Source: Emcibacter sp. (GTDB lineage Bacteria; Pseudomonadota; Alphaproteobacteria; Sphingomonadales; Emcibacteraceae). Taken from it: a stretch of 64,000 nucleotides of DNA. Within the stretch, counting starts at the first letter, position 1; each line of letters begins with the position of its first letter. The DNA lies in the NCBI GenBank assembly GCA_021774785.1, contig JAJFIQ010000019.1, positions 992,001 through 1,056,000 of the forward strand. The letters are read 5' to 3'. Both the position numbers and the translations under genes were made by a program. The notes below the pieces were generated by a model. It was not told the origin of the DNA, ran no database searches, and worked only from the letters and a program-made list of their open reading frames with translations. Positions 1-64,000 of this stretch are shown here, piece after piece.

Positions 1-1
1 A

Positions 2-343
2 CATGACCCCTTTGGTTTCCGTGATCTATTGCGGCGTTATCTATCCGGGAATATTTCAGCCTTTGACAATGTAAATGTTACCTTGAGGGGTACTGAATTT
101 CAACAACAGGTATGGAGCGCCTTACGCAATATTCCGGCGGGCCACACCATCAGCTATGGTAATCTTGCCCGTAAAATCGGTCGACCAAATGCCGCACGTG
201 CCCTTGGGCATGCCAATTCGCTCAATCCTATCGCGCTGGTCCTCCCCTGTCATAGGGTTATTGGTAAAAATGGCTCACTTACGGGTTATGCGGGGGGATT
301 GGATCGCAAAGAATGGCTCCTGAAACACGAAGAGGCCTTATGA
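2..343 (+). CDS. ogt: Methylated-DNA-[protein]-cysteine S-methyltransferase, C-terminal part
   Basis: This protein repairs O6-alkylguanine by moving the alkyl group to its own cysteine in a single suicidal turnover. The frame is open to the left window edge, so the start lies outside the window and only the C-terminal half is present. The active-site block PCHRVIG is visible, followed by the glycine-rich stretch TGYAGGLDRKEWLL typical of the family C-terminus. The helix-turn-helix part (GHTISYGNLARKIGRPNAARALGHANS) precedes the active site as expected. An internal TTG at 29 could be read as a start, but it would cut into the conserved domain. The gene converges on the histidine kinase 12 bp downstream. 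Ogt versus Ada C-terminal domain cannot be decided without the missing 5' part. Confidence 0.9.
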   Translation, partial: HDPFGFRDLLRRYLSGNISAFDNVNVTLRGTEFQQQVWSALRNIPAGHTISYGNLARKIGRPNAARALGHANSLNPIALVLPCHRVIGKNGSLTGYAGGLDRKEWLLKHEEAL

Positions 344-355
344 TACAGAATGCTC

Positions 356-2107
356 TTACTGTACAAGGTATGATACCATGCTGCGGAGTTTTGCCGGTTG
401 AACGGGCTTCTGTAATACGGAAAATCCATTGGACCGGACTTCATCAATAACAGCACCACTTCCTTCTCCCGTTAATATGATACCGGGTATCTTCTGTGCA
501 ATTTGCATCTGGATAGCATCAATAGCCACGATACCAGAGGCATCACTTAATTTAATATCTGATATAACCAAATCAGGGATAAAATCTTCTGATGCAAGAA
601 ATTCAAGTGCCTCATCACAGGTATTGAAATCTGCCACAACATGCCCCCAATGCCGCATTATTCCACTTATACTTTCAAGGGCTGCGACCTCATTATTTAA
701 TATTATTGTCTTGGCAATTACATCACCCGGAAGAATATCCAGTTCTGGTGTTTCCAATATAATTCTGTTTAAATTTCCCTGCGGAATCTTTATGGAAAAG
801 GTAGAGCCTAGCCCCACTTCAGATGTAAAGCTAATTTCGTGATCAAGCAGACGACATAACCCATCAACGATGGATAAGCCAAGCCCAAGTCCATGCGTCG
901 GCTTATTATCCCCGTCAGATATCTGGAAGAATTCCCGGAAAATATCCTTTTTATTACTCTCTGGAATTCCAATACCACTGTCGGCAACACGGATAATGAC
1001 ATATCCATTTTCTTCTTCACAGGATATATTAACATACCCCTGATCCGTATAATGAATAGCATTGCTTATAAGGTTACGAAATACCCTGCCAAGCATTTCC
1101 TTGTCACTATATACCGCCCTCTCACAAGGGTGGTAACTAATATCCAGACCTTTTTCCTGTGCCAGGTCGGTAAATTCCTGAATTACTTCATTCAACATTT
1201 CACTCAACTTGAAATGTGACTTGCTAGGCTCCATACCACCCGCTTCAATTTTTGAAATATCAAGAAGTGACCCAAGTAGATTTCTCAAGGCCTCAGATGT
1301 TTGGGAAACTTTCTGAATCAGAGTTTTAATCTTGGCCGGGTTCTTCTCATGCTGCAACGCCTCAACAAAAAGAACCATGGCATGAAGCGGCTGGCGCAAA
1401 TCGTGGCTGGCGGTTGCTAAAAATCGTGATTTGGCGACATTATTGTGATCTGCGATATTGCGCGCCTCATCTGCTTTGGTTTTTTCATGCTTAAGCTTCT
1501 CAATTAACTCCCTGTTTTCCTGTACCAGATTGATACTCCGCAGGACATTTTTCTGTGCCATATGACTGATAAACATATTCACGGCCAAAAACAAAAACAT
1601 CAATAACCCGACCGCAATATACATATCATGTTGTGACAAAATACAACGAATGGCAAAGGGTGAAATACAAGGAATAGCATAAGCAAAAAATGCCGCATTA
1701 TATGTGGACAGATATGACACGGATCCTGCAACCAGGCCACATATTAGTGCTGCGGTAAGAACCAAAAGAAACGGATCATCCGGTAACATGGGGGGTATTA
1801 ATCCCAGAGAACCCCAAATAGCCCCCCCCATAAAGGAAAATATGACAAAGACTGCTCCATGAAAACTTACGTTTTCAGCAGTAATATCCTTATTTTTCAA
1901 TTTATTATAATGCCAGAATCTACTGCCATTCAATATGACCATTGCACCGATCAAAGACAGCGGAATCCAATTTTCCACATTACCCAGCAATGCCAGAGAA
2001 ATAATTGTTGTCGTAACCAGAGTAAGCCAAATCATAGATGGAGCCTGTTTGGCAATCAGCTTCACCTGTTCAACAAAAACATATCGATTTTTCAGATTTT
2101 CACTCAT
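356..2107 (-). CDS. Membrane hybrid histidine kinase with C-terminal receiver domain
   Basis: This is a two-component sensor of 583 aa. The first ~190 residues contain about six hydrophobic segments and no obvious periplasmic domain, so it may sense a membrane or intracellular cue. A coiled segment leads to the H-box (ATASHDLRQPLHAM, phospho-acceptor His near residue 235), then an ATPase domain with N-box RNLISNAIHY, G1 DSGIGIP and G2 HGLGLGLSIV. The C-terminal ~120 residues form a receiver with phospho-acceptor Asp in DLVISDIKLSD, Thr in ILTGE and Lys in LQKPVQP. The acidic pair that normally binds Mg2+ at the receiver N-terminus is replaced by Asn-Asn (ILNNEVAAL). It lies 33 bp behind a LuxR-type response regulator gene on the same strand, so the two probably form one operon and phosphorelay. 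The signal is unknown. Confidence 0.92.
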   Translation of the reverse strand: MSENLKNRYVFVEQVKLIAKQAPSMIWLTLVTTTIISLALLGNVENWIPLSLIGAMVILNGSRFWHYNKLKNKDITAENVSFHGAVFVIFSFMGGAIWGSLGLIPPMLPDDPFLLVLTAALICGLVAGSVSYLSTYNAAFFAYAIPCISPFAIRCILSQHDMYIAVGLLMFLFLAVNMFISHMAQKNVLRSINLVQENRELIEKLKHEKTKADEARNIADHNNVAKSRFLATASHDLRQPLHAMVLFVEALQHEKNPAKIKTLIQKVSQTSEALRNLLGSLLDISKIEAGGMEPSKSHFKLSEMLNEVIQEFTDLAQEKGLDISYHPCERAVYSDKEMLGRVFRNLISNAIHYTDQGYVNISCEEENGYVIIRVADSGIGIPESNKKDIFREFFQISDGDNKPTHGLGLGLSIVDGLCRLLDHEISFTSEVGLGSTFSIKIPQGNLNRIILETPELDILPGDVIAKTIILNNEVAALESISGIMRHWGHVVADFNTCDEALEFLASEDFIPDLVISDIKLSDASGIVAIDAIQMQIAQKIPGIILTGEGSGAVIDEVRSNGFSVLQKPVQPAKLRSMVSYLVQ

Positions 2108-2140
2108 CGGAACACTTACCTGACCTATCCCCTAGTATGG

Positions 2141-2752
2141 TTAAACCAAACCCTCCTGCTGTGCAGCGAAAGCAGCTTCTGTCCGGTTATTGACCTTTAG
2201 TGTCTGGAAAATAGCCGAAATATGAACCCTGACCGTGTTATCTGCAATCCCCAAAATACTGGCTATTTCTTTATTGGCTTTTCCCTGAGAAATTAAATTC
2301 AAAATTTCCTGTTGTCGCGCCGTAAGCGTTATATCCGGATGTACTGGCTTATCGGTTCCCTGTAATATATTATCGGGTACATATCTTCCCCCTTTAAGAA
2401 TAAGCTGCAGGGCCTGAATTATTATCTCACTGCCCAGTGTTTTCGGAATATATCCCATTACCCCCATTTCCAGTGCCCTTTTGATCAATTTATGGTCATC
2501 GGAACCGGATAAAAATACTATCGGCGCACTTGGGTCCAGTCTTCGGAATTCCTGCAAACCTTCCATACCTGAAATAACAGGGAGATCCACATCAAGAAGA
2601 ATAAGATTAAATCCTTCACTTTCCTTTATAATACGGTAGGCTTCTTCACAGCTTCCACACTCGCTGATTTCAACTTCATTGCCGATCTGTGTCAAAATAA
2701 GTTTCAACCCGTCGCGAAACAAAGCATGATCATCCACCAATAAAATTTTCAT
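2141..2752 (-). CDS. NarL/LuxR-family response regulator
   Basis: This is a DNA-binding response regulator of 203 aa. The N-terminal receiver has the acidic pair in ILLVDDHALFRDG, phospho-acceptor Asp in LILLDVDLPV, Thr/Ser in VFLSGSD and Lys in YIPKTLG. The C-terminal LuxR-type helix-turn-helix (LTARQQEILNLISQGKANKE onward, then NTVRVHISAIFQTLKV) binds DNA. I place the start at the ATG at 2752, which directly precedes the receiver core and has an AAGGG ribosome-binding site about 8 nt upstream. A TTG 33 bp further upstream would add a basic extension unlike the family. The hybrid kinase gene follows immediately, so it is the likely partner. The upstream region (2786-3000) is very AT-rich and probably carries the operon promoter. 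Confidence 0.93.
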   Translation of the reverse strand: MKILLVDDHALFRDGLKLILTQIGNEVEISECGSCEEAYRIIKESEGFNLILLDVDLPVISGMEGLQEFRRLDPSAPIVFLSGSDDHKLIKRALEMGVMGYIPKTLGSEIIIQALQLILKGGRYVPDNILQGTDKPVHPDITLTARQQEILNLISQGKANKEIASILGIADNTVRVHISAIFQTLKVNNRTEAAFAAQQEGLV

Positions 2753-3000
2753 CAAAGAACCCTTTTTACCTCTTTGGTTAGACAATTCTCATAAATACAT
2801 ACTACACAAATAATATAATATTGCTGTAGTATCGCAACAGTTATCATTTGAAAAATCATCTATATAGTTAAATTCGTGGCCACTAATAGCTATAATGTAG
2901 TACAAATGTACTATAAAATAATAACATTTGTCTTATTTACGTCATAAATAGAATTAAATATAGTGATAAAGCTTTATAGCAACCGTCTCTGCTCCAGCAG

Positions 3001-3110
3001 CCCTTAAATGGGAAGGCGGCCTTGGGGGACAAGGATAAAGGGATGTTTCACAGGAATCTGTTGGGGGTCAGATTTAGTGAAACATCCCTTAAGGTGTCCG
3101 AGCAAGCTCG
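3001..3110. repeat. Cluster of hairpins between the response-regulator promoter and tRNA-Leu
   Basis: This non-coding stretch folds into consecutive inverted repeats: CCTTG/CAAGG (3020-3024/3030-3034); a 14-bp perfect arm pair AAGGGATGTTTCAC/GTGAAACATCCCTT (3038-3051/3077-3090), with an inner AATCTG/CAGATT pair (3055-3060/3069-3074); and CGAG/CTCG (3099-3102/3107-3110). No T-run follows the long stem on the plus strand, so an ordinary intrinsic terminator is unlikely. It may be a structured RNA, a REP-like element or a regulator site. The flanking bases 2786-3000 and 3111-3272 are AT-rich and I see no gene in them. Confidence 0.5.
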
Positions 3111-3272
3111 AACAATTAATAATATAAAGTTTCTTTTCTAAATAAGCAACCTTTCCCCTGTTAAAAAATAGAAAAAAACCATTTTACGTCCATAGATTGC
3201 GCAACACTCCTTAACGGATCGTAATCGCATAAAAAATAAAATATAATATAAAAGGTTATCTGAAGATGGGGG

Positions 3273-3359
3273 TGGTGCGTCTGGCCGGACTTGAACCGGC
3301 AAGACCTTGCGGTCGGCAGATTTTAAGTCTGCTGTGTTTACCAATTTCACCACAGACGC
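3273..3359 (-). tRNA. tRNA-Leu (anticodon TAA)
   Basis: On the minus strand the acceptor arms GCGTCTG and CAGACGC pair perfectly and are followed by an encoded ACCA end. The D-arm (TGGTGAAATTGGTAAACAC), anticodon stem-loop with TAA (CAGACTTAAAATCTG), a long variable arm and the TPsiC arm (CCGGTTCAAGTCCGG) are all present. The long variable arm fits a class II leucine tRNA. The gene is 87 nt with CCA encoded. Confidence 0.97.
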
Positions 3360-3450
3360 ACATAAATTCCCCTCAAGAAATTGAGTGATAGGGGTATTAC
3401 ATATTCTCCCCACAAAATAAATACTCTAATTTCAGTTTTCTGGATTTATT

Positions 3451-4206
3451 TTATAATTCCGCTTCCCCATCGAAACATTCCTTGCCCATTACCCCGATTT
3501 TAAGCTTTAACATTTCCAATGCCTGATCCAAATCAGACTCCACTTGTGACCTGAGAACAAAACTTGCCCCATATCTTTTATTACGAAAAAAGGGGTAACT
3601 GCCCAGAGATACCTGAGGAAATTCTTTTTCCACCTCTTCCAGCATTCCGGCGAAATAACTTTCCCCTTCAAAAACATGAATGGCTTTGGATAACATCTTG
3701 TCACCGCCAAAAATTCTCATTTCCAGATCAAGTAGCATACTCTGCATAACAATCGGGATTCCGGCCATGACAAAAACATTCTCTATCTGAAAGCCGGGGG
3801 CGGCACTTACTGGGTTTTTGATCAGGCTGGCCCCTTTTGGAATCATGGTCATGCGCAACCGGGCATCGGAAACCCCCTCACCCCCATAATGATTCTGCAA
3901 TAATGCAAATGCCTGTTCACTTTGCACATACGGCACACCAAAGGCCTTGGCTATATTTTCCCCGGTAATATCATCATGGGTCGGGCCAATACCACCCGTG
4001 GTAAAAACATAATCATAACACACACGTAGATCATTAACCGTATCCTGAATGACCGGCCCTACATCTGGAATCACCCTAACCTCTCTCAACTGAACCCCCA
4101 TACGGTTCAGCCATAACGACAAATGGGTCAGGTTGGCGTCTTTTGTCCGCCCGGACAGGATCTCATCCCCAATGATAATCATACTGGCTGTTACTGTCTT
4201 GGTCAT
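3451..4206 (-). CDS. CinA-like molybdopterin-binding-fold protein
   Basis: This 251-aa protein has the MoaB/MogA-like fold found in the N-terminal part of competence/damage-inducible protein CinA. Signatures are IIIGDEILSGRTKDANL at the N-terminus, FTTGGIGPTHDDITGENIAKAFG in the middle and NVFVMAGIPIVMQSML later. The C-terminal nicotinamide-mononucleotide deamidase domain of full CinA is absent, so it belongs to the short stand-alone class. Its role is unsettled; family members act on nucleotide-like substrates. I chose the ATG at 4206; a GTG 30 bp upstream would add a polar extension outside the domain. It diverges from sfsA, with the two starts about 50 bp apart. Confidence 0.88.
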   Translation of the reverse strand: MTKTVTASMIIIGDEILSGRTKDANLTHLSLWLNRMGVQLREVRVIPDVGPVIQDTVNDLRVCYDYVFTTGGIGPTHDDITGENIAKAFGVPYVQSEQAFALLQNHYGGEGVSDARLRMTMIPKGASLIKNPVSAAPGFQIENVFVMAGIPIVMQSMLLDLEMRIFGGDKMLSKAIHVFEGESYFAGMLEEVEKEFPQVSLGSYPFFRNKRYGASFVLRSQVESDLDQALEMLKLKIGVMGKECFDGEAEL

Positions 4207-4258
4207 TTTATTGCTTCTTGTTTGATTCCGGGACACTTACTGACTATACCCTGTCTTC

Positions 4259-4966
4259 ATGAAATTTGAACATAAACTTATCCGTGGCACACTGATAAAT
4301 CGTTATAAACGGTTTTTAGCAGACATTATGCTTGATAGCGGGGAAACAGTGACGGCGCACTGTGCCAACTCCGGTTCCATGATGGGACTGAAGGATGAAG
4401 GTAATATTGTCTGGGTCTCACCCCAAACCAATCCGAAAGCAAAGCTCAAATATAAGTGGGAACTGGTGGAGGTTGACGGCAGCCTTATTGGTATTAACAC
4501 ATCCCACCCCAACCGGCTTGTACAGGATGCCATTAATGATGGCACAATAACGGAATTGGAAGGATATCAAAATCTGCGGCGGGAAATGAAATATGGCCAG
4601 AACAGCCGCATTGATATATTCTTGTCCGGCTCATCCCTGAATGACCTGAATTGTTATGTGGAAGTCAAAAGCGTTACCCTATCGCGCAAAAAAAACATAG
4701 CGGAATTTCCCGATTCGGTCACTTCGCGGGGAACCAAACATCTAAAAGAACTGTCGCAAATGGTCGCAGACGGTCACCGCGCCATGATGGTCTATCTTAT
4801 ACAACGGAATGACTGCACAGAATTCCGGATTGCTGCTGATATTGATCCCACATATGCCGCTGCCCTCGATGCAGCACTATATGATGGTGTTGAGGCTGTT
4901 TGTTACGGTTGTAATTTAACTAATAAAGAGATTATAGTAGAGCAACGAATTCCAATTCGTCTCTAA
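4259..4966 (+). CDS. sfsA: Sugar fermentation stimulation protein SfsA
   Basis: At 235 aa this matches the usual SfsA length. Family hallmarks include the N-terminal OB-fold region (GTLINRYKRFLADIMLDSGE, AHCANSGSMMGL), the nuclease-like core NSRIDIFLSG with YVEVKSVTL, and FPDSVTSRGTKHLKEL. The D...E-x-K arrangement in the core is that of a PD-(D/E)XK fold. SfsA was named for stimulating maltose use in E. coli and is proposed to bind or cut nucleic acid; its actual role here is not shown. It leads a compact plus-strand group with map (10 bp gap) and radC. Confidence 0.96.
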   Translation: MKFEHKLIRGTLINRYKRFLADIMLDSGETVTAHCANSGSMMGLKDEGNIVWVSPQTNPKAKLKYKWELVEVDGSLIGINTSHPNRLVQDAINDGTITELEGYQNLRREMKYGQNSRIDIFLSGSSLNDLNCYVEVKSVTLSRKKNIAEFPDSVTSRGTKHLKELSQMVADGHRAMMVYLIQRNDCTEFRIAADIDPTYAAALDAALYDGVEAVCYGCNLTNKEIIVEQRIPIRL

Positions 4967-4976
4967 TGGAAAAAAA

Positions 4977-5798
4977 ATGAAATATATCAAGGCAAGTGAA
5001 GCAGAGGCAGATAAAAGCAATGCCATAAAACTGTATGATTCTGTAGACTTAGTGGGCATGCGAAAGGCTGGCAGATTAGCGGCAGAAACACTTGATATGA
5101 TTACAGAATATGTTCGCCCGGGGATCACTACCGATGAACTGGACCAGATATGTGCTGCGTTTGTTGAAAAACGGGATGCCATAAGCGCCCCCCTCAACTA
5201 TCGCGGTTTTCCAAAATCCACATGTATCTCCATAAACCATGTAGTCTGCCATGGTATTCCGGGACCAAAAAAACTGAAAAAAGGCGATATCGTCAACATT
5301 GATGTAACCGTCATTGTAGACGGGTGGTACGGGGATAGCAGCCGTATGTACTTTGCAGGCGCCCCTTCAATAAAAGCCAAACGACTGGTGGATATTACAT
5401 ATGAATGTCTGATGCGCGGTATTGCGGCCGTCAAACCCGGTGCCACGATAGGCGACATAGGACATGCTATCCAGACATATGCCGAAGCCGAACGCTGCGG
5501 CGTGGTCGAAGTTTTCTGCGGGCATGGACTGGGCCGGGTCTTTCACGATGCTCCCAATATAATGCATTTTGGCAATCCCGGTGAAGGACCGGAACTTAAA
5601 GAGGGAATGTTCTTTACCATTGAACCTATGATCAATCTTGGAAAGCCGGATATAAAGGTATTAAGTGACGGCTGGACTGCGGTCACCCGTGATAAGTCAC
5701 TCTCTGCCCAGTTTGAACATAGTATGGCTGTTACCAAGGACGGGGTCGAGGTTTTTACCCTGTCGCCCAAAGGCTTAAACAAGCCACCATATTTGTAA
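4977..5798 (+). CDS. map: Type I methionine aminopeptidase
   Basis: This cytosolic metalloenzyme removes the initiator methionine from nascent proteins. The 273-aa sequence has all the metal ligands of the pita-bread fold: two Asp in VNIDVTVIVDGWYGDSSR, His in CGHGLGRVFHDAP, Glu in FFTIEPMI and Glu in SAQFEHSMAV. The substrate-side His is in SINHVVCHGIPG. An N-terminal extension of ~25 residues before the conserved GMRKAGRLAAETLD block is common in alphaproteobacterial forms. It lies 10 bp after sfsA and 19 bp before radC, so the three probably share a transcript. Confidence 0.97.
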   Translation: MKYIKASEAEADKSNAIKLYDSVDLVGMRKAGRLAAETLDMITEYVRPGITTDELDQICAAFVEKRDAISAPLNYRGFPKSTCISINHVVCHGIPGPKKLKKGDIVNIDVTVIVDGWYGDSSRMYFAGAPSIKAKRLVDITYECLMRGIAAVKPGATIGDIGHAIQTYAEAERCGVVEVFCGHGLGRVFHDAPNIMHFGNPGEGPELKEGMFFTIEPMINLGKPDIKVLSDGWTAVTRDKSLSAQFEHSMAVTKDGVEVFTLSPKGLNKPPYL

Positions 5799-5817
5799 AT
5801 TGATTTAGGGGGAAATA

Positions 5818-6501
5818 TTGACGTCAGATAAGCCACATTTCTCGGGACACAGGCAACGCCTAAAAGATCGTTTTCGCAAAGGGGGCGTGAAAGCTGTTGC
5901 GGATTATGAAATGTTGGAACTCCTGCTTTTTTCCGCTATCCCCAGACGGGACGTCAAGCCACTAGCCAAGTCTCTCATTGACCATTTCGGCAGCTTTTCT
6001 GATGTTATCAGTGCCACTCCTGAACGGCTGGCGGAAATTTCCGGCATTGGAGACACCGTCATCACGAGCTTGAAACTGGTTGAGGGGGCCGCCCAGAAAC
6101 TGGCACAGGGCAAAATCATGGACAAACCGGTATTATCAAACTGGCAAGCCCTCATTGATTATTGCCAAATTCAAATGGCTCATAAGAAGAAGGAGCAATT
6201 CCGTATCCTGTTTCTTGACCGAAAAAACCGACTGATTGCTGATGAAAAGCAACAGGAGGGAACCATTGACCATACCCCTGTCTATCCCCGAGAAGTTATA
6301 AAAAGGGCATTAGAGCTACATTCCACAGCCATCATTTTGGTCCATAATCACCCCAGTGGTGACCCGACCCCAAGCCGCGATGATGTGGAAATGACAAAGC
6401 GCATTGAGGAGGCTGGAAAACAACTGGGCGTGATACTTCATGATCATTTGATTATTTCAAAAAGTGGCCAAACCAGTTTGAAAACATTAGGTTTGATATA
6501 G
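5818..6501 (+). CDS. radC: RadC-family JAB/MPN-domain protein
   Basis: This 227-aa protein has an N-terminal UPF0758/helix-hairpin-helix region (DYEMLELLLFSAIPRRDVKP, LAEISGIGDTVITSLK) and a C-terminal JAB metalloprotease-like domain. The metal-binding signature LVHNHPSGDPTPSRDD and the upstream Glu in YPREVIKRAL are intact. RadC was once linked to DNA repair, but its biochemical role is unproven. The start is TTG at 5818: an AGGGGG ribosome-binding site lies 7 nt upstream, and no ATG fits before the conserved SGHRQRLKDRF block. It is the last gene of the sfsA-map-radC group and converges on the hydroxylase gene. Confidence 0.95.
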   Translation: MTSDKPHFSGHRQRLKDRFRKGGVKAVADYEMLELLLFSAIPRRDVKPLAKSLIDHFGSFSDVISATPERLAEISGIGDTVITSLKLVEGAAQKLAQGKIMDKPVLSNWQALIDYCQIQMAHKKKEQFRILFLDRKNRLIADEKQQEGTIDHTPVYPREVIKRALELHSTAIILVHNHPSGDPTPSRDDVEMTKRIEEAGKQLGVILHDHLIISKSGQTSLKTLGLI

Positions 6502-6507
6502 AGGTTT

Positions 6508-7170
6508 TTATTTATCCTCTTTGTATGATGTGCCAAAAATTATATCGAATATGGGATAGGTGATGTTGAAATTATACCTGTTCATCAAATCCCGGTCATG
6601 ATGCAGGGTGTGATGTTTTCGCAGCCCCGCCATTAGCGGTAATTTTGAGGTCCATGCTTCCTCATCCACATGATACAGAAAATGCAACAGCTCATAATTC
6701 AGGAAATAGAGCGTCACGGTAAAGACAAACAACCATGCAACATTCGGCCCAAACAGAAAATAACTTAAAATTCCAAGAGGGGTCGCTATACCGCCAAAGA
6801 AAAATAGTAACATTTCAGGCGGGAATAATACCGCATTAAAATCTCTATCCTCATCATAGGTCATATGCTCATGGGTAAAAAAGGAGTGATGCTGTACCGC
6901 GTGACGCTGAAAGATTTCCTCTATATAACGGGTCTTTTTATGCATTGGGCCTTTATGAACCAGAAATTCAACAAAATTGGCAATCAAAAATGCAATGGGA
7001 ATAGTAAGCCATTCCAAACCCATCACATTATCCAGATTATACAAGCTAACTGCAATTAAGGTTAGCGTCACCAACACGGTCAGGGACAAATGCCGCCGCC
7101 CGTTGTAATTTTGCTTGATATATTTTTCACGGAAATGTTTTCTATAATTTTTTACGGCATCTTCGTTCAT
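6508..7170 (-). CDS. Sterol desaturase / fatty acid hydroxylase family membrane protein
   Basis: This is a 220-aa integral membrane di-iron oxygenase of the fatty acid hydroxylase superfamily. Histidine clusters expected to ligate the two irons are visible: HKGPMHKK (~residue 70), QRHAVQHHSFFTHEH (~89-103), HFLYH (~165) and HHTLHHDRD (~185-192). About four hydrophobic segments alternate with these clusters. The substrate could be a fatty acid, a carotenoid or a hopanoid-type lipid; sequence alone does not decide. It is transcribed divergently from the acyl-CoA dehydrogenase gene, with about 60 bp between starts. Confidence 0.85.
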   Translation of the reverse strand: MNEDAVKNYRKHFREKYIKQNYNGRRHLSLTVLVTLTLIAVSLYNLDNVMGLEWLTIPIAFLIANFVEFLVHKGPMHKKTRYIEEIFQRHAVQHHSFFTHEHMTYDEDRDFNAVLFPPEMLLFFFGGIATPLGILSYFLFGPNVAWLFVFTVTLYFLNYELLHFLYHVDEEAWTSKLPLMAGLRKHHTLHHDRDLMNRYNFNITYPIFDIIFGTSYKEDK

Positions 7171-7232
7171 ATGATTTTCCTATCCCATTCCTGTTATTTT
7201 ATATATTATATCCTATGATCAGGAGTCATATC

Positions 7233-8885
7233 ATGAAACCCTACAGACCCAAATCCAATCTGTCCACACATGAGGTCATCAATCAGCCGGAAAGACTGTC
7301 CAGCTACAATTTATTTTCCACGGATCAACCTGTTATTGTGGCCCTGAAACGAGATGGCCCGAAGACAGCAAAACAGAGAATGATAAATTTCGGTGCCTTA
7401 TTGGGCAGTGATGACATCATCGAACAGGGGCGAATCGCCAATACGCAACTGCCAGAATTAAAGACATTTGATCCCACGGGCAATCGGCTGGATGAGGTTG
7501 AATATCACCCGTCCTACCATCGTATGATGCAGGTTGGTACCGAAGCCGGTATTTCTTCCATCGCCTGGCAGAATACCGATGATAGCAGCCATGTCAGTCA
7601 TGCTGTTCTGGAATATCTGCAATATCAGGTAGAAGGTGGCACTTGCTGTCCACTGACCATGACCTATGCCTCTGTGGCCGCCTTGTCCCATCAGCCGGAT
7701 TTGTCAGACATTTGGCTCCCCCGTATTTTAAAAGCACAATATGACCCACGCTCCCTGCCCGCTGAACAGAAAAACGGCGTTACCATTGGTATGGCTATGA
7801 CGGAAAAACAAGGTGGTTCGGACGTGCGCAGTAATATGACTATTGCCAACCATTTAGGTGGTAATGATTATGATCTGGTCGGTCATAAATGGTTCTGTTC
7901 TGCCCCCATGTGTGATGCATTCCTGACCCTTGCTAATACAAATGTCGGCTTAAGCTGTTTTCTGGTGCCGCGCTGGACAGAGGATGGTGAGCGCAATAAC
8001 ATCCACCTGCTACGATTGAAGGACAAGTTGGGCAATAAGTCCAATGCCTCTGGCGAAATTGAATATCATCATGCCCTCGCCCAAATGGTCGGGGAAGAAG
8101 GCAGAGGTGTCGCCACCATCATTGATATGGTCCACCATACCAGGCTTGATTGCTGCCTCGCCCCCATTGCCCTGATGCGGCAGGCACTCGTGCAAGCCAT
8201 CCACCATGCCCATCACCGCAGTGCCTTTCAAAAAAAACTCATCGACCAGCCCATTATGCAGGCGGTGCTTAGCGATATGGCCATTGAGGTGGAAGCCGGA
8301 GTGGTTACTTTCATGCATATTGCCAGAAAATTTGACGACAGTGCCCAAGACCCGGATGTCAACATCTATGCCCGCCTTACGGTTGCCCTTGCCAAATACT
8401 GGCATAACAAACGCTGCCCTAATTTCATTTATGAAGCCATGGAATGTCTGGGCGGTGCCGGGTATGTTGAAGAAAGCATTCTGCCAAGGCTCTACCGTGA
8501 AGCACCGGTAAACAGCATATGGGAAGGGGCGGGCAATGTGATCTGTCTTGATATATTACGCACCCTCTATAAAGAGCCCCGCGCCATTGAACAGTTTTTC
8601 GCTGAGCTCGCCCCTGCTCTTGGCACCAACAAGTACCTTGACCAGGCCATGAATGACCTGAAAGTGAGGCTCGGCAACAAAGATAATGTAGAAGCAGAAG
8701 CCCGTCGCCTTGTGGAACATATGGCATTATGCCTACAGGGCGCGTTACTGGTACAATATGCCCCGCATAGCATTAGTGATCTTTTCTGTGCCACGCGACT
8801 TGGTGGTGAATGGGGCTATGCATACGGGACAATTCCCCCCGGACATCCGGTAAAAGATATTTTAGATCGCGCTTGGGCCGGATAG
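7233..8885 (+). CDS. AidB-like acyl-CoA dehydrogenase
   Basis: This is a 550-aa flavoprotein of the acyl-CoA dehydrogenase superfamily, in the AidB/isovaleryl-CoA-dehydrogenase-like group. Family features are MAMTEKQGGSDVRSN (flavin/substrate loop), GHKWFCSAPMCDAFL, the C-terminal helical domain with AMECLGGAGYVEESILPR and YREAPVNSIWEGAGNVICLD. AidB of E. coli is induced by alkylation stress and binds DNA; whether this member does the same is not visible. I place the start at the ATG at 7233, because AGGAG lies 8 nt upstream; the ATG at 7215 would put that ribosome-binding site inside the gene. It stands alone on this strand. Confidence 0.93.
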   Translation: MKPYRPKSNLSTHEVINQPERLSSYNLFSTDQPVIVALKRDGPKTAKQRMINFGALLGSDDIIEQGRIANTQLPELKTFDPTGNRLDEVEYHPSYHRMMQVGTEAGISSIAWQNTDDSSHVSHAVLEYLQYQVEGGTCCPLTMTYASVAALSHQPDLSDIWLPRILKAQYDPRSLPAEQKNGVTIGMAMTEKQGGSDVRSNMTIANHLGGNDYDLVGHKWFCSAPMCDAFLTLANTNVGLSCFLVPRWTEDGERNNIHLLRLKDKLGNKSNASGEIEYHHALAQMVGEEGRGVATIIDMVHHTRLDCCLAPIALMRQALVQAIHHAHHRSAFQKKLIDQPIMQAVLSDMAIEVEAGVVTFMHIARKFDDSAQDPDVNIYARLTVALAKYWHNKRCPNFIYEAMECLGGAGYVEESILPRLYREAPVNSIWEGAGNVICLDILRTLYKEPRAIEQFFAELAPALGTNKYLDQAMNDLKVRLGNKDNVEAEARRLVEHMALCLQGALLVQYAPHSISDLFCATRLGGEWGYAYGTIPPGHPVKDILDRAWAG

Positions 8886-8946
8886 ATCTTGACCCCTAAC
8901 CGCTTCTAATTAATCTCGCTTCTCATAATTAAATTGGGAAGTATTT

Positions 8947-9594
8947 ATGAAATTAATTTTATATCTTAGGGAATATTTTTATACAAAAGAAGACCTCATA
9001 AATTTATCCAAGGTTAAACTCAATAGATTTGAGCAATTACAGGCCATAGGCGTGATGCCAAGCTGTTCATATAATTTGAATGTTAAAACTTCCTGTAATT
9101 CATTCTTTGGAGAACATACAGAAACCTCAAGTGAGGAATATTATGCCAAAGGGAATTTAGCGTGGCTGAGTATGTTAGAATCGCTAGTTAACCCCGCTGA
9201 CGCCTTTGCAATTTTCAACAAAAGATACCAATTAGAAATCAAAAGATTAATGAAAAATGGCTTTATTTCTGATGACCTGAAAGTCACTTCTAACTTAAAT
9301 CAACATATCTTAGAAGAATGGAAATATTTTCTTGATGGAACTTATGGACTATGTACAAATTCAGGCCTCCCAGAAGACATTGCGGCTAAAGAGCTCGCCA
9401 TCCTGATTATAAATCACTATATTTCTCTCTCGCAATTGACTAAAGCTGACCTTTTAAAGCTCGCCAATGCCGTAGACCTTTTAGACGGAGCAAGTTCCCT
9501 CTTTGCTCCCCACGAGCGGTTGAATAGCTCCCGACACCGTCTGATAACCGAAGTGCGCCGTCACTATAAATTAAAGAATGGCATCATCCCGTAA
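8947..9594 (+). CDS. Conserved hypothetical protein (DUF6058-like)
   Basis: This is a 215-aa protein without signal peptide or membrane segment. The N-terminus (YLREYFYTKEDLINLSKVKL, then LQAIGVMPSCSY) resembles a helix-turn-helix-like element followed by a conserved SCNSFFGEH block, which recalls the DUF6058 family; I have not confirmed this by search. It contains several Cys and His residues but no recognisable catalytic motif. It lies between the acyl-CoA dehydrogenase and purB, 61 bp after the former and about 100 bp before the latter, so it may have its own promoter. Function unknown. Confidence 0.7.
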   Translation: MKLILYLREYFYTKEDLINLSKVKLNRFEQLQAIGVMPSCSYNLNVKTSCNSFFGEHTETSSEEYYAKGNLAWLSMLESLVNPADAFAIFNKRYQLEIKRLMKNGFISDDLKVTSNLNQHILEEWKYFLDGTYGLCTNSGLPEDIAAKELAILIINHYISLSQLTKADLLKLANAVDLLDGASSLFAPHERLNSSRHRLITEVRRHYKLKNGIIP

Positions 9595-9691
9595 ACCATT
9601 TTTGCAGGAACAAAAAACCAATTGTCCTTGAGCCTTTAATCATTCTCTGTTAAATCCTGCCACATAAAGAACTCTAGAGACAGGTGCCAAT

Positions 9692-10987
9692 ATGATTCCA
9701 CGTTATTCCCGCGAAGTAATGACCTCCATTTGGGAGCCCCAATCAAAATTCCAGATCTGGTTTGAAATCGAAGCCCATGCCTGCGATGCCTTGGCTGAAC
9801 TTGGCGTTATCCCTAAGGAAAGTGCAAAAATCATTTGGGAAAAGGGTAATTTTGACATTGACCGCATTGACGAAATCGAGCGCGAGGTCAAGCATGATGT
9901 CATCGCTTTCCTGACCTCCTTGGCAGAATATATAGGACCCGAGGCTCGTTTTGTCCATCAGGGTATGACCTCATCCGATGTATTGGACACTTGTTTCAAC
10001 GTTCAACTGGTCAAGGCCGCCGATATATTAATAGACGATGTGGAAAAGCTGCTCACCGTTCTCAAATGCCGGGCATATGAACATAAACTTGATGTCTGTA
10101 TCGGAAGAAGCCACGGCATCCATGCCGAGCCCGTGACCTTTGGCCTTAAACTGGCCGAGGCTTACGCTGAAATGGACCGCAATCTGGAACGGCTGAGAAC
10201 TGCCCGCAAGGAAATCGCCACCTGTGCCATTTCCGGTGCGGTAGGAACCTTCGCCAATATCAACCCAAAGGTTGAGGAACATGTGGCTAAAGCACTGGGT
10301 CTTGAAGTGGAACCCGTATCCACACAGGTTATTCCCCGTGATCGTCATGCCATGTTCTTTTGCACATTGGGTGTTGTGGCCAGTTCCATCGAACGCATTG
10401 CCACAGAAATCCGCCATCTGCAACGGACGGAAGTTCTGGAAGTAGAGGAATTTTTCTCCAAGGGCCAGAAAGGCTCCTCTGCCATGCCCCATAAACGCAA
10501 TCCGATCCTGACTGAAAATTTAACAGGTCTGGCCCGCCTGGTACGCGGTATGGCTCTGCCCGCCATGGAAAATGTGGCCCTATGGCATGAACGGGACATC
10601 TCCCATAGTTCGGTAGAACGGATGATTGGCCCCGATGCCACCGTGACGCTGGACTTTGCCCTTGCCCGTCTTACCGGTGTGATCGACAAGCTTGTGGTTT
10701 ATCCTGAAAATATGCAGGCCAATATGGATAAGTTGGGTGGGTTGCACAACTCACAGCGCGTACTGCTCGCCTTGACCCAAGCTGGCGTCAGCCGCGAAGA
10801 CAGCTACCGCCTTGTACAGCGAAACGCTATGAAAGTATGGGAACAGGATGCCGATTTTGCCGCCGAACTGAAAGCCGACCCCGAAGTCTCCGAGAGGCTT
10901 TCTGATACGGAAATAGATGATAAGTTCGACATTGGTTATCACACCAAACATGTGGACACGATTTTTAAGCGGGTTTTTAAAGAATAG
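9692..10987 (+). CDS. purB: Adenylosuccinate lyase
   Basis: This enzyme performs two fumarate-releasing steps of purine synthesis (SAICAR to AICAR, adenylosuccinate to AMP). The 431-aa protein carries the fumarase/aspartase superfamily signature SSAMPHKRNP with the catalytic serine loop (FFSKGQKGSSAMPHKRNPIL), the TSSDVLDT motif and the GRSHGIHAEP His region. Its length and the N-terminus starting IPRYSREVM match the bacterial tetrameric class. The ATG start at 9692 is preceded by a modest purine-rich site. It is monocistronic, with a short hairpin 20 bp downstream. Confidence 0.98.
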   Translation: MIPRYSREVMTSIWEPQSKFQIWFEIEAHACDALAELGVIPKESAKIIWEKGNFDIDRIDEIEREVKHDVIAFLTSLAEYIGPEARFVHQGMTSSDVLDTCFNVQLVKAADILIDDVEKLLTVLKCRAYEHKLDVCIGRSHGIHAEPVTFGLKLAEAYAEMDRNLERLRTARKEIATCAISGAVGTFANINPKVEEHVAKALGLEVEPVSTQVIPRDRHAMFFCTLGVVASSIERIATEIRHLQRTEVLEVEEFFSKGQKGSSAMPHKRNPILTENLTGLARLVRGMALPAMENVALWHERDISHSSVERMIGPDATVTLDFALARLTGVIDKLVVYPENMQANMDKLGGLHNSQRVLLALTQAGVSREDSYRLVQRNAMKVWEQDADFAAELKADPEVSERLSDTEIDDKFDIGYHTKHVDTIFKRVFKE

Positions 10988-11002
10988 TTCATTGGCTATA
11001 CC

Positions 11003-11034
11003 GCAGCCCTATATGGGCTTCGTGTTATTTTCCA
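11003..11034 (+). terminator. Possible weak terminator after purB
   Basis: AGCCC/GGGCT arms (11005-11009 and 11015-11019) around a five-base TATAT loop are followed by a T-rich stretch within 15 bases. The stem is only 5 bp, so support is modest. Confidence 0.3.
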
Positions 11035-11130
11035 TTAATCGCATATAGAATGCGTTCCATCGCATAGGGTTTCCCTTGTCAAAATTGCTCCGCTAGGGTG
11101 AAAATATAAAATTTACCAGCGGAGATTACT

Positions 11131-11646
11131 ATGATGAACATTAAAACACGCACACTCGGTCTTGCCACTATTGCCATGATGACAGCGGCATGCACATCAG
11201 CTACCGCCGGAAACTATGCCAGCAATAGTTTTACAGAAGAAAAAACGCTCGAAATGGAACTGGACGGCAAGTTCATTCAGATCGCAATGGTTGAGGCCAC
11301 GGATTTTGATCTGGATGAAGCTAATCTTGAAATGACCGAAGTCATCATCGACAAACAGGAAATTATGCGCGATGTACAGGAGACAGTTCGTCTTGCCCTG
11401 ATCGAAGCAGAAGCTGACTTGCGCGACATGGCCGCTGAATTAGAAAATTTCGACAGTGAAGAGTTTCGGAATGATATGGAAGAAATGCGTGAAGACCTTG
11501 AAGAAGTAGTCAATGAAAACCATCTCACCGAAGCCGAAGTGGAAAAGATTATCGCAAATGCCCATGAAGCCCGCGAAAAAGCCCTGAAAAAAGTCCGCAA
11601 ATCCCTAAAAGAAGTTCAAGAGTCCTTAAAAAAGATGCATGAATAA
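11131..11646 (+). CDS. Exported coiled-coil-like acidic protein
   Basis: This is a 171-aa protein with an N-terminal export signal (KTRTLGLATIAMMTAAC then TSATAG). Cleavage could be by signal peptidase I after the ATA region; the Cys at residue 21 in TAAC is a weak lipobox match, so a lipoprotein is possible. The mature part is dominated by Glu, Asp and Lys with few aromatics and repeated heptad-like segments, suggesting a long helical or coiled-coil periplasmic protein. Two ATG codons (11131, 11134) are equally placed after GGAG. It stands alone between purB and the flavin oxidoreductase. I do not recognise a family. Confidence 0.72.
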   Translation: MMNIKTRTLGLATIAMMTAACTSATAGNYASNSFTEEKTLEMELDGKFIQIAMVEATDFDLDEANLEMTEVIIDKQEIMRDVQETVRLALIEAEADLRDMAAELENFDSEEFRNDMEEMREDLEEVVNENHLTEAEVEKIIANAHEAREKALKKVRKSLKEVQESLKKMHE

Positions 11647-11673
11647 ACGGCTCATGATTTATGTGAGACTTTG

Positions 11674-13719
11674 TTAAATATTCTCACGCTTGAATTCCGT
11701 CCACAGGTCTTTGGGATTATCCACCTGCCGCGCAAATAAATGACCGTGATAAACAGCCGCGGCAATTGTGGAGGGCATAAAACTATCACCGATGAGCGTC
11801 ACGGATTTTATGCCACTGCCCTCAAGCTCATCCTGCCCTATCATTAATGTCTGATACAACCCATCGTTGGACAATCGAGACGTTACCGGAATAAAGCCCC
11901 GTCCCTCTATCACCTCTTCCATGCCCGTGTAAGTATTTTTCAGAATGAATTTACCCTGCTTAACTGCCGCAATACTATGGTTACAGATGATGCGGATGCC
12001 ACGCTTGAGCAATCCGGCCTGTATCATATGTTGCTCAAGGGTATTTTCTGTCCATGATGCAACCTTATCCGAAGGCGTGACGAAGGTCACTTCCACACCC
12101 TTATCATGGAGTAATTCCGCAAGCGCACTCGCCAGATAATAATGGTCATCATCAAAAATCACCACCGGCCCCGATGGTAGTATACCGTCCATGATCTGTT
12201 CCGGGCTGAATAGAGCCACGTCACTTATCTCAATTGGAAAATGGTTTTTGCGACCCACGCCATCTGTGCGCCACTGTGACCCGGTGGCTACCACCACATG
12301 GGAAAAGCCATAATCCATTATATCCTGTGCACCCAGCTCACTATTAAGATAGATATTAACATTAGCTTTCTGGCTGAGCATATATGTGCGATGGTCTATT
12401 ACCCGTCGCCATTCTGCAAAGCCCGGCAGGGTCGCTTCCCGGACCAATCGCCCGCCAGTAACATCGTTCTTTTCCGCCACCACCACGTCATAACCGCGTT
12501 TGGCAAGGGCCAGGGCACATTCCAGCCCAGCCGGACCACCGCCCACGATCAGAAAATTATCATCACTGCCCGCTGGTTCTATATCCTCAGGATGCCACCC
12601 CTTGCGCCATTCCTCGCCCATGGTTGGGTTTTGGGTGCAGCGTATGGGCACGCTCAACATATCGCCGCTGGTGCAGATATTACAACCAATACATTCGCGA
12701 ATCTCATCCATGCGGTCTTGTTTGATTTTATGGGGTAAGAACGGGTCGGCTATGGATGGGCGCGCGGCCCCGATTAAATCCAGAACGCCCCTTCTGATTT
12801 GTGATACCATAGTATCAGGACTGGTGAAACGGCCTACGCCAACAACGGGCTTGTTGGTGACTTTCTTGACGAAATCAATATAGGTTTCCTGATGACCCTC
12901 CGCCCCAAAACGGGATGTCAGGCTATCATTGCTCCAGTCCGAAATATTGACATCCCAAAGGTCGGGAAGATCGGCGAGCATTTCAACCACATCCCGGCCC
13001 TCCTCACATGCGCTGATACCGCCTTTCCCCATGCCTTCATCGACCGCAAAGCGGAAGGCAACCGCCGCCTTGTCATCTGCTATTTCTTTGGTTTCTTCCA
13101 ATATTTCCTTAATCAGGCGGGTTCTGTTTTTCAGCGAACCGCCATATTCATCAGTGCGCTGATTATAACGGCTGGAAAGAAAATGCATCAACAGTGTGAG
13201 GTTATGACCGGCATATACATAAATAATGTCATATCCAGCCGTTATGGCACGCTGTGCCGCCTGCCTATGCCATTGACGTAAATTCTTGATATCTTGCTTG
13301 TCCATGGCCCTCGCCTGTAACGGGTCATCATAACGGGCGGAACGGGCTGACGGGGCAATGGGAGGAATACGGGAAAAACGGTTACTGGTGGAATAGCCAT
13401 TATGAACAAGCTGTATGCCAGCAAGCGCATCATGACTTTGGACATTTTCCACCATACGCGCATGGGTTGGAATGTCACTGTCATCCCACAGCCGCATGAG
13501 TGCGCCGCTGGACAGGTCGCTTGAAGCGTGAATTTCACATTCTTCTGTGCATACTACGCCCCAGCCCCCCTCAGCTTTAATTTTGCGCATTTCAGCCATG
13601 GACTTTGGCCAACGGTGACCCATGCCATTGCAATGGGGTACCTGATAAAATCTATTTTTTGTTGTTTTAGGGCCAATTTTTACTGGCTCAAATAATATTT
13701 CATAGGGCGACTTGTCCAA
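11674..13719 (-). CDS. Trimethylamine-dehydrogenase-like iron-sulfur flavoprotein
   Basis: This is a 681-aa NADH:flavin oxidoreductase of the trimethylamine/dimethylamine dehydrogenase and 2,4-dienoyl-CoA reductase superfamily. It has an N-terminal FMN-binding TIM barrel, a 4Fe-4S cluster motif C-x2-C-x2-C-x11-C (ECIGCNICTSG then IRCTQNP, ~residues 340-360) and a C-terminal FAD/NAD-like domain beginning FLIVGGGPAGLECALALAKR. Cys30 in FYQVPHC sits where trimethylamine dehydrogenase forms its 6-S-cysteinyl-FMN bond, which favours an amine dehydrogenase over a dienoyl-CoA reductase. The substrate may be a methylated amine or a related compound; no electron-transfer flavoprotein genes are adjacent. 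The gene stands alone and is divergent from tRNA-Asn. Confidence 0.9.
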   Translation of the reverse strand: MDKSPYEILFEPVKIGPKTTKNRFYQVPHCNGMGHRWPKSMAEMRKIKAEGGWGVVCTEECEIHASSDLSSGALMRLWDDSDIPTHARMVENVQSHDALAGIQLVHNGYSTSNRFSRIPPIAPSARSARYDDPLQARAMDKQDIKNLRQWHRQAAQRAITAGYDIIYVYAGHNLTLLMHFLSSRYNQRTDEYGGSLKNRTRLIKEILEETKEIADDKAAVAFRFAVDEGMGKGGISACEEGRDVVEMLADLPDLWDVNISDWSNDSLTSRFGAEGHQETYIDFVKKVTNKPVVGVGRFTSPDTMVSQIRRGVLDLIGAARPSIADPFLPHKIKQDRMDEIRECIGCNICTSGDMLSVPIRCTQNPTMGEEWRKGWHPEDIEPAGSDDNFLIVGGGPAGLECALALAKRGYDVVVAEKNDVTGGRLVREATLPGFAEWRRVIDHRTYMLSQKANVNIYLNSELGAQDIMDYGFSHVVVATGSQWRTDGVGRKNHFPIEISDVALFSPEQIMDGILPSGPVVIFDDDHYYLASALAELLHDKGVEVTFVTPSDKVASWTENTLEQHMIQAGLLKRGIRIICNHSIAAVKQGKFILKNTYTGMEEVIEGRGFIPVTSRLSNDGLYQTLMIGQDELEGSGIKSVTLIGDSFMPSTIAAAVYHGHLFARQVDNPKDLWTEFKRENI

Positions 13720-13883
13720 CGCTTACTCCCGTAAATCTCTGATAGTTCTAATGTTAAACTAAAGGAAAATAGGACAGTTTCAAACTATTGTCATTTTTTT
13801 TGATTTTTCTATTGGCAGGATAAAAAACTGAATGTATAAGGTGCGACGTTGGATCGCTTTGATGATCCATATGAGATGTCTGA

Positions 13884-13959
13884 TCCCCGATAGCTCAGTT
13901 GGTAGAGCAGTAGACTGTTAATCTATTTGTCGCAGGTTCGAGTCCTGCTCGGGGAGCCA
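13884..13959 (+). tRNA. tRNA-Asn (anticodon GTT), probable ICE attachment site
   Basis: The 76-nt gene has acceptor arms TCCCCGA/TCGGGGA, a D-arm AGCTCAGTTGGTAGAGCA, anticodon loop with GTT (AGACTGTTAATCT), TPsiC arm GCAGGTTCGAGTCCTGC and encoded CCA. A tyrosine integrase gene begins about 190 bp downstream on the same strand, so the 3' end of this tRNA is the likely attB/attL core. Confidence 0.97.
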
Positions 13960-14043
13960 TCTCTTTTCAAGCACTTACACCCCTATAGCACTGTAAACAC
14001 TCAAGTTAATTTGTCAGGTCAAACTGCAGGCTGACACAAGGTC

Positions 14044-14095
14044 GACGTTCAAAAACGTCCATTTACCTTGAAAAAACCTACATAAAACCTACATA
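14044..14095. repeat. Hairpin and direct repeats between tRNA-Asn and the integrase
   Basis: A 6-bp stem GACGTT/AACGTC with a four-base loop (14044-14059) is followed by two tandem copies of AAAACCTACATA (14073-14084 and 14084-14095). The position, inside the element next to the presumed attL, suits integrase arm-binding sites. No binding data can be read from sequence. Confidence 0.4.
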
Positions 14096-14149
14096 ATTTC
14101 TGTTTTTAAAGACCGGTTTCTTTGTCTTATAAAACACGGGAGTGTGGTT

Positions 14150-15415
14150 TTGCATCTCAGACTGTCAGATAATTCCATCAAAAATATGGAAGCCGTTGTT
14201 CTTTTAAAGAATAAAGAGCGAAATCAATGTGAAGTCCGCGATTCCAGGATAGGTGGCTTCTTCATCATCATCGGAAAAAGAACAAAAAGCTTCGCTATTC
14301 AGGCAGACCTGCGGAAAAATGGCCAGCGTATCAGAATAATCCGCCGGACCATTGGCCGTTTCGGCGACATCACCACCCGCCGCGCGCGCCTTATCGCACA
14401 GCAGGACATCCTCTCCATCAGCCAAGGGATCATACCTCCGCATCGCGACAGGTTTGGCACACCCCGGACCGCCTATTATCAAGCCCCGAGCACAAATAAT
14501 ATTGTAAAGAATAAAATCACCCTAAAACAGGCCTGGGAGAGATATAAAACCAACCATATGGAGCGCAAGAACAGATCACCCAATACCATTCGAAGTTACC
14601 AGAACTATATTTATAATAATATTTCCGATTGGCTGGACCGCCCCCTTTCCAGCTTTGTATCCTCAACAGAAGAGGTTGTTGACCGCTATAATTTCATGAT
14701 CGAAAATAACGGTATTGCTACAGCCAATAATGTAATGCGAATATTCCGCGCCATTTACCGCTATGCCTCAGATAAGCTGGACCGCAGTCTGCCGGAAAAA
14801 CATCCGGTAACAGCCATAGATTTTTATGAAATGGGCCGGCGTAATACAGCCATGGGGCCAGAAGACCTCGCCAGGTGGAATGACCAGCGCAAAGCCCTCA
14901 ACAGTCCCATTCGTCGTGAGTTTCACCTTTTCACCCTGCTCAGCGGTCACAGGCCTGACGCCCTGAAAAAGGCAAAGCGCAGTCACCTTAGCGTCCGAAA
15001 ATCCATTTTACATATCCCTGAACCAAAAGGCGGAAAGGACAGAGCCTTCGATATTCCCCTCTCTCGCCCCATGCGCCGCTGTTTAATCAGAGCCATAAAA
15101 ATTGGCAACCATTTATCTCCCGGATCAGAATGGATATTCCCTGTAAATAACAGCAAGTCCGGCCATCTGTCCTCGCAGAATGAAGACCGCACCAAGCTCT
15201 CTCACTGGGGGAATGATTTACGCCAAACCTACAGAACCATAGCCGAATATGCCGAAGTCACTGAGTTACAGGTAAAAATACTCATGAATCACAAAATAGA
15301 CCGCGATGTAAACGCGGGATATATCACTATCAGCAAGTTGCGTGGGAAACTGCTAGAGGCTCAATCATCAATTTCTGCACTTATGATGCAATACATGAAA
15401 GACCCACCATTATAA
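14150..15415 (+). CDS. Tyrosine site-specific integrase
   Basis: This 421-aa recombinase would integrate and excise the element at tRNA-Asn. The N-terminal arm-binding domain (GGFFIIIGKRTKSFAIQADL), SAM-like core-binding domain (~120-215) and C-terminal catalytic domain are in the usual order. Catalytic residues visible are Arg in LLSGHRPDAL, Lys in PKGGKDRAF, Arg in NDLRQTYRTIAE, His in LMNHK and the nucleophilic Tyr in AGYITISKL. The first His of the usual HxxR box is Asn here. I chose TTG at 14150 because GGGAG lies 7 nt upstream; the GTG at 14144 is too close to that site. It begins 190 bp from the tRNA and points into the element. Confidence 0.92.
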   Translation: MHLRLSDNSIKNMEAVVLLKNKERNQCEVRDSRIGGFFIIIGKRTKSFAIQADLRKNGQRIRIIRRTIGRFGDITTRRARLIAQQDILSISQGIIPPHRDRFGTPRTAYYQAPSTNNIVKNKITLKQAWERYKTNHMERKNRSPNTIRSYQNYIYNNISDWLDRPLSSFVSSTEEVVDRYNFMIENNGIATANNVMRIFRAIYRYASDKLDRSLPEKHPVTAIDFYEMGRRNTAMGPEDLARWNDQRKALNSPIRREFHLFTLLSGHRPDALKKAKRSHLSVRKSILHIPEPKGGKDRAFDIPLSRPMRRCLIRAIKIGNHLSPGSEWIFPVNNSKSGHLSSQNEDRTKLSHWGNDLRQTYRTIAEYAEVTELQVKILMNHKIDRDVNAGYITISKLRGKLLEAQSSISALMMQYMKDPPL

Positions 15416-15811
15416 GGGATGAAAAAGCACTAATTCATTTTTACATTGCAAGGTGTTTAAAAATCTAAGGGGCTTGTCTTATGATTTCCCTTCAAGGAAG
15501 GCCGCAGACTATATCTGCGGCCCAAATGGTTTATTTCTCTTTATCGCTTTGTGGCGTTCTGAGAGTGATTTTTCCGGTAACCGGCACAGCATAAAGAACG
15601 ATATTGATGCCTTTATTGTCACTGTGGTTCCAAGCGGCCCTATTACACTATGTGATCAAAGATTACCCTACATCCTTGAGTTTCTATTTACAAATCTGTT
15701 AATTGTCATGCAAAAGGTGGTGCAATTTTAAATGCTTATTGACATACAAATCCAAATCTTAGGAACAAATCTATAACCCGTAGAAACCCGCAGAAAAATG
15801 GCACCTAGGTC
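15416..15811. other. Gap between integrase and HNH gene, no confident gene
   Basis: Apart from the stem-loop at 15500-15522, I see no gene I would defend. On the minus strand a short open stretch at about 15535-15655 ends with a protein-like tail (VTGKITLRTPQSDKEK, stop) directly before the stem-loop. It could be the remnant of a gene whose 5' part has been lost. It lacks a start and ribosome-binding site. Confidence 0.3.
15500..15522. terminator. Stem-loop, probable bidirectional terminator
   Basis: A perfect 9-bp GC-rich stem GGCCGCAGA/TCTGCGGCC encloses a CTATA loop. The plus-strand side continues into a T-rich tract (TTTATTTCTCTTT) about 8 bases later. It lies 85 bp behind the integrase stop codon. 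Confidence 0.55.
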
Positions 15812-16564
15812 TCATAATTTGAATGATAAATCCCCGCCTGCACTTTTTATCATTTCTTTTAAACCTTCTATAGTATGTGGGGGTTTCCTTTTATGCAGCA
15901 TTGAATGGCAATTCGGGCAAACTGGGATCAAATCCTTAATCGGATTAACTTGGTATTCCCTACCAATTTCTGAAAGTGGAACTAAGTGATGAACATGAAT
16001 AAAATCAGCTCCAATATCTCCATATTCTTCTTTGAAGTCCAAAGTACATACAGCACATATTGCTTTATATTTATCCAAGCAGTCTTTTCTAGCAATAGGA
16101 TCTCTTTCATACCTATTTACCGTCACGGTTAATTTCGCGCCTTCAAACTTCCCCTTTTTATCGGAAATTTCATCAGCATTGATACTTTGTTCATTCGCCA
16201 AAGAAATGGAAAGGTATTTATTATAAATTTTTCTCAAACCTACTACTTTTCGTTTCCCATCTTCTTCATAATAAATGATGTGCTTCTCAACTGAATTTAA
16301 AGCCATTCTTAATCCAGAAAAATTATTATCAATTAGAATATTGTTTAAATAATATTCCATTGCCTTGTTATTAATCGTTTTTTTGAATGTTGATCCCCTC
16401 GTCATGTCTTGGTAACTATGCAAATAAAAATCGGCAGAAGTGGGATTCATTCCAAAATCATGCACCATTATGTCGATAGCATCCTTCATTGGAATTTGAC
16501 GATTATATACTTTTTTAGCATTTAAATAAGTTGCCTCATACATTTCTCGCGTAATATTAGCCAT
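15812..16564 (-). CDS. HNH endonuclease, last gene of a defence-like cassette
   Basis: This is a 250-aa protein with a C-terminal HNH nuclease domain: zinc-type Cys pairs CAVC and CPNC, the HVHHLVPLSEIG core with catalytic His, the central Asn in YQVNPIKDLIPV, and the terminal His in NCHSMLHK. The N-terminal ~130 residues (YEATYLNAKKVYNRQIPMKD, KTINNKAMEYYLNNI, LRMALNSVEKHI) are helical and look like a substrate-recognition or regulatory module; I do not recognise a named domain. I chose the ATG at 16564, with AGGGGA 6 nt upstream, over a TTG that would translate a tandem repeat. It follows the large STAND nuclease gene by 77 bp on the same strand. The region is markedly AT-rich. Confidence 0.85.
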   Translation of the reverse strand: MANITREMYEATYLNAKKVYNRQIPMKDAIDIMVHDFGMNPTSADFYLHSYQDMTRGSTFKKTINNKAMEYYLNNILIDNNFSGLRMALNSVEKHIIYYEEDGKRKVVGLRKIYNKYLSISLANEQSINADEISDKKGKFEGAKLTVTVNRYERDPIARKDCLDKYKAICAVCTLDFKEEYGDIGADFIHVHHLVPLSEIGREYQVNPIKDLIPVCPNCHSMLHKRKPPHTIEGLKEMIKSAGGDLSFKL

Positions 16565-16585
16565 TTCAGTCCCCTTTTTACCCCT

Positions 16586-16607
16586 TACGTAACGTAACGT
16601 AACGCAA
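16586..16607. repeat. TAACG tandem repeat upstream of the HNH gene
   Basis: About four copies of a 5-bp unit (TACG-TAACG-TAACG-TAACG) lie 20 bases upstream of the HNH start, in the short gap after the STAND nuclease gene. A pentanucleotide array here could change spacing between a promoter or ribosome-binding site and the gene by slippage, but this is inference. Confidence 0.6.
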
Positions 16608-16641
16608 CATACATATAGTTGCAAAAATATAGATTACATTA

Positions 16642-19600
16642 TCATTCAAACGATTCATTACTCTCACGATTCCAGCCATCTTCCATTTTTCTATTGGTCA
16701 ATATTTCTTTATTCAATTTTGTATATTCATTTTTTGCCCAAGAACCTATTTCATCATTCTCATGCTGAAACAAATTTTTAAATAGAACAGACCTTTCTTT
16801 TAAAATATCGGACCTAGAGCCACTCCACATCCTTGGCCTTATAGATTCAGCAAATTGTGTTAAAACTGCATCAAGACTAGGAGCTTTGTTAAAGATTTCA
16901 AACACAATTTCTTTCCATGCTAATTCAGCGTTACCCTCAGAGTGAGCAAATGCCTCAATAGCTATTGAAATAATTGGGTAACGAACAATTGGATCTATAT
17001 CACACCAGTGTATCAAGTCCTTATCAGAAATTTTATTAATTGGGTTCTCTCTTTTCCCTGAACTGTCAAAATACCCGCAGCTATATCTATAATTCTCAAC
17101 ATCAGTATCCCCTAAAAAGACATCAAGAAAACATTTTGGTTGAAGTTTTACAATTACCTGTAGTAACTCAACATAATCCGGCTTATAAATCGTATGATTT
17201 GATGCAGCCGCTACAAAATTTTCACAAATAATTCTTGCCGTAACACTTGCAGAACTTTCAAAAAGACATTTTTCTGCAACTCTGGCCAAATTATATCCAG
17301 ACATCCCACCATTTTTTCGTTCATTAAGAAAAGAATATCTAGCAAGTATCTCTGAACCAGTTTGTATCAATTTTCTGGAATATATTACTGGGGTTTTTCG
17401 AGAGCCATGGAATCTCATTACCAAGATTTCCAGTGCAACATTAACACCGCCTTCCTTACTGCTTATTTTCTGAAGCAATGCGGCAAGGTCATCATCACTA
17501 ATAGGCTCATGCGCCATGCCATAGGCAAGAAATTTATACATATTTACATCGGAAATGTTATTATCCAATGCGGCATGTATTCTTGTGATTCCGCGTCTAT
17601 CTATTACGCAATTAGATTGAAATACCGGGAACCATTGCCCAAGAAGTTCATCCGTAAGTAATTGATCAAGAATATCCTGATGTGATTTTAGGTCATTTTC
17701 TTCACAATATTTAAGAAAGCCTGAAAAAACATTTATATTTTGCTCATTAGAAGGAGTATTCTCAAATTGATTTCGCAAAACACGCCATAGCTCTAATTTG
17801 TCACTACTGCCTCCGGCCATTCCTTTACCGAGACAGAAAATACGGCTGTTAGATGAGGATATAATTTCAGCGATTAGTTCTTTCAATGCATCAGAATTAT
17901 CAACAAGCTGCTTTCCAATATTCTCTACCTGCTTATCTATATTCAACCTTATCGCAGATGCATCCTGATCATCATCAAAATCATCCTCCAAATCAAAATA
18001 ACCATTATGTTGCGATATGGCATAGGCACGAGCTTTATCAATAATACTGCTTGGTTTTAAATATTTTTCCAGATCCAAAAGTTTTTGAGTTATTTCTTGG
18101 TCAATATTTTCCTTATCAAAACGGATGATGCTCCGAACTGCTTTCCAGCCCTCATGCCATGGAAAGTGGATATGAACCTTTTTTACAGCGACTTCAATAG
18201 TGCCGTACATTTCACCTCTGGTCCACAAGCCCCTCAAGTTATTTGATAAAATTTCTCTAGCTTTGATCGCTATTTCTCTGTTTGAAATTGCTATTGAGAC
18301 ACATATTTCGATAAATGTTTTATACCATTTTCCTTGTTCCTCAAACGTCTTGGGTTCATACCCAAAATCTCTTGGTCTGGCTCCAAATCCAAATTCCTGC
18401 ACAGAGCTAAAATGCCAAGCTTCCAAAGTTGAATCTAAAAGTAATAGCCCTAATTGTTGATACTCAATGTTTTCGTCTGCAATTAAGTCTTCAATAATCT
18501 GAGCTCGTGCTTCTACCGTGGCATGTGTGCCTGATAAATAAAGGAAAAATAGTGTTTTCAAAACTTCACGCGTTGAATTATAATTTTCGTCTGGATTTTC
18601 AGAAATAGCAAAACGACACATAATTTTTGTGCTGCGAATGAATAAGTCTGGATCATATGCAAAGTGAAATAAAAGCCTGACAAATTCCCCATAATACTGA
18701 TTATCTCTAGATGTGAATTTATCACTATTCCCACCATTAGCTGCCCGTTCAATTGCCTCGAGTGCTTTTTCGGGTGAAACAGGGCAAATATACGTAAATA
18801 CGTCAAGACCAAAAGGATTTAAGTTATCAATTTCCTCACCTATCCACCCCTTTTCATCTAGCCATTCATCCACAATTTCAACGGCTTCTCTACTATCATG
18901 CAAGAAACTAAGTCGATGAGAGAATGACTTAATAATTCTTTCTGATTGACTTTTGAGTATTATATCCCGGATTTTACTTTTTGGAATGGATTCCAAAGCT
19001 CGCTTGGCTAGGCGATTAGCTATTGCATGAGGCAATAATGCTCTCCATACATCCCGAGATTGAACTAGATCCCGACGCTTTAATTCTTGTACATCCCTAT
19101 ATAGTTCTTCCTTGGATTTATTTATTATTGATGCCAAAATACCTAATTCTGAACTCTCAGATACAACATCCGTGCCTTCAAAAGAATAAACCAATGCACA
19201 TGCTTCTGCCGAAATCAGCAAATCATCATTGTTGTCATTTCTTTGCTCAAATAACCTTCTAAAAAGATCTTCATCGCGAAATCCGGATAGCGTTTCTCCC
19301 TGGCATATAGTGTTTGCAAGAGCGATAGCTATTCGAGCATTTCCCCCTGAGAATTCTGCTATTTTATTTACATCCAGATCACCAATATGTGGAAAGCGTA
19401 TTTGTATGACCCTTTTTATAACATCTTCACTAGCTGGTTCCAGTTTGAATACTGATGTTTGATCAGGAAGATCATCGCGTACGTCATATTCAACGGTTAA
19501 GATACTGATGTTACTATTATTTACAGAACATGTCTGGGTTAGTCTATAATGCAAATCAGGCGGACAATTATCAACGACTAAAACAATCCTGTAGCCGTCA

Positions 19601-20481
19601 GAAATTAATAATTCAGCAAAAGTTCTTGGATCCGGCTGGGGGTGATGGGACATATCCGTATAAATAACCTGGCTTGGGTCCAAGGCGTCTGAACCAATTC
19701 TATTATCAAACAGGGCTTGAACTAATCTGGTTTTACCAACACCGGACAACCCAACCAACCTGACAGATGAATGATGCCTTTTAAGGGCACCCCTAAGCCT
19801 TGATATCCCTTCCGCAGACGACATTCCCTCTGATTTCTTGGAAACTGTTCCATCAATCAAACGAAGTGTGTCATCCAATATATATTCTTCACTTAGGCCT
19901 TCTGGTGAATTTGACCAATTTCCATAAGATTGCCACCCTTGCAATGCCCGCCCGATTTTGTTACGTATCCACAATACCAAACTAGGATAAGACCTAACCC
20001 AAGTAGCAATACGGCCCCGATCATAAAAATCCAAACTAAAGCTTTCATGCCCATTCTCACATTTAACAGCTTCCTGCATGGCACATATTCTATCATCAAG
20101 GGCTGTTTTAGTAGTGGACCCGCCTGAGCAAACAATAATATATGCACCACTATTCTTTATGAGAGTTTTAATTTCGTCTCGTAAAACGCCCTTCGGACAC
20201 ATTTCTTTGAGAATGGCCGATTTGGGCATATCAGGCTTCTTGACCTGAAAACCTGTATTTTTTCTTGGTACAAAACTGGCTGCAGGAAGTTCTTCTTCAC
20301 TATCAACAACAACATCCAAGCCTCCATCAGGAGCATCTTGATTTCCTCCCCAAGTGATCCCTTTTGTAGAAATATTATTCTTTCGATACTCAGCCTCACA
20401 CAATAATCCTGTCAGTTCTCGCAAAGAACTATCATCAAGTTTCGCGATATCATCTCCTGTGACATCTAACAGATTACTCAT
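16642..20481 (-). CDS. Mrr-like nuclease fused to STAND-type NTPase with large C-terminal region
   Basis: This 1279-aa protein has three parts. Residues ~30-140 resemble a PD-(D/E)XK nuclease of the Mrr-like QxK variant: Asp in PDGGLDVVV (~55) and GFQVKK (~79-81). Residues ~235-460 hold a P-loop NTPase with Walker A GLSGVGKT (~244-251), Walker B-like RIVLVVDNCPP and a winged-helix-like tail, as in STAND NTPases. The remaining ~800 residues are alpha-helical, repeat-like and may sense a trigger. The architecture resembles Avs-type antiviral sensors (nuclease, STAND, sensor); kinship beyond architecture is not shown. I chose the ATG at 20481 with AGGGG upstream; a TTG 27 bp earlier is weaker. 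It lies 135 bp after the GHKL ATPase gene. Confidence 0.85.
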   Translation of the reverse strand: MSNLLDVTGDDIAKLDDSSLRELTGLLCEAEYRKNNISTKGITWGGNQDAPDGGLDVVVDSEEELPAASFVPRKNTGFQVKKPDMPKSAILKEMCPKGVLRDEIKTLIKNSGAYIIVCSGGSTTKTALDDRICAMQEAVKCENGHESFSLDFYDRGRIATWVRSYPSLVLWIRNKIGRALQGWQSYGNWSNSPEGLSEEYILDDTLRLIDGTVSKKSEGMSSAEGISRLRGALKRHHSSVRLVGLSGVGKTRLVQALFDNRIGSDALDPSQVIYTDMSHHPQPDPRTFAELLISDGYRIVLVVDNCPPDLHYRLTQTCSVNNSNISILTVEYDVRDDLPDQTSVFKLEPASEDVIKRVIQIRFPHIGDLDVNKIAEFSGGNARIAIALANTICQGETLSGFRDEDLFRRLFEQRNDNNDDLLISAEACALVYSFEGTDVVSESSELGILASIINKSKEELYRDVQELKRRDLVQSRDVWRALLPHAIANRLAKRALESIPKSKIRDIILKSQSERIIKSFSHRLSFLHDSREAVEIVDEWLDEKGWIGEEIDNLNPFGLDVFTYICPVSPEKALEAIERAANGGNSDKFTSRDNQYYGEFVRLLFHFAYDPDLFIRSTKIMCRFAISENPDENYNSTREVLKTLFFLYLSGTHATVEARAQIIEDLIADENIEYQQLGLLLLDSTLEAWHFSSVQEFGFGARPRDFGYEPKTFEEQGKWYKTFIEICVSIAISNREIAIKAREILSNNLRGLWTRGEMYGTIEVAVKKVHIHFPWHEGWKAVRSIIRFDKENIDQEITQKLLDLEKYLKPSSIIDKARAYAISQHNGYFDLEDDFDDDQDASAIRLNIDKQVENIGKQLVDNSDALKELIAEIISSSNSRIFCLGKGMAGGSSDKLELWRVLRNQFENTPSNEQNINVFSGFLKYCEENDLKSHQDILDQLLTDELLGQWFPVFQSNCVIDRRGITRIHAALDNNISDVNMYKFLAYGMAHEPISDDDLAALLQKISSKEGGVNVALEILVMRFHGSRKTPVIYSRKLIQTGSEILARYSFLNERKNGGMSGYNLARVAEKCLFESSASVTARIICENFVAAASNHTIYKPDYVELLQVIVKLQPKCFLDVFLGDTDVENYRYSCGYFDSSGKRENPINKISDKDLIHWCDIDPIVRYPIISIAIEAFAHSEGNAELAWKEIVFEIFNKAPSLDAVLTQFAESIRPRMWSGSRSDILKERSVLFKNLFQHENDEIGSWAKNEYTKLNKEILTNRKMEDGWNRESNESFE

Positions 20482-20616
20482 TTTATTTTCCCCTAATTCT
20501 ATTATCAATGGCTGGTAAAAGCGAGAGTCTCTGGTCTAATACCCAATGATTCAGCAACAATATGTTCAACAGATTTACTTTTGGCAAAAATCCTGCTTAC
20601 ATAAAATATATTCCAA

Positions 20617-22482
20617 TTACTCAGCAATGTTTGGTTCAATCCCAGCAGCCCTAATCATATTTTTTGCCCACTTTTTAGCAATAGGTATGCTCTGCTTGTA
20701 GTCATCTGCAGCCATAGAAAGGGACTCTGGAGATGTAGCACGATCCAAATCGTCAACTGACCAATCTTCTGATAAACGCTTACTGATGGCAAAGCACGTC
20801 AATTTCCCTACTCTAAAAGCCATGTAATGCCTCGCCGCATTTATAGTCTGGGTTCGAACAATTTCAGGTTCTCCAAAATTTCTGAGTTCAACCTCTAACT
20901 CTGAGGCCATCCTGTCGACAATGTTATAGTGGCCATTAATAAATAGTGTTTGGGCTTCTTTGTAGTATCGACCCGCTCGCCCTTTTATATCTTTATCTGA
21001 AATCTCATCCGGATCAGTTAAAATTTTTATTTCTGGAACACGTTCTAGAGCTTTGGTTGCTCGCGATGCTATAGAGCCCTCAGGGGCCTTTCGGACTTTT
21101 TTCTTTATGGCGATCTGATTTTTAGGGTCAGGGACAACGGAATCTATATGGTTTAGGTCTTCGACATTACCAGGAAAATCGGTATCTAACTCTGTTGGAG
21201 ATGATGTATCCATTCCTTCATCGTAAGATTCCGTTGGGGTGGAGGAAGACCTTTTTGAAGAACTGAGAGTTATTGTTGGTACTCGGAATTCATCCAGTAG
21301 TTTCTGCAAGTCTGCTTGTAAATCATCCAGATTTTCGTCAGATTCGGGAGATTGTGCACGAATAATCTCTTTGAACCAACCTGGCATTAATTCCCTGACG
21401 TCTTCTGCAAAATGTTCCGCCAAAAGAGGAGATCTATCCTCAGGCCATACCAGCCCATCTCGATACTGAGTTGGAAGTGCCATAGAGCTTGGGATTTCAA
21501 TTTCGATTGTTAGAACTTTTGAACCAAATGGAATTCCGAAATTAGGCGCTGCTGCCGACCATGATATACGGTTTTTGAAATCGTAACGTTCGCCCTTATA
21601 AACAAGAGCGCAAAAAGTTGTAGATGCTGTTGCTGGATTAGCGCGTGAACTTAAGGAATGACCAGATTGTTCATGCTTTGGATCATGTATGTAATGGACT
21701 ACAATTCCCAGACCTGAGTCTGAAACGCGTTCATGCATTGGCAATTTGTCCAAAATGGCGCAGAGCGGCTTTAATGGCCGCGTTCTACCTGTTTCGCCTT
21801 TACCGCCACCTTTTGTCATTGATACATCAATGCGAACTTCAACTCCATCTAGGAATTTTGCAAACCTTTGAAAGATTATTGTAGGTATGTAACTACGATC
21901 AACTTTCTTACCTTTGCCAAGTGGCTCAGCTACAGTATCATGATCATCACTTTCTCCAAAAAGAACTACTTCAGTCCAATCCGTTTCTAGATCATGCCCT
22001 TCTTTCTGCGCGGCAAAAGTTACATCGAAAACTGTGTCGGAGGTTCCATCCGGTAATTCTACAGGAAATCGCACGTAAGTTTCCTCATAGTCATCATATC
22101 CTATGGTCACTTCATTAACGATGCCGTCCTTACATGACCTATATCGAATACCAGATCGGGACATTGTTAGCCCCGATACTTTAGCACCAATGCCAAAGTT
22201 TCCATCCAGAGACATCTTTTTATTGATAGAAGACGATAGGTCGGTTGCCAGTTTTAATTCTTGGCCATCCATACCAACACCGGTATTCCAGAAGGCAATT
22301 TTCCGCACGCCATCAATTTCGACGGGGTATATATGAATCCGTCTGTTACCTTCTTGAGCCAGCGCTGCACTCTCATCAGCGTTCTTGAAGAACTCTCTGA
22401 CGAGAGTACCAACAGGTGCTTGTTCTATGAGTCTATTTACAAGGAATCTTCTATCCCGGATTTGAAGTGGTTCAGCCCGCAT
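20617..22482 (-). CDS. GHKL (HSP90/MutL/MORC-like) ATPase
   Basis: This is a 621-aa protein with an N-terminal HSP90-like ATPase fold: the N-box with catalytic Glu30 and Asn34 (VREFFKNADES), the motif FWNTGVGMD (~64-72) and the glycine lid LDGNFGIGAKVSGL (~92-105). The usual Asp of the D-x-G-x-G motif is Asn66; the same swap in yeast Hsp90 (D79N) blocks ATP binding. An acidic, serine-rich linker (~405-470) separates the ATPase/transducer half from a C-terminal helical domain (GRAGRYYKEAQTLFINGHYN onward). MutL/MORC-like ATPases are known in restriction-like gene neighbourhoods. It starts 5 bp after the small upstream gene, suggesting translational coupling and a common role. Confidence 0.85.
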   Translation of the reverse strand: MRAEPLQIRDRRFLVNRLIEQAPVGTLVREFFKNADESAALAQEGNRRIHIYPVEIDGVRKIAFWNTGVGMDGQELKLATDLSSSINKKMSLDGNFGIGAKVSGLTMSRSGIRYRSCKDGIVNEVTIGYDDYEETYVRFPVELPDGTSDTVFDVTFAAQKEGHDLETDWTEVVLFGESDDHDTVAEPLGKGKKVDRSYIPTIIFQRFAKFLDGVEVRIDVSMTKGGGKGETGRTRPLKPLCAILDKLPMHERVSDSGLGIVVHYIHDPKHEQSGHSLSSRANPATASTTFCALVYKGERYDFKNRISWSAAAPNFGIPFGSKVLTIEIEIPSSMALPTQYRDGLVWPEDRSPLLAEHFAEDVRELMPGWFKEIIRAQSPESDENLDDLQADLQKLLDEFRVPTITLSSSKRSSSTPTESYDEGMDTSSPTELDTDFPGNVEDLNHIDSVVPDPKNQIAIKKKVRKAPEGSIASRATKALERVPEIKILTDPDEISDKDIKGRAGRYYKEAQTLFINGHYNIVDRMASELEVELRNFGEPEIVRTQTINAARHYMAFRVGKLTCFAISKRLSEDWSVDDLDRATSPESLSMAADDYKQSIPIAKKWAKNMIRAAGIEPNIAE

Positions 22483-22487
22483 TGTGC

Positions 22488-22724
22488 TTAATCCTTAAGT
22501 TTAAATTTGTCGAATGAGTCTCCTGAGGACGAATTGAACTTACGTTCAATTTCAGTAGTTGCATCCTTCAAGACCTTTATAATTTTTTTGATATCCGTTT
22601 CTGAATATTCATAGGCTCGGGTATTCGACAAATTTCCAATTTTCCGTATTGCATCTAATGCGGATTGGGTTCGCCCTTCTGCTAATTTAACAAACTTCTT
22701 TCTTTTATCGCCACTTTTTAACAT
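22488..22724 (-). CDS. Small basic protein, first gene of the cassette
   Basis: This is a 78-aa, lysine-rich protein (LKSGDKRKKFVKLAEGRTQS, then ALDAIRKIGNLSNTRAYEYS) with two predicted helices and a polar tail. I do not recognise a named domain, though the phrase IRKIGNLSN followed by Y-x-Y-x(3)-D-I recalls a widespread small family of unknown function. The ATG at 22724 is preferred over a TTG 12 bp upstream. The GHKL ATPase gene begins 5 bp after its stop, so the two are probably co-translated. It may be a regulator, adaptor or inhibitor of the cassette. Confidence 0.7.
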   Translation of the reverse strand: MLKSGDKRKKFVKLAEGRTQSALDAIRKIGNLSNTRAYEYSETDIKKIIKVLKDATTEIERKFNSSSGDSFDKFKLKD

Positions 22725-22763
22725 AATAAAATCCAAATATTCTCTATAATTTTAATTTAATAT

Positions 22764-22808
22764 ATAGAAATTCGATATTTTATTGTCAATAATTTTATAA
22801 ATTTCTAT
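22764..22808. promoter_or_regulatory. Inverted repeat upstream of the four-gene cassette
   Basis: Arms ATAGAAATT (22764-22772) and AATTTCTAT (22800-22808) form a perfect 9-bp dyad with a 27-bp AT-rich spacer, 40 bp upstream of the first gene's start. It could be an operator. The whole gap 22737-22948 is extremely AT-rich. Confidence 0.4.
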
Positions 22809-22948
22809 TAAATTTCCTAACAAATCAATGAATTTCCTGTAAATACCGCGTATATTTGTGAATATCTTACTTATAAAAGTGCGACTCACTATTCGTAGGG
22901 TTTTTAAGAAATATAAGGGAGTTTTCGTGGATAAAGGCTACAAATTTT

Positions 22949-23257
22949 CTAAAACAAACACAACTGCCGGGCATTTTCTTGAACAATCCTCCACTCTTCA
23001 GATTGCGCTTCATGATCTAGCCATGCTTTCACAAATTCCACAGCACTATCATATTCATCAATATTCCCCTTCGGGGTAAAATGAGACCGATAGCCTGTTT
23101 CCGTAATCGGCAATGGTGCCTTTTCAGGCTGGATTGTATGTATTTCCACATGAGCCATGGCTTCCTGATGACGAGAAGCCAAGCTGAACGGGTCGGGATC
23201 ATAGCGAACTTCGACCTCAAATGACTGCCAGATGAGGGTTTCCGATGTGTAAGCCAT
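22949..23257 (-). CDS. Conserved ICE-associated hypothetical protein
   Basis: This 102-aa protein starts AYTSETLIWQSFEVEVRYDP and contains SRHQEAMAHVEIHTIQPEKA and a conserved-looking segment (FTPKGNIDEYDSAVEFVKAW). It has no signal peptide or membrane helix. The start at 23257 follows a G-rich ribosome-binding site and lies just 2 bp past the ardA stop, so it is probably co-transcribed with ardA and may act early after transfer. I recall similar small proteins beside ardA in related elements, but cannot name a domain. Confidence 0.72.
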   Translation of the reverse strand: MAYTSETLIWQSFEVEVRYDPDPFSLASRHQEAMAHVEIHTIQPEKAPLPITETGYRSHFTPKGNIDEYDSAVEFVKAWLDHEAQSEEWRIVQENARQLCLF

Positions 23258-23259
23258 AA

Positions 23260-23763
23260 TCAACACCCCCACGCCACATAAGTTGTGCCCATGATTTCCA
23301 CTTCGTTGATATCACCTGATAACAACATGTCGCGGGCGAAAGCCTCACAGTCAAAATAGTAACGGAGATTTTCAGGCATTTCATCAAGTAACCCGCTATC
23401 AGTGATATATTCTTCCGCGTATTCTTTCGAGCGGCCTTCAAAAAGACCCACCTCGTCCAATTGATCCAGAACATCTGACATATCGACATTTAAGAATTCC
23501 GCGAGGTAAATCGCCTTGATCAGCTCTTCCCCGTCCAGACTTTCAAGTTCATCAAACCACTGCTCAAGATTAGCCTGATTTATGCCAAGCGCATTGAACA
23601 GTTGAGCATTATCACCATCAATAAAATACAGCTCAAGCTCATCAACGGGTTCACCGAAACTATCTTCAAGATTGGCGGCCTGTTCAGAGTAATCAGCATA
23701 ATTTGTAAAGTAAAATCCGGAAACATCCGTGTTATAAGGTTTGGCAAAATATTGGTTGTTCAT
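23260..23763 (-). CDS. ardA: Antirestriction protein ArdA
   Basis: This is a 167-aa acidic DNA mimic that blocks type I restriction enzymes while the element enters a new host. ArdA hallmarks are the N-terminal block (FAKPYNTDVSGFYFTNYADY), a long acidic middle region (EDSFGEPVDELELYFIDGD, SDVLDQLDEVGLFEGRSKEY) and the C-terminal YFDCEAFARDMLLSGD. I chose the ATG at 23763 because AGGAGA lies 8 nt upstream; a longer frame would translate the hairpin region. A long imperfect inverted repeat lies 38 bp upstream of the start and is likely its regulatory or entry promoter structure. Confidence 0.93.
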   Translation of the reverse strand: MNNQYFAKPYNTDVSGFYFTNYADYSEQAANLEDSFGEPVDELELYFIDGDNAQLFNALGINQANLEQWFDELESLDGEELIKAIYLAEFLNVDMSDVLDQLDEVGLFEGRSKEYAEEYITDSGLLDEMPENLRYYFDCEAFARDMLLSGDINEVEIMGTTYVAWGC

Positions 23764-23800
23764 TTTAATCTCTCCTGTTTTTGAATACAGAAGGCCCCAC

Positions 23801-23879
23801 AGCCTGATATTGGACTGTAATGCAACAGTCTTCACGGGGTTTTGGCGCGGAAGATCTGTTGCGTTACAGTCATCAGGCT
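23801..23879. promoter_or_regulatory. Long hairpin upstream of ardA, possible single-strand promoter
   Basis: The left arm (23801-23828) contains AGCCTGAT and GACTGTAATGCAACAG separated by a 4-base bulge. The right arm (23856-23879) is CTGTTGCGTTACAGTC plus ATCAGGCT, complementary over 24 positions with one wobble-compatible mismatch. The loop is 27 bases. Conjugative plasmids use such folded single-stranded promoters (Frpo/ssi type) ahead of leading-region antirestriction genes. I infer a similar role; a transcript leader is the alternative. Confidence 0.6.
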
Positions 23880-23937
23880 ATATAAACGCGCTGGATCAAT
23901 GATAGGGGAGATTTTAAATATTCAATTTGCCACTTTC

Positions 23938-24174
23938 TTAAATTGTGTTTTCCTTTTCCGGCATTAGCTGTTTTGCTTTTCTGAACCCGCCGTCACTTTG
24001 AATGAAGGACGTAATCATTTGAACTGCCAGAATTTGCGGGGTTTCGACACTTCCATGTTCTTTTTGGTATATTTCAGCATATATCAATAAATCCGAATGG
24101 ATCTCTGGCGGGAGGGAAAGCGTGATCTTGACCGGCGTTCTATCGGGTATTTTTCTGATTTTAAGACCTGTCAT
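23938..24174 (-). CDS. DUF2274 domain protein of the Trb module
   Basis: This is a 78-aa protein with a ribbon-helix-helix-like start (KIRKIPDRTPVKITLSLPPE) followed by the LLIYAEIYQKEHG segment, the pattern of DUF2274. This family is found directly behind trbI in alphaproteobacterial Trb-type conjugation clusters. Its start overlaps the trbI stop by 4 bp, so translation is coupled. A DNA-binding or assembly role has been guessed for the family but is not established. Confidence 0.85.
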   Translation of the reverse strand: MTGLKIRKIPDRTPVKITLSLPPEIHSDLLIYAEIYQKEHGSVETPQILAVQMITSFIQSDGGFRKAKQLMPEKENTI

Positions 24175-25385
24175 AATGTTTCTCCAAATGGTGTAAGAAT
24201 GATGTCTTTGCCGACGATAACGCGCACAGGCCAGCCGGGACGAATAGTGATTGTAGGTTGAATATTCAGATGCTGATCAATGATCTTCTGTCCGGCCTGA
24301 TTGATATTGGATTGACTGCTGTCACGGATAGCTTCGGCAAGTGAGCCATCTGCACCGCCGTAAGCCAGTTCAGTACCCACCCCCAGCAAGGTGGCAAGAC
24401 CAATGCCTTTTAATAACCTACCCGTATGCCAATCAACCTTGTCCGTAAGACCGGCATATCCGGATTTATCCGTACCACCCAGATTATCAATTTGCACGCT
24501 ACTGCCATCAGGCCGGATGATCCTGTCCCAGACCACCAGCACCCGCTGCTGTCCGTTGGATATTTCACTGTCATAACGGCCAATCAACTTTGAGCCTTGC
24601 GGAATCAATAGATAATGCCCCGTCACCGTGTCATAGACATTCTCTGTCACCTGAGCCAGGGCCTGCCCCGGCAGGTCACTATTGATACCGGTGATCAGAC
24701 TGGCAGCAATGACCGTGCCTGACATCAAGCTATAGGGAGACAGGGGTTCCATCAGGGTATTTTGACTGACAACAGAACCACCAACAGGTTTTTGCAAAAA
24801 CGCGTTCTTCCGATCCTGAGCAGAAGGACTGTTTGCTGAACTTACCTGCCCCTCAGAGCCGAGTGCCATTAGCTGTTGCAGACCCATGAGGTCGTTTTCA
24901 CGGAATAATTCTGCCCCCTTCTCGGTTTCAGACCTGACCACAGTTCCCGATGTCTGGAAAAATACCGCAGACTCCCGGGCCAATGATTGCTGCCGTGCCT
25001 TGTGAATACGCTCAGCCCGTTGGCGTTCCTCAACGGCCGACGGCCTGAAAGGTTGTTCGCTATCCGTGGAAACAACACCTGCGTCTATTTCAGCCGCACG
25101 CAATGCTGGCCCTGTATCTCCCATATAGGGTGCGCCCAGCCTGGGGAAGGATGGTTTTATATCCTGATAGGTTTTGGGCAGGTCGTCCAGCCCTTCAGCT
25201 TTTTGCTTATGGGTGATGTTATAAAGCTCCTTCTGCCCTTCCCCCTTCTTCGCCTTTGGTTCAAGGGCGTAAAAACTTAAACCGACCAACACAGTGACCA
25301 AGATCAAAGCCGCTAATATCACCATTTTCCGGTTCAGGCGGCTGACCGGTTTCGGGCGGGAGCGGATTTCAAGGGTCTCGGTCAT
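24171..25385 (-). CDS. trbI: Conjugal transfer protein TrbI (VirB10-like)
   Basis: This 404-aa protein spans the envelope and couples the inner-membrane ATPases to the outer-membrane pore. It has a short cytoplasmic N-terminus, one membrane helix (MVILAALILVTVLVGLSFYA, ~25-44), a proline-rich periplasmic linker and the C-terminal beta-barrel domain with SPYSLMSGTVIAASLITGIN, TGHYLLIPQGSKLIGRYDSE and GTDKSGYAGLTDKVDWH. These blocks are the standard VirB10/TrbI signatures. The start overlaps the trbG stop by 4 bp. It is part of the ordered trbBCDEJLFGI run. Confidence 0.96.
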   Translation of the reverse strand: MTETLEIRSRPKPVSRLNRKMVILAALILVTVLVGLSFYALEPKAKKGEGQKELYNITHKQKAEGLDDLPKTYQDIKPSFPRLGAPYMGDTGPALRAAEIDAGVVSTDSEQPFRPSAVEERQRAERIHKARQQSLARESAVFFQTSGTVVRSETEKGAELFRENDLMGLQQLMALGSEGQVSSANSPSAQDRKNAFLQKPVGGSVVSQNTLMEPLSPYSLMSGTVIAASLITGINSDLPGQALAQVTENVYDTVTGHYLLIPQGSKLIGRYDSEISNGQQRVLVVWDRIIRPDGSSVQIDNLGGTDKSGYAGLTDKVDWHTGRLLKGIGLATLLGVGTELAYGGADGSLAEAIRDSSQSNINQAGQKIIDQHLNIQPTITIRPGWPVRVIVGKDIILTPFGETL

Positions 25386-26365
25386 TTGCGTTCCTTTTTT
25401 TGTTTTTTGGCCAGTTTTCTGAAGATTCGAACTTTCTGCTGTGGGTCTTCGCCAAGCCTGAGTTCAGCCGCCTTGAACAAGCGGTCCACCACATAATAAC
25501 GGCCCCGCATGCGGTAATTGACCAGTTCCACCTGATCTTTGGGGCCGAGCACAAAGAGTGGCGGTGCTTCGCCGGTGGCAATATCCCTCGGGAACTCAAT
25601 ATAGACTTTTTTGCCATCATCAAAGGCGCGGTAGGGCCGCCAGTCCGGGGCGTCACCGGTAATGACGTAGGCAAAGTTGAGTTTATCCAGATTCAAGTCA
25701 GAGGATATCAAACCATTCTGATCTGCCCGTGCGGTGATATTCTGCTGCTTCAATTTCCGGATTTCACTATGGGGATAGCTCCAGCCCAGAGCCGCCATAT
25801 AGGTCTCTTCAAGGCTTTTCAATTCCAGATGGTAGCTGCGCCGGTCCGTGATGATCACCAGATTGGTGACAAGCCCGGCTTCAATGGGTTTCACCAAAAT
25901 ATGGACCTGAGCCATGGCACCGGACCCACTCAAAGTATCCCCGATAACCCAGCGAACCGTATCTCCGGCAGAAACTGATTTCAGGGTTTCACCCATCTCC
26001 AGACTGACATCGGTCACATGATTTGGCGCAGCATAGAGCTGATACAACGCGCCTTCAGTATAGGGATAATTCTGAATGGCATTAAAATAACGCCCTTCTC
26101 CCGGCTGCCATAAAGCTTTTATATGGGCCCGTTTGATCGCCTGCTCAGGATCTATATTTTTCCGGATCAGTTTCTTGTCCGGCAGTTGTTTCAGTTGGCC
26201 CGGAAGAGCCAGAACTTTCGGCACTTCCACTATCTGAACTTCAGATGGCATTTGTTTCACCTCTATGGCAGGGGCATATTCTCCCGGTGGCGACGTATCC
26301 ATATGCTTCTGCCCGGCACAGGCATTTAGCAGGATAAATGGAATGATCATGATGAGATGTTTCAT
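25382..26365 (-). CDS. trbG: Conjugal transfer protein TrbG (VirB9-like lipoprotein)
   Basis: This 327-aa outer-membrane-complex component pairs with TrbI. The N-terminus is a lipoprotein signal (HLIMIIPFILLNACAG, lipobox LNAC). The VirB9 domain includes YPYTEGALYQLYAAPNHVTD, ALGWSYPHSEIRK and the C-terminal AFDDGKKVYIEFPRDIAT and VNYRMRGRYYVVDRLF. In many related systems TrbG has such a signal peptide. It follows trbF after 22 bp, within which lies a 7-bp tandem repeat. Confidence 0.95.
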   Translation of the reverse strand: MKHLIMIIPFILLNACAGQKHMDTSPPGEYAPAIEVKQMPSEVQIVEVPKVLALPGQLKQLPDKKLIRKNIDPEQAIKRAHIKALWQPGEGRYFNAIQNYPYTEGALYQLYAAPNHVTDVSLEMGETLKSVSAGDTVRWVIGDTLSGSGAMAQVHILVKPIEAGLVTNLVIITDRRSYHLELKSLEETYMAALGWSYPHSEIRKLKQQNITARADQNGLISSDLNLDKLNFAYVITGDAPDWRPYRAFDDGKKVYIEFPRDIATGEAPPLFVLGPKDQVELVNYRMRGRYYVVDRLFKAAELRLGEDPQQKVRIFRKLAKKQKKERK

Positions 26366-26376
26366 TTCAGGGTTCC

Positions 26377-26401
26377 TTTGTTATTTGTTATTTGTTATTT
26401 G
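26377..26401. repeat. TTATTTG tandem repeat at the trbF 3' end
   Basis: Three perfect copies of TTATTTG (26381-26387, 26388-26394, 26395-26401) preceded by a partial TTTG span the trbF stop codon (TTA at 26388-26390 on this strand) and the gap to trbG. The 7-bp unit is out of frame, so copy-number change would alter the last TrbF residues. Confidence 0.75.
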
Positions 26402-27095
26402 TTGTTATTGGATTAAAATCCCGGCTCCAGTTGAGGTCGTGGATGTAAAGGCCGAGCGGATTATTTTTAAGTGTCGTCACATCACGGGGCGGCTCAAATA
26501 CCAGACTTAATATTGCTGTATGGTTTTGGGTTTCTGACAGGCTGCCATTTCGCACATGGCTCTCCCGCCATTTAATTTGGAAGCTGTCTTTGGACGCACG
26601 GACAATGCTGGTGACTTCAACGGTGATGGTTTTCTCCCCCAGAGATTTGAAGGGATCATTCTCACGGGCATGGTGATTGAGGATATTGGCTCCCCGGTCT
26701 GTGACCATTTCATAAGCGCGTAACCAGTTTTCCCGAAGAACCACGGGATCAGACGGCAGCGACCTTACTTTCTGGATAAAGTCGCTCAAATGGTAGGAGA
26801 GCACGGCATCTGTAGGTGAATATTTTTCCAGAGCCGAGCCGATGGCCCGCACTTCACCCTTGCTGCCCACTTCCACAACATAGGGCGTGATACGACTACT
26901 GGAAGAAAGTTCAATGAGGGCAACGAATAGAACTATTGTCAGCCCGAGACACATAAAGGCCATAAGCCGCCAGTTTCGCGCCTGCATCAAAGCAGATCCC
27001 ATACGCTGGTCCCATAATTCACCGGCTTTCTGGAATGGGGTTTCGGGTCTGCCGGAATCACCGTAGCTAAGACGGGGTCGTTTAAAAATTTTCAT
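26388..27095 (-). CDS. trbF: Conjugal transfer protein TrbF (VirB8-like)
   Basis: This 235-aa bitopic inner-membrane protein is an assembly factor of the type IV secretion channel. A cytoplasmic start (PETPFQKAGELWDQRMGSA) precedes one membrane helix (LMAFMCLGLTIVLFVALIEL, ~43-62), then a periplasmic VirB8 fold with YVVEVGSKGEVRAIG and RSLPSDPVVLRENWLRAYEM. The C-terminal residues lie within a 7-bp tandem repeat, so the last few may be variable. It follows trbL after 42 bp and precedes trbG. Confidence 0.95.
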   Translation of the reverse strand: MKIFKRPRLSYGDSGRPETPFQKAGELWDQRMGSALMQARNWRLMAFMCLGLTIVLFVALIELSSSSRITPYVVEVGSKGEVRAIGSALEKYSPTDAVLSYHLSDFIQKVRSLPSDPVVLRENWLRAYEMVTDRGANILNHHARENDPFKSLGEKTITVEVTSIVRASKDSFQIKWRESHVRNGSLSETQNHTAILSLVFEPPRDVTTLKNNPLGLYIHDLNWSRDFNPITTNNK

Positions 27096-27137
27096 GAATA
27101 TTCTCGCTAATGTTGTTGAGGTTAATCGTCACCAAAA

Positions 27138-28457
27138 TTATTCGTCATTAGAATGAAGTGAGGGATTTGCGGAAGCTCCCGGTCGGTCACCATCTTTCAG
27201 GGCATGTACGGAGGCACTTCCCGCAGATTTAATGGCCTGTGCTGACTTCATGCGTTTCGCCCATGCGGGCATGGCATTATCATCTGAAGGGGTCCCAGAC
27301 GCGGAGCTGGAAGAACTGCCGCCGATCGTTGCCCAGGCATTTTTCTGGCCCTCCGCGTAATTCTCCTTAACGGTATTAATAGGAGCGGTAGCTTTTTGTT
27401 TTAGTGAACCTGCAAAAGACTGGCCAACGCCTTTGAGACCTGACGTCATACTACTTGATGCTGTTTTGGCACCAGATGTGGCTTTTGATAAACCATAGGC
27501 ACCACTGGCTTGCCCGGCAACTTTGGCCCCGGCATTCACCGCGCCGGATGCCATACCGGCAACCCCTTTGGCCGCCATGGCTCCGGCTCCCATACCAACG
27601 GCCATTGTGGCAGCTCCGGCGGCAGCCGTTCCGATCGCAGCCCCTGCCCCGAGTTGTGGCGCACCGCTCACCAGTCCTGCGGCAATGGCGGGTGCAAAAA
27701 TACTGAGACCCAATAATGACAAGGCACCCAGCACAAGGGACATGGCATTTTTCAGGGTCGCTTCATTGCCGTTCATGGCCGTAGCAAAGTCGGCAAAGAT
27801 CAAAGAGCCGATGCCGATAATAATGGCCAGTGCCATCACCTTGATACCGCTGGAGATCACACCGCCCAGAACCCGCTCGGCCAGAAAAGAGGTTTTATTC
27901 CACAGCGCAAAAGGAATAAGGACAAAACCTGCGAGGGTGGTGATTTTAAATTCGATGATAGTGATAAAAAGCTGGATCGCCAGAATGAAGAAGGCAAGGA
28001 CCACCAATATCCAGGCAAACAACAACACGATGATCAGAATGAAATTTTCAAAGAAGGCCACGGGTCCGAGCAAATCACCGATCTGCTCGATTATGGGGAA
28101 AGCCGCTTCAAAACCTGTCGCCGCAATACGTCCGGGCTGCAGGAGTTCGGCGGCTGTGACCGTTGATCCGGTGGCTTTCAGGCCGAGCCCCGCAAAACTG
28201 TTAAAGATCGTATTGCTTAAAAGCTGGAAGTTATTGATGATCAGGGCGAAGAAGCCCACATAGAGAATCTTCTTGATCAGGGAGGAGATGACATTCCTGT
28301 TTTCATCAAAAGCCCAGAACAGGCCTGCCAATGTAATATCAATAACAATCAGGGCACTGGCGAGCCAGGCCACCTCACTGCTGAGCAATCCAAAACCGCT
28401 GTCAATGTAGGAGCCAAAGACATTGGTGAATCTGTCAATGATGGAGATATCATCCAT
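27138..28457 (-). CDS. trbL: Conjugal transfer protein TrbL (VirB6-like)
   Basis: This 439-aa polytopic inner-membrane channel component has five to six hydrophobic segments in the first ~260 residues (e.g. WLASALIVIDITLAGLFWAF, FILIIVLLFAWILVVLAFFI). A long Ala/Gly-rich stretch (~260-340) follows, then a Ser-rich hydrophilic C-terminus. This is the known TrbL layout. The conserved TTLAGFVLIPFALWNKTSFL block is present. Spacing to trbJ is 12 bp. No trbK lipoprotein gene is found between trbJ and trbL. Confidence 0.95.
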   Translation of the reverse strand: MDDISIIDRFTNVFGSYIDSGFGLLSSEVAWLASALIVIDITLAGLFWAFDENRNVISSLIKKILYVGFFALIINNFQLLSNTIFNSFAGLGLKATGSTVTAAELLQPGRIAATGFEAAFPIIEQIGDLLGPVAFFENFILIIVLLFAWILVVLAFFILAIQLFITIIEFKITTLAGFVLIPFALWNKTSFLAERVLGGVISSGIKVMALAIIIGIGSLIFADFATAMNGNEATLKNAMSLVLGALSLLGLSIFAPAIAAGLVSGAPQLGAGAAIGTAAAGAATMAVGMGAGAMAAKGVAGMASGAVNAGAKVAGQASGAYGLSKATSGAKTASSSMTSGLKGVGQSFAGSLKQKATAPINTVKENYAEGQKNAWATIGGSSSSSASGTPSDDNAMPAWAKRMKSAQAIKSAGSASVHALKDGDRPGASANPSLHSNDE

Positions 28458-28469
28458 AGAACATCTCCT

Positions 28470-29204
28470 CTAGTTTATCGTGATGGAAATGGGGGTATAA
28501 CTTTCCCCGTCGCCCAGAAACTTGCCCCGCATGGCACGGGCTTTTTCTTTTTCCGCCAGCCGCCGGGACTGCTCCAGTGCGACCGCCCGATAGTGCATCA
28601 CCATCAGTTGCTGGCTTTTGGCCTCCTGCTGTGCGCGCAGAGCCAGCATTTGATTGGTCACCTGATCTACTTGCAACGCCCCTTCTGACGTTTGAGAGGC
28701 TTGCACCAGTTCCTGCCAGAGATCTTCGTCTTGCCTCAGGCTGGCAATGATACCGGCCTGTGTTTTCAGGCTGTCGGCAAAGGCCGCACGGGAATACTGC
28801 CAGCGTTCATGGGCTTCCCCTACATATTGGTCATGGGTCAATGCCGCACTATATTCTTCCGGGTAGAGTGCCTGATAACGGCTTTCGATGGTGGATATCT
28901 CTATGGCCATGCCCTCTGCATTCTGAATGATGAGATTCATCTGCGCCAAAGTCCGCTGCAGGTCGGGAATACTGTTCAGTCCCAGTGACCTCAGGTTTTT
29001 CCGCATATTATCCAGCATGCGCACTTCATTCTGCAGACTGGTAATCTGATTACGGATCATCATCATGCTCCGTGATGCCGTCAGCAGATTCTGGGCAAAG
29101 TTTCTGGGATCAAACACGATGCTGAAGCCGAATATGGCATGAGCCTGTTGGATGGGCAGTATAAGGGTCAAGATCAGGCTGAGGGTAAGGATAATTTTAC
29201 GCAT
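28470..29204 (-). CDS. trbJ: Conjugal transfer protein TrbJ (VirB5-like)
   Basis: This 244-aa exported pilus-associated protein has a cleavable signal (KIILTLSLILTLILPIQQAHA) and a long helical mature part (QNLLTASRSMMMIRNQITSL, NEVRMLDNMRKNLRSLGLNS) that forms coiled coils, typical of TrbJ. The start at 29204 has AGGAG 7 nt upstream; a longer frame adds five residues before the signal. Its first codons overlap the 3' end of trbE. It is probably surface-exposed and involved in mating contact. Confidence 0.94.
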   Translation of the reverse strand: MRKIILTLSLILTLILPIQQAHAIFGFSIVFDPRNFAQNLLTASRSMMMIRNQITSLQNEVRMLDNMRKNLRSLGLNSIPDLQRTLAQMNLIIQNAEGMAIEISTIESRYQALYPEEYSAALTHDQYVGEAHERWQYSRAAFADSLKTQAGIIASLRQDEDLWQELVQASQTSEGALQVDQVTNQMLALRAQQEAKSQQLMVMHYRAVALEQSRRLAEKEKARAMRGKFLGDGESYTPISITIN

Positions 29205-31632
29205 GAGGAGTCTCCTGGGCATAGTTGGAAAGCAGATCAGCGGCCCAATTCAGACCTTTTAGCCGCAACCACTGAGCAACAAAACCATCTGGATTCCGGG
29301 CTATCAGCATGTGCGAGATATATCTCTGATCTTCAGGTGTAGATGCGGCGGTAAAACTGAGCGCCAGTGGCCCGAGCCCCAAATCAAACAATCTGTTTCC
29401 CATGGGGCTTTGCAAATAATAATCCTGCTTGGGCAGAGATGTGGCAATCAGCTCAATCTGACGTGCACTCAGACCAAAGGCGTTATAGATTTCCCGGATG
29501 TTCGGCTCCCCGGCCCGGACGTTGGGCAGGAATATCCGGCTTGGACAGCTCTCTATCAACACAGGTGCAATGTCACTGCCCGCCACATCCGCCAGAGACT
29601 GGGTGGCAAATATGACAGAAACATTTTTCTTCCGCAGAACCTTCAGCCATTGGCGTATTTTGTCGGCAAAGGCCGGACGATCCAGAAACAACCATGCTTC
29701 ATCGAGAATGAGCAGTGTGGGCCTGCCATCGAAACGTTCTTCCAGCCGTTTGAAGAGATAAGTCAGCACCGGCAGAACCGCCCCCGGTTTTTCCATCAGG
29801 GCCTCCATCTCAAAAGCTTGGCAGTCGGCAAATTCCAGCCTGTCCTGATCCCCGTCCAGCAACCGACCATATGGCCCTTCCAGTGTGTAGGGCTTGAGGG
29901 CTTCCTTCAGATCCACGTCCTGAAGTAACAGCGAAAGGCCCGTCAGGGTCCGTTCAGATTTCGGCGCACTGGCCAGACTGCTTAAAGCCTGCCACAGCTG
30001 CTCCCTGATTTGCGGTTTGATTGTGAGGCCTTGTTCAATCAATAATCCCAGCAACCAATCCTGTGCCCAGATCCGCTCCTCTTCTCCGTCAATTGCGGAT
30101 AGGGGCTGAAAGGACAGTTCTTCATTTTGCGCTATATATTTTTGGCCAATATCATAAAAATCACCGCCCATAGCGAGGATTGCCGCCCGACTTGATGCGC
30201 CTTTGTCAAAGATAAAGACCTGAGCATCTTTATAGCGCCTGAACTGGATCATCATGAAAGACAGGAAAACTGACTTGCCGGCACCCGTGGGACCCAATAT
30301 CATCATATGCCCCACATCACCCACATGATGGACAAAACGGAACGGTGTGTAGCTTGAGGTTTGACAAATCATCAAGGGCGGAGCGCCCAGATGCTGATTA
30401 TTTTCCGGCCCGGCCCAAAGGTCCCCCACCGGCAACATATGGGCAAGATTCAGGCTTGAGACCAGAAAATGACGGAGATTGGCATAAACATGACCGGGGA
30501 TCATGCCAAGCCAGGCTTCCACAGCATTGACCGTTTCACGGATAGTGACAAAGCCGGTGCCGTTGATGACCTGCTCAACTGATTTGATTTTTTCTTCGGC
30601 GATTTCCGGATTTTTGTCTTTCACCAGAACCGTCAGCGTCACGTAACCATAGGCCACATCATCACTGCCCAACTCCTGCAGGGCGGCATCCACATCAAGG
30701 CTTTTATTTTCCGCATCAGTATCTACCAAAGACGATTGTTCGTTGGTCATCACTTCCTTCAGGATCGAGCCTATGCCCTTACGTTTGGCAAACCACTGGC
30801 GACGGTATTTATTGAGCTCCTTTGTCGCAGCCGTCTTATCAAGACATAAAAAACGGCTCATAAAGCGATATTCAAATCCGAGGCCATTCAGTCCCTGCAG
30901 GATGCCCGGCACCGTGCTTCCCGAAAAGCCGGTAACGGTCACCAGCTTTATATATTGATCGCCCAACATGGGGCTGAGCCCACCCAGTAACGGCGTATCG
31001 CCAAGCATTCCATCCAGATAAAAGGGAACCTCTGGCATCTGCACCTGATGTCGACGATTGGAAACTGTGTCATGCAGGTAAGTCAGCAGATCGCTTTTGC
31101 CAAGCACCATGACTTCTGGCAAAATCTCTGTCAGCAATCCGATGGCTTTATCGCTGTCACTTAAAAAGCGTTCCAGGGTTTTATAGACAGAGTGCCCGCC
31201 TTCCTGACCTTGTTCCATGAACAGGCGACTGACGCCTGCGACCTTGTCTTCAGGCGGCAGCCACGACAGGCTGAGCGTGGTGATATTCTCAAAATAATCA
31301 CCGCCTTCAAACTGGGCTTTTCGTTCCTCCTCCACAAGAGCACTGAACGGATCAGGGAAATCTGACGCGGGGTAATCGCTCACGGGCACCCGTTCACTGT
31401 CAAAAAACAATGCCCAGCCGGAACCAAAACGGCGTAGCACATCATTGAGGCGGGCATGGAGGGCGACAAGGGCGCTGGCCCCGCTGCTCTCCAGGTCCGG
31501 TCCGCGCAATCGGATACAACGCATAAAACTGCCGTCTTTATTCAAAACCACAGACGGGTGCACAAGTCCGGCCCAGGGTACATGGTCCTGCAGATGTTTG
31601 GCTTTGGCTTGATATTCATTCAGATAAAACAT
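29197..31632 (-). CDS. trbE: Conjugal transfer ATPase TrbE (VirB4-like)
   Basis: This 811-aa cytoplasmic ATPase powers pilus assembly and substrate transfer. The N-terminal CagE/TrbE region is followed by a RecA-like motor with Walker A MILGPTGAGKSVFLSFMM (~residue 445) and Walker B PTLLILDEAWLFLD (~640). The conserved FATQSLADVAGS and YNAFGLSARQIELIA blocks are present. The length is normal for the family. It follows trbD by 3 bp and overlaps trbJ by 8 bp. Confidence 0.97.
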   Translation of the reverse strand: MFYLNEYQAKAKHLQDHVPWAGLVHPSVVLNKDGSFMRCIRLRGPDLESSGASALVALHARLNDVLRRFGSGWALFFDSERVPVSDYPASDFPDPFSALVEEERKAQFEGGDYFENITTLSLSWLPPEDKVAGVSRLFMEQGQEGGHSVYKTLERFLSDSDKAIGLLTEILPEVMVLGKSDLLTYLHDTVSNRRHQVQMPEVPFYLDGMLGDTPLLGGLSPMLGDQYIKLVTVTGFSGSTVPGILQGLNGLGFEYRFMSRFLCLDKTAATKELNKYRRQWFAKRKGIGSILKEVMTNEQSSLVDTDAENKSLDVDAALQELGSDDVAYGYVTLTVLVKDKNPEIAEEKIKSVEQVINGTGFVTIRETVNAVEAWLGMIPGHVYANLRHFLVSSLNLAHMLPVGDLWAGPENNQHLGAPPLMICQTSSYTPFRFVHHVGDVGHMMILGPTGAGKSVFLSFMMIQFRRYKDAQVFIFDKGASSRAAILAMGGDFYDIGQKYIAQNEELSFQPLSAIDGEEERIWAQDWLLGLLIEQGLTIKPQIREQLWQALSSLASAPKSERTLTGLSLLLQDVDLKEALKPYTLEGPYGRLLDGDQDRLEFADCQAFEMEALMEKPGAVLPVLTYLFKRLEERFDGRPTLLILDEAWLFLDRPAFADKIRQWLKVLRKKNVSVIFATQSLADVAGSDIAPVLIESCPSRIFLPNVRAGEPNIREIYNAFGLSARQIELIATSLPKQDYYLQSPMGNRLFDLGLGPLALSFTAASTPEDQRYISHMLIARNPDGFVAQWLRLKGLNWAADLLSNYAQETPHA

Positions 31633-31635
31633 GGA

Positions 31636-31896
31636 TCACACTCCCAGATAGTTTTTATGTTGTAGATGCTTTAATCCCACATCCATGAAGTCAGGGTCTT
31701 TGCCCGTGAGGAACACGGCAATGCTCTGGCAGCTTATCCAGATCAGTAGCCCTACCAACCACAACTGAAGTCCAAGACCGATAGCGGCAGACAAGGTTCC
31801 GATGACAATGGTCACCGACCGGCTGGCCCCTGCCATAAGCAGGGGTTCCGTCAGGGACCTGTGGAGGGGGATTTCAAAACCGGGGATATTATTCAT
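31636..31896 (-). CDS. trbD: Conjugal transfer protein TrbD (VirB3-like)
   Basis: This is an 86-aa inner-membrane protein. It begins PGFEIPLHRSLTEPLLMAGA, the typical TrbD N-terminus, followed by two adjacent hydrophobic segments (VTIVIGTLSAAIGLGLQLWL, VGLLIWISCQSIAVFLTGKD). It works with TrbE in early channel assembly. The start overlaps the trbC stop by 4 bp. Confidence 0.94.
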   Translation of the reverse strand: MNNIPGFEIPLHRSLTEPLLMAGASRSVTIVIGTLSAAIGLGLQLWLVGLLIWISCQSIAVFLTGKDPDFMDVGLKHLQHKNYLGV

Positions 31897-32228
31897 GAGA
31901 TAACCGCTCCGCCGCCAAAGGAGAAAAACGCCAGAAAGAAGCTGGTGGCGGCAAAGGCAATACTGAGCCCGAAGACGATTTGCACCAGCTTGCGGAATCC
32001 GCCGCCCGTATCACCAAAAGCCAGCGTCAGGCCGGTTATGGTAATCACCAGCACCGCGACAATGCGGGCAACGGGGCCTTCGATACTATCGAGGATTGCC
32101 TGCAATGGCGCTTCCCACGGCATACTGGTGCCAGCGGCCTCCGCGCTTGAACCAATGACAATAAAGGCCATGACTATGGAAAGTGCCTTCATATGGGGTG
32201 TGTAGTTAAAGGATTTAATATTCAGCAT
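31893..32228 (-). CDS. trbC: Conjugal transfer pilin TrbC (VirB2-like)
   Basis: This 111-aa pilin precursor has an N-terminal signal (KALSIVMAFIVIGSSAEAAG) followed by two hydrophobic helices around the GPVARIVAVLVITITGLTLA and IVFGLSIAFAATSFFLAFFS segments. Trb pilins are cleaved and in some systems cyclised by the TraF peptidase; a TraF-like S26 peptidase is encoded at 43685-44227. A methionine at residue 13 is an alternative start placed directly before the signal. Confidence 0.93.
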   Translation of the reverse strand: MLNIKSFNYTPHMKALSIVMAFIVIGSSAEAAGTSMPWEAPLQAILDSIEGPVARIVAVLVITITGLTLAFGDTGGGFRKLVQIVFGLSIAFAATSFFLAFFSFGGGAVIS

Positions 32229-32246
32229 GATAGTTTCTCCTGACTG

Positions 32247-33221
32247 TTAAAATTTGAGGGTTGGGTTTTGAGGGGTAAGAGGTGTCAGGCTGTAATCGCC
32301 ATTCTTGAAGCCGGTTACCTGCGCGAGGGTTTTGATTCGGCGGGCATCACCCCGCCCTTCGATAAATATGATCAGATCAATGGCGTCAGCGATTAACCGC
32401 TGCGGCACATGGACCACCACTTCCTGAATGAGCTGTTCCAGCCTGTAAAGGGCTCCATGAGCCGAATTGGCATGCAAGGTGGCAATGCCACCCGGATGAC
32501 CGGTGTTCCAGGCTTTCAGCATATCCAACGCCTCACCGCCCCGAACTTCACCGATGATGATGCGGTCCGGACGCAGGCGTAATGTGCTGCGCACCAAATC
32601 AGACAGGCTTGCCACATGAGACCGGGTTTTAAGACAAAGCAGATCTTCCACATCGCAGCGCAATTCACGGGTATCTTCGATCAGGACGATACGCTCATTG
32701 TCTTTGGCCACCTCCTGCAACAAGGCATTGGCCAGAGTGGTTTTACCGGAACCGGTACCGCCCACCACCAATATATTCAAATGGTGCTGAATGGCCTCAA
32801 TGAGGGACTGTTTCTGCCAGGGCAGCATGGTCTGTGCCGCCACATAATTGGAAAGGGTCAATATTTGTGCGCAGGCCTTGCGGATCACGAATGTCGGTGC
32901 CGTCACGATAGGCGGCAACAGCCCTTCAAACCGTTCGCCACTTTTGGGCAGTTCCGCACTGATAATGGGACAATCTTTATCAACGCCCTGTTCTACATGG
33001 CTTGCCACCAGCCGAATGATACGTTCACGGTTTGCTGCCGGGAGAATATGTCCGGTAAAAATCCGGCCCGTTTGTTGACATTCCAGCCAAAGTTTACCGT
33101 CTGGATTGACGATGATTTCGATGACGGTTTCATCTGCCAGTGCCCGCATGACCTCAGGCCCAAACGCCGTAGCCAGCATGGTAATTTTGCGATTGTGAGA
33201 TATGGATTTAAGGTCAGTCAT
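32247..33221 (-). CDS. trbB: Conjugal transfer ATPase TrbB (VirB11-like)
   Basis: This 324-aa hexameric ATPase controls the switch between pilus assembly and DNA transfer. Motifs are Walker A VVGGTGSGKTTLANALL (~155), Asp box VLIEDTRELRC, Walker B-like RIIIGEVRGGEALDMLKAWN and the His box GHPGGIATLHANSAHGAL. I chose the ATG at 33221 because GGAGG lies 6 nt upstream. The start overlaps the end of the copG-like gene by 8 bp, so translation is coupled. Confidence 0.96.
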   Translation of the reverse strand: MTDLKSISHNRKITMLATAFGPEVMRALADETVIEIIVNPDGKLWLECQQTGRIFTGHILPAANRERIIRLVASHVEQGVDKDCPIISAELPKSGERFEGLLPPIVTAPTFVIRKACAQILTLSNYVAAQTMLPWQKQSLIEAIQHHLNILVVGGTGSGKTTLANALLQEVAKDNERIVLIEDTRELRCDVEDLLCLKTRSHVASLSDLVRSTLRLRPDRIIIGEVRGGEALDMLKAWNTGHPGGIATLHANSAHGALYRLEQLIQEVVVHVPQRLIADAIDLIIFIEGRGDARRIKTLAQVTGFKNGDYSLTPLTPQNPTLKF

Positions 33222-33663
33222 CTTTGGCCTCCAGATCAATGGAGAAGAAATCCTGTTCTCTGACCTTTATATCATTCACCACTTTGTCTATGAGGCTCGG
33301 GCCTTCGGACAGGCGTTTGCCCAAATGGGTAAGAAAATTCTCGAACCGCTCATGACCTGTGGAACGGGCCGCCTTCTGATCCCGTATGGGGATGGGCGGT
33401 GTGATGGTCAGGTAATACTGGATAAAAAGGGCCTGGGCTTCTGAATGAATGACCAGATCCCGTTCCAGCCGGCCAAACTGGCGGGTCAGTTGATTAAGCC
33501 GTTTCGCAATGGCGGCTTCCCGCTTGTCGGCACTTTCCGGTGACAGAAATTGCGCCACCGCGATTTCCATAATACCGGATTTACTAAGGCCGGTTTTGGC
33601 CTTGAATTTCTCAACCCTTTTATGAAGGTCATAGTCCAGATAAACATTGATGCGTGGTTTCAT
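33214..33663 (-). CDS. CopG/ribbon-helix-helix family protein
   Basis: This 149-aa protein starts PRINVYLDYDLHKRVEKFKA followed by KTGLSKSGIMEIAVAQFLSP, which reads as a ribbon-helix-helix DNA-binding domain of the CopG type. The C-terminal ~100 residues are helical and charged. A CopG-like gene sits between traG and trbB in many alphaproteobacterial ICEs, where it may autoregulate the transfer operon. It overlaps traG by 4 bp and trbB by 8 bp. Confidence 0.88.
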   Translation of the reverse strand: MKPRINVYLDYDLHKRVEKFKAKTGLSKSGIMEIAVAQFLSPESADKREAAIAKRLNQLTRQFGRLERDLVIHSEAQALFIQYYLTITPPIPIRDQKAARSTGHERFENFLTHLGKRLSEGPSLIDKVVNDIKVREQDFFSIDLEAKDD

Positions 33664-35654
33664 AAATCATCCCCAAACCCGGGAAGATCCTGTTCATCAT
33701 CAAAGGCCACTGCCTTCTGGAATGTACTCAGTTGATATTTATCTGCTTCAACGTCGGTATCATCCACATCCGGATCAATCACTTCGAATATATCTATGGG
33801 TTCTTCTGATAAATCCGGTTCCGGCATTAGTTCGGGAATATGTTCCAGCGCAGCGTCACCGGACATATCGCCATCATTTTCTGTTTCTGGGGCAAGTAAC
33901 CGCCCGTCAGGGTCGGCTTCCTGATCCTCCCAGTCAGACCCGGTTTGTGAAATCGCTACTATGATCAGGGTTGGTGCCGGGGACAAAATACGTGTGGTAA
34001 AATTCTGATCCTCATAATAGCGTAGTTTCCGGGCCCGAATTGGTGGAAGTCCGGCAATCTGGATCAGTTCTTGCGTCGTGGGCAATTGCATCACCTCACC
34101 GGGGGTCAGTAGCTGGCGGGCGGTTTCCTGACGGGAGACCATCACATGCCCGAGCCACGGCGATAATCGGTGCCCGGCATAGTTCCGCTGTGATCTGAGT
34201 TCTGTTGCTGAACCCAGGCTGTCTGAAATTCGTTTGGCTGTCCGTTCGTCATTGGTGGCAAAGGCCACCCTTACATGACAGTTATCAAGGATACTGTTGT
34301 TTTCGCCGTAAGCCTTGGATATCTGGTTGAGGCTCTGGGCAATGAGAAACGCCCGGATGCCATAGCCCGCCATGAAAGCAAGGGCCGTCTCGAAAAAATC
34401 CAGCCGACCCAGCGCCGGGAACTCATCCAGCATAAGAAGCAGCTGGTTGCGGTTTTTATCTTCTGGCAGTTTTTCTGTCAGACGGCGGCCAATCTGATTG
34501 AGGATCAAACGCATCAGCGGCTTGGTCCGGCTTAAATCGCTGGGCGGCACCACCAGATAGAGGGAGACCGGTTTGTCGGATCTGATCAGATCCATCAGGC
34601 TAAAATCCGATTTTGACGTAACCTGCTGCACTACCGGGTCCCGGTAGAGGGTGAGGAAGCTGAGCGCCGTACTCAACACGCCGCTACGTTCATTCTCTGA
34701 TTTATTTAAAAGTTCCCGTGCGACGGAAGCCACAGCGGGATGAGCAATAGGGTTTGCATATGACCCGACGTGGTTGGTAATCAACATTTCCTGCAACGTG
34801 GTTTTGAAGGATTTGGCCGGATCACTTAAAACTTCAGCCACTTGGGCCAGTGTTTTTTCTGTCTCAGCATACAGCACATGCAGGATGGTGCCCACCAGCA
34901 GGGAGTGGCTGGTTTTCTCCCAGTGGTTACGACGTTCCAGCATGCCTTCCGGGTCAACCAGAATGTCGGCAATATTCTGCACGTCCCGCACTTCATTCAA
35001 ACCCCGCCGCACTTCCATCAGCGGGTTATAATGGACGCTGGCAATATCTGTGGGATTGAAACACAGGCAATGTGAGAATGTGGACCGCCAGCCGGAGGTC
35101 AGTTGCCAGTTCTCGCCCTTCAAATCATGGACCACAACACTGCCCGTCCAGCTGAGCAAGGTCGGGATCACAAGCCCCACACCCTTGCCGGAACGGGTTG
35201 GGGCAAAGGTCATAATATGCTCCGGCCCGTCATGGCGCAGGTAACGATCATTGAACTGGCCGAGGAACACGCCTTTGGGTTTAAGCAGGCCAGCTTGCTT
35301 GATATCGGCTTTATTGGCCCAGCGGGCAGAACCATAGGTGGTTACCTGACCGCTTTCCCGCGCCCGCCAGAGGGAGCCTATTACGGCAACCAACGTTCCC
35401 ATAATTCCGCCCGCTGCTGCCAGGCCACCGGCCTTGTAAAATACCGTCGGTGCGTAAACTTCAAACGCGTACCACCATTCAAATAACCGCCAGGGGTAAT
35501 AGACAGGATAGGCACCGATTTGAAACCACGGCGTCCCGAGCCGGGCCTGAAACCCCAGCATAAACGCCGCCCATTCAGTGGCAGCCCAAAAAGTGCTAAT
35601 CACGACTATGAAGGTGATCAATATTTGACCAATAAGTATCTTTGTTGGGGTCAT
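33660..35654 (-). CDS. traG: Type IV coupling protein TraG (VirD4-like)
   Basis: This 664-aa inner-membrane ATPase brings the relaxase-DNA complex to the secretion channel. Two N-terminal membrane helices (~5-30, ~75-95) precede the motor domain with Walker A FAPTRSGKGVGLVIPTLL (~145) and Walker B QLLLMLDEFPALGRLDFFE (~395). The GLNEVRDVQNIADIL and CHVRVAFATNDERTAKRISD blocks are typical. The acidic C-terminus is longer than the core and may contact substrates. It is the first gene of the minus-strand transfer operon; its promoter should lie in 35655-35774. Confidence 0.97.
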   Translation of the reverse strand: MTPTKILIGQILITFIVVISTFWAATEWAAFMLGFQARLGTPWFQIGAYPVYYPWRLFEWWYAFEVYAPTVFYKAGGLAAAGGIMGTLVAVIGSLWRARESGQVTTYGSARWANKADIKQAGLLKPKGVFLGQFNDRYLRHDGPEHIMTFAPTRSGKGVGLVIPTLLSWTGSVVVHDLKGENWQLTSGWRSTFSHCLCFNPTDIASVHYNPLMEVRRGLNEVRDVQNIADILVDPEGMLERRNHWEKTSHSLLVGTILHVLYAETEKTLAQVAEVLSDPAKSFKTTLQEMLITNHVGSYANPIAHPAVASVARELLNKSENERSGVLSTALSFLTLYRDPVVQQVTSKSDFSLMDLIRSDKPVSLYLVVPPSDLSRTKPLMRLILNQIGRRLTEKLPEDKNRNQLLLMLDEFPALGRLDFFETALAFMAGYGIRAFLIAQSLNQISKAYGENNSILDNCHVRVAFATNDERTAKRISDSLGSATELRSQRNYAGHRLSPWLGHVMVSRQETARQLLTPGEVMQLPTTQELIQIAGLPPIRARKLRYYEDQNFTTRILSPAPTLIIVAISQTGSDWEDQEADPDGRLLAPETENDGDMSGDAALEHIPELMPEPDLSEEPIDIFEVIDPDVDDTDVEADKYQLSTFQKAVAFDDEQDLPGFGDDL

Positions 35655-35774
35655 ATCCGTTCCTGAAATGTATCAATAGACACACTCAGGAGAACGATAA
35701 AACACTATCCCGTCAAGTAATTTTATTTATATAAAACAATGGCTTGTGAAGAATAACGTAACATAGTGATACTG

Positions 35775-36026
35775 ATGAGTCTCAAGGGAAAACAAGGTAT
35801 TCAGAGCGTAACAAAAAAAGTTGAAGAAAATTTGAGAGAATGTTCAAAATATTACAAAATGAACAAAAATCGTTCCCGGCAACCTCCATTTCCAAATCGA
35901 ATCAGCCTTTTGGATAAATTTCTCAATGAAAGAACTCTCCGCATGATAATCACAACCATTAAATCAGAACAAAAAAAGAACAAAGAGCCTTTACAGCGAT
36001 TCTTCAGGGTGTTATATATCCCATAA
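35775..36026 (+). CDS. Small hypothetical protein upstream of the methyltransferase
   Basis: This open frame of 83 codons is basic and polar (SLKGKQGIQSVTKKVEENLR, CSKYYKMNKNRSRQPPF). An ATG at 35775 lacks a clear ribosome-binding site. It lies between traG (divergent) and the methyltransferase gene, 40 bp before the latter. It could be a short control protein for the restriction-modification genes or a spurious frame; no domain is recognised. Confidence 0.35.
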   Translation: MSLKGKQGIQSVTKKVEENLRECSKYYKMNKNRSRQPPFPNRISLLDKFLNERTLRMIITTIKSEQKKNKEPLQRFFRVLYIP

Positions 36027-36066
36027 TGTCAAAAAATGACCCAGATAAGAAAAGCGGGAGAAAATA

Positions 36067-37332
36067 ATGAAAATTAAAAATTTCAAAGAATTACGCGAAC
36101 TCAACGCAATGTCCGTAGAAGAAGCTGCCCACCTTATGGGGGTCACTATCAAGACCATTTACCGATGGGAAAAAGGCGAAGTAGAACCCAAAAAACATTG
36201 CTTTGAAATCCTGCTGAACAAGCTTGCTTACAAACAACAATTTCGCAACCCTGACCCTGATTTTACATTCATCGATTTGTTTGCCGGTATCGGGGGCATC
36301 CGGCGTGGGTTTGAAGCCGCTGGCGGTAAATGTGTATTTACCAGTGAATGGGATGAATATGCCCAGAGAACCTACCGGGCCAACTTTCATGACGACCACC
36401 ATATTGCAGGTGATGTCACCGAGGTCAATGCGGAAGATATCCCCGTTCATGACGTTTTGTTGGCTGGCTTCCCGTGTCAACCATTCAGCATCGCAGGCGT
36501 AAGCAAAAAAAATGCCCTGGGTCGCGCACACGGTTTTGAGGATAAAACCCAGGGAACATTATTCTTTGATGTTTTACGAATTCTGAAGCATCATCGCCCG
36601 GCAGCCTTTCTTCTGGAAAATGTAAAAAACCTGAAAAGCCATAACAGGGGTGACACCTTTGCAACCATCATAGGCGCACTTCAGGATGAGCTTGGCTATA
36701 AAATTAGCACCCGTGTCATAGACGCCAAGGGGTATGTCCCCCAGCATCGCGAGAGAATCTTCATCGCCGGGTTTCGTGAGGACTGTGACTTTACATTTGA
36801 TGACCTGCAGTTTGCAGACCCCAAAACCGGCCCGATTCTGGAATCCATTCTCCATGACCCATCAGAAGAGGCCGAAGAACATTATACGCTAAATGTCGAT
36901 GGCAAGGCTTCCAACGCTACCTCGTTAGTAAATGACAAATATACCCTCAGTGACAAATTATGGGCATATCTCCAGGCATATGCAGCAAAACACAAGGCTG
37001 CCGGTAACGGTTTCGGGTTTGGTTTAAACGGCCCCGACGGAAAAGCCCGCACGCTGTCGGCGCGCTACTACAAGGACGGATCGGAAATACTTATCAAACA
37101 GGAAGGGAAAAACCCTCGCAGACTGACGCCACGTGAGTGTGCACGCCTCATGGGTTATGACAGTGGTCGCAAGCCCGAGATGATTATCTCTGTGAGCGAC
37201 ACCCGGGCCTACAAACAGTTCGGAAATTCTGTCGTTGTTCCTGTCATTGAAGAAGTTGCCCGCTACATGAAGCCATATATTCTGGATCAAATCAGAAATG
37301 AGACGCAAGTAAAATACATTGCAGCCGAATAG
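36067..37332 (+). CDS. DNA (cytosine-5)-methyltransferase with N-terminal HTH
   Basis: This 421-aa C5-cytosine methyltransferase has FIDLFAGIGGIRRGFEAAGG (SAM binding, motif I), the catalytic Cys in AGFPCQPFSIAG (motif IV), LLENVKNLKSH (motif VI), VPQHRERIFIAGF (motif VIII) and FGNSVVVPVIEEV (motif X). The first ~60 residues form a helix-turn-helix (EEAAHLMGVTIKTIYRWEKG), as in Dcm-like enzymes that also regulate their own locus. With the following Vsr and MvaI/BcnI-type genes it forms a restriction-modification module; the target may be a CC-containing 5-bp site of that family, but specificity cannot be read here. Confidence 0.95.
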   Translation: MKIKNFKELRELNAMSVEEAAHLMGVTIKTIYRWEKGEVEPKKHCFEILLNKLAYKQQFRNPDPDFTFIDLFAGIGGIRRGFEAAGGKCVFTSEWDEYAQRTYRANFHDDHHIAGDVTEVNAEDIPVHDVLLAGFPCQPFSIAGVSKKNALGRAHGFEDKTQGTLFFDVLRILKHHRPAAFLLENVKNLKSHNRGDTFATIIGALQDELGYKISTRVIDAKGYVPQHRERIFIAGFREDCDFTFDDLQFADPKTGPILESILHDPSEEAEEHYTLNVDGKASNATSLVNDKYTLSDKLWAYLQAYAAKHKAAGNGFGFGLNGPDGKARTLSARYYKDGSEILIKQEGKNPRRLTPRECARLMGYDSGRKPEMIISVSDTRAYKQFGNSVVVPVIEEVARYMKPYILDQIRNETQVKYIAAE

Positions 37333-37343
37333 GGTGGATTATT

Positions 37344-37802
37344 GTGACTGATGTTGTTACGCCAAAAATACGCAGTGAAATGATGGCTGGTATCAAAGGA
37401 AAAAATACCAGACCAGAAATGATTATCAGACAGGCCCTCTTCCGCGAAGGTTTCCGATACAGACTACATGATAAAAAATTACCCGGAAAACCGGATTTGG
37501 TTTTACGAAAATACAATGCTGTGGTTCTGATCAACGGCTGCTTCTGGCATGGCCATAACTGTTACCTGTTCAAATGGCCAAAATCCCGTCCTGAATTCTG
37601 GCGGAGTAAAATCAATGGCAACAAAATTCGCGATGCACGCAACATTGCAATCCTGGCTAAATCCGGTTGGCGCGTTCTGACAATATGGGAATGCGCCCTG
37701 AAAGGAAAACACCGTCAGTCTCTGGATGATATCATTTCCAAAGCCGGTGATTTTCTCCTGTCTAACGACCCATTCCTCACTATTGAATGTAAAACCGGAT
37801 AA
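37344..37802 (+). CDS. vsr: Very short patch repair endonuclease Vsr
   Basis: This 152-aa mismatch endonuclease nicks next to T in T:G mismatches that arise by deamination of 5-methylcytosine. Family signatures are SEMMAGIKGKNTRPEMIIRQ, the catalytic Asp in KLPGKPDLVL, the zinc/active His in INGCFWHGHNCY and GWRVLTIWECAL. Vsr genes usually accompany Dcm-type methyltransferases, as here (11 bp downstream). The GTG start at 37344 fits the conserved N-terminus. It protects the modified genome from mutation. Confidence 0.96.
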   Translation: MTDVVTPKIRSEMMAGIKGKNTRPEMIIRQALFREGFRYRLHDKKLPGKPDLVLRKYNAVVLINGCFWHGHNCYLFKWPKSRPEFWRSKINGNKIRDARNIAILAKSGWRVLTIWECALKGKHRQSLDDIISKAGDFLLSNDPFLTIECKTG

Positions 37803-37895
37803 TCTTTTATAACTTTTTGGTTGCATCAACACATTCCGTGTGGATGATAACTCTGTCATTTAAATATTATCGGAAGTTTGGACTGGAGCATCCTA

Positions 37896-39245
37896 ATGGG
37901 GCTGGAGTTGTCGGAAATCAAAAGTCTGGATGCCATTCGCGGCATGATGACAAAGCATAACGTCAATACTCTGGTCTTCAAACGCCTTGCCCCCAACGAC
38001 AATTCCAAGAACCAGATTTATCTTGGCGCAGATTATTCATCCTTGCAACTTCTTCCCTTTGGCAAAGTATTCGCTGACAAGAGCAAGAAAGACAGCAAGC
38101 GCGATCGTTTCAAGGCTGACCTTCCGTTTTTCTGGATGGATGATGAAGGCAGATTGCATAAGGCCCCGAATGCCCAATTGATCCTCTATCCAAAATATCC
38201 TGAAGTCCGCATGTCCGGCTTTCTTAAAGGTGCAAGGGTTTGCCCAGGAGCTTATCTGAGAAGCCGGGATCCGGGTCGCATATTGCTTCTGGGTATAACC
38301 GGTGACCAGCGTATCATTGGCCATCTGGTTGGCCGTGAAAATCCCGTAACCCGGGAACTGGAACAATATGACAGTGAAGCCGTTTTCAGTGAAATCTTTA
38401 AAAAGGAAGCGGAACAAGATACCCGTAAACAGTTGCTGACAGCATTGAAAGAGATTTCAGAACTGGGCTGGATTAATTCCTTCAAACTGGGGGCCAATGG
38501 AGAAAGAGTTCCCTACAAAGCCCAGAACGGAGGAGGTTATACCCTTGAAGGGTTGCTGGGAGTAACACCTAATGGCCTGAACGAACCGGATTTTCTGGGA
38601 TGGGAGCTTAAACAGCATAGATCTCCGGGGCTGGACAAACCTCTCTCCGGTGGCGCGGTAACTTTAATGACCCCGGAACCGACAGGTGGCTTCTACCGTA
38701 CAGAAGGTATATTCGATTTTGTCAGAAAGTTCGGCTATCCTGACACAAAAGGTCGGGAAGACCGTTTTAATTTTGGAGGCGTCCACAAATTTGGAGAACT
38801 TCAGGCCCGTACCGGACTTACTCTGCAATTAACAGGATATGATATCAAGAAGAACCAGATTGCTGATATCACCGGCGGGATATCTCTGGTTTCCGAGGAT
38901 GGCGTGGAAGCTGCAATCTGGCACTATGGTACCCTGCTCGAGAAATGGAACAGGAAACATGCCAAAGCAGCCTATATCCCTTCTGCCAGCCGAAAGGGTG
39001 AAATCACACAGTATCAATATGGCCATGTCATTGCATTGGGGGTTGGAACAGATTTTGGAAAGTTCCTGTCCGCCATGGCATCCAGAATCATTTATTATGA
39101 CCCGGGTATAAAAGTAGAAGGTTTTTCAAGCGATAAACCAAAGGCAAAAAAACGCAGCCAGTTCAGAATAAAGCCCAAAGACATTCCCGTGTTGTATGAA
39201 AGTATGGAACTTGTTGATCTAATGACAATAGATCCGGGTTCATGA
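37896..39245 (+). CDS. MvaI/BcnI-family restriction endonuclease
   Basis: This is a 449-aa protein. Near residue 230-240 the stretch GLNEPDFLGWELKQH carries the D...E-x-K nuclease motif typical of MvaI/BcnI-type enzymes, followed by PLSGGAVTLMTPEPTGGFYR. MvaI and BcnI cut CC(W)GG or CC(S)GG as monomers; the specificity of this member is not known. An N-terminal ~200-residue part is additional to the small archetypes. I chose the ATG at 37896 with GGAG 9 nt upstream. Order methyltransferase, Vsr, endonuclease on one strand supports a working restriction-modification unit. Confidence 0.85.
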   Translation: MGLELSEIKSLDAIRGMMTKHNVNTLVFKRLAPNDNSKNQIYLGADYSSLQLLPFGKVFADKSKKDSKRDRFKADLPFFWMDDEGRLHKAPNAQLILYPKYPEVRMSGFLKGARVCPGAYLRSRDPGRILLLGITGDQRIIGHLVGRENPVTRELEQYDSEAVFSEIFKKEAEQDTRKQLLTALKEISELGWINSFKLGANGERVPYKAQNGGGYTLEGLLGVTPNGLNEPDFLGWELKQHRSPGLDKPLSGGAVTLMTPEPTGGFYRTEGIFDFVRKFGYPDTKGREDRFNFGGVHKFGELQARTGLTLQLTGYDIKKNQIADITGGISLVSEDGVEAAIWHYGTLLEKWNRKHAKAAYIPSASRKGEITQYQYGHVIALGVGTDFGKFLSAMASRIIYYDPGIKVEGFSSDKPKAKKRSQFRIKPKDIPVLYESMELVDLMTIDPGS

Positions 39246-39345
39246 TGTCAAACTTATATATTAATATGCAAGTATATACTTCTATGGCAAAAAAGTTGCC
39301 AGAACTAACATTAAAGATAATAGTAAATACAGGATGGTGGAATAA

Positions 39346-40719
39346 ATGCTAATCGCTCCAAGATTAACGGACTATCATGGAATACATATTGAGCAGGCAT
39401 CACTTGATTTTGCTATCCCGCATTTTGAAGAAGATATACCACTGTATCTTGATCCTTTTTTGCTATGGAGTTCACCATCACAGCAAGACCAATCACTACA
39501 CACGTCCCTTATTAATGCATTTAACCATCTTGGGGAGTTGATGCGAAAAGGAGAAGAACAAAAGGCGATAGAAATTTTAATCACTGCATCGGAGTGTGAC
39601 GAGGTAGGATTAGGTTTGTCTTCAAATCGTAAAGGAAAAAGAATTGGGCAGAAAAAAGCCAAGGAAATTCTTCAACTTTTTGAGGCAATACCAGAATATA
39701 AACGTAAAGGTTTTAAGCACTTTGAAGAAATTCAGTTTTTCATAACAGGCATATCAAGAGATCGAATTAGCGATATTGCGTGTAACTTCCTTAAGTCATT
39801 TCTTATAGATTATACAATTGAACAATGTAGTAAGAACGGCATTCCAATACAAGAATGTAACATAGAGAATGTTTATGATTACCGTTCAAATAAATTTATT
39901 CCATTCGAAAAAACAGAAATTCCAATAAACCCTAATAACGGTAAACCGTTAATTTTTGTTCCCAAACGTTGGTTAAGGTTTACTCCATGGATTAATTATG
40001 ACGATTACTTCCATCATCATTGCCCACAAGATGATATAGGGCATACTCCTGAAGAACTAAATCATGTCTCTGTACTAGACTATAATCGTCAAAATTATGG
40101 AGTTGTTGATGCTTACATTAAAGAAAAAGAAAGGACATTTAAAGATTGCCATAATGATCCACTATTTTCTCAAATCCCCATAATTTCTGCTAAAAGAAAA
40201 CTAAATTTAATTAAGAAATTGCCGACAGGAAAGGTAGATAATGCTGATCGTGATTATGAAGATGCAATTGCGGAATTATTCTCATCATTGCTTTATCCAC
40301 AACTTGATTTTGCCGCCGAACAAAGTCGTACAGAGAGTGGTGCGCTAATAAGGGACCTCATTTTTTATAATAATCAATCCAACGCTTTTTTGACCGATAT
40401 ATATGATAGCTATGGTTCAAAACAAATAGTCTTTGAAATGAAGAATGTTAAAGAGATTAGCCGCGACCATGTTAATCAGTTAAACCGATATATGACTGAT
40501 AGCTTAGGAAAATTTGGTGTGCTTGTAACACGTAATGAGCTTACAAAAGCTAGAAGGCAAAGTACAGTTGATTTGTGGTCTGGACAAAGACGTTGTATTA
40601 TTACTTTGACAGATGCGGATGTAGCGCAAATGGTGGAGCTTTTTGAGAGTAGGCAACGGTCGCCATTGGATGTGATAAAAAAGAAGTATGTCGAATTTAC
40701 CAGATTATGCCCTAGTTAG
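39346..40719 (+). CDS. PD-(D/E)XK-type nuclease-like protein, unrecognised family
   Basis: This is a 457-aa cytoplasmic protein. The N-terminal half (DFAIPHFEEDIPLYLDPFLL, WSSPSQQDQSLHTSLINAF) is conserved in style and aromatic-rich, with no named domain known to me. The C-terminal part has Asp337 in LIRDLIFY and Glu364-x-Lys366 in IVFEMKNVKE within a predicted alpha/beta core, as in PD-(D/E)XK nucleases. AT content is higher than in the neighbouring restriction-modification genes, suggesting separate acquisition. Two small paralogous genes follow in the same operon, the first 6 bp downstream. Confidence 0.75.
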   Translation: MLIAPRLTDYHGIHIEQASLDFAIPHFEEDIPLYLDPFLLWSSPSQQDQSLHTSLINAFNHLGELMRKGEEQKAIEILITASECDEVGLGLSSNRKGKRIGQKKAKEILQLFEAIPEYKRKGFKHFEEIQFFITGISRDRISDIACNFLKSFLIDYTIEQCSKNGIPIQECNIENVYDYRSNKFIPFEKTEIPINPNNGKPLIFVPKRWLRFTPWINYDDYFHHHCPQDDIGHTPEELNHVSVLDYNRQNYGVVDAYIKEKERTFKDCHNDPLFSQIPIISAKRKLNLIKKLPTGKVDNADRDYEDAIAELFSSLLYPQLDFAAEQSRTESGALIRDLIFYNNQSNAFLTDIYDSYGSKQIVFEMKNVKEISRDHVNQLNRYMTDSLGKFGVLVTRNELTKARRQSTVDLWSGQRRCIITLTDADVAQMVELFESRQRSPLDVIKKKYVEFTRLCPS

Positions 40720-40725
40720 GAGGAT

Positions 40726-41115
40726 ATGTTGAAGAAATGTGAAGTGGAAAATCTTGAAAAAATAATGGGACAGCTTGAAGGGTTGCATCGAGAAATCTCA
40801 GGGTTAGCAAAAAAATCTCCAAATGATGGACTTAACCCATTTAAGTTAAAATTTTTAAACTCTGCACTCTCTGCTGCAAATAGTTTATTAGGTACGGCCT
40901 ATAATCCCTTGGAGGGGTTTGACCAATTTGACAGTGATGATCTACCAACAAATAGCGATGCGACCTTCGTTCTTACCTCTTATCTTGAAGAGATAGAACG
41001 AATGAGGGCCGATAATATTTTCAATACCTATGGTAGTGGGTGGAGGTATGAACTTTCTGACAGCGACGATAAGATCCAAACTGCACCTCCTAAGAAAATT
41101 AAGGAGAAGAAATAA
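40726..41115 (+). CDS. Small helical protein A of a paralogous pair
   Basis: This is a 129-aa protein. The core (LHREISGLAKKSPNDGLNPF to SDATFVLTSYLEEIERMRAD) is mostly helical and aligns with the next gene's product, so the two are tandem paralogues. The C-terminal tail is Lys/Pro-rich. A strong ribosome-binding site (AGGAGG) overlaps the end of the nuclease-like gene, so expression is linked to it. No family recognised; a regulator, adaptor or inhibitor of the nuclease is possible. Confidence 0.7.
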   Translation: MLKKCEVENLEKIMGQLEGLHREISGLAKKSPNDGLNPFKLKFLNSALSAANSLLGTAYNPLEGFDQFDSDDLPTNSDATFVLTSYLEEIERMRADNIFNTYGSGWRYELSDSDDKIQTAPPKKIKEKK

Positions 41116-41474
41116 TGGTAAATAGCGGCACCCAATCAACTACGCTTGAAAAGGCACAGGCTTACGATTCATTTTTTGAAGTATTCTCTCACCTTTATAA
41201 AGAATTAAAAGCTCTTGGAAGTAAGAAGCCTGCAGAAACTCTGAGTGAAAGCAAGGTCAAAATCATTAATAGACTTCTTGAAGATATTAGAAAAAATATG
41301 GAAGATGAGCCAGAATATAAGTATTTAGACATGCTGGATAACGAGCTGTTGCCACAATACAGTGATGCAATTTTTACTTTGTCTCAATACGAAGGTGCTC
41401 TTAAGGGGTTTAAAGAAAGGTATTTTGGATATGATAGCGGTGCTTTAAAACATCAATGGAATATTGAGAAATAG
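41115..41474 (+). CDS. Small helical protein B of a paralogous pair
   Basis: This 119-aa protein starts by a TAATG stop-start overlap with the previous gene. The region FSHLYKELKALGSKKPAETL to SDAIFTLSQYEGALKGFKER matches the corresponding segment of protein A, including the SDA-x-F-x-L and Y-G-x-G/S-x(3) ends. It has no signal or membrane segment. The pair may form a heterodimer; this is inference from homology and coupling. Confidence 0.7.
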   Translation: MVNSGTQSTTLEKAQAYDSFFEVFSHLYKELKALGSKKPAETLSESKVKIINRLLEDIRKNMEDEPEYKYLDMLDNELLPQYSDAIFTLSQYEGALKGFKERYFGYDSGALKHQWNIEK

Positions 41475-41533
41475 ATCCTGAATGTCTGCTTTCCGGCACT
41501 AAACCACTCAGTCCTTGTTTTACAATAAAAATT

Positions 41534-43489
41534 TTACAATCCCACTCCTCGACCAATATCCCAGTTTACTGTACCGCCACTGATCATACCAGATATGGAT
41601 CGGCCCATCACGCGATCCATCACAGGCCGCCAAGGCACAAGAGTAAACTCCTTTGATTTTTCCAGAACAGCATATTGGCCACTACTGAGATTGAGTTTTC
41701 GAACATAGATGCCGCTCACCTCACCCCTATCTTTCATGGGCATATATTGTTTGCCAGTTTTATCAGAAATTCCTGCAGCAAATTTGTTGAGTTCCCGCCT
41801 GATAAGCTGATTTGCGAGGCTCTTGGGATAGATAACCTTTGAGCCCTTCTTCTGGATCAACCCTTGTCTCATGAGCCAGTTTCGTCTCTGGGCCAGAGCT
41901 TGTTGCACTTTTCCACCAAAGCCACTTGATGCCAAGTCAGTCTTTTCCTTTCCAACGAGATTCCGATCCAGCCAACCATAGCCCTCACCTTCAATAAGCT
42001 GATCTAGTGCAAAGGCGGAATTGATTGTCATAGCTACCGGAGCCTTTTGGGCAAACTGTTTTTGAAGTTTCTCTATACGATACGTGAAATCAGTCGGAAT
42101 TTTCCATGACCCATCCTGTTGACGTTTACCAATGCCGTAACGCCTCAGCCCTTCTAATCGGCGGATATGGCTTTTTATATAAGCCTGTGACGCTTTTGGG
42201 TCAGAATGTTGGTGATATTCCTCACTATAAACGCCCCCATTCTGACGGGCGATTTCCGCAATATGATGATCAACCAGTGATGCTCCGCTATGGGCAGCAG
42301 TCACGGTGACAATCATGCCCATGTTCAAGTCATCAACCTGCTCCAGCTCCCCCATATCCACATACCAGTGGTTCCCGTCCGTGCCATCCAGAATGACATA
42401 CCGTCTGTCGCTGAGTTCATCAGACAGACCGGTCGTAAGAAGTTCACCAGTGACGCTCTTTTGAGAAGTTTCATCTGTTCCAAAAACCAGAGCCTTTTGC
42501 TGCAAATTATCTTTCCCGGCTTTGTGCAGATTTCGGTGCAGGGTTTTGATGATGTCACCTTTCTCGGCCATCGTCGTCAATGTGTTTTTGAGGTCAGGGT
42601 CCAGTCGCCAATAATCTTTGCCCAGGTGTTGGGCTAGACCCATCTTTGAAAGTTTCTTCATGCGAGCACCAATTATCTTGGCCGGATATTCACCGCCGTC
42701 AGGGTGCATAATATTATCCCGGCTATATTTGACAATATCGCGATCCAGATCGGTAAATCTATCCTGAGCCACCTGCTGTCTTACTTGCTTGAGCATTTCC
42801 ATTTCTGTGCGAGGACCAAGCTCATGGGTCAAAAGATCAGAAGCAGCATGTCGCATACCATGACCCATATAAGATTTGGCAATAATCAGATCCCTATTTT
42901 GATCATCAATACCGCGCAAGACAATATGTGTATGGGGATGAACTGTATCAAAATGATCAACCGCCACCCAATCAAGTTCCGTCCGCAAATCCTGCTCCAT
43001 CCGCGTCATCACATCACGAGTGAAAGATTTCAAATCCTCAAGACTGTCGGCATCATTGGCTGAAACAATAAATCTGAACTGATGACGATCTCCTTCACAG
43101 CGACCTTGAAAGTCATTCAGGTTGATGCCGTCCTGCTCCTTGTCATAGGCTTCCGCTTCTCGGCCATCCGAGCCTACGCCCTCCCGCTCAATATATTTAA
43201 GATGTGAGGCCGCTCTGGCATAACCGCCACCACCCAGTTTGACGATACGGCTTTTAATGATAACCCGTCTGAACCGCGAACCGATATTATGACTGGAATA
43301 CTTACCAGCCCAATGACCTCGGCCAATCCTCGCTCCGGTAAATCCACCATTACCTTTGGACGAACCGAAAGATGTTATGCCATGGGACAGACTTCTCAAT
43401 TTCTTGAGTACCCGTTTGCTAAATCGTCCCCCACGATTTCCGGGCTTGCCAAGTCTCGGTTTAAAGGGTTTTTCCGGAGGTAGAGGCAT
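41534..43489 (-). CDS. Conjugative relaxase with DUF3363 domain (MobP/VirD2-like)
   Basis: This 651-aa relaxase nicks oriT and pilots the strand through TraG. The N-terminal ~90 residues are basic. The relaxase core shows RVIIKSRIVKLGGGGYARAA, HLKYIEREG, the metal-binding His triad in HFDTVHPHTHIVLRG (~175-189) and IIAKSYMGHGMRHAASDLL. The DUF3363 domain fills the C-terminal ~350 residues (LIRRELNKFAAGISDKTGKQ). It resembles RlxS of ICEMlSymR7A in layout. It starts about 180 bp from the candidate nic site, between the plus-strand cargo block (convergent) and the transfer-linked genes. Confidence 0.94.
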   Translation of the reverse strand: MPLPPEKPFKPRLGKPGNRGGRFSKRVLKKLRSLSHGITSFGSSKGNGGFTGARIGRGHWAGKYSSHNIGSRFRRVIIKSRIVKLGGGGYARAASHLKYIEREGVGSDGREAEAYDKEQDGINLNDFQGRCEGDRHQFRFIVSANDADSLEDLKSFTRDVMTRMEQDLRTELDWVAVDHFDTVHPHTHIVLRGIDDQNRDLIIAKSYMGHGMRHAASDLLTHELGPRTEMEMLKQVRQQVAQDRFTDLDRDIVKYSRDNIMHPDGGEYPAKIIGARMKKLSKMGLAQHLGKDYWRLDPDLKNTLTTMAEKGDIIKTLHRNLHKAGKDNLQQKALVFGTDETSQKSVTGELLTTGLSDELSDRRYVILDGTDGNHWYVDMGELEQVDDLNMGMIVTVTAAHSGASLVDHHIAEIARQNGGVYSEEYHQHSDPKASQAYIKSHIRRLEGLRRYGIGKRQQDGSWKIPTDFTYRIEKLQKQFAQKAPVAMTINSAFALDQLIEGEGYGWLDRNLVGKEKTDLASSGFGGKVQQALAQRRNWLMRQGLIQKKGSKVIYPKSLANQLIRRELNKFAAGISDKTGKQYMPMKDRGEVSGIYVRKLNLSSGQYAVLEKSKEFTLVPWRPVMDRVMGRSISGMISGGTVNWDIGRGVGL

Positions 43490-43637
43490 GATATTTCTCT
43501 TGTGAGTTAAGATATTGAAATAACTGTATTAAAAAAAGTGCGGCACGGCCTTTTGTGTACTCCTTCAGAGACTTGGCAGAAAGTGGGGGTCGTGACCTAA
43601 AAACCTTGGTGTGAGTAAAAAAGATGTGCAGACAATA

Positions 43638-43675
43638 ACTTAAGGGGCTCCGCGCCTAAGTTGCTTTTATCTTGC
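43638..43675. other. Candidate origin of transfer (oriT) with nic site
   Basis: AACTTA/TAAGTT outer arms (43638-43643/43657-43662) with an inner GGGGC-GCGCC pair make an inverted repeat. Five bases later comes TATCTTGC (43668-43675), one base off the MOBP consensus YATCCTGY, and the repeat-then-nic order matches RP4. The nick would be between 43674 and 43675. It sits between the relaxase gene and the TraF-like gene. The surrounding non-coding gap 43490-43684 has no gene. Confidence 0.6.
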
Positions 43676-43684
43676 TGTAACTTC

Positions 43685-44227
43685 TTATTTTGACTCTGAA
43701 AAATTTTCAACATCACTCTGCACCCAAATCGGAAAGGCTATGCCGATAATTTTATTCTGCGTAACAGGTCCGAAATATCGGCTGTCAAACGAGTATATCG
43801 AATAAAGATTCAACAGGAAAAGCTCCCCTTTTTCCAGTGTCCGACAGCCCTCCCAAACCGGCATTTTACGGCCCGAAGGATCGTAACTTTTTACCTTCGT
43901 AACAGCCTCATAGTTCACATAAACAACATCATATTTAATGCAGACATGACCCCCGAATTGAGCAATTACTTGTTTGAGAAGCGGGGTGCCTCGCCCCACA
44001 TACTGACGTTTGAGCGCCATCATTGTAACGGATTTCGGCAACGTCAACAGCACATAATCACCAACTTCCGGAACGGCTCTCTTATCGATAAAATAGAAAC
44101 CTTCCGGTGCACTGGGTGATGGATTATAGATTACTTTTGGTATGAATTTCGTTGCCATAACCAATGTTAGTAATCCGATGGATACGCTACCAATAACCAA
44201 AATTTTAACGCGTTTGCCTATTCTCAC
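43685..44227 (-). CDS. traF: TraF-like S26 signal peptidase
   Basis: This 180-aa inner-membrane peptidase processes pilin (TrbC) for conjugation. A single N-terminal membrane helix (KILVIGSVSIGLLTLVMATK) precedes the S26 core with the catalytic Ser in SAPEGFYFIDKR and catalytic Lys in RGTPLLKQVIAQ. The C-terminal NKIIGIAFPIW closes the domain. Length and motifs match the plasmid TraF group. Its start overlaps DUF2840 by 23 bp. Confidence 0.92.
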   Translation of the reverse strand: MRIGKRVKILVIGSVSIGLLTLVMATKFIPKVIYNPSPSAPEGFYFIDKRAVPEVGDYVLLTLPKSVTMMALKRQYVGRGTPLLKQVIAQFGGHVCIKYDVVYVNYEAVTKVKSYDPSGRKMPVWEGCRTLEKGELFLLNLYSIYSFDSRYFGPVTQNKIIGIAFPIWVQSDVENFSESK

Positions 44228-44699
44228 ATCGAACCTCCTGCCCTTTCAGGAAGCTCTTATGCTGTTCCATAGTGTATCGATGGTAATGACAATTCGCGGT
44301 AATCCTCTGATGCATATGCCCATAATAGGCGGGAGAAACATCTGCCGGGTCAAGACCAAGTTGTTCTATATGATCAATGGCCCATAAAGTCTTTCTGACC
44401 TTATGGGCTCCTTCCATATCCAACAGAATTCGGGCACCGGGCATAACACCCGGGACCACCTGTATATTGCCCTGATCATCATGGCGGCTCACTGTCATCA
44501 GGACCATAAACCGCCATAAACGACTGCCATATTCCCCGGCGTGCCACTGAACATAACCGACCAGTTGACCGGGGTTATAATATTCATACCCCCGATAAGC
44601 TGGCATGGTTACCTTGCGGACAGGCCTGCCAAAACGCATATATTGATTAACCCTGTCCGGCAGGGAAAGTGTCTCCACACGGGTCAAATCAGAAGACAT
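44205..44699 (-). CDS. DUF2840 domain protein
   Basis: This 164-aa protein has the DUF2840 pattern: RVNQYMRFGRPVRKVTMPAY, NPGQLVGYVQWHAGEYGSRL, WRFMVLMTVSRHD and GMHQ-like YGHMHQRITANCHYHR. The family is found with traF and the relaxase in alphaproteobacterial ICEs and its function is unknown. It overlaps the upstream AlpA-like gene by 11 bp, so the two are translationally linked. Confidence 0.88.
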   Translation of the reverse strand: MSSDLTRVETLSLPDRVNQYMRFGRPVRKVTMPAYRGYEYYNPGQLVGYVQWHAGEYGSRLWRFMVLMTVSRHDDQGNIQVVPGVMPGARILLDMEGAHKVRKTLWAIDHIEQLGLDPADVSPAYYGHMHQRITANCHYHRYTMEQHKSFLKGQEVRCENRQTR

Positions 44700-44907
44700 C
44701 TGACGTGCTTTCCTGTTTGCGGGACTCTGACCAGGCTACCAGATCTGATGGGTGATAGACCACCAGCTTGCCATGTTTACGATAGACTGGGCCCTCACCT
44801 GAAACACGCATATTTTGTAATGTTCGGGGGCTGAGGCGAAGATATCTGGCGGCCTCTGCCGTATTGAAATAAGTGCTTGGGTTATCTGAATTAGTGTTCA
44901 TGGTCAT
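44689..44907 (-). CDS. AlpA/RdfS-like helix-turn-helix protein
   Basis: This 72-aa protein has a MerR/AlpA-type winged helix: FNTAEAARYLRLSPRTLQNM, then RKHGKLVVYHPSDLVAWSES. In ICEMlSymR7A a protein of this kind (RdfS) is the excisionase and is encoded beside traF, DUF2840 and the relaxase in the same order. I infer that this one directs excision and perhaps regulates the operon. It has AGGAG 10 nt before the ATG at 44907. The DUF6499-DUF2285 gene lies 118 bp upstream on the same strand. Confidence 0.82.
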   Translation of the reverse strand: MTMNTNSDNPSTYFNTAEAARYLRLSPRTLQNMRVSGEGPVYRKHGKLVVYHPSDLVAWSESRKQESTSDVF

Positions 44908-45025
44908 TACTGTTTTCTCCTGTTAATGGGTCAATGAGAAGAACAGTGTGGCGGAATAAAAATGATCCCGGGACGGGCGAAAACAGTATGGAGCAAAGTC
45001 GCCCCCCCTCCTGAAAACGGTAAAA

Positions 45026-45775
45026 TTATTTCAGAAGATCAAGATATTTACCAAGTAAAAGTTGTTCACCACGTCGCAGGGCACGCCTCACAGGATCACG
45101 TAAATATCCCCCCGGATCGTTCCATTCTATCTCGATACGCTTCCTGGAAAACAGTATTTCTGCAATTTTTCGCTGGGGAATACCCGATTTCTTGAGACTT
45201 AACATACGTAGAATTTCTGTATAACGACGGGAATGTTTGCTCGGTTCAAAGTGATGATCGAGCAGTGATTTGTGCTGCAATAACCCATTCAGTCTCTTCA
45301 GCATAACCTGGTTTTGTCGAAGGTAGTGCAGTCCCTCTATATGGACGGTAATATTAACGCGCCCCTGCCGAATATCATCACCCTGACAACATAACTGCAG
45401 TGTTTTATGGCCATCGGAAAACAGGACGTGCTGAACATCTTCACCTCTATTCCGAACAAAAACTTTACATTTCAATCTATCTACTTCCAAGTCAAATAAA
45501 CCACTTGAATTTTGTGCTTTTTGTATTGTGAGATTCAAAACGAATGGGCATATTTCCGGAAGCCAGAACGGTGTGGCAACTGTTGAATCGAAAGCCGGAT
45601 CCTCAAAATATAACAAACCCCACTTTTCAGAATCAGGAGTTGGTTCCGCTGCACCAAAGTTATCATTCACCGCATTTATCCTCCAGTCACGGATATAATC
45701 CGGGTTTTTCCTGAGAATTTCCCATGACCAGTTGAGTTTGGTAAAGCGTTTTGTTTTATCATACTGATGAACCAT
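45026..45775 (-). CDS. Single-frame DUF6499-DUF2285 protein (FseA-like activator)
   Basis: This is a 249-aa protein with an N-terminal DUF6499-like segment (WSWEILRKNPDYIRDWRI, WGLLYFEDPAFDSTVATPFW, ~10-75) and a C-terminal DUF2285 with a helix-turn-helix-like tail (RRYTEILRMLSLKKSGIPQR, KIAEILFSRKRIEIEWNDPG, RDPVRRALRRGEQLL). In ICEMlSymR7A the activator FseA is made by a programmed frameshift joining two such genes; here one frame encodes both. I chose the ATG at 45775 because GAGGGGG lies about 9 nt upstream; a GTG at 45946 would add 57 residues. It probably activates the RdfS-like gene. Confidence 0.82.
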   Translation of the reverse strand: MVHQYDKTKRFTKLNWSWEILRKNPDYIRDWRINAVNDNFGAAEPTPDSEKWGLLYFEDPAFDSTVATPFWLPEICPFVLNLTIQKAQNSSGLFDLEVDRLKCKVFVRNRGEDVQHVLFSDGHKTLQLCCQGDDIRQGRVNITVHIEGLHYLRQNQVMLKRLNGLLQHKSLLDHHFEPSKHSRRYTEILRMLSLKKSGIPQRKIAEILFSRKRIEIEWNDPGGYLRDPVRRALRRGEQLLLGKYLDLLK

Positions 45776-45946
45776 TTTATTGTCCCCCTCGGCATAAGTG
45801 TTGAATAGTGGAGACGCTTCTTGATCCTGAACCTGTTTATATAAAAAGATTGGCTGGTGAATTTGATAACACCTTATTTCGATAGCAGAATTCGGAAGAA
45901 ACTCGTCCTGCCAGTATTTATTCCCTATTAGCGCATCCGGTTCCAC

Positions 45947-46310
45947 TACCAGAACGGGTAGGTTTCAGATACGGAAAAATAAACTACACTGCCATGGCAA
46001 TAGTCTACACATTCGAAACTTCGATCATCAGAAGTATAAATAAGATCGATATCGTTTCTTGTTGCCCGGACGAAAAACCTCACGCCAAGCATAGCGTCAT
46101 TAGTATTTGTCCGAGGTAGAAGAATATGACTTTCACAGATAAAAAAACAGATGAACGGGGTGATTTAACACCTGTAATGAAAAGCATTTTTTGACCACAG
46201 GATTGCCACTTTTTGACATTATCCAGAACAATGCAATATACTTATAGCACCCACAAAGCTCACCTCATGCACGAACAGGATTAACGAAATAAGTCGCAGG
46301 GGAACATTCA
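45947..46310. promoter_or_regulatory. Divergent promoter region between FseA-like and LuxR-type genes
   Basis: No gene is seen here. A 10-bp palindrome TGCCATGGCA lies at 45990-45999, where a lux-type box could be, though outside the core the two sides diverge. An imperfect GAAAC...GTTTC repeat follows at about 46015-46062. The LuxR-type gene starts at 46311 behind AGGGG. Confidence 0.4.
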
Positions 46311-47027
46311 ATGATTGATTTTACAGAAATTCAGGACTTTCTTGGCAGAATTGAAAAAATAAATACCTTACAGGAACTACAGGATAATTTTACCGAAGAA
46401 ATCAAACCTTTTGGCTTTGACAAGCATACATGCCTTTCTTTTGTGGATATGAACAATCCGCCGCCGAACGCTATTCAGCTTTTTTCTTTTCCGGACGAAT
46501 GGGTCACACATTACAAAAAAGAAAAATACTTTGAGGATGATATTGTCCTGCAAACCCTCTACAGGAAAGCAACACCATGTATCTGGAAAGACATCAGGCA
46601 GCCAAACAAGCGTAACCAGAAGATATTCTCGGAAGCACAGGAATTCGGCATATGCAATGGAATAACCATTCCAATTATCATACCAGGATTATACCCCTGT
46701 ACGGTAAATATCGCCGGAGATCACAAGGATGTAGATCCGGACGTTTTTCATGCCCTGCATTTAATGGCCGTGCATTACCATCATAGAATTCTGGAAATTG
46801 GGGGTGACTTATTCACCCCATTAAGGCAAAGCCGTTTGACAAACAGGGAAATGGAATGCCTGAAGTGGGTTGCCAACGGCAAAACTTCCTGGGAAATATC
46901 CTTTATTCTTGGTGTCAGTGAAAACGCCATTAATTTCCATATCAAGAATATTTTCTTTAAACTGGACGTCAGCACCCGCGCCATGGCCATATTCAAAGCA
47001 TCCCGTCTGGGCCTGATTAATCTTTAA
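46311..47027 (+). CDS. LuxR-family autoinducer-binding transcriptional regulator
   Basis: This is a 238-aa regulator with an N-terminal autoinducer-binding domain and a C-terminal HTH (LTNREMECLKWVANGKTSWE, LGVSENAINFHIKNIFFKLD). Of the residues usually contacting acyl-homoserine lactone, Trp64, Tyr68, Asp77, Trp92 and Gly117 are present, but the Pro after the Asp is Ile78. No luxI-type synthase is in the window, so it may be a solo or respond to another locus. In ICEMlSymR7A, TraR with AHL turns on the FseA genes; here the gene faces the FseA-like gene, so it may control excision. Whether it belongs to the ICE is not proved. Confidence 0.88.
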   Translation: MIDFTEIQDFLGRIEKINTLQELQDNFTEEIKPFGFDKHTCLSFVDMNNPPPNAIQLFSFPDEWVTHYKKEKYFEDDIVLQTLYRKATPCIWKDIRQPNKRNQKIFSEAQEFGICNGITIPIIIPGLYPCTVNIAGDHKDVDPDVFHALHLMAVHYHHRILEIGGDLFTPLRQSRLTNREMECLKWVANGKTSWEISFILGVSENAINFHIKNIFFKLDVSTRAMAIFKASRLGLINL

Positions 47028-47137
47028 TTCTCCTGTTATCAGGCAAGGATCCTGTGACTTAATTCTGCGGAAAACAGGGCCTATCCATCAATGTGGCACA
47101 GCCAGCACCAAAACCAAACAAAGACCTGTCAGAGTTT

Positions 47138-49741
47138 TCATTCCTGATCCCGTGCTTTAATGCTCACCTCACCGGCTTTGTCATTTTTAAGGTATTTATC
47201 GTACCATGCGATAATCTGGTGCCACCTGTCACGGATGTTCGCCGGGCTGGCCGTGCCATGGCTTTCGCCCCAATATTCAACGAAGACAGCCTCTTTTCTC
47301 AAACGAAATAAAGCACTGAACATTTCATGAAACTGATCCGACGAAGAGATATCCAGATCGCCGTGCAGCAGCATGACCGGTGTTGTGATTTTATCAGCAA
47401 AAAATAATGGACTGATGTTAATATATTTCTCAGGATCTTCCCAGGGTCTCGCCCCCTGCAGGGAAATTTTGCTTGAAGCACTTTCGGTCATAGTCATGGT
47501 TGCCAGATAAGGCGGTAGCTCGTCATCAGCCCCGATTACTCTTTCAGTCAGGGATTTGGAGCCATAAAAACTGGTAAAGTTTGTGGCACTATTACCGGCA
47601 ACAGCGGCCTTGAAACGATCAGTATCGGCCAGCAGCAACAATGCCGGATAGCCCCCGTCGCTTTCACCATATACACCAATGCGGTCCGGGTCGGCATAGC
47701 CCTGATCAATGGCAGCATCAACGGCACTCAACACCAGCTTGCTGAGGTTACCCATGGGATTACCGTCCTCTGACCTGATCAGCTTTGGTGAATTATTGGC
47801 ATAGAGTATAATATACCCCCGAGCCGCCAGCAGGTTTATATTATGAGGATTAAAAGCCTCGGATATGGTAAAACCACATTGCCCGCGGACCCCGAGATGC
47901 TCATATACCACAAGAGGATAACGTTTGTCCGGCCCCCAGTCCGGCGGCAGGGTCATACAGCTGGACAGTTGTTCGCGATCATGCCCATTATCATAGGCGT
48001 AGGTTATTTTTTTCACTTTCAGGGGCAAGACATTTTCCAGATGCCTGTTTAATGTCATCACAGGCGTTTTACCGCTGACAGTTGTATCATCAGACCGGAC
48101 GACATATAGCGCCGTCGCCCCATCCTTGACTTTCACAAAAACCGCCGTTTCACTTTCATATGATACGGCCAGAAGTCTGGAAGTTTCAGACGGGCTTTTT
48201 ATCTTGATATGACTGCCCTTTTTCAGATCCAGAAATATAACCTCCCGTCCATCATCGCCACTGGCCTGTAAAGTGATTTTACTATTCAATGCCTGAGAGA
48301 TATTGGTCACATCATCCTTGAACGACAATTCTGAAAAAGACAGCTGCTGGCTGATACCTGCCGTCATATTACGGTGCGATCCATCCGCCCCCAACTGCCA
48401 GACATTACCGTCAGCAAAAACATAGATGGCGTCGCCAATGACACTCAGAAGATTATAGGAAACAGATGTGAAGGATGCGGTGAGATTCCTGTGGTTTCCA
48501 TCCGGCCCAATAAGGAACCAGTCGCTTCTTCCCAGCCTCAGGGAACCATCGGCATTTGCCTGTTCGGTAATAGACGCCCTATTGGAAGATTTTCTGTCAA
48601 GACCCAAAATGGGCCGAGCAAAAACAGCCAGCCTGTTGCCGATCCAGGCCGCCCGGTCCGGTGCGGCCATCAGACCTGCAGAAGATACCGGTGCCAGATC
48701 CAAACCGTCATGGGAGATAAAACCCGATGAACCGGTTGCAGTTTCATATTGAAAAAACTGGCCCTGACTCCAGGGTTCCCTTAGTTTACGGGAAAAAAAG
48801 ACCAACCTGCCCCCATCCGCCGACCATTCAACCCTGTTTGGGAAGACGTCACATTGCCTGCAGGGAATGGTCTGTTTGTTATTATTTTTCAGGTCAATCA
48901 AAATGAGCTGCAGTCGATTTTTGCTGAGAGACGTACCGTTAATGGGATAATCCGGATCCGGCTGTAATATTCCTGCCGTTTTCAGGGCCACCAGATAATG
49001 CCTGTCGGGGGATAACTGGAGGCCCGCAAATAAACCGTCACTGATCCGTGTCATCCTGCCGGTTCCAGCATTAACCTTTATCAGCATTCCGGGCTTGAAG
49101 TCTTTGGCCTGATCAATACCACCGGAGCTGCTTTTCAGAACATGAGCCGTCGGCAACTCCCCCTGCCAGGCTTTTTCCCATTCTGAAAACAGACGACGGG
49201 CTACTTCACGCTTGCGGGTGACGGTCACCGGGGTTCTCCCCGGCGGCATGGCGGCAAAGACAAAATCTTCATTGGAAATCCACACCGGCCTTGTGGGCAG
49301 GAGGGCTGCAAAATATGGGGCAGAGGGCAGCCAGATGGTTTTTTGTGAGGTAAAATCATAGACTCCCACATCGACCGTCTCTGATGATTGCCGATAGATG
49401 ATAAGACGCCTGCCGTCGGGCGAGAAGACAGGCGACCAGTAGCCTACATCGGATTTTTCTTTAAAAAGGGGTGCCGCCTCCCCCAATGTCACAACATATA
49501 AATTATTCTGATACTGAGCGCCCGCAATGGGTATTCTGGCAAAATCTATCATATCTTCATAGGGTGGCGATTTTGCAATGACAAGCCTGCGGCCTGTAGG
49601 GTCAAACCCTATAGACCCGAGAGTCTCGGTTTTAAGCAGGTCATCTACATTATAGGGATGCCGCCCGTCCGCTCCTGCAAGGCTGACGCCCCCGGTCAGC
49701 ATTAGCAGGATCATTATAAATATCAAGCGCCAGAATAACAT
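47138..49741 (-). CDS. Secreted S9-family (prolyl oligopeptidase-like) peptidase
   Basis: This 867-aa exported serine peptidase has a signal (FWRLIFIMILLMLTGGVSLAGA), a beta-propeller N-terminal part (~60-600) and a C-terminal alpha/beta hydrolase. The triad is visible: Ser in VYGESDGGYPALLL (~690), Asp in LLHGDLDISSSDQFHE (~795) and His in VEYWGESHGTASP (~828). I chose the ATG at 49741, which precedes the signal; a longer frame would overlap the receptor gene. It follows the TonB receptor by 7 bp, and the pair may release and take up peptides or a modified product. Confidence 0.92.
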   Translation of the reverse strand: MLFWRLIFIMILLMLTGGVSLAGADGRHPYNVDDLLKTETLGSIGFDPTGRRLVIAKSPPYEDMIDFARIPIAGAQYQNNLYVVTLGEAAPLFKEKSDVGYWSPVFSPDGRRLIIYRQSSETVDVGVYDFTSQKTIWLPSAPYFAALLPTRPVWISNEDFVFAAMPPGRTPVTVTRKREVARRLFSEWEKAWQGELPTAHVLKSSSGGIDQAKDFKPGMLIKVNAGTGRMTRISDGLFAGLQLSPDRHYLVALKTAGILQPDPDYPINGTSLSKNRLQLILIDLKNNNKQTIPCRQCDVFPNRVEWSADGGRLVFFSRKLREPWSQGQFFQYETATGSSGFISHDGLDLAPVSSAGLMAAPDRAAWIGNRLAVFARPILGLDRKSSNRASITEQANADGSLRLGRSDWFLIGPDGNHRNLTASFTSVSYNLLSVIGDAIYVFADGNVWQLGADGSHRNMTAGISQQLSFSELSFKDDVTNISQALNSKITLQASGDDGREVIFLDLKKGSHIKIKSPSETSRLLAVSYESETAVFVKVKDGATALYVVRSDDTTVSGKTPVMTLNRHLENVLPLKVKKITYAYDNGHDREQLSSCMTLPPDWGPDKRYPLVVYEHLGVRGQCGFTISEAFNPHNINLLAARGYIILYANNSPKLIRSEDGNPMGNLSKLVLSAVDAAIDQGYADPDRIGVYGESDGGYPALLLLADTDRFKAAVAGNSATNFTSFYGSKSLTERVIGADDELPPYLATMTMTESASSKISLQGARPWEDPEKYINISPLFFADKITTPVMLLHGDLDISSSDQFHEMFSALFRLRKEAVFVEYWGESHGTASPANIRDRWHQIIAWYDKYLKNDKAGEVSIKARDQE

Positions 49742-49748
49742 TAGCCGC

Positions 49749-52460
49749 TCACCATTTTTTAGTGATATTGAAGGATATGAACCGGCCCAGGGGATCCGTA
49801 TTGGCCGGATCATAACCAAGACTTTCCAGTGCGTTATTGACAAAGGGTGGGTCTGTATCAAACAGATTCTGGGCGCTCAGGGAGAAGATCATACCATTCA
49901 GCCCCATACTGCCAAGACGGTCATCAAGACTGTAGGTCAGAGTGGCATCAATGGTCGTCCAGGAATCTATCTTCCGGTTCGGCTCGCTGTCGTCATCCCG
50001 GTAGCTGTCCGTATAGTTGACAAAAACAGTTGCGGAAAGCCCCTCATCACCGCTCCATGACAGGCTGCTCCTCATACGAAAATCCACAGGATTATGAATA
50101 GTGCCCGCAAGATCTGCGAAAGGTGTCGTCTCATTGAAAGCTTCCCTGAAGTTCAACAGGTAATTGCCGTTCACCCGGAAATCAAAACGCCCGGCATTTT
50201 CGGTCTCAAAACCATAGTCAAGGGTGAAATCCAGACCATCGACCTGTGTCCGGGCCGTGTTATTCATACGACCGTCGATGATCGCCCCAATGGGGAGAAA
50301 ACCACAGGAGGCCGGATCACCTTTGAACACATCGGCACTGCAAAACGCATCAATCTGTGCCGATGTGGGGTTACGGATAATGATCCCTGCATTTATGTCT
50401 TCCTCCGCCAGTACGCCAAGGGCGTTTTCCGGAGCCAGAATACGATCACGGAATTCAATATTATAATAGGTCAGACCGACATTAAGTTCCGGCAACGCTT
50501 CCGGCGTGAAATCAACCCCCACACTCCATGTTGTTGCCGTTTCATTACGAAGCTCACCATTGCCGCCGAACTGAAGCAGGCTGAATGTTGATCCCGTGGG
50601 AGACGCCGGATCGGTTACAGGTATCAGGAATATGGCATTATTACTCTCGTCCAGATCCGGCAGGTTGGGTGCCCGGAAAGACGTGCCGTAACTGCCCCGG
50701 ATATTCAGCCCTTCCACGGGCGACCATATGATGCCGAATTTGGGATTTGTGGTGTTTTCATTACTGACACCGCTGTAACTTTCAAAACGACCGGCAGCCG
50801 ACAGGGCCAGCCTGTGAAAACCGAGCCGTTGATTATCTTCACCAAAGAGCGGAATATACAGTTCGCCAAAAGTTGAAACCACCTTTCGGTCAAAGCGGAT
50901 TTCGCTGTCCAGCGTCGCAAAATGAAGTTCCTTGCCGAATGTTTCTTTACGGTAGTTCAGGCCAACCGCCAGTTTGACATCACCGCCCGGAAGCTTGAAA
51001 ATACTGCCGTCCGCCACCATATTGACAGACCATAGCTCGGACATTGTCTTGAAGGTTTCAATGGAGCGAATGGCATTTATAGTTGCAGGGTTAGTGTGGG
51101 AACCATCACCAAAGGGATTAAAGGCCGTCAGCGGATCAGGATCAGCCAGCGCCGCTGACAGGGCCGTTGGGTTAAACCCGTTGGTACGGCTGATGCCATT
51201 TTCCCGGCTGTAAGAACCATAAGCTTCTAACTGCCAGTCATCCCCGAGTTCTGCTTCCGCGCCAAATACCCCGTTATAGTTTTTTGTATCTCCCTGCAGT
51301 GAACTGAACCCGATATCCTGTGACAGGTCATAATTAACTATGACGAAAGGGAAGCCGCCAAAGGCATCCACAAAGAACGGGTTTATGGAGGGCACCACCA
51401 GAGGTGAAATTCTGGCCCCTGTCACCTGATCAAAGTCCCTTTCGCTGTATTTACCTTCGGCAAATAATGTAATGGTCTCACTCATATCCTGTCTGGCAGA
51501 GATAAAAAAGCTGTGACGTTCCTGATCGGGCAGAATATCCTTGCCCTGATGTATATTCCTGAGGTTAACGACACCGGGTAACAAGTCACCGGGCGCCAGA
51601 GAGGTTCCGTCCTGCCCTGAAGGAATGGCGAAAGCGACAGTCGTGAAGCCCGTAGCCGGGTCCATGATATTGCCCGGATTGCTGAAATTATCACTGAAGT
51701 TATCGCCGCCAAGGGATGTCAGATCACTGTCCGCGGCAAAGGACCGCTCTGCCTGTTTCAAGCGTTCTCTTTTATAATATTCATAGGAGAAAAGAACATT
51801 ACCTGTATTCCAGTTTTTGCCAAAAGTCTGCCCCAGTTGATATTCCTGTAGCCCGCCATCTGTAACGGTTCCAAACCTGACCCGCGTTTCAGCACCTTCA
51901 TAATCCTCCCTTAGGATGATATTGACCACTCCGGCCACGGCATCGGAACCGTAAATGGCTGATGCTCCGTCCGGCAGAACCTCGATCCGTTCAATGGCCG
52001 TTGCGGGCACCATGGATACATCAAAGAAATCGCCGCCAAGGCCCGCCACCGGCACACGGCGGCCATTGACCAGTACCAGCGTCGCCTCAGTGCCTAGCCC
52101 GCGCAGATTAATGCCGGAACCGCCGGTGACATTGCCGGTGCTGAGCGTATCTTCATTGGGTCCCCCGCCAAAATTCTGGGGCAGGCTCTGGATCACCTGC
52201 TGTGTTGTGGCAAAACCGGACCTGTCGATGTCCGCCCGGTCAATGATATTGACCTTTGAGCCAACCGACACGCCCACGCCCCGGATGTGTGATCCGGTAA
52301 CGACCACCTCTTCAAGCTCCATATCCTGGGCTGGGCCGGTTTCCTCCTCTGCCGCCTGTCCCACCTCGGTCATTAAGCCAAACCCGAGAACAGCCACAAG
52401 GCATCCTTCCCAAATCCATGTTTTCCTGTTATTGATGGTGCTAATATATTTTCTGTTCAT
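49749..52460 (-). CDS. TonB-dependent outer-membrane receptor
   Basis: This 903-aa receptor has a signal peptide (first ~37 residues), a plug domain (EEVVVTGSHIRGVGV, NIIDRADIDRSGFATTQQVI, GGSGINLRGLGTEATLVLVN) and a ~700-residue barrel ending in FISFNITKKW with the final aromatic expected for outer-membrane export. The plug block NGRRVPVAGLGGDFFDVSMV and IYGSDAVAGVVNIIL are typical of receptors paired with S9 peptidases. No siderophore or sugar genes are adjacent, so a peptide-like ligand is the simplest inference. Confidence 0.95.
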   Translation of the reverse strand: MNRKYISTINNRKTWIWEGCLVAVLGFGLMTEVGQAAEEETGPAQDMELEEVVVTGSHIRGVGVSVGSKVNIIDRADIDRSGFATTQQVIQSLPQNFGGGPNEDTLSTGNVTGGSGINLRGLGTEATLVLVNGRRVPVAGLGGDFFDVSMVPATAIERIEVLPDGASAIYGSDAVAGVVNIILREDYEGAETRVRFGTVTDGGLQEYQLGQTFGKNWNTGNVLFSYEYYKRERLKQAERSFAADSDLTSLGGDNFSDNFSNPGNIMDPATGFTTVAFAIPSGQDGTSLAPGDLLPGVVNLRNIHQGKDILPDQERHSFFISARQDMSETITLFAEGKYSERDFDQVTGARISPLVVPSINPFFVDAFGGFPFVIVNYDLSQDIGFSSLQGDTKNYNGVFGAEAELGDDWQLEAYGSYSRENGISRTNGFNPTALSAALADPDPLTAFNPFGDGSHTNPATINAIRSIETFKTMSELWSVNMVADGSIFKLPGGDVKLAVGLNYRKETFGKELHFATLDSEIRFDRKVVSTFGELYIPLFGEDNQRLGFHRLALSAAGRFESYSGVSNENTTNPKFGIIWSPVEGLNIRGSYGTSFRAPNLPDLDESNNAIFLIPVTDPASPTGSTFSLLQFGGNGELRNETATTWSVGVDFTPEALPELNVGLTYYNIEFRDRILAPENALGVLAEEDINAGIIIRNPTSAQIDAFCSADVFKGDPASCGFLPIGAIIDGRMNNTARTQVDGLDFTLDYGFETENAGRFDFRVNGNYLLNFREAFNETTPFADLAGTIHNPVDFRMRSSLSWSGDEGLSATVFVNYTDSYRDDDSEPNRKIDSWTTIDATLTYSLDDRLGSMGLNGMIFSLSAQNLFDTDPPFVNNALESLGYDPANTDPLGRFISFNITKKW

Positions 52461-52547
52461 GTATATTCTCCCTTAGCCTCGCGGCTTTATGTTGTTGTTG
52501 AATGTTTCTTGATTGGGGAAGCTTTTGGTCAATGAGGGTCCCCTGCC

Positions 52548-52853
52548 CTATTTATTTTCTATCAACCGCCTTACCTCCCCCCAGAAACACAAATTTTCCA
52601 TCTGTTTGTTCTGTCGGGAATAATCCTCCCGCCGGGCAAGCTCCGCCTCCGGGTCGACGGGATAAAAAATAACAAGCGAGGCCGCCACCTCTTCCGGCGT
52701 TGCAATATCCCAAAGATTCCTTCGCGACAGATCATCCACCAGGATAGTGTCACTCTCTGGTGGTTCAGGTTCTCCTGTTTTTGATAAGTAGTTCGGTCGC
52801 TCTGCATCTGATATAATAGTGAGCCTCCTTTCCTTTATATGGCCAAGCTGCAA
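52548..52853 (-). CDS. Small hypothetical protein with unusual start
   Basis: This frame reads as a protein of about 90-100 aa (DAERPNYLSKTGEPEPPESD, WDIATPEEVAASLVIFYPVD, ENLCFWGEVRRLIENK) with no named domain. There is no ATG in frame. An AGGAGG ribosome-binding site at 52824-52829 is spaced 6 nt from an in-frame ATT at 52817-52815, the best candidate start; a TTG at 52853 has no ribosome-binding site. Another frame in the same strand starts at an ATG at 52807 but looks less protein-like. It is divergent from an HTH gene. Confidence 0.5.
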   Translation of the reverse strand: MQLGHIKERRLTIISDAERPNYLSKTGEPEPPESDTILVDDLSRRNLWDIATPEEVAASLVIFYPVDPEAELARREDYSRQNKQMENLCFWGEVRRLIENK

Positions 52854-52901
52854 GCCAGAAATAATAACTAGCTGGGTGCATAATGACTTATTTTATTATT
52901 T

Positions 52902-52993
52902 AATACTGTTTAAATAGTATTTATTACTAGTTAAGAAGGAAATGTACCTATTGGGAATAGTGTTGTCAACCGCTATAATAGTAAAAATTACTA
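52902..52993. promoter_or_regulatory. Promoter and two dyads ahead of the HTH gene
   Basis: A -35 TTGGGA (52951-52956) and -10 TATAAT (52974-52979) are spaced by 17 bp, facing the HTH gene. TAGTAA-aaa-TTACTA (52979-52993) overlaps the start region, and AATACT/AGTATT (52902-52907/52916-52921) lies further upstream. The half-sites are alike, suggesting autoregulation by the HTH protein. Confidence 0.55.
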
Positions 52994-53010
52994 CTACATA
53001 GGTATTGATA

Positions 53011-53268
53011 ATGTATGGACCAAATATTCTAAAGGCTGCACGGGCCCTTGTCGGCTGGAAACAAAGCATGTTGGCACAGGCTGCCAATGTGAATATCAAT
53101 ACCGTTGTACGTCTGGAATCTACAACAAATTGGCAAGAGAAATGGGAAACGCCAACCGTAGGAACATTAAATAAAATTCAAAAAGCATTGGAAAAGGCCG
53201 GTGTAGAATTTATTGATGACGACGAAAATTCCCAAACCGGCGGCCCCGGCGTCAGATTGAAGGAATAG
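53011..53268 (+). CDS. XRE-like helix-turn-helix regulator
   Basis: This 85-aa protein carries an HTH (LKAARALVGWKQSMLAQAAN, VNINTVVRLESTTNWQEKWE, TPTVGTLNKIQKALEKAGVE). The domain is shorter than classical Cro/CI and resembles phage- or plasmid-type regulators. The ATG at 53011 is preferred over a TTG 6 bp upstream. Palindromes around its promoter suggest it represses itself and maybe the divergent small gene. Confidence 0.85.
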   Translation: MYGPNILKAARALVGWKQSMLAQAANVNINTVVRLESTTNWQEKWETPTVGTLNKIQKALEKAGVEFIDDDENSQTGGPGVRLKE

Positions 53269-53347
53269 AGCCTGCATCTCAAAGCAATCAAATTGCGGAA
53301 TGCATGATTTCTTGTTGATATAATTCCAGCAAATGCTCAAGCCCCGG

Positions 53348-53476
53348 TTATATTATCAAGCCATAAAGCCACACGATCCAGAAAGAAAAACTCAAAAACG
53401 GTCCAAAAGGGATTTTAAAAGTTGAAATCAATGTTTTTCTTTTCCAGCCCCAAATCAGAGCAAAAATAATCCCCGT
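53348..53476 (-). pseudogene. C-terminal fragment of a type IV prepilin peptidase
   Basis: On the minus strand the frame reads GIIFALIWGWKRKTLISTFK followed by IPFGPFLSFSFWIVWLYGLI and a stop. The IPFGPFL block with the terminal hydrophobic helix is the hallmark end of A24 prepilin peptidases (PilD/GspO type). A TGA directly precedes the fragment, and the catalytic N-terminal half is missing. It is a remnant of a lost or displaced gene. Confidence 0.65.
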
Positions 53477-53558
53477 TCAACTATCAAAGGGGTAAGAATA
53501 GATTGATTTTTTATCATTTAATATCAATAAATTAAGGAAATACAGAAGGGGAATTGAG

Positions 53559-53756
53559 TTGTATAATAATCTTAAAACTGAGGGCGGCGCGTTATGGCTT
53601 GTCGGCCTGATCTGCCCATTCCACACCCCGGAAAATAAAATGGCCGACCAAATGCTCGCCGACCTGATACATGGCCCCTTCAAAGGCAGAAAGTTCAAAT
53701 TCTACCATACCGACCCGGCGACAGGAGTGCGGCAGGTTATGGAGCTTGGAGGGTGA
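53559..53756 (+). CDS. Small hypothetical protein coupled to the next gene
   Basis: This 65-aa frame (YNNLKTEGGALWLVGLICPF, LADLIHGPFKGRKFKFYHTD) starts with TTG and has AGGGG 9 nt upstream. Its stop overlaps the GTG start of the next gene by 4 bp, which supports both being real. No domain is recognised. Confidence 0.5.
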   Translation: MYNNLKTEGGALWLVGLICPFHTPENKMADQMLADLIHGPFKGRKFKFYHTDPATGVRQVMELGG

Positions 53757-54766
53757 GAATTCTGAGGTTATTTTTAATAATTATATTGTTTCCAAACCCT
53801 TGCTCCGGCAATGATGATTTAATTGTGAAAGAGTCTTTTAAGGATTTCTCAAAATACGTTTTTGTTCCTAAATATTGGGTAAGAGAATATAATGATATCT
53901 CGTATTTGGTTAAGTGGGGATTGCGTTCTCCCACAGCGCGTGAGGCCGCTCTTCTTAAAATGAAATCTAAAAATCAAGAAGGTTATGTAATCAACAAATG
54001 GCAACGTGGAATTCAAATAGAGGCACCCTATTTGTTTGAATCTGGTTATGAAAATCAGAGGGCGTATCTTGAGGAATTATCCGTAGAAGTTTCAAAAATT
54101 ATTAATCTAAAGGTAGAGGTCGTAAGGTGGTCGCGCGTCCCAAGCATTAGGATAGAACATTATCTATATAGCGGCTTGCAACTTAGGCCTCATGATATTC
54201 AGAGAAACTCGCAAGATTTGGTGCTCTTAGATTGGGAAGATATTTATAAAAACTTTCATCTTAGCAGACGAATACAATCGTCAAAAATTAATCAGGAATG
54301 GCAGGAGGTGAAAGAAAAATACACTTCATTTATGTCCTACGGCACTCTCTTTCAGAGCTTATACGAAGGATATTATGTATCAGATGAAAAGAACGTCATT
54401 ATCATGGCACATTGTGGTGAGGATTATGGGACACCGCTTACAAAGGCAAAAATAAAATTAAAAAATTGCCTGCTTAGTTCTCTTGGGCTTTCAGGGATTT
54501 CCGAAAAAGCGCATCGTTATCATATTGATATTATTGGTCAAGAATACGACTGGCTGCATGAGCAGACAGAGGCCCTCTATAGAATGGGTGATGATTCAGG
54601 TGACCGGATTTCTGAAATTTATGAAGAATCGAATCGTAGATTAGCAAACAGATTATCGGTAAATCTCACGCACAAAGAAAAAATGTATTTATCGGTGCTT
54701 TATTCAACAAAAGTTAAAACTGGGATGAATGAACAGGAATTAGAAAAAATTTGGTCTATGCAATAG
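53753..54766 (+). CDS. Exported hypothetical protein
   Basis: This is a 337-aa protein with a short signal peptide (ILRLFLIIILFPNPCSG) and a mature part rich in Tyr and Trp (SKYVFVPKYWVREYNDISYL, VVRWSRVPSIRIEHYLYSGL). One Cys pair is visible (AHCGED... LKNCLLSSLGLSG); the CLLSSLGL stretch recalls secreted DUF2927-like proteins, but I would not assign it. The GTG start overlaps the upstream frame (GTGA). AT content is high relative to the peptidase/receptor genes. Function unknown. Confidence 0.65.
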   Translation: MRILRLFLIIILFPNPCSGNDDLIVKESFKDFSKYVFVPKYWVREYNDISYLVKWGLRSPTAREAALLKMKSKNQEGYVINKWQRGIQIEAPYLFESGYENQRAYLEELSVEVSKIINLKVEVVRWSRVPSIRIEHYLYSGLQLRPHDIQRNSQDLVLLDWEDIYKNFHLSRRIQSSKINQEWQEVKEKYTSFMSYGTLFQSLYEGYYVSDEKNVIIMAHCGEDYGTPLTKAKIKLKNCLLSSLGLSGISEKAHRYHIDIIGQEYDWLHEQTEALYRMGDDSGDRISEIYEESNRRLANRLSVNLTHKEKMYLSVLYSTKVKTGMNEQELEKIWSMQ

Positions 54767-55282
54767 AAAAGGGGAATGAGGAATGCCTTCAGAAACATTG
54801 AATGATATTATTAGAGTAACGGACAGCGTGACCCACGGTGAGGCTCAGGCGTGCTGGCCTCGGCAAATCCCTCGCGGATGATCGTCAGGGCACTATTCAT
54901 CTCCTTGCCTGTTGCTTCGGGCAGAATGTCTGTTTTTATAAATGCTCTGGGATGGGCCAGTTGTTCCCCCATGTATTTTCCATCTATTCAATTTTGTAAT
55001 TTATAATTGTGGCAAACTATAGCATTGTCAGAAGAAAAATCACAATAGGAGTATTGTCGTGGATACCCTATCCAGTGCCCTTTTTTCTGAGGTTGGCAAA
55101 AATTGTATTTCAGATATTGTTCAATTGGTCCCAGCGGCGGGTTCTTCGAGGTGGGCCAAAAACGAGATAAAGACAGAAACCTGTTGTTATTACTGTCATT
55201 ACTTGACGCGGTAACTTGCTTTTCAAGCAAATACTGTCCTATTCTGGGTTTAATCTGGATTTACACTATGGAGGTGGCCTTC
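54767..55282. other. Gap with possible gene remnant
   Basis: No confident gene. On the minus strand 54800-54972 reads as a protein-like piece of about 50 codons (LAHPRAFIKTDILPEATGKE then MNSALTIIREGFAEASTPEP) starting at an ATG, without a good ribosome-binding site. It may be the relic of a longer gene. The plus strand from 55103 is open into the next gene, but its codons look non-coding. Confidence 0.3.
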
Positions 55283-58078
55283 TTGAAGAAAATAATCAGT
55301 GTTTTTTTTGCCTATATATTCAGCCAGGTCATAAGCATTGCATTGGGGTATGACATCATAGCTCAGGGTCCCCCGCCACGCGTGACCGTTGAAATCTTAA
55401 AAACTCTGTCAGAAAAAGAATATTGGCAAAGCCGGGTTCCCTATAACGACGCGACTGATGCTCTGAACAAAAAAGACTACCGACTATTTTTTATACCTCA
55501 TGGAATGGGCTACGGGGAAATACCCGGAATTATCTGTATAACAAGACCGGATCGCCAGTATTTTTTCGTCCGGGGCATAATCAGCGATGCGCGAACAGGC
55601 AAAGAACAAATTCTGTATGAAAAAGCTCTCCGGAAATATGCTTCTACTTATAACTTTATTGTCGCTTCCTCACCTGACTTTCCGCTGATTGATTATTGCA
55701 AATCAAAACCATCCCCCTATATTGAGGGTCCTGGCGGAACCTCCGACTTTCGAACACCGACCGGCCCAAGTACCTTATCCATGATTGGCGCGATCAGACG
55801 AAGAGATATAAAAACGATAAAGAAGTTCAAACGTGATGGCAAAGCAGGATACCCCCGGATTTTGGGCCTTTCGTCTTCAAGCTGGGCGGCACTCGTTGGT
55901 GATGAAGAAATATTCACACTGTTATATAACCCTGAAATACACACGCCCTTGCTGGCCTCCAAAAGAAATGTGACCAATTCAATCGTGGATTTTGCAGCGA
56001 TCGGAGGAAACACGGCCATTACCCTCAAACTTTTAAAAAATGGGCATAAACCCCGACTCATGCCAGAGAGATTTGACGGTCCATCCCTGGCTTCATTTAT
56101 CTCGCCAGCGATTTTTGATCTTCTGATGAACAGCCTCAATTATGATCAAAAAACGGTAAGTGACTTTTCGAATGCTGCCATAAGAGACCAAAATGATGAA
56201 CTGGCGTGGCACATCCTTAAACATAAACTTATCCCGAACGAGGCGTTTCTGAAGCAGGCCAACAAATACGGCGCTACTTTCTTGCTCACACGATACCTGA
56301 CAGCCGTAGGTATCAAACAATTTGAAAAAGATTTTTCCGGATTCATTGACCGGGTCACGCGAGATCCAGTCATAAAATTCCTGTATAACCAGAATATCAG
56401 TGGTGACACCATATCAGAATTGCTCGGCAAACCGGTGCCAGAAAATCGTTATAGTTTTTACCAGAATTTTTATAAAACAAGCTTCATCAAACTAACATCC
56501 TTTAAAAGAATTTATCAGAAATATGGTCTCGCTCCACATCTTGCAATCCTCGCTTCATTGGAAAATCAGGATTTGCAATTTCTCCATCAATTACTCGCCA
56601 AAAAGAAAAAAAATGGCGAATTAACCGCCAAATATAAAACAGGTCTTTTCACATTGTTTGTTTTCTACAAAATCCCTGCATCCTCGCCTGTATTCCGGGA
56701 TTTTGACATCACTTTTGAAGACGCCTTGGACGAAAACCCATGTGAACTTATTTCAAACAGATTTGGTTATCTGGGTGACAGTCAAAAACAAGCGGCCATT
56801 GAATTTGTGATCAGGACACCTGAGCACCTCACAAAATGCTCTCAAAAAAAATCTCGTTTTAATATACGAAGCCTCATGCTATTGGCCAACGATGATCAGC
56901 TTGAAAAGTTGATAAGCTCCACTCAGCAAACCAATTCAATGAGTAAAGAAGATGGAATAAAAATTTTATCCAACATGACAATTCCTATCCTTCGCTTTAA
57001 ATCAGGCGACTTTGCACAGCACCTGATAAATTCAGTGTATCAACACAACCCCACTCAAAAAACGTTAAAATGGATGAAAACCATTGTTGCCCGTGGCCCA
57101 GATACAGATGCCATGCGCCTTCTTTTCGAGCTTGGTCTGTCGGCTGCTGAAACTGATGATCCGCGCTATATCGGCATATTCAGAGCGGCGAACCTGGGCA
57201 ATCTGGAACAAATAAAAGCATATATTGATTATGGAGAGGACAAATACAGGGTCTCACCAAATGAAGGTCCTCTTCCTCTCTTTGCATGTCTGAAGATTGG
57301 CGTATCCGCCCAGTCTTTATATGAGTCAGGCGATCCAGACTGTACGACGGGTTTAAGTTTAAGAAAGCTGCAGAAATTTATCATTCAGAAAAATAAAAAA
57401 GCAGTATGTGCCACACTTGAACAACTGACAGGTCAATGGACATCCTTGCGGGGTTGGCACCAAACAATTTTGAAAGCACTTATTTCTCAGAACATGTACG
57501 ACGCAGCTATTATGTTATCAAAAGAATTCCCGACACCAGACAGTTGGCGAATGGAGAGAGAAATATCGGATGAATATCCTTACGGCGGTTTAAACGATAA
57601 TCTCTTCTGGAATGATAGAAAATTTTACAATAATTTACCCTTTCAGGATCTTCTCGCAGTCGCATTTCAAACCCAAGACATTTCATTGATCACAGCTGTG
57701 CTAGAATATTACTCAGGAATTGTGCGGCTCAATCAATATGAGAGCTTATCCAATGCGTCTGTTTATATCACACCAGAAACCTATGAAATCTTTCAGCAGG
57801 CCCTGAAACATCACAACATAACAACGAAATACCACAGATTTGGCACTGCTTTGCGACCATATCTAACCAGGAAATACCTAAATTCCGGCAACGAAACCAA
57901 AATAGTTGCCATGCTAAAAACCTACCTGATTGAACATAAAATTAAAGCGACAAAGAAGCTTCTGGATTCCATAAAAAATCAAGGTATCAAATTGAAACAT
58001 CGGCATAAAGATATGCTCGCCTCACTGGCAGAAAGCATTGGACAATTCGGGGTATCAGAACAAATACTGGAACCTTAA
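55283..58078 (+). CDS. Large exported protein with ankyrin-like repeats
   Basis: This is a 931-aa protein. The start is probably TTG at 55283: GGAGGTGG lies directly upstream (spacing 5-7 nt) and the resulting N-terminus (KKIISVFFAYIFSQVISIAL) is a clean signal peptide; the ATG at 55268 would translate the ribosome-binding site. A short N-terminal domain (~30-150) precedes degenerate ankyrin-like units (MIGAIRRRDIKTIKKFKRDG, WAALVGDEEIFTLLYN, FAAIGGNTAITLKLLKNG) and a later one (FRAANLGNLEQIKAYIDYGE). It may be a periplasmic or surface interaction protein. I do not recognise a family as a whole. Confidence 0.72.
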   Translation: MKKIISVFFAYIFSQVISIALGYDIIAQGPPPRVTVEILKTLSEKEYWQSRVPYNDATDALNKKDYRLFFIPHGMGYGEIPGIICITRPDRQYFFVRGIISDARTGKEQILYEKALRKYASTYNFIVASSPDFPLIDYCKSKPSPYIEGPGGTSDFRTPTGPSTLSMIGAIRRRDIKTIKKFKRDGKAGYPRILGLSSSSWAALVGDEEIFTLLYNPEIHTPLLASKRNVTNSIVDFAAIGGNTAITLKLLKNGHKPRLMPERFDGPSLASFISPAIFDLLMNSLNYDQKTVSDFSNAAIRDQNDELAWHILKHKLIPNEAFLKQANKYGATFLLTRYLTAVGIKQFEKDFSGFIDRVTRDPVIKFLYNQNISGDTISELLGKPVPENRYSFYQNFYKTSFIKLTSFKRIYQKYGLAPHLAILASLENQDLQFLHQLLAKKKKNGELTAKYKTGLFTLFVFYKIPASSPVFRDFDITFEDALDENPCELISNRFGYLGDSQKQAAIEFVIRTPEHLTKCSQKKSRFNIRSLMLLANDDQLEKLISSTQQTNSMSKEDGIKILSNMTIPILRFKSGDFAQHLINSVYQHNPTQKTLKWMKTIVARGPDTDAMRLLFELGLSAAETDDPRYIGIFRAANLGNLEQIKAYIDYGEDKYRVSPNEGPLPLFACLKIGVSAQSLYESGDPDCTTGLSLRKLQKFIIQKNKKAVCATLEQLTGQWTSLRGWHQTILKALISQNMYDAAIMLSKEFPTPDSWRMEREISDEYPYGGLNDNLFWNDRKFYNNLPFQDLLAVAFQTQDISLITAVLEYYSGIVRLNQYESLSNASVYITPETYEIFQQALKHHNITTKYHRFGTALRPYLTRKYLNSGNETKIVAMLKTYLIEHKIKATKKLLDSIKNQGIKLKHRHKDMLASLAESIGQFGVSEQILEP

Positions 58079-58210
58079 ATATTTAAGGGATATCAATAGC
58101 CACTGCCATATTAACATTACCCATCTATATAATTATGTCTTTAATCAGCCTGTCAGGGGTGGTTTGCATACTGATTATTGGTCATTGCAATGGATAACCT
58201 GACCAAAGCA

Positions 58211-58813
58211 TCAAATAACTCGCACCGGATTACCCCGCTCCAATTGATAGTGCTGTTTCCAGACATCTTTCCTGTTTGACTGCATCTGTTTCTGGTCAAG
58301 GTCATCCAGTTGCATAATCAATTTGATCTTGGCCAACTTTCTGTTCATATGCTGTGATCGTTCACTTTGCACTTCGACAAAAATACCGGTTGACTTATGG
58401 GTGATCCGGACACAGCTTTCGGTTTTATTGACATGTTGTCCGCCGGGACCGGATGATTTCTTGGTGGTTATAGTAAGGTCACTGTCCCGCAACGCCCCAA
58501 GACGTTCTTCATCGGCCAGCTGGAAAACGCCCACAAACCAGTTCTTTCTTTTATGATTGGGACGATATCTGCTCTGCCCGCGCCACTGAACAGTGCCAAG
58601 CCAGGTGTTCAGAAACGGCTCAACCCCCTGCCCATTCAGTTCGACAATAACTGATCGGGCACCTTCAGGATGGCAACCCGCCACTTCTTCCAGGATTATA
58701 GTTACTATTCGGCTCTTCCCTGCCTCACGTGTCAAGCGGTGCAGGACCTCCATCACCACCAACTCACATTCCGCCGGGCCGTTGCCGGATGTAATCACAA
58801 TGGTCTTTTTCAT
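58211..58813 (-). CDS. prfH: Peptide chain release factor H
   Basis: This 200-aa release-factor-like protein has the peptidyl-tRNA hydrolysis motif GGQ (residues 124-126, in SSGPGGQHVNKTES) and a basic C-terminal tail (DLDQKQMQSNRKDVWKQHYQ). It lacks the codon-recognition domain of RF1/RF2. PrfH works with RtcB2 on ribosomes damaged in the decoding region: it releases the peptide while RtcB2 rejoins the cut 16S rRNA. The start overlaps the rtcB2-like stop by 4 bp, so the two are co-translated. Confidence 0.94.
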   Translation of the reverse strand: MKKTIVITSGNGPAECELVVMEVLHRLTREAGKSRIVTIILEEVAGCHPEGARSVIVELNGQGVEPFLNTWLGTVQWRGQSRYRPNHKRKNWFVGVFQLADEERLGALRDSDLTITTKKSSGPGGQHVNKTESCVRITHKSTGIFVEVQSERSQHMNRKLAKIKLIMQLDDLDQKQMQSNRKDVWKQHYQLERGNPVRVI

Positions 58814-59916
58814 GACGTCACCTTCTTGAATGTGATCAGAGGCCGGAAAGTTGCCACCTGTTTTATCAGACCAAAATCTTCCAAATCCGAAATCACCTGA
58901 TGAATATCCTTGTAAGCTTCGGGCGCCTCCTCAAAAAGCAGTGCCTTATCCTCACAGATCACCCGGCTGCCAAGTGCCGTTGTTTTGAGGTCCTGTGCTT
59001 TATAGCGGTTTGACAATTTTCCCTTGGCTTCTGATCGTTTCCACTTCCGTCCGGCACCATGAGCCAGGCTGTAGCCAGAGCTGGCGTGATCCCCAACGGG
59101 TTTCACCAGATATGACAGGCTTCCACGAGACCCCGGGATGATCACCAGTCCCTGATCTGATGGCGCGGCACCTTTGCGGTGAAGATAACGATCTTCTCTG
59201 GCAAAAACGCTATTATGACAAATATCCAATATCGTCTGGCCCGTTGTCCGAAGTGCACCCAACAGGCGTGCTGCGATCACTTTCCGGTTGGCGACGGCCC
59301 ATGCCACTGCATGATCATGACGGGTGATATAGTCCTGCCCTTCCTCACTGTCAGCCAAAATACCATCAGCCCGGAAGCGATCAATATGAGCCCGCAGGAT
59401 GGCTTCGCCTAACCCCCGTGACCCACTATGTACCAGCAAAGAAACTTTTTTCTTATTCAGAGAGTTAGCTTCAAAAATTTCCACATCCAGTATCTGCTCC
59501 ACTTTCAGGAACTCGGCAAAATGATTGCCGCCGCCCACGGTACCAAGTGATGTAGGCAGAAAGGCCTCAGACAATGAAAGCTTGTCACTGAGTATTGCCG
59601 CCGCCTCGTCCCCCAGGGGAGCCTGCATATCCGGTATCTTCCTGATCACCTTATCAAGCTTAAATTTTTGCAGCTTGATATCTGTCTGCATGAACATCAT
59701 ACCACAGCCTATGTCATTACCAACCAGATGGGGATAGATCATGTCCTTGCTTTCAAAGACCGCCCCAATGGGCGTACCACGACCAGGATGAAGGTCCGGT
59801 AATCCTGTGACTTTCACCATCCCCGACAGACGGGCCGTATTTTCAAGCTGCTGAATAGCTTCACCTTCAATCCAGCTTTCAGGAGAGGCTATGATGTTTA
59901 CTTTCACTTTATCCAT
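58810..59916 (-). CDS. RNA ligase RtcB2-like
   Basis: This 368-aa RNA ligase joins 2',3'-cyclic phosphate or 3'-phosphate ends to 5'-OH ends using GTP and manganese. Active-site residues seen are DLHPGRGTPIG, the Cys in GNDIGCGMMF, His in GTVGGGNHFAEF, His in LLVHSGSRGLG and the guanylylated His in SLAHGAGRKWKRSEAK. It is shorter than canonical RtcB (~408 aa) and pairs with PrfH, so it fits the RtcB2 class. It overlaps the AAA+ gene upstream by 8 bp and prfH by 4 bp. Confidence 0.95.
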   Translation of the reverse strand: MDKVKVNIIASPESWIEGEAIQQLENTARLSGMVKVTGLPDLHPGRGTPIGAVFESKDMIYPHLVGNDIGCGMMFMQTDIKLQKFKLDKVIRKIPDMQAPLGDEAAAILSDKLSLSEAFLPTSLGTVGGGNHFAEFLKVEQILDVEIFEANSLNKKKVSLLVHSGSRGLGEAILRAHIDRFRADGILADSEEGQDYITRHDHAVAWAVANRKVIAARLLGALRTTGQTILDICHNSVFAREDRYLHRKGAAPSDQGLVIIPGSRGSLSYLVKPVGDHASSGYSLAHGAGRKWKRSEAKGKLSNRYKAQDLKTTALGSRVICEDKALLFEEAPEAYKDIHQVISDLEDFGLIKQVATFRPLITFKKVTS

Positions 59917-61990
59917 CTTTCCTCTCCCTTTGGCTGACCAGCTTCACCATTGGCTTAACGGCCCTGAAACCAATAGGTTGACAGGCCCCCTTCTTGAGCT
60001 GGCACTCCCCCTCAAGCATCTGAACAATCAGGGTGTCCGTCGCATTATCTCCTTCAAACCGCAGTCGTTTTTTCACTGTAGCAAAATCACCGGGGGTTAA
60101 TTGGCCGAGATACAGCACATAATCCGGCGCAGGCCGGTTGAAAAAAGTCTCATAGGCCAAGGCCACCTGATGCGCTTCCATATAATCAAATTTGATCTTG
60201 AAAGTGAACCGGCGCAAGGCTGCCTGATCAATTTTATCCATCAGGTTTGTGGTGCAAGCGAAAGGCAGGGCATGACTTTCCATCCAGGTCAGCATTTCAT
60301 TGACCTGACTGACTTCCCAGCTTTTGTCCGCGCCCGTCCGGTCCGACAGCAGGGAATCCACCTCATCAAAAACAAGAAAAGCTTCCTGCTCCCGCGCCTC
60401 TTCAAAGGCCCTGACAATATTCTCCTCTGATCCGCCAACCCATTTGGACAGAATATCCGATGCGCGCTTGAACAGGATATCCATCTCCATCAGAGCAGCC
60501 AGATAACGCAGGTAAGCTGATTTACCAGTTCCGGGCGGTCCATATATACATAAGGAATAATCCCGATAGGACATATTGGGCCCAACCACTTTCTCCAATC
60601 CGGACAGGGCCGCGCCCCCATTGATCAATGCTGAATTAAAGGTCCCAAAATGAGCGGAGTGGTTAGTGGCTATCCGTCCGTGGTTCACAGCCTTGGACAG
60701 AGATGACGTAATCTCCCGAACCATGTCGGCGCCACCGCCATTCATGGCGGAAACATTAACCGCCGTTGCCATAATACCGACAGAAACCGGCCCCTTACCC
60801 ACAATATCCCGCACTTCATCACCAGAAAGTTTCACATCACGGCCTTTCGCCAACTGGGCAAGTTGCCTTTCGCGCACCGCTACACTCGGCAGCTTCAACT
60901 CCACCGCATAGGTCATGCGACGCAAAAGCGCTGGGTCAAAACAGTCAAGATCATTAGTGACCCAAAAAGTCGGCACCTCATTCTGTTCCAGGATGCGGTT
61001 CAAGAACACCTTGGACCCACTGCCCCAACGTTTTTCGATCAGATCTTCCATCTCATCAAACAGCACCAAGGCATTTTCCTGCCCGGCCAAAAGACTTTGG
61101 CAGAGCCTGACCGATTCCAGACGTTCGGAACGGTCAGGCTCATCCCCCCAAGAATCCTCTTCGCCGACAGCAAAGAGGTTTTTACCCAGTTCCTGCGCAA
61201 CCACCTTACAGAGCTCAGTCTTCCCCGTTCCGGGTGGACCGTAGATCAGGATATTGATCCCTTTTCTCCCCAGACCTACCACCTTAAGCAGGATATCCTG
61301 TACACAGTCTCTCTCCCGGCGGATATAATCATAATCCTGCCAAGTCAGGTCAGTCGCAAGCGGTTGACCCAAAAGTGTCTTGAAGATGGCCGCAAGGCCA
61401 CCGCACGGCTCAGACATAGCCAGAACCACATCTGAATTTATTTCATACCGAAAATCATTACGTCCGCTATTTCGCATCCTTTTGATCAAACCGGATTTGA
61501 CCAAATTTCCCCGATTCAGCAGTTTTTTTACCTGGCCAATATTCAGATCAAGAGCCGTTGCCAACAAGCTTTCACTATCAAAAAGCCTCTTGCAGATCAG
61601 ATCATTACAAAGGCTGTCGAACTTATCCGCCATCCATTTGCGCATCAGGAAAAGCAATACCTGTTTCTCATCACCCACCAGCGACAGATAATCTGTCAGT
61701 AAATTAAAGTTGCAGACCATATCATCATCTTGCGGCCCGGCCTCAGTCTTACCCTGCCCAAGCATCGCATAAAGTTCATCCTGCAACGCAATTTTAAGAC
61801 CAGTCTTTGTGTAGGCCTTGCCTTTTACGCCACTTCTTTTCTTAATCGCAGTCAGATCAAGGTCCAACAGAACCTCATTCTCTTCCAGCCATTGATAAAA
61901 TTGGATCGCGGCCTGAGACCGCCATTTAATCTTTTTCAGGATCCGGCCTAAATAAAGCCTGATATCCCGCTGTTCATGTGAATTGCCCAT
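59909..61990 (-). CDS. Two-domain AAA+ ATPase of the RtcB2-PrfH operon
   Basis: This is a 693-aa protein. The first ~220 residues are helical and lack a named domain. AAA+ domain 1 has Walker A IYGPPGTGKTELC (~250) and Walker B LVLFDEMEDL. Domain 2 has Walker A IYGPPGTGKSAYL (~487), an aromatic pore-loop-like SKWVGGSEENI, Walker B FLVFDEVDSLL and arginine-finger-like LRRFTFKI. This is the arrangement of a CDC48-like remodelling motor. I chose the ATG at 61990 with GGAAAG just upstream. It overlaps rtcB2-like by 8 bp; it may unfold or dislodge a ribosomal factor or toxin, which is inference. Confidence 0.9.
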   Translation of the reverse strand: MGNSHEQRDIRLYLGRILKKIKWRSQAAIQFYQWLEENEVLLDLDLTAIKKRSGVKGKAYTKTGLKIALQDELYAMLGQGKTEAGPQDDDMVCNFNLLTDYLSLVGDEKQVLLFLMRKWMADKFDSLCNDLICKRLFDSESLLATALDLNIGQVKKLLNRGNLVKSGLIKRMRNSGRNDFRYEINSDVVLAMSEPCGGLAAIFKTLLGQPLATDLTWQDYDYIRRERDCVQDILLKVVGLGRKGINILIYGPPGTGKTELCKVVAQELGKNLFAVGEEDSWGDEPDRSERLESVRLCQSLLAGQENALVLFDEMEDLIEKRWGSGSKVFLNRILEQNEVPTFWVTNDLDCFDPALLRRMTYAVELKLPSVAVRERQLAQLAKGRDVKLSGDEVRDIVGKGPVSVGIMATAVNVSAMNGGGADMVREITSSLSKAVNHGRIATNHSAHFGTFNSALINGGAALSGLEKVVGPNMSYRDYSLCIYGPPGTGKSAYLRYLAALMEMDILFKRASDILSKWVGGSEENIVRAFEEAREQEAFLVFDEVDSLLSDRTGADKSWEVSQVNEMLTWMESHALPFACTTNLMDKIDQAALRRFTFKIKFDYMEAHQVALAYETFFNRPAPDYVLYLGQLTPGDFATVKKRLRFEGDNATDTLIVQMLEGECQLKKGACQPIGFRAVKPMVKLVSQRERKDG

Positions 61991-62170
61991 GTTCTTTCCA
62001 TCATCCGGGCATAGCTGCCCGTTACCATAAACACGCATAAGGTGCAAATCGAGAAATCCCAACGGACAGCCGAATGCAACATGTGCTTACATGCCAAAAA
62101 TTATTTTATGTTGATGATATGTTCCGAACCTTCGTAATTTAGCCCGGATTACATAGGAGTAACCCTAAGG

Positions 62171-62235
62171 GGTAAAAAAGAAGATGGAGAACATATCAGT
62201 GATTATGATTTTATTATTAATCACATGTTTCTCCT
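62171..62235 (-). terminator. Long A/U-rich hairpin, probable terminator after the metallopeptidase
   Basis: Arms GGAGAACAT (62187-62195) and ATGTTTCTCC (62226-62235) plus the inner perfect GTGATTA/TAATCAC (62200-62206/62219-62225) pair across a 12-base loop. Read on the minus strand the stem is followed by ATCTTCTTTTTT (62171-62186), the layout of an intrinsic terminator 130 bp after the metallopeptidase stop. The rest of 62063-62367 shows no gene and should contain the promoter of the AAA+ operon. Confidence 0.5.
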
Positions 62236-62367
62236 GTTAGTGGTTAATTCAGTCCTTCACTTTGAAGGAAGTGCGTATCTAGCACAACTTTTTGTAGAGG
62301 TCAAGTCCTGCACCTGAAAAAATATTTTATACTCCTATGGCCTGGAAAGTTATATTACTGACTTGGC

Positions 62368-63150
62368 TTATGTAACGGGTTCTTCGGCTTTCTTAGGTTT
62401 AACGAAGATGCCTATTATTTTTTTGAGTGTACCCACAAATAACGGATGGCTTTTGAAAAGTAATTTAGCCGCATAGCGATCCGCTTCTTTTTCCTGATCC
62501 GGGTCCTGTCCAAAAGTGTGCCTGTGGGCATGATGTCCAATCTCGTGATAGAAAGTCTTCTTGATGAGAAAGAGGAACAGCCATGAAACCGGATTGAAGT
62601 TTGAAAACGGCATATCCCATTCAACCACAATCTTGCAGAGGATCGGCATATAATAGCCGAGATAATCACTATCACTCTTCGGAACAAGATAAAGTCTTTC
62701 AATCTGAGCCAGATCCTCCGGCGGCACGACCGCCAACCATTTTTTCATTCTTCTTTCAAAGGACAATTGTTTGCCGAGTTGTTTTGCCTGATATATCTTC
62801 ACACCAGCGACCTCAAAGCAATTGAAATTATCCATGGTGAAACTGGTGATGGCTGATATCCTTCTATTAACCTTCACACTGCACCCAGACTTCCTGATCT
62901 GCTCACCCACGGCTTTCGCTCTCTCTTCATCTATGTCATGAATAAGGTTGAGCATCCCGATCAGCTGACCAATTTGCGCCCCATGCTTGACGTCTCCCCA
63001 AGACTGCTTGAGGATTGTTTCTTCGATGAGCGGCAAAGCCTCTGTACCGATATTATAGAGCGCATGGTGGGCTTTATAGACCTGTTCGTAGGAGCCTTGC
63101 ATGATGCCAAAGGACAATGACTTCAAGTGTTTGGCAACGTCTGATGACAT
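62368..63150 (-). CDS. HExxH metallopeptidase-like protein
   Basis: This is a 260-aa protein. A zincin motif HEIGHHAHRH (~205-214) is followed by a Glu-rich EKEADRYAAKLLF segment, whose E-A-D may supply the third zinc ligand, as in M48-like enzymes. A hydrophobic patch (FNPVSWLFLFLIKK) lies just before the motif and could anchor it to the membrane. The N-terminal ~110 residues are helical and unlike M48 proteins. It is upstream of the AAA+ operon, on the same strand but separated by a likely terminator. Confidence 0.75.
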   Translation of the reverse strand: MSSDVAKHLKSLSFGIMQGSYEQVYKAHHALYNIGTEALPLIEETILKQSWGDVKHGAQIGQLIGMLNLIHDIDEERAKAVGEQIRKSGCSVKVNRRISAITSFTMDNFNCFEVAGVKIYQAKQLGKQLSFERRMKKWLAVVPPEDLAQIERLYLVPKSDSDYLGYYMPILCKIVVEWDMPFSNFNPVSWLFLFLIKKTFYHEIGHHAHRHTFGQDPDQEKEADRYAAKLLFKSHPLFVGTLKKIIGIFVKPKKAEEPVT

Positions 63151-63217
63151 GAAATATCCTCCTTTGATCGGTGTTCAGAAAACTGACTTGTGGTTTTGAT
63201 ATATCGGCGGGCACTTA

Positions 63218-63454
63218 TTAATCCGCTTTTATTTTCAGCCCATTCCAGTATTTTGGAATTGTCCAAAACCAAGCGAAAGTGAGGAAGATGAGCATAATAA
63301 ACATACCCATTGTGCTGATATCTGCGTTCCAATAATTTTTGTAGGCAAATACCTTTCCGTCCGCGAATGCCGTATAGGCAATAATCCAATATTGAATTAA
63401 AAATAATGCCCCAATGATGTATCCGGCTCTAATCCAATATTTACTGCGCATCAT
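63218..63454 (-). CDS. Small two-helix membrane protein
   Basis: This 78-aa protein has two hydrophobic helices (AGYIIGALFLIQYWIIAYTA and MGMFIMLIFLTFAWFWTIPK) separated by a polar turn with YKNYWNADIST. Two consecutive ATG codons are possible starts. It precedes the metallopeptidase gene by 67 bp and may share its transcript. No family recognised. Confidence 0.6.
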   Translation of the reverse strand: MMRSKYWIRAGYIIGALFLIQYWIIAYTAFADGKVFAYKNYWNADISTMGMFIMLIFLTFAWFWTIPKYWNGLKIKAD

Positions 63455-63714
63455 TCATCCTTCCTACCTGGCTAATCTCTGCCCCTACTATTGCGTTTTT
63501 ACCTAAGGCAATCAACTGGATTAAGTTGCACCTCATCCACCCTTCTCAACTCTACGAATTTTAAGCCGACTAGAGTATGTGCAGAATTCAACAAGGGGTA
63601 TGTAATATTCTAATCATATGGTAGTCATAGAGCATGAGTTGCAAATTCCTATCCTCGCGATATAGTATTTCTGGAATATTGCTGTCGGATGGGTAATTGA
63701 TATTGAGGGGGCTT

Positions 63715-64000
63715 ATGAGCATTGTTGAAGAATACGGGGAGATTAATCATTCTCTGATCCGTGCGAATACTATCTTGTCTGTGGCACTTTTCAGCCTTGG
63801 AATTTTGATATCATTACATGCCGCAAACATAGCCTTCGCTGATGTCGATTTTCATGCCTCCGGCCCACTGGCATTTCATCTGTTATTAATGGCAGGCCTT
63901 TTCACAACCTCAAAGCGCAAACTCCTAAATCCGTATCGACCAATGTCAACATTGATGATTTGGCTCCATGTATTTATGGGTTTGGGACTTTTGGCCATAT
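63715..64000 (+). CDS. Integral membrane protein, N-terminal part
   Basis: The gene runs off the right window edge; 95 codons are present. The ATG at 63715 follows GAGGGG by 6 nt. The protein has a short cytoplasmic-like start (SIVEEYGEINHSLIRANTIL), then three hydrophobic segments (SVALFSLGILISLHAANIAF, LAFHLLLMAGLFTT, LMIWLHVFMGLGLL). No family can be given from the part seen. Confidence 0.65.
   Translation, partial: MSIVEEYGEINHSLIRANTILSVALFSLGILISLHAANIAFADVDFHASGPLAFHLLLMAGLFTTSKRKLLNPYRPMSTLMIWLHVFMGLGLLAI

Follow-up and report, generated by a model that had tools for sequence, protein, structure and literature searches.

Does a compact four-gene block beside an integrase encode one undescribed defence system, or several units that merely share a place? 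The question arises for four minus-strand genes in the window, by which we mean the whole 64,000-nucleotide stretch of Emcibacter sp. DNA analysed here. A first-pass annotation had read them as a single cassette matching no named system, made up of a small protein, a GHKL ATPase, a nuclease-NTPase of 1279 residues and an HNH nuclease. We favour a different answer, and hold it highly probable (roughly 0.9) that three independent units are stacked in the cargo slot of an integrative conjugative element (ICE). The first would be a two-gene module of a small hairpin protein and a GHKL ATPase, the second a stand-alone nuclease-NTPase of the PD-Lambda-4_A type, and the third the HNH nuclease. Taken together with the mechanisms that we propose below, this explanation still appears likely.

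The block and its setting in the element

All four open reading frames are present, and the gaps between them are exactly as first described: 5 bp between the small-protein and GHKL genes, 135 bp between the GHKL and 1279-aa genes, and 77 bp between the 1279-aa and HNH genes (Table 1). Because their proteins have homologues in many genomes, these are genuine coding frames and not chance ones. The block is indeed AT-rich, with a G+C content of 0.33-0.43 as against ~0.46-0.53 in the conjugation genes, and the neighbouring integrase and the position within an ICE are likewise borne out. The block sits in the cargo slot of the element, between the tyrosine integrase with its tRNA-Asn and, on the far side, an ArdA-like gene followed by a VirB/Trb-type transfer region (both assigned by eye). 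A second copy of the attachment site (attR), looked for by sequence pattern within the window, was not found, nor was a terminator-like site between the block genes.

Table 1. Positions of the block genes and associated features in the window.
Feature	Position	Strand	Remarks
Small-protein gene (module gene 1)	22488-22724	minus	78 aa from ATG
GHKL ATPase gene (module gene 2)	20617-22482	minus	621 aa
PD-Lambda-4_A homologue gene	16642-20481	minus	1279 aa
HNH endonuclease gene	15812-16564	minus	250 aa
Tyrosine integrase of the ICE	14144-15415	plus	adjoins tRNA-Asn
tRNA-Asn	13884-13959		probable attachment site of the ICE
Promoter-like TTGACA-17-TATATA	22761-22789	minus	upstream of small gene; consensus match only
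Asn66 codon	22285-22287	minus	G1 motif WNTGxGM, aligned residue by residue with HtpG SDNGVGM
Nuclease region of 1279-aa protein, residues 1-200	19882-20481	minus	D52GGxD56 and Q79xK81 invariant in 11 homologues

The ArdA-like anti-restriction gene (window 23260-23763, assigned by eye) adjoins the defence block. Elsewhere in the same ICE, window 36067-40719 holds an HTH-fused C5 DNA methyltransferase, a probable MvaI/BcnI-like restriction enzyme and a 457-aa gene, which, assigned by eye, apparently form a type II R-M unit. Within the 77-bp gap, repeated GTTAC units are followed by a terminal TTACGTAA palindrome (window 16580-16605), possibly a regulator site.

The 1279-aa and HNH genes

The first-pass domain calls (GHKL ATPase, nuclease-NTPase and HNH) hold. 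That the block matches no named system does not: when checked against PADLOC, the 1279-aa protein fits PD-Lambda-4_A (PDLC03991) with 1095.5 bits, residues 4-1279 aligning to positions 3-1283 of a model of 1283. The gene is a full-length PD-Lambda-4_A, i.e. an already known component of a described anti-phage system. PD-Lambda-4 was recovered by selecting experimentally for genes that protect against phage (Vassallo et al. 2022, PMC9519451), and a P-loop NTPase has been attributed to it (PMC10952713); the likeness of the window protein to component A is end to end and includes this NTPase. Its architecture comprises an N-terminal PD-(D/E)XK-type nuclease, a P-loop (STAND-like) NTPase and a long helical C-terminal half. 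Motifs common to 11 homologues back the nuclease and NTPase assignments, namely the invariant D52-G-G-x-D56...Q79-x-K81 of PD-(D/E)XK type, Walker A (G244xxGxGKT251) and D304. We infer that the helical half would sense an infection cue, upon which the NTPase would switch and the N-terminal nuclease would cut nucleic acid.

The window gene differs from the described system in its partner. Component B (PDLC03992) was not found in the host genome, with a positive E. coli control, nor in 13 other genomes or records that carry an A homologue (22-43% identity), and none of the four block proteins matched it among the PADLOC models. The HNH protein was considered as the missing component B and was ruled out, as it matches no PD-Lambda-4_B model. 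Homologues of PD-Lambda-4_A, on plasmids and in genomes, have changing neighbours, and tblastn with the GHKL, small and HNH proteins against 21 loci of the 1279-aa family, some of them short, returned nothing.

The HNH protein carries PF01844 (6e-8), and its HNH part only (residues 139-228) matches PADLOC mREase_IV (8e-10). Its McrA-like C-terminal half is similar to many other HNH genes, hundreds of them, that stand alone; a separate N-terminal part of ~110 aa is mostly without match. Linkage of this gene to other block genes was not seen in ~80 GHKL loci or in the 21 loci of the 1279-aa family. Judged by its matches, it is a generic HNH enzyme.

What, then, of a single four-gene defence system uniting GHKL, STAND-nuclease, HNH and small protein? 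The close spacing and common strand in the window are in its favour, yet no second locus has the combination, which is absent from all ~80 GHKL loci and from the 21 loci of the 1279-aa family; neither a 1279-aa gene nor an HNH gene lies near GHKL in the ~80 GHKL loci, and the 1279-aa gene is already part of a described system. When the four families were looked for together in unrelated genomes, a check named beforehand, the parts were found separately. We consider the single system very improbable. The first-pass idea of a candidate undescribed system thus survives in part: the small-protein and GHKL pair is defence-associated and has no PADLOC model, whereas the 1279-aa gene is known and the combination is not conserved. 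What is new is a pair among the four genes, together with its interchangeable cargo, and not the way the four are combined in the window.

The small-protein and GHKL pair

A GHKL scan of contigs, with one genome per species, yielded 79 loci, nearly all from Alphaproteobacteria. The small gene lies directly upstream in 34/34 GHKL loci at 53-73% identity, mostly 4-20 bp away, and three plasmids likewise have a small-protein relative directly upstream of GHKL; these relatives measure 73-86 aa. By blastn among 13 loci, the common DNA block extends from the small gene to the stop codon of GHKL (about -2100 to 0, counted from that stop). Loci from a Maricaulis isolate (L020) and a Pseudooceanicola isolate (L022) share 96% DNA identity up to the GHKL stop and have unrelated genes beyond; between L019 and L021 an identity of 98% reaches to 14 bp short of the stop, and L019 differs from L020 (97%) by a Gabija inserted in the latter. 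Within the reach of these alignments, the pair is shown to be inherited as one block that ends at the GHKL stop codon, with the cargo behind it exchanged and in many cases a known defence system. No PADLOC model matches the pair (for GHKL, no match at E<=1), a literature search of open-access papers turned up no description of it, and annotated phage genomes yielded no GHKL or 1279-aa homologue. The two-gene GHKL module is real, well conserved and little known.

A GHKL subclade that lacks the small gene has a 680-850-aa TPR-repeat gene behind GHKL, or GHKL fused to such repeats (1086-1426 aa); the TPR-associated loci are L008, L063, L078, L083, L084; L062, L064, L070, L071, L076 and L085. This subclade suggests a core ATPase with exchangeable partners.

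The small protein has 41 homologues (41-75% identity). Its AlphaFold2 model (pLDDT 86) is a two-helix hairpin, with helices at 4-33 and 42-65, followed by a disordered linker and a tail (68-75) with pLDDT below 50. The C-terminal F-K/R-L of this tail is invariant in the 41 homologues and, in the model, looks like a docking peptide. Assignment to DUF4145/HEPN was rejected, the Pfam match being weak (1.8e-3, below cut-off) and the model a simple hairpin. The GHKL protein has HATPase matches only, among them a weak one to Pfam HATPase_c (6e-3). In its predicted model (pLDDT 80), residues ~9-381 adopt a MORC/Hsp90 fold (GHKL plus S5/transducer), 401-479 are disordered and 480-614 form a C-terminal helical domain. 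Foldseek relates the model to MORC3 (2.5e-10), and comparison with Hsp90 and MORC2/3 gives Z of 16-18; sequence searches of the PDB with the GHKL and small-protein profiles gave no significant match. None of the 64 homologues departs from the N-box residues E30 and N34 or from the glycine motifs; Asn66 is invariant as well, and it occupies the G1 position where Hsp90, HtpG and MORC have Asp. In Hsp90 this Asp is needed for ATP binding, and because an invariant Asn replaces it here, ATPase activity of the GHKL protein is uncertain.

Among described proteins, the closest parallels are prokaryotic MORC/paraMORC GHKL proteins, which carry an S5 domain after the GHKL domain (Iyer et al. 2008, PMC2292703). 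The window protein is like these in its predicted GHKL and S5 fold, in its N-box and glycine motifs, and in its mobile, defence-rich surroundings. It differs in having no fused nuclease or TIR, in the invariant Asn in place of the G1 Asp, and in its obligate small partner, where MORC/paraMORC have SFII helicase and methylase neighbours; in the loci read, for which neighbour annotation is not exhaustive, SFII helicase/methylase R-M genes were not seen directly beside the pair. VcSduA, of a Shedu type with a GHKL domain, is also an anti-phage GHKL ATPase, and its ATPase mutant is inactive (PMC12137116), but it possesses a DUF4263 nuclease domain of its own, unlike the window protein.

The small-protein family extends beyond the window-type GHKL. 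Among 385 Alphaproteobacteria, the small protein has a match in 18 genomes, and a window-type GHKL is present in 6; a broader genome sample added small-protein matches only in Alphaproteobacteria. An unbiased small-protein search gave 23 loci that were read with flanks, and in 20 the next gene encodes a GHKL-type protein from one of the families A, B and C. Of these 20 GHKL sequences, 10 went into building the type B and C profiles and necessarily match them; the remaining B/C loci are independent. Some type C genes are broken. In the remaining three loci, a GHKL-like protein lies one gene further (L136, by eye), a DUF262 protein is found (L138), or there is nothing (L140). Type B is the PADLOC candidate PDC-M33A (1.5e-88 and 1.7e-32). 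Sequence matches thus show the small family in front of GHKL families other than that of the window, including one that is a defence candidate. Compared by profile, the window GHKL and the other small-linked families resemble each other at the level of motifs only, so that their common GHKL nature rests on Pfam (HATPase_c_3 at 2.6e-4, below cut-off), PADLOC and motifs. In Alphaproteobacteria, a member of this small-protein family is encoded before PDC-M33A, a type B GHKL-like protein; however, the window GHKL has no PDC-M33A match (PADLOC, E<=1), and genes of ~270 and ~250 aa follow type B, where the window has the 1279-aa and 250-aa HNH genes instead. The pair is best filed with GHKL-based (MORC/paraMORC-like, PDC-M33-related) defence-associated modules, in no named system.

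Viral contigs also carry the small gene, in some cases ahead of a type B or another GHKL-like gene and in others alone next to a phage terminase. Solo homologues in marine phage contigs (L173-L178 and L181, e.g. L173:4025-4270) are 54-56% identical over residues 7-63, keep the F-K-L tail, and adjoin the terminase large subunit gene with no GHKL gene; such a solo protein is a possible decoy of the GHKL module. A broader proposal, which we regard as speculative and rather unlikely, is that the ~75-aa hairpin protein is the common partner of sequence-distinct GHKL families in alphaproteobacterial mobile elements, and that these make up an unrecognised class of clamp-type immunity modules, with effector cargo swapped at the ATPase stop codon and the solo small subunits of marine phages as decoys.

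Cargo behind the pair and its possible function

The cargo lies on the same strand, in most cases 48-166 bp behind GHKL. Gabija (GajA/GajB) follows the pair in six loci, by PADLOC in L005 and L006 and by clustering in L017, L020, L044 and L059, with other genes intervening in L005 and L020. Cultured isolates that have the pair include Dinoroseobacter shibae, on a plasmid locus with Gabija, and Maricaulis maris DSM 4734. Since the L044 Gabija is only 36-38% identical to other pair-linked Gabija while its GHKL is 60-61% identical, Gabija has been placed behind the pair at least twice. Other cargo includes QatA (L016, 1019 bits), a CD-NTase of CBASS (L029 and, by clustering, L046), an E1-E2-JAB protein (L023), an IetA-like AAA protein (L035), a KAP NTPase (L047) and, in the window, PD-Lambda-4_A at 135 bp. 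Non-defence cargo consists of an MFS transporter (L024) and a transposase (L045), and in ~16 of ~38 close loci no same-strand gene directly follows the pair. The module needs no cargo and lives in defence-rich places. Among the PADLOC matches listed, most upstream and downstream neighbours match none of the defence models tested, and defence genes occur upstream of the pair as well; a downstream defence bias is for this reason not statistically proven, and we claim no enrichment.

Some slot genes are of interest in themselves. A 461-462-aa family (L018:11949-13337, also L005, L019 and L020), which has no Pfam or PADLOC match, and a 205-aa family (L019:3754-4371) lie directly behind the pair, sometimes in front of Gabija, and are candidates for new defence genes. 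In L035:12028-14825, a 204-aa gene, a gene for AAA plus M41 peptidase (FtsH-like, IetA-like 3e-24) and a 101-aa gene follow the pair and may be an uncharacterised protease-based defence unit.

This arrangement could mean that the pair is a common sensor or licensing front end, plugged in before whichever defence system follows, and that here it drives PD-Lambda-4_A and perhaps HNH. Cargo exchange exactly at the GHKL stop would fit, as would the same-strand gaps of 48-166 bp to Gabija, Qat, CBASS, E1-E2-JAB and PD-Lambda-4_A in different lineages and the failure to find a terminator-like site between the genes. Yet the loci with no same-strand gene behind the pair imply that the pair cannot require cargo, Gabija, Qat, CBASS and PD-Lambda-4_A all occur or have been described in its absence, and two loci have non-defence cargo, so that we consider such a role improbable. 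The pair might instead serve the ICE or plasmid backbone (maintenance, transfer, replication control or establishment in a new host) and border the hot spot, its proximity to defence genes being positional only. Plasmid or ICE genes do lie near most loci, and in several the upstream backbone, including a DUF932 gene, is conserved with the pair; but unrelated backbones carry the pair with only the small-to-GHKL block in common, and PADLOC lists as a defence candidate a sister GHKL that has the same small partner. A backbone function is, on balance, unlikely.

We lean instead, from gene content and neighbourhood, towards the pair being a defence module in its own right, which seems reasonably probable. 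By analogy with MORC and Hsp90, the GHKL-S5 part would form a dimeric clamp that, gated by nucleotide, closes on invading DNA or on a complex of phage proteins, and the hairpin protein would dock through its F-K/R-L tail and control closure. Lacking a nuclease, the module would trap or compact its target, or hand the target to whichever nuclease system lies behind it. As stated, this clamp mechanism, drawn from fold and context, is tentative, with somewhat less than even odds.

MORC/Hsp90-type GHKL ATPases recur in bacterial defence neighbourhoods. If our reading is true, this compact and portable unit of two genes, whose small partner is defined, would make a MORC-like clamp readily accessible to study in bacteria. 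The position of the pair before Gabija, Qat, CBASS and PD-Lambda-4_A makes it a search anchor, with the unknown 461-aa and 205-aa slot families as candidate defence genes, and the solo small proteins carried by phages offer a concrete anti-defence hypothesis.
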